Shown here piece after piece: positions 1 to 24,608 of a DNA stretch of 24,608 nucleotides. The notes under the pieces were generated by a model. The model had not been told where the DNA came from. It was given only the letters and a program-made list of their open reading frames with translations, and made no database searches. The position numbers and the translations under genes are program-made. Positions within the stretch are counted from its first letter, which is position 1. Each line of letters starts with the position of its first letter. This DNA comes from a virus: the IMG/VR virus record IMGVR_UViG_3300020430_000087, positions 1 through 24,608 of that record. One strand, written 5' to 3'.

Positions 1-2
1 CT

Positions 3-161
3 GCACTGCCGGTGCTGGGCTCGACCACCAGTTTTGCCGGTGGCGTTGCTGGCTCTCTGGCAGGCACCATCGACTCAGCAGGCACCCTGACGCTGACGGC
101 CGGTGGAGCAGGCACCCAGGCCTTGGGACAATTCACCAGCGAGATCCAAGTCCAGAACTGA
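3..161 (+). CDS. Small exported cyanophage-type protein, C-terminal part
   Basis: Open frame entering from the left edge and ending at TGA 159-161, so only the last 52 residues are visible. They are rich in Gly, Ala, Thr and Ser and contain short repeats of the type GGVAGSLAGTI and LTLTAGGAG, ending in FTSEIQVQN. The composition and repeats resemble the small secreted Gly/Thr-rich proteins that, in my recollection, precede the next two genes in marine cyanophages. The stop codon overlaps a GAGGT ribosome-binding sequence for the next gene, whose ATG lies 8 bases on, so the two are probably co-translated. Function is unknown. A signal peptide is expected upstream but cannot be seen. Confidence 0.7.
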   Translation, partial: ALPVLGSTTSFAGGVAGSLAGTIDSAGTLTLTAGGAGTQALGQFTSEIQVQN

Positions 162-169
162 GGTCAGTC

Positions 170-601
170 ATGAGACTGCTCATCGTTGCGGCCCTGCTAA
201 TGATTGGCGGGGCGGCGCACGGCGTCCCCGTGGTGCCTTCGTTCAGCCAGGGGTCCATGACCTCGAGGACAGAAACTCGATCATCTGTGACCGAGGTGAT
301 CAATTCGATGGACTATTCCACTGGCTATTCATGGAGCGCCAGTGGTCATAACGTCCAATCAAATACTGGGTCATTATCTGCTGGTACAGGCACAACATCC
401 AGCAGCGTCGGTGATGGAATATCGGCAGAATGGACGAACATGAACATGTCAAATAAACCGACGTGGTCAATCGTCAATCCTGGAGAAGGTTTCTCCCTGG
501 TCGAGACTTATCACGGTCCGGGGCTTTCAAACCAGACAATTATTCAGCGCACAACAGAAGTCGAAAGCATTACCGAAACTACATCGGTCTTTCAACGCTG
601 A
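170..601 (+). CDS. Small exported hypothetical protein with signal peptide
   Basis: A 143-residue protein. It starts at ATG 170 with GAGGT at 160-164 and good spacing. Residues 1-18 form a classic signal peptide: Arg2, then a Leu/Ile/Ala hydrophobic core, with likely cleavage after AAHG. The mature part is rich in Ser/Thr and has motifs such as SFSQGSMTSRTET near its start and a Thr/Glu-rich end (IIQRTTEVESITETTS), suggesting a beta-rich extracytoplasmic protein. I recognise the pattern from marine cyanophage and picocyanobacterial gene sets in which this protein is followed by an NPV-type partner (the next gene). Its last 139 bases are also read in another frame by the open frame beginning at 463. 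Role unknown; a virion or cell-envelope protein is possible. Confidence 0.8.
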   Translation: MRLLIVAALLMIGGAAHGVPVVPSFSQGSMTSRTETRSSVTEVINSMDYSTGYSWSASGHNVQSNTGSLSAGTGTTSSSVGDGISAEWTNMNMSNKPTWSIVNPGEGFSLVETYHGPGLSNQTIIQRTTEVESITETTSVFQR

Positions 602-1305
602 TCCTGTTCATAGCCCCTGTTGCCAATGCAGCAGACATTGGTGGGGTTAGTGCAACAGCGAACCCAGTAGCGCAGACCAGTGGTTCTCAAACGAACCTCG
701 CTGTGCAGAATCTTTCTGGTCCTTACGCGCAGTCTGCCGTTGGATCTGGAGTTGTCTGCCAAGGTCCAACGCTGTCGTTTTCGCCATTCGTACATCGCAG
801 CTTGAGTTGGCAGTTGCCCTACGAGGCTTCCTACTTGGATCCGGTGTACGACAACTCCGATTTAGATGAGAACGGGGTTATTGATAATCCGGGCTCAGTC
901 CTCTACTGGAAGGACGTACGTACTGGGCAGAAGGATTCCCATAATTGGAACTTCGGCTTTTCAGCTTCGATAACCATCCCACTCGATGGGGGTATTCAAG
1001 AGCGTTGTAAGTCAGCCATGGATACCCAGACCCGGATCCAGATGCAGATCCTGCGCAACAAAGAACTCGACTGGAATCTTGCTCGGCTTCGGCATTGCGG
1101 CGAGTTGGCTCAAAAAGGCATCACATTCGCCAAGCACTCAAAGATGTATGGCCTTTGCAGCGACATCGCCGTAGTCATGCCAGTCACCGAGGTGCCGCCT
1201 CACACTCACAAGGTCAGTTTTTCCTCAATAGATCACGAACAGCTCGAATCGCGCGGTTCCGCATCCGCTGCTGATGACGACGCTCACGAAGAGACTCAAC
1301 CTTGA
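463..1305 (+). CDS. Exported hypothetical protein, partner of the previous gene; start uncertain
   Basis: The open frame runs from GTG 463 (no visible Shine-Dalgarno) to TGA 1305. The convincing protein begins near 565, where KHYRNYIGLSTLILFIAPVANA, split across residues 35-56, looks exactly like a signal peptide with cleavage before AD. No ATG, GTG or TTG lies next to it in frame; the codon just before the Lys is CGA. So either translation starts at GTG 463 with a long leader, a non-standard start (ATC 583, CTG 598) is used, the start was lost, or the protein is made by frameshifting from the previous gene. The mature part has CQGPT, a DPVYDNSDLDENG acidic stretch, IPLDGGIQERC and LRHCGELAQKG, which match a cyanophage family I recognise only as hypothetical. 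The last 30 codons overlap the 3' end of the opposite-strand gene. Function unknown. Confidence 0.7.
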   Translation: MVNRQSWRRFLPGRDLSRSGAFKPDNYSAHNRSRKHYRNYIGLSTLILFIAPVANAADIGGVSATANPVAQTSGSQTNLAVQNLSGPYAQSAVGSGVVCQGPTLSFSPFVHRSLSWQLPYEASYLDPVYDNSDLDENGVIDNPGSVLYWKDVRTGQKDSHNWNFGFSASITIPLDGGIQERCKSAMDTQTRIQMQILRNKELDWNLARLRHCGELAQKGITFAKHSKMYGLCSDIAVVMPVTEVPPHTHKVSFSSIDHEQLESRGSASAADDDAHEETQP

Positions 1306-1987
1306 TCTTCTTGCCGAGCATCTTCTTGATCTTTTTGATCACCTTCTTCACCGTTGGCTTGATGATCTTCAGCAGGATGTCCGAGACCGGCTTAGCCAGC
1401 AGGGCAGACGTGGTCGCAACAACAGCAATGACAGCGGTCGAGGTGATCGCTGGCACTGGTGGGATATAGGTCTCGACGATAGCCTGGACAGATATGGGTT
1501 CTCCAGGGATTAACTCGCAGCGGCCATCGACATAGTGCTCGCCATCCAGGCACTGAACGACTCGCTCGGTTATCTCTTCGCTGCCGGAAGCCGGGGGCTG
1601 AACTGGTGGCTGAGGAGCTGGTGGTCGCCGAGCTACATCTCTTACAGGCGGTGGCTGCTGATCCTGCTTAGGAGGTGACTGCCTCGGAATCACTGGCTTA
1701 CGACTGAAGGTCAGCAGCTCAGGGGTGTAGTCCATCGCATTGAACGACGGCATGTGCGCATCGCAGAAGATCCGCACGCCATCAGGGTCGTTACTGGTCA
1801 GCGCAGTGGACAGGTCAGAATCCACATGCGCCTCCACACATCCAGGGATATCGAGGATGGGAAGGGCAAGATCGATTCGAACAGGTACGTAAGGAGCATC
1901 GATCTGATGGCTGTACACCTGCATTGGCGCAGGCCTGACGACACTGAGGTTCGGAACCTTTCGTATCGACAGGTTGGGTATCTCCAC
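1214..1987 (-). CDS. Pro-rich hypothetical protein with hydrophobic segment and basic C-terminus
   Basis: A 257-residue protein from a GTG start (MEIPNLSIRKVPNLSV). Order of parts: an N-terminal region with IPGCVEAHVDSD and PDGVRIFCDAHMPSFNAMDY (conserved-looking Cys residues); a Pro/Gln-rich linker at about 105-135; a short CLDGEHYVDGRC loop; a hydrophobic stretch around 170-200 (PAITSTAVIAVVATTSALLA), probably a membrane segment; then a strongly basic tail (KKVIKKIKKMLGKK, RERRHQQRMRNR). I recognise the ATTSALLAKP region and the IPGCVEAH motif from marine cyanophage hypothetical proteins found beside the two exported proteins on its left. It begins 2 nt after the small membrane gene stops. 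Function unknown; a membrane-anchored or virion-associated protein is plausible. Confidence 0.8.
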   Translation of the reverse strand: MEIPNLSIRKVPNLSVVRPAPMQVYSHQIDAPYVPVRIDLALPILDIPGCVEAHVDSDLSTALTSNDPDGVRIFCDAHMPSFNAMDYTPELLTFSRKPVIPRQSPPKQDQQPPPVRDVARRPPAPQPPVQPPASGSEEITERVVQCLDGEHYVDGRCELIPGEPISVQAIVETYIPPVPAITSTAVIAVVATTSALLAKPVSDILLKIIKPTVKKVIKKIKKMLGKKIKVESLRERRHQQRMRNRAIRAVRDLLRKN

Positions 1988-1989
1988 GA

Positions 1990-2250
1990 CTAATGGAGTC
2001 TGATTGCTGGTCCTGTTTCCAGCTCAATGTTCCGGAAGGGTAAAGGTTGCTCTAGATCGTTTAGTCGCTTGCCAATGCTGCGAAATCGCTTTGAGTAGGC
2101 CTTATCCTCTGTGACGAATTTCTCTTCCATCAACAAGTTCAGCTCACTCATTAAGAGCCGCTCTGTTGGCCCTTTACGTATATGACCTAACACAGTCCAC
2201 ACGTTCAGGGCTAAAACATTGGCGGCCATAATAATAGTCAGTATCTTCAT
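1990..2250 (-). CDS. Small membrane protein, unknown function
   Basis: An 86-residue protein. Residues 3-22 are hydrophobic (LTIIMAANVLALNVWTVLGH), consistent with one N-terminal membrane anchor or an uncleaved signal. The rest is a charged, probably helical domain (LLMSELNLLMEEKF; KRFRSIGKRLNDLEQ). The ATG overlaps the TGA of the giant adhesin gene as ATGA (2247-2250), so it is probably translationally coupled to it. A single membrane anchor followed by a helical domain would suit a spanin- or holin-like lysis role or a fibre-assembly membrane factor, but nothing in the sequence decides this. It lies far from the endolysin gene, which weakens the lysis idea. Confidence 0.7.
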   Translation of the reverse strand: MKILTIIMAANVLALNVWTVLGHIRKGPTERLLMSELNLLMEEKFVTEDKAYSKRFRSIGKRLNDLEQPLPFRNIELETGPAIRLH

Positions 2251-5200
2251 CGCGCGCGTGCAAACTGAAAGGGTGCAGAAGCAAAAGCTGCATATAGGTA
2301 GCCAACATTTCCATTATTGGTGTATTGAACATTGGGTGCATTTGACCCCGGGTCGACAACGAATCCATTGGACACAAAATCAATACTGTTGTTTGGATGA
2401 TCTTCTTCAACACTATTCCCGTTAGCCCAAATCTTCTTCTGGATTTCGTTATTCGGTGAACTTGCGCTGTCGTAGATAGTCCATTCACCAACGGTATTGT
2501 CTGTGTATCGCTTGATCATGAGCCATGCTGGTTTGAAGCCTAAGTGTATGAACTTTTGGCTGCCTGAGCCGGTGTATTTTCCGAAGGCAGAAAAATTTTC
2601 TACGGCACTAAAGCAGTAAGCCAAATAAGTATCACCAGTTTTATTGATTTCAGGATTATTCCCCAAAAACACAACAGTACTGGTTGGGTCCTTTTTAGCA
2701 AACAAAAAGCTACTTGTATCTTGACCATTCGTACCAATGACTAACGGGGCATCTGCCGCACTATGGAAGACAGGCCATCCATTTGTACCGTTTCGTTTTT
2801 TGCAAATGACAAGATCCGGAGCCTTACTCAAGTTGTGTGCAAAGGAATGGCCTGAATCTGAGTTAGCAGTTCCTGATCCTGTGCCTGTATAGGTGCACAC
2901 TGATATGCCAGCGGTTGAATTGCCACGAGAGGTTGTAGCGATTGTTGGGACGTTGGGAGGAGTTTGATTGCTATCTACAAGAATCTTGCCGTCTACCTCT
3001 ACAGCCCACAACCTGCCATGCGTAGATCCAATGTCTGTAAGCGCAATTTCAGACAACGAGGATGCCGAAATTGTGTACCAAACAGGGGAGCTTGTAACTG
3101 TAATGCCAGTTCCGTTTACTGATACTTGTCCAGAACCACCGCTGATGCCTGATGCACGGATACGTAATAGGCTATTTACTGTGATTGGTGAGTCAGGAGC
3201 CCACTTAACAGTGGTATTGCTCTGTGCGTTTGAAGCATAATTACCTGTGTTTCCATTAAAAGCGCGTAAACCATTGTCAACGCTGCCTGTAGATCCAGTT
3301 GCGTCCCACTTGCTTGTATAAGTACCAGTTGTATAGGTAGAGCTATTCAGGCTGCCAGCAGGAATGACGCCTTTGTCAACCAACACTTTGCCGTCAAGTC
3401 GGATACCCTTCAACGTGGCGTACTGCCCAGCTGTTTCAGTATTAATAACAAGTGGAGTGCTAGAGCTAATCGTTCCAGATCCGCTGTAAACAGTGACCCA
3501 AGCACCGCCTCCTGGGTTTACTGTGTTGCTATTCCAGGTGGCGGTTGGAGTGGAATTTCCTTGATCACAATAAACTTCCAAAGAAGTTGTAAATGAGACG
3601 CCTGTTGCCGGAGCAAAAGTTATGGTTTTGCCAACAGCAGCACCAGCGGTTTGCGCCCTTGTAGAAGTGCTGCCGTCAAAAGCATTGATGGCATTTTGGA
3701 GAGTGCCATTTGATGACAAAGAAGTGCTCCACGCTTGACTTTGGTTGTAAGCACTGTTGGTGGCTAAGCTACCAGCATTCCAACCAAAGGCACTATATAA
3801 CTGTCCAGATCCACTTACATACGAGGTTGCGTCAGACCCTTTAACAACAGTAAAACCATTTGAATTAAAGGCACTCAAATATCCGAATGTCGTGCCGTCA
3901 CTCAAGCTGCCTTCATTGCCAGTGCTGTTAGTCGCAAGGGCTTTATTAGGTCCAACACCACGGACTTGGTCGTACAAAGTATGCGAATAAGCTGACGACC
4001 TGTTTTTAATCCAGACGAGCCCAGGGCTGAATTCGTATGGATCCCCGGTGCCATCAAGAAGTGTTAATCCATCAACTTCAATTTTTGCGATGGAGTTGCC
4101 ACTATTTTGGCTATTGCTGTAACCCAAACTTGTGGTGGTCAGCGGCAGTGTGAAACTGGAAAGATCAACCGTCGACCATCGATAGCTTGTAGAATTAGTG
4201 CCAACTCCCGGAACGTTTACGCAAGTTCCGTTCAGGCAGATTGCATATGTTCCGTCAGAACGGAAGTTGTTGTAAACACGCAGTTGGGTGTTGATTGTTA
4301 TTGGTGTAGTAGTGATAGTATGATCTGTTCCAGTGCCGTTGTAATAACTAGCTTGCGTATCTACTCCGTTAAAGATATAACTTTTATTCGTAAACCCTGA
4401 ATCAGTCGTCGCACTGTAGGTTGGACCACCAATAACTTGGTCGCTTCCAGAGCCGGAATAGATTTTTGGCTCAAAATGCTCCTCGCTATTTTTAATCAGC
4501 GGGTCGTCAAAGTTCTGCGTGCAGAGTGACTTGTAGCCGGTTGGGACAGAGGAGATCGAGAATGGGCGTTGTCCCGCGTTAAACGATGCCTTTGCTGTTC
4601 CGACGCTTGTGCCGCTGGAAATAGATGGCGCATAGGTGCCGCTTATGCCTGAAAAGGCTTGACCCTGGCTTACACCATTTTTGTAAAAAGTAATGGTTCC
4701 GTTGTCTAAATCAAGGGCAACACCAATAACGTCTCCTACAGCAAAATCCGCTCCATAGTTAGAGTTTGAACCCTGACCATATTTTTTAGTAAAAGACGAT
4801 CCTTCGGAATAATATGTGTATCCGTCAGGGAAGTTAGTTGATCCTGGAAAACCTCTGGATTCACTAACTTCCAACACGCCAAAGCCAGTCCCACCACCAG
4901 ATGGTTTTTCGTTATATGTGTACTCCCAGTACCATTTTCCACTAGACACAGCGATGGTGCCTCGACAAGCACCGTTACCGTTAGTTGTTGACCAGTCTAA
5001 GTTTCCGTTAGAAAGAGAAGCTTGACTGTTAATGTCTAGAGGATTGAACGTACAGTAGTTACCACCGTTGTTGCCGCTCGACGATTCGTAGTTGGTTGGG
5101 GAGTCGAGAAGGCTGTCAAGTCCATAGGCCGGTCCAGGTACGCCTTCTCCACCTGCAGTGTTGTTGGATTGTGTGCCGCCACCTCCGCCAGATCCGCCAT

Positions 5201-7145
5201 TGGCCGGGAAAGCACCCGAATCACCACCGCCACCACGTCCACCGCCAAGTGCCGTAATGCTTGAAAACGTAGAACTTGCGCCACTGTTTGCGGCAGATGG
5301 ATAAGCCGGAGCAGTGCCGCCAGCGCCAACAGCAACTGTATGGCTTGTACCACCAGTGACACTCAGCGTACCTTCGAGAACACCGCCACCACCACCACCG
5401 CCAGCTTCTGCGCCACCACCGCCGCCAAGGACTAAGTATTGAACATCAATAGATGAAGACCCAGGGAAGGTAATAGTTCCTGTCCCAACAGTTGTCCACT
5501 GATAAACATAATCGCTGCCAACAGTTGTTTGAGCGCCACTGTGAGCAGCAGTCAAAGCACCGTGAGACGATGGGTAGCGAATAATGACGCGGCCACTACC
5601 ACCAGCGCCGCCGTTTTGCCAGTCAGCGTGGGTATAGCCGGCACCGCCACCGCCGCCACCAAGGCCATTAGTGCCTGGATTTGCTGCGCCAGTAGATGAT
5701 CCACCAAGCTTGCCGGCTCCGCCACCTCCAGCACCACCGGCTCCACCAGCGGTGCCCCATGAGCCACCGCCACCTCCGCCACCGTAAGTGACGGAAGAGC
5801 CAGTAATCGTGGATGTTTTACCAGCACCGCCAGCACCTGCGGTAACACCAGAAACGGCGTTGCCACCAGCCGCACCAGCGCCGCCTCCGCCTCCGCCGCC
5901 TGAGTTGTGTGCAGAGTATGGATAAGAGTTGCCGCCTTTATAGCCTTGTCGACTGCCTAATTCGCCAACAAAATTATTAACGGTCCAGTCATTTGAGCCA
6001 GCACTATCTTCCCCAAGATTTGATCCGTTTGAAAAATCGAGGTGGAAGCCGTTAGGTGACGCTGGTACTACTTGAAGGACGGTTCCATTAACTTCAATGG
6101 CGTAGACGGAGCTTGAGGGAGCACCCCCCAAAAACCAACGGGATTGAAATTTAATCTCAGTAAGAGTGTCACCACTATTAAACTGAGTGTTTGCAATTAA
6201 GTCCCACCATTGAGTTGTTCCGTAAACGTTTGGATTGTAATAAGACCCACCGTTTACAGAAACTTCTCTTGCGTCATATTGGTTGTTATTCAAAAGTGCA
6301 TAAACACGCAAGCTTGTAACGTTTTGAATTGCTGTAGTAGGCGTCCAAGTTAGATGTTCTGTTCCGTTAGACGAATTGTTTTCGCAGCGAGTGCTAGTAC
6401 TGCCGTCGAACATATTATCCTTCGGGTAACTGCTTTTGAAGCCGTTAGAAGCAGTAACCTCAGCAAGATAACCGCTGCCAGACCCAGCTGATGTATAACT
6501 GCCAGTGTATTCAATCGGATTCCAAACACCAGTGTCTTCGTCAAATTCACCGAAGTCAGTCGGCGCAAGTGCTTGACCGTCGATGAAGTGGACATCGGCT
6601 AAATAAGCATCAAGGTTTAAGCTGCTAGATGCTGGAGTCCAAGATCCTATATTATGCCCTGCGGTTGAATTAGTTAAACCTTTGCCGTTTGATGCGACAG
6701 TCGGCCCAGTACTGAAACTTGTTTCTTGGACACCATTTACATAGAGTTTAATTCGCGTAGCATCTGTTCCTGCCGTACTATTCAGTGCAAGGACTAAATG
6801 TTGCCAAGCCCCTGGGTCTCTAAAAACCCTTGCTGTTTCAAACACAACAGCGTTACTGTCGCCAAGAGTGTTGTCGTAAAACCTGAGTTTATCGTCGGCA
6901 TTAAATTCAAATGAACCAAAAACAGCCCCACTCGTTACAGCACCAAAAATTTGTTGCCTAGACCCTAAAAAGCTTCTTTTAACCCAGCCGCTCCAAGTCC
7001 ACGTCTTGCGATTGCCTGCAGACGACGGAGTTCTGGAAAGATAGCTAGTTGAGCTTGAATCAAACCGAAGCGAGCGTTGAATCGTGTAACCAGCGTCTTC
7101 TCCCGACGCCAACATGAATGCTTCGCCGGCACCAAGAACAGACAT
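2247..7145 (-). CDS. Giant modular tail fibre/adhesin (LamG, glycine-rich, SPRY, DUF7483-like)
   Basis: A 1632-residue protein, last large gene of the fibre cassette and a probable host-binding protein. Parts in order: a concanavalin/LamG-like domain at about 20-210 (SLRFDSSSTSYLSRTP, WTWSGWVKR, LYVNGVQ, YLADVHFIDGQ); a discoidin-like module at about 220-365 (NMFDGSTSTR to YAIEVNG); a glycine-rich region at about 415-690 with runs of 5-8 Gly and GSGRVIIRYPS, which could form polyglycine-II helices; a SPRY domain at about 715-870 (GKWYWEYTY, GVALDLDNGTITFYKNG); a second discoidin-like module ending KIEVDGLTLLDG; a DUF7483-like stretch (GLVWIKNRSSAYSHTLYDQV); two more modules ending RLDGKVLVD and AVEVDGKILVD; and a C-terminal DUF7483-like domain (PDLVICKKRNG to PFQFARAR). 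ATG 7145 follows the previous stop directly. Domain names are by eye; the overall fibre role is strongly supported. Confidence 0.9.
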   Translation of the reverse strand: MSVLGAGEAFMLASGEDAGYTIQRSLRFDSSSTSYLSRTPSSAGNRKTWTWSGWVKRSFLGSRQQIFGAVTSGAVFGSFEFNADDKLRFYDNTLGDSNAVVFETARVFRDPGAWQHLVLALNSTAGTDATRIKLYVNGVQETSFSTGPTVASNGKGLTNSTAGHNIGSWTPASSSLNLDAYLADVHFIDGQALAPTDFGEFDEDTGVWNPIEYTGSYTSAGSGSGYLAEVTASNGFKSSYPKDNMFDGSTSTRCENNSSNGTEHLTWTPTTAIQNVTSLRVYALLNNNQYDAREVSVNGGSYYNPNVYGTTQWWDLIANTQFNSGDTLTEIKFQSRWFLGGAPSSSVYAIEVNGTVLQVVPASPNGFHLDFSNGSNLGEDSAGSNDWTVNNFVGELGSRQGYKGGNSYPYSAHNSGGGGGGGAGAAGGNAVSGVTAGAGGAGKTSTITGSSVTYGGGGGGGSWGTAGGAGGAGGGGAGKLGGSSTGAANPGTNGLGGGGGGAGYTHADWQNGGAGGSGRVIIRYPSSHGALTAAHSGAQTTVGSDYVYQWTTVGTGTITFPGSSSIDVQYLVLGGGGGAEAGGGGGGGVLEGTLSVTGGTSHTVAVGAGGTAPAYPSAANSGASSTFSSITALGGGRGGGGDSGAFPANGGSGGGGGTQSNNTAGGEGVPGPAYGLDSLLDSPTNYESSSGNNGGNYCTFNPLDINSQASLSNGNLDWSTTNGNGACRGTIAVSSGKWYWEYTYNEKPSGGGTGFGVLEVSESRGFPGSTNFPDGYTYYSEGSSFTKKYGQGSNSNYGADFAVGDVIGVALDLDNGTITFYKNGVSQGQAFSGISGTYAPSISSGTSVGTAKASFNAGQRPFSISSVPTGYKSLCTQNFDDPLIKNSEEHFEPKIYSGSGSDQVIGGPTYSATTDSGFTNKSYIFNGVDTQASYYNGTGTDHTITTTPITINTQLRVYNNFRSDGTYAICLNGTCVNVPGVGTNSTSYRWSTVDLSSFTLPLTTTSLGYSNSQNSGNSIAKIEVDGLTLLDGTGDPYEFSPGLVWIKNRSSAYSHTLYDQVRGVGPNKALATNSTGNEGSLSDGTTFGYLSAFNSNGFTVVKGSDATSYVSGSGQLYSAFGWNAGSLATNSAYNQSQAWSTSLSSNGTLQNAINAFDGSTSTRAQTAGAAVGKTITFAPATGVSFTTSLEVYCDQGNSTPTATWNSNTVNPGGGAWVTVYSGSGTISSSTPLVINTETAGQYATLKGIRLDGKVLVDKGVIPAGSLNSSTYTTGTYTSKWDATGSTGSVDNGLRAFNGNTGNYASNAQSNTTVKWAPDSPITVNSLLRIRASGISGGSGQVSVNGTGITVTSSPVWYTISASSLSEIALTDIGSTHGRLWAVEVDGKILVDSNQTPPNVPTIATTSRGNSTAGISVCTYTGTGSGTANSDSGHSFAHNLSKAPDLVICKKRNGTNGWPVFHSAADAPLVIGTNGQDTSSFLFAKKDPTSTVVFLGNNPEINKTGDTYLAYCFSAVENFSAFGKYTGSGSQKFIHLGFKPAWLMIKRYTDNTVGEWTIYDSASSPNNEIQKKIWANGNSVEEDHPNNSIDFVSNGFVVDPGSNAPNVQYTNNGNVGYLYAAFASAPFQFARAR

Positions 7146-7796
7146 TTATTTGACGTCAGAAAGGGGCTTGCCAATAATGATTTCAGTTGCCGACTTCACT
7201 GAGTACGGCAAAACATCTACAGCGCCACCTGTAGCAGTGGTGAGGCTTGGAGCTTGTCCACTACCGCCAGCAAACTTGTAATTACTCGAGAACGTCAACG
7301 CATTGCCACCACCTGAGGCCTGGGTAATCGTGATCAAGCCGCTCTGCCCTGCCACTGCATTGGTCGGATTGGCCAGAGCCCGTGTAGCGCCAACACTTGA
7401 TGTGCACAACAGCGTGAAATTATTGCCAAGCGACAGATCTACAGCGACGCTAGCTGCGTCAGTCAGAGCAACCGGGGTGCCTCGCTGTCCTTTGGTGAAC
7501 GACTGAGCAACGTTTGTCTTGGCGAACGATTCGCCCTGGACATACGCCGTCGTAGCAATCTGGGTTGTATTGGTACCAGCCGCTGCGGTTGGAGCTGCAG
7601 GGGTCCCTGTGAATGTGGGGCTAGCTAAAGGCGCGCCAGTTACTTCGACAAGACTATTTGATTCCTTAACGTACAGCTTGTCTTGATCTGTCGCGTAGCA
7701 AATCTCGCCTTCTTGAATATCAGCGATGCTGCTATTTAGGTTCGAGTATGTACCCCGAGCAATCCGTACTGGAGTTCTACTTGAAGGTGTCGGCAT
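7146..7796 (-). CDS. Tail fibre protein with Mtd-like N-terminus
   Basis: A 216-residue protein. The N-terminal 50 residues (VRIARGTYSNL, EGEICYATDQDKLYVKE) match the short trimerising N-terminal domain seen in the major tropism determinant and many phage fibres. It is followed by the tail-fibre repeat signature ASPTFTGTPAAPTAAAGTNT with TTAYVQ. The C-terminal half is beta-rich with Gly/Ala/Thr (ALTFSSNYKFAGG). Such proteins form trimeric shafts or connectors between baseplate and adhesin. The gene sits 2 nt from the previous fibre gene and directly abuts the giant adhesin start, so the products probably assemble together. No variable-repeat or reverse-transcriptase partner was found, so tropism switching is not implied. 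Confidence 0.85.
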   Translation of the reverse strand: MPTPSSRTPVRIARGTYSNLNSSIADIQEGEICYATDQDKLYVKESNSLVEVTGAPLASPTFTGTPAAPTAAAGTNTTQIATTAYVQGESFAKTNVAQSFTKGQRGTPVALTDAASVAVDLSLGNNFTLLCTSSVGATRALANPTNAVAGQSGLITITQASGGGNALTFSSNYKFAGGSGQAPSLTTATGGAVDVLPYSVKSATEIIIGKPLSDVK

Positions 7797-7798
7797 AC

Positions 7799-8407
7799 TT
7801 AGAACGCTCCTGCATCAATCGTGCTGGAAGTTGCTACAAGCGAACTTCCGTTGGCGAAATTACCTCCATCTACTGTAACGACTGGAGATAGATCACTCCA
7901 CGCAAGAGTTCCTGATCCATTTGTAGTTAAGGCATAACCATTTGTTCCCGCCGTTGTCGGGAATGTCAACGTATAACTTGCATTGGCTGAGTGCGGTGGC
8001 GACTTCAGCTTGATTCCGTGTGAGTTAAATTCACAGTTCAACTGAATGGCACCAGAGCCACGAGTGCTATTGCCCTTGACTACAACATTGCCAGATCCAT
8101 TGGGATCAAGATCAATATCACCATTACTGGTGCTGACAATATCTTGTCCATTGACATCAAGACTGCCGCCCAGCTGAGGCGTGGTGTCATTGACAACGTC
8201 AAATGATTGCAAGTATGTCGGCTGATGCCAAGCACCGGATTGATAGACCTTCAGAGTTCCAGTGCTTGTATCAAGCCAAGCGTCTTTATCTTGCGGACTC
8301 GAAGGCGCAGTTCCTGAGCGACTGATACCAGTATTTTTTACACGGTCGGCATTGGCGATTTCTCTTGGATTGCCGGCGACATAGACAATCGGATTACGTT
8401 CAGCCAT
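7799..8407 (-). CDS. Tail fibre/shaft protein
   Basis: A 202-residue protein. The N-terminal segment (KNTGISRSGTAPSSPQDKDAWLDT, interrupted pattern, then GTLKVYQSGAWHQ) is the fibre motif that pairs a Pro-rich turn with a W-type strand. The centre has LGGSLDVNGQDI and DIDLDPNGSGNVVVKG, the repeat found in cyanophage fibre shafts, and YTLTFPTTAGTNGYALTT with LAWSDLS follows the common fibre pattern. Its ATG overlaps the stop of the preceding gene as TGATG (8405-8409). It probably forms a trimeric shaft in the same fibre complex as its neighbours. The exact place in the tail is unknown. Confidence 0.85.
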   Translation of the reverse strand: MAERNPIVYVAGNPREIANADRVKNTGISRSGTAPSSPQDKDAWLDTSTGTLKVYQSGAWHQPTYLQSFDVVNDTTPQLGGSLDVNGQDIVSTSNGDIDLDPNGSGNVVVKGNSTRGSGAIQLNCEFNSHGIKLKSPPHSANASYTLTFPTTAGTNGYALTTNGSGTLAWSDLSPVVTVDGGNFANGSSLVATSSTIDAGAF

Positions 8408-8997
8408 CAGGTCAGCTCCACAGGAGGTTCAATCATCACCAGAAAATTATTTGCATCAATCCCGACCCCAACCTTGGTTACGAAATCTCCAGACGTCGTT
8501 GGAGCAGATGTTGCGATAGTCCCAGAGGTGCTTCCCAGCCAATACTGTTGCCCGGGCGAAAAACCCCCAGTCTTGGTTACTTTCCCTCGAACAACAATCG
8601 TGATCGAGGCGTTTGCAACAGCGGCAGCTTTCACAAAGCCGAAAACCTCTGCCACGTTACGAGTATTGGCATTGTCTGCCTTGTACACCTTGCCATCGGT
8701 GTGCAGGTAGACGGCCTCAGCTAAAGCAAGATCCTGCCCAGCAGTCACTGCAACTTCGACAGTGTCGGCGCTGCCGCCACCTCCGCCACCACCACCTCCG
8801 CCGCCACCTGAGCCGATAGCCGTTTTCAGGTCCAGCAGAGCCTTGATGACCCCGCCAGTGTTTGCAGGGTATGAAGCCACACTCCCTCCTTGAGCAACAA
8901 TGCAAGCAACAATTGCAGCAATGATTCCCGAGGTATTCTCGGCATATCTTTTGCTGTAATCAGTAGCGACTGAAGGATTTAGAGGCTCTGTTGTCAC
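8407..8997 (-). CDS. Head or tail fibre protein with a 12-Gly linker
   Basis: A 196-residue protein from a GTG start, with GGAAGGA about 10 nt upstream. The N-terminal part (residues 1-66) is helical (GIIAAIVACIVAQGG, VIKALLDLKTAIG). An uninterrupted run of 12 glycines follows, then a C-terminal beta domain (residues about 80-196; VAVTAGQDLALAEAVYLHTD, KVYKADN, GFSPGQQYWLG, FLVMIEPP). The C-terminal domain resembles the small beta domain found in phage head-fibre and decoration proteins. The layout, an anchoring helix, a flexible or polyglycine linker and a surface domain, suits a fibre. It is first in the fibre cassette and overlaps the next gene by 1 nt. Function within the virion is inferred. 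Confidence 0.8.
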   Translation of the reverse strand: MTTEPLNPSVATDYSKRYAENTSGIIAAIVACIVAQGGSVASYPANTGGVIKALLDLKTAIGSGGGGGGGGGGGGSADTVEVAVTAGQDLALAEAVYLHTDGKVYKADNANTRNVAEVFGFVKAAAVANASITIVVRGKVTKTGGFSPGQQYWLGSTSGTIATSAPTTSGDFVTKVGVGIDANNFLVMIEPPVELT

Positions 8998-9034
8998 GGC
9001 TTAATAATCCTTCCAGCGTTATTCTATCTATCAA

Positions 9035-10444
9035 TTATGGGACAATTACTGGGGCCAAAGGGTTAGTGGTCTGCACGGTTTCAAAGATTGGATACTCGAC
9101 TCCAGACACTGTCACCGTGTCTTGAAACTCTCCAGCTGCTGAATTAAAGATCTTCACATTCTGAGTACCTCGTTCAACCCACCAGTCGTTATTTCTGCAC
9201 CAAGAAACCAACGGCTGCTCGCTGTCATTCCACAACATTGGCAATGAGCTCGGCCTGATGTTTTCACGAACATCACCGCCAGGAAAGATCGTCAGCCCCA
9301 CAACCTCTGCCAACGTCATGGCATAGCGGTCAAAGCTCAGCAGTCTGTTTCGGAAGTATTCCCGGATATCTTCATCGGTGTATTGGGTCTCAGTCACAGT
9401 CCCCAATGCCGGAGAGCTGGGGTCAGACATCGTCGGGTAGTCACTTGGTTCGTGCCAGGGGATTCCGCACTGCCAACGCAATGCATGAATGTGCTTGCAC
9501 TCCTTGCGCTCCTCGATGCGCTCCGAAAGCGAACGCCACTGCCGGTAATAGCCAACGCCCTCTCGCTCCCAGGCTGAATTCACCGACCGGTTGGCGTTCG
9601 GCAGCGGGAACGTGTCCAAGGTGTAGGCCTTGCCATCCGGCTTGTCGAGGTTTGCGATAGCGCCGCCCAGGTGGTCAGGACAGCAGCAGAAGAACTTGTG
9701 CGACGAACACAAATGCCTAGAGCCACTCGTGTTCCAGATCGCTGGGTCGTCCTTGTCGTACTTGACCTTGTCCCAGTAGATACGCCCGTTCTTCTCAATG
9801 CGCGTGTAAGCCTTCGATAGCGCAAAGGTCAGAGTCAGAGCCCCTGAGTTCACAGCAATCAACGTCAGAGCAATGCTGCCTGCTGGTTTGCTGATGATGT
9901 CATCGGGGTAATTCGTTCCAGACGCGGTGTCTTCGAACTGGTCACCGATGAAGTTCCCCCAGACCGCTACCTGCAGGCTCGTCAATATCCCACTGACGTC
10001 ATAGGTCAGCGTGTGATCAGCCTCATCAGCAGGTGACGTATTGATAGTCAGGTCACTGAGCTGAATCGGCTGCGGCAGGATCAAACTACCTCTGGTTCGA
10101 ATACCTGTGTACCAAGCCTTTTCTGGGCTGGTCTTACTGGGGAACAGCGTGACGATATCCCTTGAGACCCCTGTCACAGCACCGGGGTTAAACCTGGCAA
10201 GACTCAGGATCTGGTAGTCACCCCAAGTTCGACCACTACCGAAGTAGTAGTCCATGCCGAGTTTCCACCGCTTGAAATCCGAGTCTCTGTTGTAGGCCTC
10301 GAGGATCGACGGAAATTTGACAGAGCCGTACTCACCAAGCCCCTTGCCCTTAGTCGGATACAAGCCAGCAGCCTTTGGGGGCAGGCCTCGCTTGACCGAT
10401 CCGAGACCAAAGCCTCGGTCCATCCGACCAAGGCCCTTAGCCAT
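9035..10444 (-). CDS. Virion structural protein with Cys/His-rich centre, unknown role
   Basis: A 469-residue protein with ATG overlapping the previous stop as TAATG. The N-terminus is basic and Gly-rich (GRMDRGFGLGSVKRG), then YFGSGRTWGDYQILSLARF. Two beta-rich central segments follow (LTLTFALSKAYTRIEKNG; RIYWDKVKYDKDD). A notable Cys/His cluster lies at residues 246-258 (C246, H249, C253-C255, H258), with a second at 316-331 (C316, H318, H320, C326, H331); these could bind a metal or iron-sulphur cluster. The C-terminus is beta-rich (VSGVEYPIFETVQ). I recognise no named domain. Position between head genes and fibres, and 1-nt coupling to the DUF4214 gene, suggest a neck, tail or internal virion protein. 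Confidence 0.8.
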   Translation of the reverse strand: MAKGLGRMDRGFGLGSVKRGLPPKAAGLYPTKGKGLGEYGSVKFPSILEAYNRDSDFKRWKLGMDYYFGSGRTWGDYQILSLARFNPGAVTGVSRDIVTLFPSKTSPEKAWYTGIRTRGSLILPQPIQLSDLTINTSPADEADHTLTYDVSGILTSLQVAVWGNFIGDQFEDTASGTNYPDDIISKPAGSIALTLIAVNSGALTLTFALSKAYTRIEKNGRIYWDKVKYDKDDPAIWNTSGSRHLCSSHKFFCCCPDHLGGAIANLDKPDGKAYTLDTFPLPNANRSVNSAWEREGVGYYRQWRSLSERIEERKECKHIHALRWQCGIPWHEPSDYPTMSDPSSPALGTVTETQYTDEDIREYFRNRLLSFDRYAMTLAEVVGLTIFPGGDVRENIRPSSLPMLWNDSEQPLVSWCRNNDWWVERGTQNVKIFNSAAGEFQDTVTVSGVEYPIFETVQTTNPLAPVIVP

Positions 10445-11247
10445 TAGCCGAATCGCGAGGCGTAATAGTTGCCGCTACCGCCACCAGACAACGGCGAGCG
10501 TCCACCGCCACCGCTTGGCCGACGATCCCGAAGCTTGCTGATCAACTGCACCACGGGACCGCTCCGATCTAGAACGCTGTCAGTGGCATTGACCTCAGGG
10601 CGAACGTCCATCATTGGACCCTTCTGTTGCCGAGAAGCTGTTGTCTGCCCAGAAGCAAGGCCCACCACGCCTCTAGGCCCGGCAGTCGCAGCAGCGGTGG
10701 AACCAGCCCTCAGATCACGGAGCTGAGCATCGGCTTCTGCACGGGCTTGAGCATTTAACTGGTCAAGAAAGTCAGCCTCCCTCTCGGCAAGCGTCGTATC
10801 AAACCGCTCCTTATCTGCTCTGCGGGCTTCGACCTCCGCGTCATAACGACCCTGGATGCCGCTTAACTTGCCCTCCATTTCGGTGCGAAAACTGCCAAAG
10901 CGTCGGTCAAAGTCGTCCCGAGCGCGACGCAAGTCGTCTTCTGCGCGACGTGCTCGATCGTCGTAGGAGCCGAGTTGACCCGAGATTCGGTTGTAATCAC
11001 CAAGCAGACTGTCATAAGCCGCTTGACTTGGGCCGGCGGGGCGCACGTCCTCATGGAACAGGCTTACTTGGCCACTGTCACCAAAACGACTCTTGTATTC
11101 CTTTGAGCCAGCCATCTCACTTCGGATGGCCTGAACGGAGCGTCCCTCTTCTGCCTGCTTGATGTAATGCGCCAGGCCACCCTGGTCAGGATCTCTCTTC
11201 AGGACGTCGCTGTATGCCTTTGTAATGGCATCCGTAAACCTCGACAT
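10444..11247 (-). CDS. DUF4214-domain coiled-coil virion protein
   Basis: A 267-residue protein. Residues 5-55 fit the DUF4214 pattern (ITKAYSDVLKRDPDQGGLAH, then a Gly-x-Ser turn, then SKEYKSRFGD). That domain is common in secreted and surface cyanobacterial proteins and appears in phage proteins. Residues about 80-180 are highly charged, Arg/Glu/Asp/Ala-rich and probably coiled-coil (YDDRARRAEDDLRRARDDFD). The C-terminus is Gly/Ser/Arg-rich (GGGGRSPLSGGGSGN). The ATG overlaps the previous stop as TGATG (11245-11249) and its TAA overlaps the next ATG. The tight coupling says it is a virion protein made with its neighbours, perhaps a connector or tail component; a function cannot be assigned. 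Confidence 0.8.
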   Translation of the reverse strand: MSRFTDAITKAYSDVLKRDPDQGGLAHYIKQAEEGRSVQAIRSEMAGSKEYKSRFGDSGQVSLFHEDVRPAGPSQAAYDSLLGDYNRISGQLGSYDDRARRAEDDLRRARDDFDRRFGSFRTEMEGKLSGIQGRYDAEVEARRADKERFDTTLAEREADFLDQLNAQARAEADAQLRDLRAGSTAAATAGPRGVVGLASGQTTASRQQKGPMMDVRPEVNATDSVLDRSGPVVQLISKLRDRRPSGGGGRSPLSGGGSGNYYASRFG

Positions 11248-11777
11248 CAGAAGAAGCCTCCCTGAGCGAAGACATTCACGCGACTAGCAGCCGACGGAGC
11301 AGTGATCGCTGCGCTGGTGCCGACGAACAGAGTCGCTCCTGACGGGACATAGATTCCCGTATTTTTCTTGTCTGTTTCCGACGGATAAGCGCTAGCAGTG
11401 GCCGCCGGTGAAGCAAGGTTCGGCACCGGAACACAAAGCGCCGGCAGTGACATGTTGACCCGATCGCCAAGACCGGAGCCAAGCGTGGCGAATGCAACAG
11501 CCAAGGTATTGGTCGCGGTCACTGAGGCAGCAGTGGGAGCCACGCTCAAAAAGGCGATCACCTTGGCTGAGGTCATACTCGCTTGATTAGAGATCAGCGA
11601 GATACTGTCGATAATCGCACCGTCATTAGCGGTGCAGTCGACCAGCAAAGTCAAGCTCGTATTCGGAGTATTGAAATCACTCGCAGTTGTCAGGCCTGCA
11701 GTTGCGCCCAGGGATGCAAAAGAATGCAACGGCCGGTCAACCAGCAGTGGCATCTTATTGGAGCTAGTAGTTGCCAA
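11247..11777 (-). CDS. Virion protein, Ala/Ser/Thr-rich, unknown role
   Basis: A 176-residue protein starting at TTG 11777, preceded by GAGGTAAGG at good spacing; the ribosome-binding site is what supports this non-ATG start. The sequence begins MATTSSNKMPLLVDRPLHSF and is otherwise a beta-rich, Ala/Ser/Thr-rich protein with few charges (TLLVDCTANDGAIIDSISLI; GIYVPSGATLFVGTSA), ending VNVFAQGGFF. This composition suits a capsid-surface, tail-tube or stopper-like structural protein. It follows a 39-nt AT-rich gap, the widest in this stretch, which may mark a separate translation unit. Family not recognised. Confidence 0.75.
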   Translation of the reverse strand: MATTSSNKMPLLVDRPLHSFASLGATAGLTTASDFNTPNTSLTLLVDCTANDGAIIDSISLISNQASMTSAKVIAFLSVAPTAASVTATNTLAVAFATLGSGLGDRVNMSLPALCVPVPNLASPAATASAYPSETDKKNTGIYVPSGATLFVGTSAAITAPSAASRVNVFAQGGFF

Positions 11778-11816
11778 TGCCTTACCTCAATTGAATTAAT
11801 TTTATCTAATCCCTAA

Positions 11817-12230
11817 TTACTCTTTAGGGACATTTCTTTGTGGCCCAGAACCCATCAGTCCGATACCGGTACTCATGCCCATCGGTGGCGCAATGGGTGA
11901 CATGAAGCCAATATTGTTGGCCTGAACGTCGGCATTAGGTCTTACGATTGAGCCTTGCAATGCTGTGCCCTGTTGATCGGGGGTCGCAACCTTGGGCAGG
12001 GTCGGATCATTGACCCGGACCTCGAGCCCGTAGATACCTTGGTGAACAACTTTGTCGCCATCAGTAAATGACTCAACGTTGTCCGGGTTGTTAGGCATAT
12101 AGCCGCTCTTGACGGCCATAGTGCGCTCAAAGTTTTGAACGTCTTTCTTAGGCCGTGGTCGAAGGTTCTTGTGTTGACCTAGAGGAACAAACCCAGCTTC
12201 ACGTCCGCGCGGTTGATTTCTAAAAGTCAT
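11817..12230 (-). CDS. Hypothetical protein in virion operon
   Basis: A 137-residue protein; its ATG overlaps the previous TGA as ATGA (12227-12230). The N-terminal 35 residues are basic (TFRNQPRGREAGFVPLGQHK; RPRPKKDVQNFERT). The middle is mixed (NVESFTDGDKVVHQGIYGLE). The C-terminus is Met/Gly/Pro-rich (FMSPIAPPMGMSTGIGLMGS), suggesting a disordered tail. No family recognised. Coupling to the 364-residue gene and its place in the operon argue for a small virion or assembly protein. Confidence 0.7.
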   Translation of the reverse strand: MTFRNQPRGREAGFVPLGQHKNLRPRPKKDVQNFERTMAVKSGYMPNNPDNVESFTDGDKVVHQGIYGLEVRVNDPTLPKVATPDQQGTALQGSIVRPNADVQANNIGFMSPIAPPMGMSTGIGLMGSGPQRNVPKE

Positions 12231-13321
12231 TGGTCGTATGAGAATCCTTTGTTGCCTTTCATTGACTCTACTGCCTTACGAACAAAGTCAAATGCAGGAT
12301 CAGATGTGTCAAAAGTTCCCAGAGTTAATCCAAGATTTGCAACCTCTTTATTTGCCTTCCAATCCAAATTCGATTTGAGTTGTCCCTGGAATTCAGCGGG
12401 GACAGCAACACTGCCAGGCTGCATACCACTTACACCTGTGCCGGTGTCGGTTTTGGCAAATTGTGCAGCAACTGCCTGATTTAGCGGCTCGAATGCAACC
12501 TTCTGGTTGACCTCTTGCTGCACTGCAGCTTTGTTCATGTCGACATTCATGTCAATGCCAGCAGCCTCGCCTTGAACTGCGCCTTCATTCCCTTTGACGC
12601 GAATCTGAGCATTGCTTTCGTCGCCAATCACCTCAAGAGGGACATTTTTGTTGAACTCACGGAAAGCAATATCTGGGTTCTGATCAACAAACATTGAAGC
12701 CGCTTTTTCGCCGCCAAGCTGGTGATCAGTAAATCCCGGTTGCGTAGCGAAGTGCTGCACCATCTTTTGCTTCAGAGTAGGGTCTTCGCCAGCACCTCTT
12801 TGGGCTTGGTAGTACGCGACCAGGTCTTCGGGTGTCTCGCCTGGAGCTTTCTTCCTGATGGCCAGGCCCATGTCGTAGCCGCCGTACTGCTGAGCCATGC
12901 GCTGGGCTTCTGACTCACGAGCCCGCTCTGCAGGTGTCACCATCGGCGTAAATCCCGAAGGTTCAGACGGTGTAATCCCAGCTCTCTCAAGAATGTCCCC
13001 TTGAGTGCGCTTCATCCTTTCGTCGTACCTCGCACGACGACCACGCTCTACAAATTCAACGAACTCCGGCTTCGCTCCCATCATCGTGAGAGCTTCGGTC
13101 CCAGCCTGGATCCCACGCAGCGTGTTGCCATTCATTCCGCTGCGATCAAGCTCTTGCTGCTTCTTCGCCGCAGCTCTCTGTTCGCCAGTGGCAAAGTGCT
13201 GATTGGCCTGATTCTTCAGGTGCTGACCAAGAAAGTTGCTAAGCTGGCTTGCCTTGTCCATTGCAAAGCCTGCTCCATCAAAGCCGTAGCCACCATCAGG
13301 ATGTGAGTACTTCTTAGCCAT
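12227..13321 (-). CDS. Helical virion protein, unknown role
   Basis: A 364-residue protein with a strong GGAGGT site 4 nt before its ATG. The N-terminal third is predominantly helical and rich in Gln, Ala, Lys and Arg (HLKNQANQHFATGEQRAAAK; VERGRRARYDERMKRTQG). The middle has MAQQYGGYDMGLAIRKK and YYQAQRGAGEDPTLKQKMVQ, and the C-terminal third contains AAVQQEVNQKVAFEPLNQAV. No transmembrane segment or signal peptide is apparent. Helical Gln/Ala-rich proteins of this kind in head-tail modules are often internal virion, ejection or assembly proteins; that is inference. It lies 2 nt after the preceding gene's stop and overlaps the next by 4 nt. Confidence 0.8.
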   Translation of the reverse strand: MAKKYSHPDGGYGFDGAGFAMDKASQLSNFLGQHLKNQANQHFATGEQRAAAKKQQELDRSGMNGNTLRGIQAGTEALTMMGAKPEFVEFVERGRRARYDERMKRTQGDILERAGITPSEPSGFTPMVTPAERARESEAQRMAQQYGGYDMGLAIRKKAPGETPEDLVAYYQAQRGAGEDPTLKQKMVQHFATQPGFTDHQLGGEKAASMFVDQNPDIAFREFNKNVPLEVIGDESNAQIRVKGNEGAVQGEAAGIDMNVDMNKAAVQQEVNQKVAFEPLNQAVAAQFAKTDTGTGVSGMQPGSVAVPAEFQGQLKSNLDWKANKEVANLGLTLGTFDTSDPAFDFVRKAVESMKGNKGFSYDQ

Positions 13322-13323
13322 GC

Positions 13324-13809
13324 TTACCTCCAGTTAACTGAGCCCGTGGCCTGGGCAATTCGTGTGCCGACAGCTGTATCCGCAGGACCGGGGACAGCCA
13401 TGATGAATTCGACGCCAGCTCGTTCAAAGGCATAACGCCTAACGTCCTCGCGCCTGTAGTTAGCGACATACAGAGTTTCAGCGAGTCGATCCACCTCACG
13501 CAGATAGATTTCCCTGTAGTCCTTGTCAGCCTTAAGCGGATCCGACTGGAAGATTGCTCGATCCGTGTCGCCAGTGATCCGCTCAATTCGACTCGGCTGC
13601 GGCTGGGTTTCACTTTTGAAGATCTGCGAGACGCGATATGCCTTATCGCAACGAGCTAGATGCTCCTGTACTTGGGAGAAGAAATAGCTGTCTGGGATCT
13701 TCGCCATTGCCTCTTCAAGTCGGGCAATGTCACCAGCCGGCAGGTTCGCTCCAACGTTATATCCGAGGTGGAACCTACAACGGCTCTTGTCGTAGTCGTT
13801 TAGTTCCAC
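13324..13809 (-). CDS. Conserved-looking structural or head-completion protein
   Basis: A 161-residue protein from GTG 13809 (MELNDYDKSRCRFHLGYNVG). It is mostly helical: an N-terminal segment with NLPAGDIARLEEAMAKIPDS, a central helical region (VQEHLARCDKAYRVS), a YREIYLREVDRLAETLYV helix, and a C-terminal YAFERAGVEFIMAVPGPADT segment. I recognise similar sequences from cyanophage head modules but not a proven role. Size, helicity and position just downstream of capsid, decoration and helix-hairpin-helix genes fit a head-completion or connector protein; that is inference. No convincing Shine-Dalgarno sits next to the GTG; an AGGT lies about 15 nt upstream. Confidence 0.75.
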   Translation of the reverse strand: MELNDYDKSRCRFHLGYNVGANLPAGDIARLEEAMAKIPDSYFFSQVQEHLARCDKAYRVSQIFKSETQPQPSRIERITGDTDRAIFQSDPLKADKDYREIYLREVDRLAETLYVANYRREDVRRYAFERAGVEFIMAVPGPADTAVGTRIAQATGSVNWR

Positions 13810-13844
13810 TAACGATAAAGCGACCTATCGTAATTCTATAATTA

Positions 13845-14276
13845 TCAGCCGATATAGATCAGATCTTCTGCAATGATCTGGTCCCAATCAACACGGCCAA
13901 CTTTGCGCAGCTGATCGAGATTCTTGAAGCGCTCGCCGGGCAGGCTCATACGCAGTTCAACAATCTTCTTGGCAGTTGCGTAGCCAATACCTTTGATCGA
14001 CTTGGCAATACCTTCTGCAGTCGCCACATTCAGGTTCAAGCGCGTATCAGCAGGGATCGCACTTTCGGGAATCCTGTTCTCGTCCTTTTCGGGCTCAGCA
14101 GTCTGAGGCTCAGGAACATCGCCTGTACGACCTTTGCCGGGCTCGTATGAAACGAGGTCAGCAAGAGGGACATATGCAACAGAACCATTCTGGTTCTTGA
14201 TCATTGCGAAGTCCTTGTCGTGGTATCCAACGAACTCGACAATCTGTCCGTTTTTGGTGTTCTGATATAGCGACAT
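13845..14276 (-). CDS. Helix-hairpin-helix (ComEA-like) small DNA-binding protein
   Basis: A 143-residue protein from ATG 14276; an in-frame TTG nine bases upstream falls in the terminator T-run and is not favoured. The N-terminal half is a small beta domain (QNTKNGQIVEFVGYHDKDFA; NGSVAYVPLADLVSY). After a Pro/Glu-rich linker, the last 65 residues carry the ComEA-type helix-hairpin-helix signature: LNLNVATAEGIAKSIKGIG, then AKKIVELR, ERFKNLDQL and a final VGRVDWDQI. Such domains bind double-stranded DNA without sequence specificity. In a head module this could be a packaging or capsid-DNA accessory protein (inference). No Shine-Dalgarno is visible, and the terminator T-run ends 7 nt before the ATG. 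Confidence 0.85.
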   Translation of the reverse strand: MSLYQNTKNGQIVEFVGYHDKDFAMIKNQNGSVAYVPLADLVSYEPGKGRTGDVPEPQTAEPEKDENRIPESAIPADTRLNLNVATAEGIAKSIKGIGYATAKKIVELRMSLPGERFKNLDQLRKVGRVDWDQIIAEDLIYIG

Positions 14277-14283
14277 GAGAGAC

Positions 14284-14319
14284 AAAAAATGAGGGCGTCA
14301 TCTTCCCTGACGCCCTCAT
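14284..14319 (-). terminator. Intrinsic terminator after the capsid/decoration genes
   Basis: A perfect 12-bp inverted repeat (14289-14300 pairing with 14308-14319, core TGACGCCCTC) with a 7-base loop, read leftward and followed by a run of six T on the minus strand. It lies 22 bases past the decoration gene stop, so it should end most transcripts of the capsid and decoration genes. A second small inverted repeat (AGTGATT/AATCACT, 14323-14337) sits between the stop codon and this hairpin. Confidence 0.9.
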
Positions 14320-14341
14320 CATAGTGATTAAATCACTGTTA

Positions 14342-14980
14342 TCAGGACTCAGTCACGTAGGGCAGGTGGATGTCATCTTTACCTGCAGCTTCATCATCCA
14401 GGTAGTAGCAAACCTCGACGATGATCGGAGTACCGCCAGCGGTGGTGGAGCTGAGAGTCGCACCAGCTGAAGTACCGTTCGAAGTGGTCACAAACACCTT
14501 GAGAGTTTCAGCACCTGCCAGGACGACAGGGGTGACAACACTCTTGGTGGTGGCAACAGGAGCGACAGTGGTGGAAGCCACGGCCACTGCGGCACTATCG
14601 GTGGCTAGAGCAGAAGTGCTCATGGCGTCGTCGTTAGCCAGGGCATCGGCAACCTTGATGCGGTTGGTGTTGGTACCAACCAAACCAGAGGAAGCAGTGC
14701 CTGAGCCGACGTCCTTGCGCATGTCGGGCACACGCAGGGCCAGGCTGTAAACCTTGGCGCCAGCAGGGACGACCAGGCTTGCAATGTCAGCGCGAGGCTT
14801 GTCATCGCCGCGGAGGTCGGGGCTACCGATCTTCACGTCGAATGAAGTGCCACCGGTGGAATCCACCAGTGCATAACCCACCTGTTGGTAATACACGCGG
14901 CCAGGAATGGCAGCGACACCTTGGGTCTGGTAGCTACTCAGGTGAGCAACGTAGTTACCGGGGAAAATCTTCTTCGCCAT
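14342..14980 (-). CDS. Probable capsid decoration or minor capsid protein
   Basis: A 212-residue protein with the best Shine-Dalgarno in the window (TAGGAGGT, 8 nt before ATG), which implies high expression. It begins MAKKIFPGNYVAHLSSYQTQ, then GVAAIPGRVYYQQVGYALVD. The centre is Ala/Thr/Val-rich (ALATDSAAVAVASTTVAPVA), and the protein ends in a beta-rich region (GTPIIVEVCYYLDDEA). It is the gene directly after the major capsid gene (16 nt gap) and is followed by a strong terminator, the usual place for a decoration or cement protein made in amounts equal to the capsid. The function is inferred from position, size and composition; no domain recognised. Confidence 0.75.
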   Translation of the reverse strand: MAKKIFPGNYVAHLSSYQTQGVAAIPGRVYYQQVGYALVDSTGGTSFDVKIGSPDLRGDDKPRADIASLVVPAGAKVYSLALRVPDMRKDVGSGTASSGLVGTNTNRIKVADALANDDAMSTSALATDSAAVAVASTTVAPVATTKSVVTPVVLAGAETLKVFVTTSNGTSAGATLSSTTAGGTPIIVEVCYYLDDEAAGKDDIHLPYVTES

Positions 14981-14996
14981 AGTTATTTACCTCCTA

Positions 14997-16178
14997 TCAA
15001 TAGACGAAGGAATAGGCGACGGAGACGAAGTCCTTATTCAGGATTTCGAAACCGGCGAAGAGGCTCCAGATCATGATGATGAAACGACTGAAATCGTCGT
15101 TGTTGTTCAACAGGATCTGAGCGTTGTTGCCACCAATGCCGACACCAACGGCCTGAGGGCCGAAGAACAACATGGGGGCAGCAGTTGTTACTGCGCCTGA
15201 GATGGAGGCATCAGTAATGGTTGCCGTGAAGGACTTCTCGGGCAGGTTAGTCGACTCGAACCAACGAACTCCCTCAAATAGGAACCCCGTGGGCATCACC
15301 GGCTGACCCGCGACGAAACCAGCCTGGCCGTAAGCGGGACCCATGCCATGGAAGAAGTTGGCGTTGGGAGCCTGCTCGGGCTGCAGGGGGTTCATCATAC
15401 CGTTGCCGGCATAACGCGCGATTTCTCTAAAAGCGTCATTCTGCCGAAGGTGCATCATTGCAGTAGGATCTGCGATGCAACGGTAATAACCATCAGCGAA
15501 AGTTGGCACGTTTCGCTTACGCATGTCTTTGACCACCTGAAGCAGGTCGGTCTTGACATCGAACTTGGCAGACTCACCGGATGCGTAGGTCGCAACCGTA
15601 GTGCCAGTGCGGGTTTTGCCGAGAGGGAAGTAATAACCACCCTGTGAATCTGAGGCCTTGCCGTTGGCATCAGCCTTGAACAGTTCGTCGGCAAAAACAC
15701 GATCACGCCAACGACGGTAGTCGTCGAGCAGTGTCAGAGAGCCGATGGACTGGTGGAACACATTAAGGTTCCCGGTGTCCAACAAAAGGCGTTGGGCAGT
15801 AAGCAGAGTCTCGCGTGCAACCTTGAAAGTTGAGGGTGCTGCGGTATCAGAAGGATCCGCAGGTCCTGTATATTCTTTTAGGTTGACTAAGACTTTGTCT
15901 TTGACAATATTGCGGCTAGATGCAGTGCCCAGAGTTTGATCGGCAGTGCGCTCTCGAGAATCCTTAGTGCCAGGATTTCCCCAGAAACGATAACGATCAA
16001 GCTGAACAGTCTGCCCGGGTTGCTTAGCGAAATCGTGCACAACCACGGGCTCTACGGCCATCTCAATGATGTATCCCGGGTGGGGACGGTAGAGCTCAGC
16101 ACCTAGCAGCTTCGGAAAATCATTGTCAATCCACATGGGAAGACGATCCTCAAGCTGTAAGAACGATCGAGCGCGCAT
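14997..16178 (-). CDS. Major capsid protein (N4-gp56-like)
   Basis: A 393-residue protein, the right size for an HK97-fold coat protein of the N4-gp56 type. Features: early GQTVQLDRYRFWG and ERTADQTLGTAS with KEYTGP; a long helix region (ARETLLTAQRLLLDTGN; LLDDYRRWRDRVFADELF); the typical VKDMRKRNVPTFADGYYRC then IADPTAMMHLRQND segment; a GFLFEGVRWFESTNLP strand; and PMLFFGPQAVGVGIGG near the end. These follow the order of N4-gp56-family coat proteins; it is not T4 gp23-like. Start: ATG 16178 gives MRARSFLQLED; an inner ATG (residue 15, MWIDNDFP) with GAGG 11 nt upstream is an alternative. It is transcribed away from the homing-endonuclease gene, with only 47 nt between the start codons. Confidence 0.85.
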   Translation of the reverse strand: MRARSFLQLEDRLPMWIDNDFPKLLGAELYRPHPGYIIEMAVEPVVVHDFAKQPGQTVQLDRYRFWGNPGTKDSRERTADQTLGTASSRNIVKDKVLVNLKEYTGPADPSDTAAPSTFKVARETLLTAQRLLLDTGNLNVFHQSIGSLTLLDDYRRWRDRVFADELFKADANGKASDSQGGYYFPLGKTRTGTTVATYASGESAKFDVKTDLLQVVKDMRKRNVPTFADGYYRCIADPTAMMHLRQNDAFREIARYAGNGMMNPLQPEQAPNANFFHGMGPAYGQAGFVAGQPVMPTGFLFEGVRWFESTNLPEKSFTATITDASISGAVTTAAPMLFFGPQAVGVGIGGNNAQILLNNNDDFSRFIIMIWSLFAGFEILNKDFVSVAYSFVY

Positions 16179-16225
16179 TTCGCGCTCATGAAACTACTAT
16201 AGAAGTAATTCATAGGGCGAAACTT

Positions 16226-16933
16226 TTGGATTCCGCTGACGTTCGCGGATTGCTCGGGTTATTACTCGCAGATGGAAGTCTTGTCCCATATCGCACTGTT
16301 GGCGGGGGTTATATCCAGCTGACATTGACAGCGGGGGCAGCTGAATCTGCGTTTCTCGAAGAAAAGGTGGCTGAATTCCGCCATTTCATCCCGACAAATG
16401 CGAATATTGTTCACTATGAGACTCCGAAGCGGGCAAATGGCAGATCAACCTCTGCGTTGCGCTTCAGAGTGTCGACTGACAAGTTGAGGCCCGTATACAA
16501 CCTCTTATATCCGCATGGTGAGCGTGAAATCACGCAAACATCGCTGGATTTACTAGGTGCCAAAGCTCTTGCTTGGTGTTGGGCCGAAGGATCACGCGCC
16601 ATGAAGGACGGATCCGCACAATTAGCCCGGGTCGGCGCCACGATCCAAGAAGCACGACTGATGTCGACCTGGGTTGAGGTACTTACCGGGGCGATATCCA
16701 CAATCGACGAGAAACGAGTCAAGCCACGCCTGACATTCGACGCTGATCAAGCAGTAAAGGTCCGCAAGGCCCTGGTCGACTACGCACCGAAGTCTCGAGT
16801 TCACCTATTTCAAGAGGAGCAGTGGGATGTCAGCAAAATTCGTGGCGCGCGCACTGAGCTTCACCTTGGGAAAAGGGGTGGTCGCCCTAAAGGGAGCAAG
16901 AAAGCGCCCGTGGCTGGAGATTGTCCGTCCTGA
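16226..16933 (+). CDS. LAGLIDADG homing endonuclease, complete two-motif form
   Basis: A 235-residue protein starting at TTG 16226, with AGGGCG about 6 nt before it. Motif 1 lies at residues 8-18 (GLLGLLLADGS, Asp16 as catalytic acid). Motif 2 lies at about 110-122 (LGAKALAWCWAEGS, Glu121 in place of the usual Asp). The intervening region has the expected beta strands (ALRFRVSTDKLRPVYNLLYP) and a second half follows, so both half-domains are present. The C-terminus carries KRGGRPKGSKK, an AT-hook-like DNA-binding tail. The enzymes of this family cut long asymmetric DNA sites and copy their own gene. It is free-standing, divergent from the capsid gene, and its last 107 bases overlap the next gene. 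Confidence 0.8.
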   Translation: MDSADVRGLLGLLLADGSLVPYRTVGGGYIQLTLTAGAAESAFLEEKVAEFRHFIPTNANIVHYETPKRANGRSTSALRFRVSTDKLRPVYNLLYPHGEREITQTSLDLLGAKALAWCWAEGSRAMKDGSAQLARVGATIQEARLMSTWVEVLTGAISTIDEKRVKPRLTFDADQAVKVRKALVDYAPKSRVHLFQEEQWDVSKIRGARTELHLGKRGGRPKGSKKAPVAGDCPS

Positions 16934-17414
16934 AACCCAGCGGACCTACCTCGATCACCAGTTACGAAGCCTGCGGAAGCTTCATGACGGCCCTATCGAC
17001 GCTGTATGGGACGTCATTCCTACCAATGGCTTCTACGACAAAGAGCGATTACGCCTACATGGTGAGGGTATGTGGCGAGTTCACGAGCTCAGGTGCCCCC
17101 ACGACGAGCCATTGATAACGAGAGAAGCACTCGACGTGTGCGGAATCCAGGGTGTCGCTGCTCTCTGGGTTGATCAAGGGCGGTTCGTCGGTAAATACGG
17201 AAAGATCAGCGGGAGATTCAAAAGCGATGAGCTGGTCACCATTGCTGAATGGTTGACTGACATGGGGTTCGACTCCTCCTGCCATGGGAATGGAGAGCGA
17301 TTCTTCGAGGTGTGCATTAAACGCTCCGTCATCAAGGACATGATCAACGAAATTCGCCCCCATATTCACGTCTCCATGAAGAACAAACTTTGCAAATACC
17401 GATTTAAGATGTGA
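16827..17414 (+). CDS. Second LAGLIDADG-like protein, motif 1 degenerate
   Basis: A 195-residue protein (ATG 16827, with GAGGAG about 8 nt upstream) in a different frame from the gene it overlaps. Residues 101-190 match the second half of a LAGLIDADG domain: ALDVCGIQGVAALWVDQG with Asp116, then GKISGRFKSDELVTIAEWLT and HIHVSMKNKL. Residues 8-18 (RALSFTLGKGV) look like a worn first motif with Lys16 where the acid should be, followed by RPETQRTYLDHQLRSLRKL, which fits the usual segment after motif 1. It may be a nicking or inactive relative, a partner of the first enzyme or a decaying copy. Identification rests on motif order and I am moderately sure. Confidence 0.65.
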   Translation: MSAKFVARALSFTLGKGVVALKGARKRPWLEIVRPETQRTYLDHQLRSLRKLHDGPIDAVWDVIPTNGFYDKERLRLHGEGMWRVHELRCPHDEPLITREALDVCGIQGVAALWVDQGRFVGKYGKISGRFKSDELVTIAEWLTDMGFDSSCHGNGERFFEVCIKRSVIKDMINEIRPHIHVSMKNKLCKYRFKM

Positions 17415-17573
17415 GTGGCCCCGAAGAAGAACTACGTCAGGGGCATATTCCCCAGGAGTCCAAGTTTTTGTAGTTTCCTTGGACTGGAAAGTGATCCGCT
17501 GTGCGTCTGATCAACGTGCAGCGGCGCCTGGCAATGCAATTTTGTATAGCATATTTGAGGCATAGGACATTAT
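17415..17573 (+). other. Short gap with several possible RNA hairpins
   Basis: A 159-base gap before the CP12-like gene, without an open frame. Three stem-loops can be drawn on the plus strand: GCCCC/GGGGC (17418-17422 with 17440-17444); a perfect 8-bp AGTCCAAG/CTTGGACT stem (17457-17464 with 17478-17485) with a 13-base T-rich loop; and a 9-bp stem with two G-U pairs at 17498-17522. The GGGG at 17440-17443 could instead pair with CCCC at 17450-17453. None is followed by a T-run, so they are not standard terminators. They may be a structured leader of the next gene or the scar of the endonuclease insertion. AGGA at 17564-17567 is the ribosome-binding site for the next ATG. Confidence 0.4.
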
Positions 17574-17738
17574 ATGGATCATTCAAACTCGGACGAAAAG
17601 GAATGCACTGGAGCTTGTGAGCGGCACTGCCCGCCTAAAGCTTCAGAACAAACCGAACCTTCTGGTTTGCGACGCAAGTTCCTCGAGTATTGCGACGCCA
17701 ATCCAGATGCCAGCGAATGCCGTATGTATGAGTGCTAA
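17574..17738 (+). CDS. CP12-like mini-protein
   Basis: A 54-residue open frame with AGGA 6 nt before the ATG. Residues 36-54 read FLEYCDANPDASECRMYEC. This closely matches the C-terminal loop of CP12 (Cys, eight residues, Cys-Arg-x-Tyr), the part that binds glyceraldehyde-3-phosphate dehydrogenase in the CP12/GAPDH/PRK complex that switches off the Calvin cycle. The N-terminal part differs from full CP12: it has Cys11, Cys15 and Cys19 but not the AWD-VEEL core, and it is shorter than host CP12 (about 75 residues). An extra Cys ends the protein. Cyanophages are known to carry CP12. Here the gene is coupled to a virion-type gene (TAATG overlap), so a metabolic role is not certain; it could be a small Cys-bonded protein that merely shares the motif. 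Confidence 0.75.
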   Translation: MDHSNSDEKECTGACERHCPPKASEQTEPSGLRRKFLEYCDANPDASECRMYEC

Positions 17739-18529
17739 TGACACTCCAGCAGTCACCCGAAATTCAACGCATCAAAAGTCTTCAAGGTGGCAGCAGCAGC
17801 ACAGCGCCATCATTCATTCGCTCTGAGCACAATCAAAACAGCAGCCTCTCCTCAGCTACTGACCTGGGCACCGTTACCAACCTGACCAGGGTATTAACCG
17901 GGGACATTGGATCTGAAACAGGTCGAAATACCTTGTACTACAAGGTCGAAACAACCGACCCTTCGGATGTCCGCATCTTTAAGAACTTCGTAAATACACG
18001 GACCGACAAAGACATTGCTGTCGGCCTGCTTGATACCAATCGCCACCAGATCATTCTGGATAGCCAGGGCTTCGGCCAATTCAACGAAGTACACAACACT
18101 CAAGAGCTTGAATCTCTTCGAAAGCTTCCTAAGGGCGTTTACTACTTCACAGTTGCCAGCAGCCAGTGGCAATCTGCCCCCTTCAGCATCACCCTGCAGG
18201 TCATCCGGTCCCGTGAACTCTTCGGGAGCGCAGGTGGCACTGCATCACCGACTCTGCGCTTGGCCCTCGTCAAGCTCTTTGGCGCAGCTGGAGGTGATGG
18301 ATCACCCGAAGCAACAATCACTCCCAAAGACAAGATCAAGTTGCTCGGTGGTAGTACGAGTGGAACGGCAGCTCCAACCCTCTCGCTGACAATTATGGAG
18401 GGAACAATCCTTGGAACGATGGTTCCATTTGGACGCCTCAAGCATACATACCGAATCACAGGTACCGCATCCGGTACATCATCCAATAGCGCTACGCTTA
18501 CAGTTACAACTCCGGGTGGCGGTTACTAA
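17738..18529 (+). CDS. Virion protein with a PPC-like beta-sandwich domain
   Basis: A 263-residue protein; ATG 17738 overlaps the previous stop as TAATG (an in-frame GTG two codons upstream is less likely). After a Ser-rich N-terminus, residues about 40-155 follow the pattern of the bacterial pre-peptidase C-terminal (PPC) beta-sandwich: LGTVTNLTRVLTGDIG, NTLYYKVETTDPSDVRIF, DIAVGLLDTNRHQIILDSQ, LPKGVYYFTVAS and FSITLQVIR. The C-terminal 100 residues are a repetitive Gly/Thr/Ala-rich region (FGSAGGTASPTLRLALVKLF, FGAAGGDGSPEA, GGSTSGTAAPTLSLT), with three copies of a 20-25-residue unit. This suits a surface-exposed virion or tail protein. Strand and location separate it from the main fibre cassette. 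Domain name by eye. Confidence 0.8.
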   Translation: MTLQQSPEIQRIKSLQGGSSSTAPSFIRSEHNQNSSLSSATDLGTVTNLTRVLTGDIGSETGRNTLYYKVETTDPSDVRIFKNFVNTRTDKDIAVGLLDTNRHQIILDSQGFGQFNEVHNTQELESLRKLPKGVYYFTVASSQWQSAPFSITLQVIRSRELFGSAGGTASPTLRLALVKLFGAAGGDGSPEATITPKDKIKLLGGSTSGTAAPTLSLTIMEGTILGTMVPFGRLKHTYRITGTASGTSSNSATLTVTTPGGGY

Positions 18530-18589
18530 TCTGGGAGGAATTAGTTACTGCTGGAGTTGCCAAAATAGATATGTAGACACGGCTGCAGC

Positions 18590-19012
18590 ATGGCGTTTTC
18601 GCAGTATTTTGCTACTCAAATCCTGAGCTGGGTAAAGAGCAGCGCATTTCCATCGGCTCCGACGAATGTGTACGTGACGCTTCATACCGGGGACCCTGGT
18701 ACTGCGGGCACCGCTAATGACGTCTCGGCCACAATTACCGGCTCGAGCAACCGAACCCAAGTCGCAAGCTCTGCATTCAGCAACGTTGGTGCAGCTTCAG
18801 GCGGTGGCTTCGAGATCACCAATACAGGTGTTGTCCAGATCACGACCAATGCACAAAACAGCACTGGTCAGAACCTGACTCACTTCGGAATCTGGGACGC
18901 ACAGACCAGCGGCAACTTCCTGGCATCTGGCTCTCTGACTTCAAACGTCGACGTCCAGCAGGGTGACACCGTGCAGTTCAATATCGGCGCAATGGCTATC
19001 AAGGTCGTCTGA
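18590..19012 (+). CDS. Gp80-like phage tail protein
   Basis: A 140-residue protein. The pattern is the one of Gp80-like tail proteins: a short helix at the N-terminus, VYVTLHTGDPGTAGTAND, a S..NRTQV strand, GFEITNTGVVQITTNA, LTHFGIWDAQTSGNFLASGS, and a final GDTVQFNIGAMAIKVV. Length and strand order agree with the family, which is found in tails of many phages, often near the tip or fibres. The ATG at 18590 lacks a clear Shine-Dalgarno; a GGGAGGA lies about 50 nt upstream in the loop of a 6-bp hairpin (18525-18545). Its TGA overlaps the next ATG (TGATG). Confidence 0.85.
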   Translation: MAFSQYFATQILSWVKSSAFPSAPTNVYVTLHTGDPGTAGTANDVSATITGSSNRTQVASSAFSNVGAASGGGFEITNTGVVQITTNAQNSTGQNLTHFGIWDAQTSGNFLASGSLTSNVDVQQGDTVQFNIGAMAIKVV

Positions 19013-19131
19013 TGCTTTACAAGAAATCTCAGATTAAATCCGTATCTCCTCGCAAAAAAACTCGCCAGGGGCAAGGAACAAATTCCAAGCCAAATCACGG
19101 GCGCAAGCAATCACGCGGCCAAGGTCGTTAA
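19012..19131 (+). CDS. 39-residue basic peptide, cyanophage type
   Basis: A very short gene whose ATG at 19012 overlaps the stop of the Gp80-like gene (TGATG). The product is MLYKKSQIKSVSPRKKTR followed by QGQGTNSKPNHGRKQSRGQGR, extremely rich in Lys, Arg, Gln and Gly, with no acidic residue. The paired QGQG and RGQGR motifs are ones I remember from tiny conserved genes of marine cyanophages. Charge and composition suggest binding to nucleic acid or to another virion protein. Function is not known. Translational coupling and the recognisable motif argue that it is real despite its size. Confidence 0.75.
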   Translation: MLYKKSQIKSVSPRKKTRQGQGTNSKPNHGRKQSRGQGR

Positions 19132-19156
19132 TTCCTCCTAGATTGCAGAAAAAGGC

Positions 19157-19477
19157 ATGCTGTCGACTAAATATCGCCTTCGCCTTGAGTTCATCTGTCA
19201 ACGAATTGCATCCGGCCAGGAAGTACAACTGGATGACATGATTTGGGCTAACAAGCTCGCCAAAGCCAACCGAAGCGCCGCAGAGATGCTTCGGAAGGCT
19301 CGGCGTATTGCGGCGAACCCCGACATGGTCGAGGGAGGTCTCGACGACTTCATGAATCAGATGGATCTCGGCGACCCCGATCCGTCCAATCACATCGTGG
19401 ACGGATTTAACTCAGTAGAAGAGATTGCTTCCTGGTTCTCCCAGGAGAAGACTGACGACTGGCGTCAACGGGACTAA
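19157..19477 (+). CDS. Conserved cyanophage hypothetical protein
   Basis: A 106-residue protein beginning MLSTKYRLRLEFICQRIASG, mostly helical (VQLDDMIWANKLAKANRSAA; EMLRKARRIAANPDM), with an acidic C-terminal half (GLDDFMNQMDLGDPDPSNH) and the ending DDWRQRD. The DLGDPDPSNH and DDWRQRD motifs are ones I recognise from marine cyanophage hypothetical proteins, where no function is assigned that I know of. Helix-rich form, small size and closeness to head genes would allow a small-terminase-like or assembly role, but nothing shows it. An in-frame stop 15 nt upstream limits the start to ATG 19157. Its stop codon overlaps the convergent endolysin stop by 4 nt. Confidence 0.8.
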   Translation: MLSTKYRLRLEFICQRIASGQEVQLDDMIWANKLAKANRSAAEMLRKARRIAANPDMVEGGLDDFMNQMDLGDPDPSNHIVDGFNSVEEIASWFSQEKTDDWRQRD

Positions 19478-19484
19478 TAGTCCC
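19470..19484. repeat. Palindrome holding both convergent stop codons
   Basis: GGGACTAATAGTCCC is a perfect 6-bp inverted repeat with a 3-base loop. The plus-strand TAA (19475-19477) and the minus-strand TAG (19474-19476) both lie inside it. It can form a hairpin in transcripts from either side and may slow or end convergent transcription, although no T-run follows in either direction. Confidence 0.6.
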
Positions 19485-20649
19485 ACTGGGCAGCAGGGCG
19501 AACTTCAGGGCGTGACGTGAAGTGGCCCTGCTGCCTGGTGTCGATATGGATAAAGCCTCTCTTGCGGCCATCGCCAAAACCACCGCACCACCGGGGCTTC
19601 AGCCATTTGTAGAACTTGTCGACCTTGCCATTGGTTGGGTAGACGTCCAGCGCCATCCCTTTGGCGTGCAGTGAGCCTTTGACTCCACCCACCTGCGTAT
19701 TGATTGGCTCTGGCCTGTAGCCACTTGCTACGCCAATGCTGTCCCCCCAGGCAATTCGGATTCGATCGAATTCTGCGCAGAGCTTGATTAGCTCACTTTC
19801 TTCTTTGCTCCCGGGGCGAGGCTTACGGCGTGAGTCGTACTGAAGGACTTCGCCAACAGTGATGTACATCCCGACGTATGAGCTGAAGTCATTCCAGTCG
19901 ACTCCTGATGAGCTCTCTACAGCTCTCAGAGACTCGTTGACGCTCTTGGGTAGCCAATGAGGCAAGTAGATCGCCCATCGCTCTCCAGAGCCACTGAGGG
20001 TGACCCATGCGTGGCTGCTGCATGGGATCTCTTCTAGGCGGGCAACTTCGATCACATCTCCGTGATCCATGCCCTGCTTTCCGTCATTTGAAAGGTAAAT
20101 ACTTTCAATTGCAGCCTTCTTCAGCAAGGTGCCCTGTGCGGCTACGAATTCAATAGCGTCGTTGTGCTCCATGTCCCATACATCAGCTTCATGGCGACGA
20201 CGCCTTACAAGGCCAAGGAGTTTTTGATTCCCAGCACAGACATGCTTATTTAGGGCCTTGCGCATGTCCCGATAAATGCCGGGGTCCATAGCGCCATCTT
20301 TCAGGACTCTGCTGACATCTTCAAAGCCCAACTCATCGTAGAAGTTTGCTCCCACGCTCCAAGCAAAACTCATGAGCACTGCCTGTCTCGCTGCGCTAAG
20401 TGTTTCCCAGCCAGGCAGAATCTCAAGCTCAGGGAGATGCTCCGTCTTCAGGCATTCACGCAAGTACCCCTTGCAAACGCCATCCGTGCAGACATCTCCG
20501 AGTCGTACCGGGATACCACTCGGATATCTCGTGATTCCAGAGCAAATCGTTGGGACTCCGGTCGGGTCTAAGTACGCCTTGTGCTCTTCACCCTCGAAGC
20601 TTTCAATCAGCTCACACGCCAGGTCGAGAGCCGTCTGATTGCTCACCAT
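19474..20649 (-). CDS. Two-domain endolysin: GH24 lysozyme plus M15-type peptidase
   Basis: Cell-wall lysis enzyme of 391 residues from ATG 20649 (AGGAG just upstream; a TTG four codons earlier is also open). Numbered from that ATG, residues about 5-150 are a phage lysozyme domain: FEGEEHKAYLDPTGVPT holds the catalytic triad Glu19, Asp28, Thr34 with the T4-lysozyme spacing E-x8-D-x5-T, then ICSGIT and RQAVLMSFAWSVGANF. A middle segment (about 190-250, KQGMDHGDVIEV) may be an SH3-like wall-binding part. The C-terminus is a peptidase M15-type domain: VASGYRPEPINTQVGG, SLHAKGMALDVYP and GFIHIDTR supply the His-x6-Asp and His zinc ligands. It would therefore cut both glycan and peptide bonds. It lies within the head module, not in a separate lysis cassette. 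Confidence 0.92.
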   Translation of the reverse strand: MVSNQTALDLACELIESFEGEEHKAYLDPTGVPTICSGITRYPSGIPVRLGDVCTDGVCKGYLRECLKTEHLPELEILPGWETLSAARQAVLMSFAWSVGANFYDELGFEDVSRVLKDGAMDPGIYRDMRKALNKHVCAGNQKLLGLVRRRRHEADVWDMEHNDAIEFVAAQGTLLKKAAIESIYLSNDGKQGMDHGDVIEVARLEEIPCSSHAWVTLSGSGERWAIYLPHWLPKSVNESLRAVESSSGVDWNDFSSYVGMYITVGEVLQYDSRRKPRPGSKEESELIKLCAEFDRIRIAWGDSIGVASGYRPEPINTQVGGVKGSLHAKGMALDVYPTNGKVDKFYKWLKPRWCGGFGDGRKRGFIHIDTRQQGHFTSRPEVRPAAQWDY

Positions 20650-20884
20650 AAACTCCTGCAAACCTTATGGACTGCTGCGCTTCTGGCTCCTTTCCGCTGA
20701 GCATTTGCATTGCATAGTGCTCTGCATCTTTGTCGCCCATGCCTTTGGATCTCAAAAGCGCAAACAATTCCATAAACCTATCCAAATCACCAGTATTTGT
20801 GTCCTCTTCAAAGAGACCTGAAAACGCAGATTTGACGTCTTTACCGCCAGCTAAGCGCATCAGATCGAGTGATTCGATACACAA
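20612..20884 (-). CDS. Small helical hypothetical protein
   Basis: A 90-residue protein. The frame opens with TTG 20884; ATG at residue 9 (20860) is an equally possible start, and neither has a Shine-Dalgarno. The core is helical: DLDRFMELFALLRSKGMGDK then DAEHYAMQMLSG. It overlaps the endolysin gene by 38 nt, so the two are read in different frames over the junction. The helix pattern looks conserved rather than random, and it fills the gap exactly, which supports it as a real gene. Function unknown; perhaps a head-assembly helper like its neighbour. Confidence 0.7.
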   Translation of the reverse strand: MCIESLDLMRLAGGKDVKSAFSGLFEEDTNTGDLDRFMELFALLRSKGMGDKDAEHYAMQMLSGKEPEAQQSIRFAGVYGEQSDGSRPGV

Positions 20885-20904
20885 ATACTAATGATTTCTT
20901 AGCC

Positions 20905-21225
20905 TCAGAGGCTATCAACCAAAGCCTGCAACATTCGTGGATCCATTTCACGCAACGCTTGCTCACCCTGATTGCCAGTGGTGGCGTTCTTGAGTGCGGC
21001 CATACGTGCATTCAGGAAATCTGATGCACGAGCTTCCTGTGCAGCCTGTGCTGACTGCATTTCATCAGTAACACGGTCAACCTGAGCAACAGCTTGAGTG
21101 CCTTGAGTCATGGCATTTTGAGCACCACGAGCTTGCTCCTGCTGCATGGCCTGACTCATCTGATATTGGTCAGCTCCCATGCTGTTCATACGAGCAGCAT
21201 CAGGATTCATCGGTGGCATGTTCAT
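20905..21225 (-). CDS. Small Gln/Ala/Met-rich helical head-module protein
   Basis: A 106-residue protein starting MNMPPMNPDAARMNSMGADQ, followed by one long, probably coiled-coil helical region rich in Gln, Ala and Met (AQVDRVTDEMQSAQAAQEAR) and a short C-terminal segment MDPRMLQALVDSL. It has few hydrophobic core residues. It sits directly after the scaffold candidate and could be a second scaffolding, inhibitor or head-assembly protein; that is inference. The AGGGG ribosome-binding site lies inside the 3' arm of the terminator just upstream, 9 nt before the ATG. A small inverted repeat, TAGCCTC/GAGGCTA (20900-20914), covers its stop codon. Confidence 0.75.
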   Translation of the reverse strand: MNMPPMNPDAARMNSMGADQYQMSQAMQQEQARGAQNAMTQGTQAVAQVDRVTDEMQSAQAAQEARASDFLNARMAALKNATTGNQGEQALREMDPRMLQALVDSL

Positions 21226-21227
21226 AG

Positions 21228-21250
21228 AAAAAGGCCCCTAAAAAGGGGCC
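21228..21250 (-). terminator. Intrinsic terminator after the scaffold gene
   Basis: Read leftward: GGCCCCT pairs perfectly with AGGGGCC (7 bp, 21233-21239 with 21244-21250, 4-base loop), followed by five T (21228-21232). It begins 7 bases past the scaffold stop and ends 2 bases before the next ATG. The AGGGG of its 3' arm is also the only visible Shine-Dalgarno of that next gene, so folding would both end transcription and hide the ribosome-binding site. Confidence 0.9.
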
Positions 21251-21257
21251 ACGGAAA

Positions 21258-22301
21258 TCAACCTTCGGAAACCAGAACCTTGCTACGCAGGGCATCAGGG
21301 CCTGCTTGGCTCAGGATCTGCCAAGCGGCAGAAGGGTTGCGCTCGCTGATCTGTGCAAAGTTGGCCCAGAAATCATCAGAGCCAGCAGAGGACTGAGTGC
21401 CCGGGGTGGGGATGTCCATCTGAGGACGCTCGTACTGAGGAGCGGCCTGCTGTTGAGGCTGGAAGCGAGTGTCGTTAGCTGCAACTTCGGCAGCCAGGCG
21501 ATCCTCTGCAGTCTCTACGGGGTAGGGACCTTCAGGACCAAAGAAGTCGTTGACGTACTCAGAGAGCAGGTCGGGGTTGGTCATCATCGTGTGATAAGCC
21601 GCATTGTCTTCTGCAGCTGCGGTGATGACACCCTTGGCTGCCTCCATGTTGGAGACAAGCTCTTCGACCTTGGCGATTTGCTCAGCGGTCTGCTCAGCTT
21701 GCTGGATCAACGCATCCTCGACCGTGCAGGCGTACCTGTTAAGTAGAGCTGGCGCCTCGGCTCCGAAGTGGTTCAGAACTTCAAGACTTTCTGCGCTGAC
21801 GTTTGCGAGATACTCGTCGCTCGCGAGATTGCTTTGTTGACTCTCGACGCTGCTCGAGATCGGAGCCTGTGTCTGTGTCGCCTGGGAATAGGCCGATGTT
21901 TGTTGGGGCAGAAAGGTCTGGAGCCCCGAAGTTGAAGGCGCGCTGCTGTAGCTCGTTTGAGAGGGGGAGGCTACCGGCTGCTGCTGATACTGCGTTGGTG
22001 CTGCCGGAGCCTGTTGGGTCGTCCCGTAGGAGGGCACCTGGGCTTGGGAGCTCTGCTGCGCGCTCAGGCTGGCGGACAGACGGTTGAATGCCTCCTGCCA
22101 TGGGTTGATCTGGGGTTCCGCCTGCGGTTGGTAAGCCTGCGGAGCCTGTTCCACCGGTTGTTGCACCGAAGGAGTCGGGCTCGAAACTTGGGCGGTCTGG
22201 GCCGGTGCTGATTGGTAAGCCTGCGTCGGCGCGGGCGCGCTCGATGGAATTGAGGGCTGCGGGGTCACCGCTGCCTGTGGAGTCTGAATACTGTCCTGCA
22301 T
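21258..22301 (-). CDS. Probable capsid scaffolding protein
   Basis: A 347-residue protein between portal and capsid genes, the usual place of a scaffold. Residues 1-150 are disordered, rich in Pro, Gln, Ser, Ala and Thr (TPSVQQPVEQAPQAYQPQAE). Residues about 155-260 are helical and acidic (ANVSAESLEVLNHFGAEAPA; EQIAKVEELVSNMEAAKG; AYHTMMTNPDLLSEYVNDFF). The C-terminus has FWANFAQISERNPSAAWQIL and ends LRSKVLVSEG. A low-complexity N-terminus plus an acidic coiled-coil body resembles phage scaffolds. ATG 22301 lies inside the portal gene, in the +1 frame, with only a weak ribosome-binding site, and 521 bases are double-coded. A terminator follows. Function inferred from place and composition. 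Confidence 0.8.
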   Translation of the reverse strand: MQDSIQTPQAAVTPQPSIPSSAPAPTQAYQSAPAQTAQVSSPTPSVQQPVEQAPQAYQPQAEPQINPWQEAFNRLSASLSAQQSSQAQVPSYGTTQQAPAAPTQYQQQPVASPSQTSYSSAPSTSGLQTFLPQQTSAYSQATQTQAPISSSVESQQSNLASDEYLANVSAESLEVLNHFGAEAPALLNRYACTVEDALIQQAEQTAEQIAKVEELVSNMEAAKGVITAAAEDNAAYHTMMTNPDLLSEYVNDFFGPEGPYPVETAEDRLAAEVAANDTRFQPQQQAAPQYERPQMDIPTPGTQSSAGSDDFWANFAQISERNPSAAWQILSQAGPDALRSKVLVSEG

Positions 22302-24036
22302 AAGTCAATTCACGTTTCAGGAAATCAAGGGCTCGGTAGACATATGGAGTCAAATCGAGCTTCGGATCAGCAAGCAGCGGTAAGTCAGGTGCTTGCGGAT
22401 GCGGAACCTGCCGCATGTTTTCAATGAGCGACAGGAATGAGCCAATACTTTGTTGAGTGGCTTGGGCCATTCGGAATGGATAGCCACTTAACATTGCGCT
22501 TCTCTCTTCATCGGTTTTATCCGGGAAGAGATACCTCAGGGCTTCGATGGAGTTGACTCCAAGCTCTTGGAGGTTTCTAACAACAATGCTTGAGTTCAGT
22601 ATATCTTCTGTGCCGTCTTCGAACACAGGACCTTTCCATCTCCATTCAACCTTGCGGTTGCCATCTGGAATTAATCCAACAACACCTAAAGGCAAAGTTT
22701 CAGCCTGAACAGCATTTCGAATCTCGGCGTCCAGAGCCTGATTGAACTCATTCTCGACTTGAGCAAACCCTTCTACAACTTGAGCGAAATCTTCGTCCGA
22801 TGCGAAGTCCTCGCGCATTGGAGGCATCGGCTTCTCAAGCTGGATTGCAGCAGCAAATGAATCCCGGAAGATCTTCTCCTCGTGGAAGATGATCAGCGAG
22901 AACAGCTTGCACAATCCATAAGTCAGCAAGCCACGGCAACGACGTGAAGCAGTCGTTGCAGCACGGCCATACAGGGACTTGATTTCATAGGCCGTTGCAC
23001 CAGAACTGATGCCGAGTTCGTCCACGCCGCCCAGGGCTGTCCGCAGCTCCTCGCGGTACTGACGCTGGTACAGGTTCTGGTCACCGGAAACAGCATCCGG
23101 CGTCAAGAACATTGCCCGATCGGTGGGCTCAATGTTCGCAATGATCTTGGGCAGTCTTCCGCCAGCTGTAGAGCCACTACCCGTGGGCTGCGAGACCCGA
23201 GTAGAAGGCCGGTTTGCCGAATAAAAACCTGCCTGGGAGCTGATCGTCGGGCGCATCCCCTCGGAATCACCCGATTCGATCAGGTCATGCTTCGGACGAC
23301 TCGACACCAAGGTCGGGTTGCCAAAGAAATGGATGTTGGTCCGAATGTTTTTGACCAGGTCGTCATGCACAACGATGTGGTCTGCGAGCCAGTCAAAGTC
23401 GCCTGTTGCGTCCATGCCGGTGGATCGCATCGTGGAGTAAGCCTCCACAGCAGGGATGAAGCCCAGCGAGTTAGTCAGCGTGCGGGTCTGACCAGGCCTG
23501 TAGTTCAGGACATTGGCATTTGAGTCGAAGCTGGGCTTCTCGCTGTTGATCGTCTCTTTGATCTCGTCCCGCTTCACCGACAGCTTTACGTAGCGCATGC
23601 TGCCGTCGTCGTTGCCCGGCATGGTCAAGGGGCCAAGACCTGAGCGGACGTTGAACGAATAGATCAACTCGATCTCTTCAAGCTCGCCCTGGGCGTCGTA
23701 GTAAGCCCGGTAGTTGTCCTTGCTGAACCACATCAGCCGGTAGGTGTCGTTCACCGGCCGGAAGTAGAACAGACCCTTTCCATCAATAAGGAAGTCATCA
23801 ATGATGCCTTCCATCCGCATATCAATTTCGTTCTCCTCCACTAACTGGGAGATGAACTGTTTGCGGAATCCAAACGTATCTTGCGCTGGGTAAAACTCCA
23901 GTCCCTGGCGCAGCATGAACAGCCGCATTTGAGCCAAGTGACTGTTCACGATCATCGTGTCAGTCCCACTCGCGCCGTCACGCTTTCGCGCAGCTTCGAG
24001 AATGCGGCGGAAGCGCTCGGATTTAGGCTGTGTCAT
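21781..24036 (-). CDS. Portal protein with an overprinted C-terminal tail
   Basis: A 751-residue protein next to the terminase (9-nt gap). The portal forms the twelve-part ring through which DNA is packaged. Support: size and place; FFGNPTLVSSRP in the wing/stem region; YREELRTALGGVDELGISSG followed by ATAYEIKSLYGRAATTASRR and a long helix (LLTYGLCKLFSLIIFHEEKI), the order seen in phage portals; and VEWRWKGPVFEDGTEDILNS near the clip. The typical portal body ends near residue 580 (LDFLKRELTYAGQY). Beyond it the frame continues for about 170 residues of Gly/Ser/Pro/Thr-rich, probably disordered sequence, ending in a basic tail (RRVSRKRQRRKS). This part overlaps the scaffold gene in another frame. 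No Shine-Dalgarno is visible before ATG 24036. Confidence 0.88.
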   Translation of the reverse strand: MTQPKSERFRRILEAARKRDGASGTDTMIVNSHLAQMRLFMLRQGLEFYPAQDTFGFRKQFISQLVEENEIDMRMEGIIDDFLIDGKGLFYFRPVNDTYRLMWFSKDNYRAYYDAQGELEEIELIYSFNVRSGLGPLTMPGNDDGSMRYVKLSVKRDEIKETINSEKPSFDSNANVLNYRPGQTRTLTNSLGFIPAVEAYSTMRSTGMDATGDFDWLADHIVVHDDLVKNIRTNIHFFGNPTLVSSRPKHDLIESGDSEGMRPTISSQAGFYSANRPSTRVSQPTGSGSTAGGRLPKIIANIEPTDRAMFLTPDAVSGDQNLYQRQYREELRTALGGVDELGISSGATAYEIKSLYGRAATTASRRCRGLLTYGLCKLFSLIIFHEEKIFRDSFAAAIQLEKPMPPMREDFASDEDFAQVVEGFAQVENEFNQALDAEIRNAVQAETLPLGVVGLIPDGNRKVEWRWKGPVFEDGTEDILNSSIVVRNLQELGVNSIEALRYLFPDKTDEERSAMLSGYPFRMAQATQQSIGSFLSLIENMRQVPHPQAPDLPLLADPKLDLTPYVYRALDFLKRELTYAGQYSDSTGSGDPAALNSIERARADAGLPISTGPDRPSFEPDSFGATTGGTGSAGLPTAGGTPDQPMAGGIQPSVRQPERAAELPSPGALLRDDPTGSGSTNAVSAAAGSLPLSNELQQRAFNFGAPDLSAPTNIGLFPGDTDTGSDLEQRRESTKQSRERRVSRKRQRRKS

Positions 24037-24045
24037 ACGTTTATG

Positions 24046-24608
24046 TTAATCCCATGAAATTTGTGCGCCCCCACGGCGCATCAATCCCTGAACAACAATA
24101 TTCAGCGAATCGGCACAATCATCGTGAGGTGAATGCCCGAAGTTGACCACTTCATCAATCATGCAACGGAAGTCGCGGTACTTGTTGAAGATGATCTTCT
24201 TGCCTTGGAACAATCCGATAATTCCACGAAGTCGAGCAAGCTTGTCTCCGCGAAATCCTTTAACTGGACTGATACTTAGATTGTAGAGCTGCCACTCATT
24301 GAACAGAACTCGCTTCAAATCACCCTCGAAGCTCTTCTGATACGCCACAACTTCTGGCCAAATCACGACAGGTGAATCCGTCATGAAGTACTGGCCTTCG
24401 TCATTTACAGCGAGCAAGTTCCATTCGTGGAGCAGCTCGCACAAGGCCTCGACCTTCTCGATGTTGCCCATCGAGCGCATGCGCCTGTAGTCAATGATGT
24501 AGACCTTGTCGCCTACACGGCCCGCAAGCGTAAACACCGTCCAGTCGTTCCGCTCGCTCATGCCAGCAGACAAGTCGATGCCAACGCCGATCATGTCGTA
24601 GGTGTCAG
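24046..24608 (-). CDS. terL: Terminase large subunit, C-terminal nuclease domain (partial)
   Basis: The frame runs in from the right edge (the codons before the internal Met read DTYD) and stops at TAA 24046-24048, giving about 187 visible residues. The start is DTYDMIGVGIDLSAG, the first acidic strand of the RNase H-like nuclease, with SERNDWTVFTLAGR. Then follow VYIIDYRRMR, FRGDKLARLRGIIGLFQGKK, IIFNKYRDFRCMIDEV and the closing HSPHDDCADSLN acidic cluster, all in the usual order. This domain cuts the concatemer during headful or site-specific packaging. The ATPase part lies outside the window. It is followed directly by portal, the standard gene order. Confidence 0.9.
   Translation of the reverse strand, partial: DTYDMIGVGIDLSAGMSERNDWTVFTLAGRVGDKVYIIDYRRMRSMGNIEKVEALCELLHEWNLLAVNDEGQYFMTDSPVVIWPEVVAYQKSFEGDLKRVLFNEWQLYNLSISPVKGFRGDKLARLRGIIGLFQGKKIIFNKYRDFRCMIDEVVNFGHSPHDDCADSLNIVVQGLMRRGGAQISWD

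Follow-up and report, generated by a model that had tools for sequence, protein, structure and literature searches.

The window, a stretch of 24,608 nucleotides of viral DNA, encodes a 54-residue protein that belongs by sequence to the C-terminal domain of CP12. We regard it as likely that this mini-CP12, a tail-only CP12 protein, serves the virus as a metabolic effector. Carbon fixation has in CP12 one of its central switches, and the phage versions are a main candidate for viral arrest of CO2 fixation in picocyanobacteria. Among phage CP12s, this one is distinguished by its further shortening and its swapped arm. The gene and its parts are as follows.

17564-17567 (+): Shine-Dalgarno-like AGGA, six bases 5' of the ATG at 17574, read from the sequence and shared by the near homologues
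17574-17738 (+): mini-CP12 gene, 54 amino acids and a TAA stop, recognised by its open reading frame and translation, a Pfam CP12 match above the cut-off and purifying selection
17604-17636 (+): tri-cysteine arm, residues 11-21 (CTGACERHCPP), invariant except for residue 16 in seven distinct homologues
17669-17735 (+): segment aligned to CP12 3zdf_C/6gfo_E, with C, P, C and the penultimate acid invariant in 45 proteins and a predicted helix at residues 31-42

The open reading frame at 17574-17738 (+) translates to MDHSNSDEKECTGACERHCPPKASEQTEPSGLRRKFLEYCDANPDASECRMYEC. Its cysteines are C11, C15 and C19 in the N-terminal part, C40 and C49 further on, and C54 at the terminus. The three N-terminal cysteines, the terminal one and the missing AWD_VEEL core are all as the original prediction had described; the core is absent from every mini-CP12 that we read. 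Six more full-length near homologues are 81-98% identical to the window protein and keep all six cysteines, and contig L001 carries an identical protein. Pairwise dN/dS values among the near homologues are mostly about 0.03-0.12; those of the closest pairs are higher but unreliable, as they rest on only a few substitutions. The reading frame is real and is under purifying selection. No promoter of the sigma-70 type was seen close to the gene, and a search of genome contigs for mini-CP12s of the window type gave no match.

The CP12 C-terminal pattern that had been read in the 54-residue product was confirmed by profile and structure-database sequence matches. Pfam CP12 (PF02672), the profile search proposed beforehand as a check, matches the protein with 27.8 bits (cut-off 22.7, E 4.4e-6). 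The match covers residues 23-53, which correspond to model positions 40-70 of 70, that is, the C-terminal half only. A sequence search of the PDB returned CP12 6gfo_E (E 3.3e-5) and the 23-residue CP12 peptide 3zdf_C (E 5.3e-5). C40, P44 and C49 fit the CxxxPxxxxC pattern, a cysteine pair eight residues apart around a central proline. In a mixed alignment all 28 proteins matched CP12. A profile built from 20 mini-CP12s found 3zdf_C (E 8e-9), CP12 6gfo_E (1e-7), CP12 3b1j_C (2e-5) and the C-terminus of GAPDH subunit B (7e-4); its matches to ADP-ribosyl cyclase rest on a 12-residue stretch and were rejected as spurious. With the window protein as query, PHROGs returned nothing beyond weak matches to two function-unknown families, and NCBIfam returned no match. 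The predicted structure has a helix at residues 31-42 followed by a loop, with the tail RMYEC after the C40-C49 loop. This model was derived from an alignment of the window protein with sequences from related loci and has a mean pLDDT of 65, weak outside the tail. A Foldseek structure search with the AlphaFold model of the mini-CP12 returned no match.

The protein is one of 45 distinct tail-only CP12 proteins of 40-78 residues, nearly all of which occupy the same slot in a lineage of phages resembling Synechococcus phage S-EIV1. This set was collected by a scan of capsid loci and a profile search (47 sequences, less the Kyanoviridae members L122 and L124). Its sources are metagenomic contigs except for S-EIV1 itself, and proteins of this length do not allow reliable trees. 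The cysteine pair with its fixed spacing, the intervening proline and the penultimate Asp or Glu are invariant in all 45; the acid is preceded by Tyr, Phe or His, and in one case by Gln. The original prediction had made its reading depend on homologues keeping the paired cysteines. The C-terminal pair proved universal, and the N-terminal cysteines are specific to lineages. The front ends of the mini-CP12s differ by lineage: besides the window type there are a CxDGFC...FFxPI type of 64-78 residues, a PLDSGLRRKFL type, an SDYCxASG type, a GYSDL type, a type of 40-55 residues and the type of S-EIV1 and L175.

S-EIV1 (KJ410740) itself contains a 45-residue CP12-tail reading frame at 5931-6068 on the minus strand (L015 1495-1632, -), which is unannotated in the record. 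Like the window gene, it is a tail-only CP12 of the same phage lineage and overlaps its neighbour by 1 nt. It differs from the window gene in its arm, in its place elsewhere in the genome, in being unannotated and in having no leader RNA. Homology between its neighbour and the 263-residue gene downstream of the window mini-CP12 was not established. The neighbour is annotated PurM in S-EIV1; Pfam finds no family in that protein. Contig L055, which has no leader RNA, holds a degenerate CP12 tail (KFEEYCLANPSAPEAKIFDL), whose second cysteine is gone, about 1.6 kb from the capsid gene. The 42-residue relatives share the stretch DSPTISPQRRR with the N-terminus of Kyanoviridae CP12 (score 56, reached by none of 5000 shuffles), which suggests, from sequence comparison, that at least this type arose through internal deletion. 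Among the relatives of the window protein the PTISPQxRR motif is confined to the 40-42-residue ones.

Canonical CP12 (PDB 6gfo, 3b1j, 6kez) shares with the window protein the C-terminal cysteine pair around a proline and the succession of helix, loop and tail. It is about 80 residues long and docks phosphoribulokinase (PRK) through an N-terminal cysteine pair and AWD_VEEL. The window sequence has no recognisable counterpart of AWD_VEEL and no clear one of the N-terminal pair. The C-terminal extension of plant GapB (PDB 2pkq, 7q54) is likewise a CP12 tail without the PRK-docking half. It acts in cis as part of the enzyme to which it is fused, whereas the phage protein, a separate polypeptide, would act in trans.

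Another comparison is with the CP12s of Kyanoviridae, the T4-like cyanophages. Those of S-PRM1 (AXN58407), S-CAM9 (AOV60389) and S-SCSM1 (QFG06480) have the tail YCDxNPxAxECRxYE and, like the window protein, no AWD_VEEL. The eight that we read are 70-75 residues long and lack both this core and any N-terminal cysteine, in contrast to the tri-cysteine arm of the window protein. As a type, Kyanoviridae CP12s have 70-78 residues, an N-terminal PTxSPQxRRH segment and a gp5 hub gene nearby. The window protein, with 54 residues and no SPQxRRH segment, falls outside this type. It ends in Cys where the Kyanoviridae proteins mostly end in Asp, so its affinity may differ from theirs. Seven of the eight Kyanoviridae genes adjoin or lie near baseplate genes (the neighbour in S-T4, counted here, is annotated only as hypothetical); in S-SRM01 none falls within the stretch shown. 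In about two dozen more IMG/VR loci of this kind a gp5 homologue also lies close by. The CP12 stop of both SynMITS9220M01 and S-T4 shares 1 nt with the next gene. Known cyanophage CP12 genes had been described in the original prediction as grouped with metabolic genes; the records show mostly baseplate-gene neighbourhoods. The contrast that it drew with known phage CP12s falls with this, because phage CP12s normally lack the core and have a virion gene as neighbour.

CP12 binds PRK through its N-terminal helices, and its C-terminal domain, made of a short helix, a disulfide loop and the tail, fills the GAPDH active site (PMC10253348). The predicted helix 31-42 and loop of the window protein resemble the GAPDH-binding domain from Arabidopsis, in which a helix and loop precede a tail capable of filling the active site (PMC10253348). 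In Chlamydomonas the penultimate Glu of CP12 touches Arg82 of GAPDH (PMC4436894). A C-terminal Glu thus makes contact with the Arg in the NADP site; in plant GapB this tail works in cis and inhibits GAPDH in oxidising conditions (PMC4436894). In Synechocystis the C-terminal cysteine pair of CP12 matters far more than the N-terminal pair (PMC9623430). Inhibition of GAPDH by the window protein is a well-grounded expectation from its sequence. The earlier proposal of a minimal GAPDH-binding inhibitor gains support of the same kind, as the conserved part is precisely the CP12 domain known for filling the active site of GAPDH, with diagnostic residues that do not vary among 45 related proteins. During infection of a picocyanobacterium, C40 and C49 would form a disulfide that shapes the short helix and loop. 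Y52, E53 and C54 would then insert into the NADP site of Gap2, the GAPDH of the Calvin cycle, and obstruct the enzyme, as host CP12 and the CP12-derived tail of plant GapB do. Since the PRK-docking half is absent, the protein should inhibit GAPDH without building a GAPDH-CP12-PRK complex. On this reading the gene would be an auxiliary metabolic gene whose product plugs GAPDH in a redox-sensitive way. The gene keeps only the part of CP12 that plugs the GAPDH active site, and for this reason the mini-CP12 probably shuts down carbon fixation in the host. NADPH would be spared and carbon pushed into the pentose phosphate pathway for nucleotide synthesis, following the published model for cyanophage CP12 (PMC5082946).

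It is possible, and we propose it only tentatively, that the S-EIV1-like phages carry modular GAPDH plugs in which the PRK-docking half has been replaced by lineage-specific arms, several of them with conserved cysteine motifs. Such arms might recognise a further target or change the redox threshold, thereby keeping GAPDH blocked in light-driven infection or recruiting it to a new complex. The natural series of mini-CP12s, the shortest of 40 residues, offers a direct way to ask whether a block of GAPDH alone suffices when PRK is not sequestered. With it, a widespread phage lineage joins the carriers of CP12. Annotation misses such small effectors, one of them even in the reference genome of S-EIV1.

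In the window protein the arm takes the form of a block, KECTGAC-x-RHCPP, that is kept in the near homologues, with variation at residues 2-5 and 7 and at most of 22-27. The arm may tune the redox state or stability of the protein or make a second contact. Seven residues separate C11 from C19; for the canonical N-terminal cysteines a spacing of 7-8 is reported (PMC9406205). The sequence around them shows no match to the canonical N-terminus, the Pfam match being confined to residues 23-53. A derivation of the arm from Kyanoviridae CP12 N-termini is unsupported: its alignment with them is no better than those of shuffled sequences (456 of 1000 as good). The CP12 tail could be a handle on GAPDH whose main job is not inhibition, with the work done by the cysteine-rich arm, which might for example bind a metal or pass a disulfide to GAPDH or to another bound enzyme. 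The invariance of the three cysteines in seven distinct homologues amid varying neighbours speaks for this, as do the canonical-like spacing and the presence of another cysteine arm, CxDGFC, in many relatives. We nevertheless consider it improbable. The arm matches no known family (Pfam, PHROGs, NCBIfam), and several relatives lack N-terminal cysteines altogether, with some only 40-42 residues long, which means that the common function of the family does not depend on the arm.

The neighbours of the gene in the window are listed below.

14997-16178 (-): major capsid protein (phrog_1357), 69% identical to that of S-EIV1 over 96% of its length
16226-16933 (+): LAGLIDADG homing-endonuclease-like ORF1 (PF03161, 36.3 bits)
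16827-17414 (+): ORF2, probable second LAGLIDADG-like half in another frame; the overlapping pair recurs in related loci
17418-17531 (+): structured leader RNA with kissing loop, 94.7% of cells paired (a percentage that leans towards the structure, which was drawn from the window sequence) and 24 of 36 pairs changed on both sides (independent of that choice)
17738-18529 (+): downstream gene, 263 amino acids, probable virion gene with a weak match to a PHROG of unknown function
18590-19012 (+): Gp80-like head/fibre protein (PF23140, 97.8 bits; phrog_240, head protein)

The order is thus capsid gene (minus strand), LAGLIDADG pair, leader RNA, mini-CP12, 263-residue gene and Gp80-like gene (all plus strand). 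A capsid search of 50,697 phage records gave S-EIV1 as the sole match; several hundred related contigs are present in IMG/VR, with at least 595 stretches confirmed. Several relatives carry psbA, some of them together with a mini-CP12, which makes a picocyanobacterial host a sound assumption. A trade-off between psbA and mini-CP12 was considered and dropped, as several CP12-bearing loci also carry psbA. In one S-EIV1-like phage psbA (D1) lies within the structural module (L129 6759-7844, +). A transaldolase-family gene lies near psbA in the more distant relatives G027 and G028; none was found in the mini-CP12-bearing contigs tested, most of which are fragments.

In TAATG at 17736-17740 the ATG of the next gene begins on the last base of the mini-CP12 stop. 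The overlap with a structural gene noted earlier holds as a 1-nt overlap; that the partner is structural is only probable, its sole match being a weak one to a PHROG without assigned function. The virion-related use of the motif offered in the original prediction, with the protein as a minor factor in particle structure or assembly that is coupled to the virion gene downstream, would fit this arrangement and the 1-nt overlap of the S-EIV1 copy. Position is no argument for such a role, because Kyanoviridae CP12 genes, whose products are regarded as metabolic, commonly lie near virion genes and may even overlap the next gene by 1 nt. The gene is, moreover, missing between similar flanks in other relatives, shows no overlap where the downstream gene is a different one, has the residues of the CP12 tail as its invariant ones, and shares its module with psbA in some CP12-bearing relatives. 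We consider a virion role very unlikely.

L038, L043, L056, L063 and L065 have the leader RNA followed by the downstream gene with no mini-CP12, and others have the mini-CP12 in between. The mini-CP12 is a cassette that comes and goes between similar flanks. It is dispensable, as some relatives live without it. Among non-redundant leaders with enough sequence, 42 of 60 precede a mini-CP12, in a sample biased by the way loci were found. That the gene is a decaying, functionless remnant of CP12, as the loss of much of the canonical protein and the L055 tail without its second cysteine might suggest, is hardly credible in view of purifying selection, tail residues invariant across 45 divergent proteins, and a conserved position and ribosome-binding site.

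The leader RNA forms three hairpins, of which two lie within a CCAGG/CCTGG stem, and GAACTAC in the first loop can kiss GTAGTTT in the second. Its covariation score over 28 distinct sequences was reached by none of 500 shuffles. Rfam gave no match to 17418-17531 at E<=1. The leader is present as one copy per contig in 12 of 18 records searched, with or without a mini-CP12 downstream, and was not found in S-EIV1. An exact-pattern search of bacterial genomes also found none, with a pattern that does not cover the shorter spacing of the window.

The homing-endonuclease neighbour noted earlier is present as a LAGLIDADG gene upstream of the mini-CP12. The LAGLIDADG protein is apparently split into two overlapping genes, of which ORF2 has its own ATG and AGGAG; its counterpart in L014 gives a weak, sub-threshold match to PF03161 (14.7 bits). 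Recurrence of the pair beside the capsid gene in related phages suggests a two-subunit enzyme. A tie between the leader and the LAGLIDADG genes was dropped, since more distant relatives have the leader away from the pair. In L131, the one distant relative inspected, it stands apart from LAGLIDADG near an integrase gene, just after a TATAAT-like box.

Follow-up and report, generated by a model that had tools for sequence, protein, structure and literature searches.

A long same-strand overlap between a probable portal gene and a scaffold-like gene in cyanophage-like viruses

Overview of the overlapping gene pair

The window analysed here, a 24,608-nt stretch of viral DNA (positions 1 to 24,608 of IMG/VR record IMGVR_UViG_3300020430_000087), contains a portal-like gene whose last 173 codons and stop share their DNA with the first half of a scaffold-like gene read in the +1 frame of the same strand (Table 1). 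The sequence-only reading had placed this overlap at 521 nt, and its coordinates proved exact; its description of a long, same-strand, dual-coding stretch was borne out by relatives and by frame-specific tests of selection. Taken as a whole, the data are very probably best explained by a true same-strand +1 gene pair, with portal and scaffold as the inferred roles. Ribosomes that begin at the portal ATG would read 751 codons to position 21781, and others, initiating within the portal gene at 22301, would make the 347-residue scaffold-like protein. Sequence comparison shows that throughout the lineage purifying selection has preserved both frames, both ends of the overlap and the internal start.

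Table 1. Features of the portal-like and scaffold-like genes and their surroundings (window coordinates)
Feature	Position	Strand	Remarks
Large terminase, C-terminal part, at window edge	24046..24606	-	phrog_38 E 4e-21, PF17289; upstream neighbour
Portal-like ORF, 751 aa	21781..24036	-	core = residues 1-578, tail = residues 579-751
Scaffold start codon ATG	22299..22301	-	within portal codons Tyr-Ala; ATGCAGGA context
Scaffold-like ORF, 347 aa	21258..22301	-	+1 frame of portal; N-terminal 173 aa over portal tail
Dual-coding overlap, 521 nt	21781..22301	-	ORF coordinates and comparison with relatives
Scaffold motif NPWQEAFNRLSASL, conserved	22065..22106	-	residues 66-79, predicted helix
Portal tail motif MAGGI	22087-22101	-	same DNA as scaffold motif NPWQEAFNRLSASL
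Basic end of portal tail, conserved, RRVSRKRQRRKS	21784..21819	-	
Scaffold C-terminal helical segment, conserved	21279..21377	-	outside overlap
Terminator-like hairpin GGCCCC-TTTTTA-GGGGCC then T5	21233..21250	-	7 nt past scaffold stop; z -3.27

The hairpin beyond the scaffold-like gene also lies a few bases ahead of the ATG of the next ORF (21225). About 5 kb with lysis genes and plus-strand genes (window 14997-20884) separates the scaffold-like gene from an ORF resembling a major capsid protein (MCP) gene, and a gene located among those for the head (19474-20661, minus strand) encodes an endolysin that combines two catalytic domains, a Phage_lysozyme and a Peptidase_M15_3.

Relatives and persistence of the overlap

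The source virus is related to Synechococcus phage S-EIV1 (portal 45% identical), the only annotated phage with a protein related to the portal-like ORF, and IMG/VR holds hundreds of contigs with relatives. The lineage consists of abundant cyanobacteria-infecting phages or cyanophage-like viruses. We compared 207 loci among the matches listed in which both ORFs were complete; these are mutually related rather than independent, and they span three clades: that of the window, a middle one (portal identity about 50%) and that of S-EIV1 (about 45%). An overlap of 443-635 nt was kept in 206 of the 207 loci listed, with none of the earlier conserved portal stops that the sequence-only reading had thought of as a way in which its overlap could fail, and the matches listed included no relative that lacks the overlap. 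In the exception, L077, a frame-shifting deletion (near 5738), close to where the overlap begins, breaks the join of both frames and leaves the two downstream sequences otherwise intact; it may be an assembly error or a mutant. Sequencing error as the cause of the overlap was ruled out, because independent contigs, both near-identical and divergent, carry it, as does the isolate S-EIV1. Some relatives (L082-L091) were located in GTDB genome bins labelled Euryarchaeota, Rhodobacteraceae, Crocinitomicaceae and others; those within bacterial or archaeal bins are probably phage contigs that contaminate metagenome-assembled genomes through co-binning.

Chance and codon composition

Permuting synonymous codons while preserving the portal protein gave an open +1 frame in 656 of 5000 trials. 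In the converse test, which preserved the scaffold protein, the portal frame was open in only 11 of 5000, or in 8 of 5000 with the codon usage of the portal core, and about 5.8 portal-frame stops were expected in the window where none was seen. With portal-core codon usage, roughly 4-8 portal-frame stops were expected, and there were none in the 206 loci listed. The N-terminal half of the scaffold-like protein was indeed rich in Pro, Gln, Ser and Ala (these four make up a mean of 64% of its residues in the window clade), as had been read from the sequence. The further suggestion that codon composition explains the openness of the shifted frame held in part: judging from the 656 and 11 of 5000 open trials, composition helps by lowering the number of stops but fails to explain the open frames by itself. 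Openness of a frame within one genome is weak evidence and comparison across relatives is strong evidence; across the relatives, sequence comparison excludes chance.

Selection on the two reading frames

Single-coded DNA on both sides of the overlap behaved in the usual manner, with about three times as much change at third as at first codon positions. For 31 independent pairs of the window clade, substitution rates by codon position were 0.100/0.057/0.309 in the portal core (portal positions) and 0.100/0.053/0.314 in the scaffold-only DNA (scaffold positions), compared with 0.140/0.066/0.124 in the overlap by portal positions, so that portal third-position divergence fell from 0.31 in the core to 0.12. 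The S-EIV1 clade gave 0.060/0.023/0.214 in the core and 0.117/0.047/0.073 in the overlap, again by portal positions.

We then obtained class-specific rates by sorting substitutions according to whether they were synonymous in each of the two frames. For the overlap in the window clade, dNN/dSN for the portal was 0.445 (0.378-0.511) and dNS/dSS was 0.267, while for the scaffold dNN/dNS was 0.316 (0.257-0.370) and dSN/dSS was 0.190. In this clade the bootstrap intervals of portal dNN/dSN and scaffold dNN/dNS lay below 1 in every quarter of the overlap; the two ratios that depend on the few doubly synonymous sites lack resolution in the final quarter. Corresponding values in the S-EIV1 clade were 0.663 and 0.398 for the portal and 0.365 and 0.219 for the scaffold. 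As controls, the scaffold frame read in the portal core gave 0.95/0.80 in the window clade and 0.78/0.79 in the S-EIV1 clade, and the portal frame read in the scaffold-only region gave 1.76/1.34 and 1.65/1.09. These sequence comparisons indicate that purifying selection is acting on both frames in the overlap and that the unused frames outside it show no constraint; it follows that each of the two readings of the shared stretch is functional. The comparison of codon-position rates in relatives that the sequence-only reading had proposed thus found constraint in both frames throughout the overlap. Codon usage was also compared as a guide to which frame is the older: the portal frame was the closer one in the S-EIV1 clade and the middle clade, and the window clade showed no clear difference between the portal and scaffold frames.

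The sequence-only reading had left undecided whether the portal extension is a by-product or a real tail. If only the scaffold were functional in the overlap, the portal tail would be a tolerated product of read-through, and the compositional bias that lowers the number of stops, together with the lesser constraint on the portal frame of the two in the S-EIV1 clade, would fit such a tail. However, portal dNN/dSN was below 1 in all quarters as opposed to 1.1-1.8 in the scaffold-only region, the expected stops are absent from the loci listed, and features of the tail such as its RRV/GRV basic end are common to the clades. Because of the purifying selection on the portal frame, the persistence of the overlap and the Shine-Dalgarno sequence embedded in frozen portal codons (see below), we consider a by-product highly improbable, and of the two possibilities it is the real tail that stood.

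The internal start

The start codon of the inner gene was conserved in all clades. In the window and S-EIV1 clades the internal ATG falls at the same portal Tyr-Ala codons, and nearly all loci of these clades keep the start context, ATGCAGGA. The middle clade, together with L049, L053 and L084, has a GTG start one codon downstream; a move from ATG to GTG is also listed for L086-L089 and L173-L227, apparently as more than one event. The start is preceded in the middle and S-EIV1 clades by a Shine-Dalgarno sequence, AAGGAG, formed by the portal codons AAG (Lys) and GAG (Glu). Synonymous variation at these two codons was 0% of 80 and 0-2% of 44 sequences, compared with means of 38% and 23% at codons slightly upstream. 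No conserved Shine-Dalgarno sequence was present ahead of the ATG in the window clade, where constraint was confined to the surroundings of the start codon itself, and initiation there may therefore not need Shine-Dalgarno pairing. RNA structure at the internal start was nothing special.

A same-strand +1 arrangement could also arise if programmed frameshifting from the portal gene made a portal-scaffold fusion and no separate protein, which would place the scaffold on the portal. Against such a fusion, most loci have a stop in the second frame two codons ahead of the start (the open stretch begins at -2), the start codon is kept, as is the Shine-Dalgarno sequence in two clades, and we noticed no slippery site where the two frames meet. 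We therefore give frameshifting very little credence.

Annotation of S-EIV1

The S-EIV1 genome (KJ410740.1, our locus L081) contains the same gene pair with an overlap of 554 nt. Its portal was annotated in full (AHV82224.1), and the second protein, AHV82225.1, was annotated only from position 7306 of the locus, past the portal stop. The conserved ORF occupies 6730-7707 of the locus (59287-60264 of KJ410740.1) and begins within the portal gene, 576 nt ahead of the annotated start. The second gene as deposited is 402 nt long and encodes 133 residues, compared with 978 nt and 325 residues for the conserved ORF, and by the sequence comparison the GenBank start omits 192 residues of the second protein. 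Were the deposited start correct, the portal tail alone would be functional in the overlap and the second protein would begin past the portal stop; this is consistent with the GenBank annotation itself and with the 0.4-13% of portal-preserving permutations that leave the +1 frame open. It is contradicted by the constraint on the scaffold frame throughout the overlap, by the conserved internal start with its embedded Shine-Dalgarno sequence, and by the conserved motifs NPWQEAF and YQAAPSVSG of the scaffold-like protein, and we regard a late start as barely credible.

The portal-like protein

The upstream protein is probably a portal. Its gene lies directly downstream of the ORF for the C-terminal part of the terminase, and the ORF belongs to a head-and-packaging PHROG, matching phrog_20475 ('virion structural protein') with an E-value of 4.5e-182 over residues 4-673, well into the overlap. 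Relatives were weakly similar to phrog_64 ('portal protein'; E 0.0055), a family distinct from those of the T7 and T4 portals, and hhalign comparisons of these portals with those of T7, P-SSP7 and T4 revealed no link. The top Foldseek matches were mostly phage portals, with a best E-value of 2.2e-3 from a poor query model (pLDDT 42.5). The AlphaFold models were built from 10-13 sequences and are too weak for the portal tail to be read. The basic end that had been noted on this tail was confirmed as a conserved feature: in each of the three clades, the final 25 residues have a mean net charge of +6 to +7. The charge of the whole tail is near zero in the window clade.

The scaffold-like protein

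Structure prediction gave the downstream protein a disordered N-terminal half, a long helix at residues 183-241 and C-terminal helices at 308-341, and both its parts were acidic (net negative in all clades). Its gene stands between the portal gene and the MCP-like ORF at 14997-16178 (phrog_1357), some 5 kb further on. Searches for a scaffold family in PHROGs, Pfam and the PDB gave no match, Foldseek returned nothing usable, and hhalign found no link to T7 gp9. By its position and predicted helices, we infer that the protein is scaffold-like. Dual coding could be real and the second protein something else, for example an internal head protein, as the missing family match and the distance from the major head protein gene would allow. 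Its place next to the portal gene, as in T7 and P-SSP7, and its acidic, helical make-up with C-terminal helices argue for a scaffold, and we think the non-scaffold role unlikely.

Known overlaps and implications

Overlapping genes are of a known kind in phages. In lambda, the lysis gene Rz1 is nested in another frame of Rz, and Nu3 shares its DNA with C in the same frame. Gene callers are designed to avoid long overlaps. In T7 (gp8/gp9) and P-SSP7 the scaffold gene directly follows the portal gene, as here, but the two genes do not overlap in T7 and overlap by 1 nt in P-SSP7, and no sequence link to either was detectable. Apart from overlaps of 1 and 4 nt, +1 is the commonest type of same-strand overlap, and among 12,609 virus genomes the median length of +1 overlaps was 14 nt (IQR 8-26; PMC8903798). 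In a survey of 338 prokaryotic genomes, genuine co-directional overlaps reached 56 bp at most and none exceeded 60 bp; long same-strand overlaps in prokaryotes are usually annotation errors (PMC2478687). No description of a portal-scaffold frame overlap was found in the open-access literature searched. What is exceptional here is the length of the overlap and the pair of genes involved.

Portal C-termini face the head interior, and the flexible C-terminal tail of this portal would point into the prohead. Since the tails end in basic residues and the scaffolds are acidic, we propose binding between tail and scaffold inside the prohead: the basic end would meet the acidic scaffold, recruit it at the portal vertex and help to seed assembly. 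DNA binding by the tail would be an alternative to scaffold binding. Internal initiation would allow many scaffold copies to be made per portal. More tentatively, and with some doubt on our part, the lineage may encode two interacting head-assembly parts, a basic-ended portal tail and the acidic N-terminal half of the matching scaffold, in one stretch of DNA, such that their interface and their expression ratio evolve as a unit.

At about 500 nt and well replicated among relatives, this overlap is an exception to the rule that long same-strand overlaps are usually annotation errors. It leads to a corrected annotation for S-EIV1 and for hundreds of metagenomic relatives, in which the portal gains a tail of about 150-210 residues with a putative role. 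At 79 kb, the S-EIV1 genome would hardly need compression, and the proteins joined by the overlap would need to come together in head assembly. The one isolate, S-EIV1, allows a test of why such overlaps persist.
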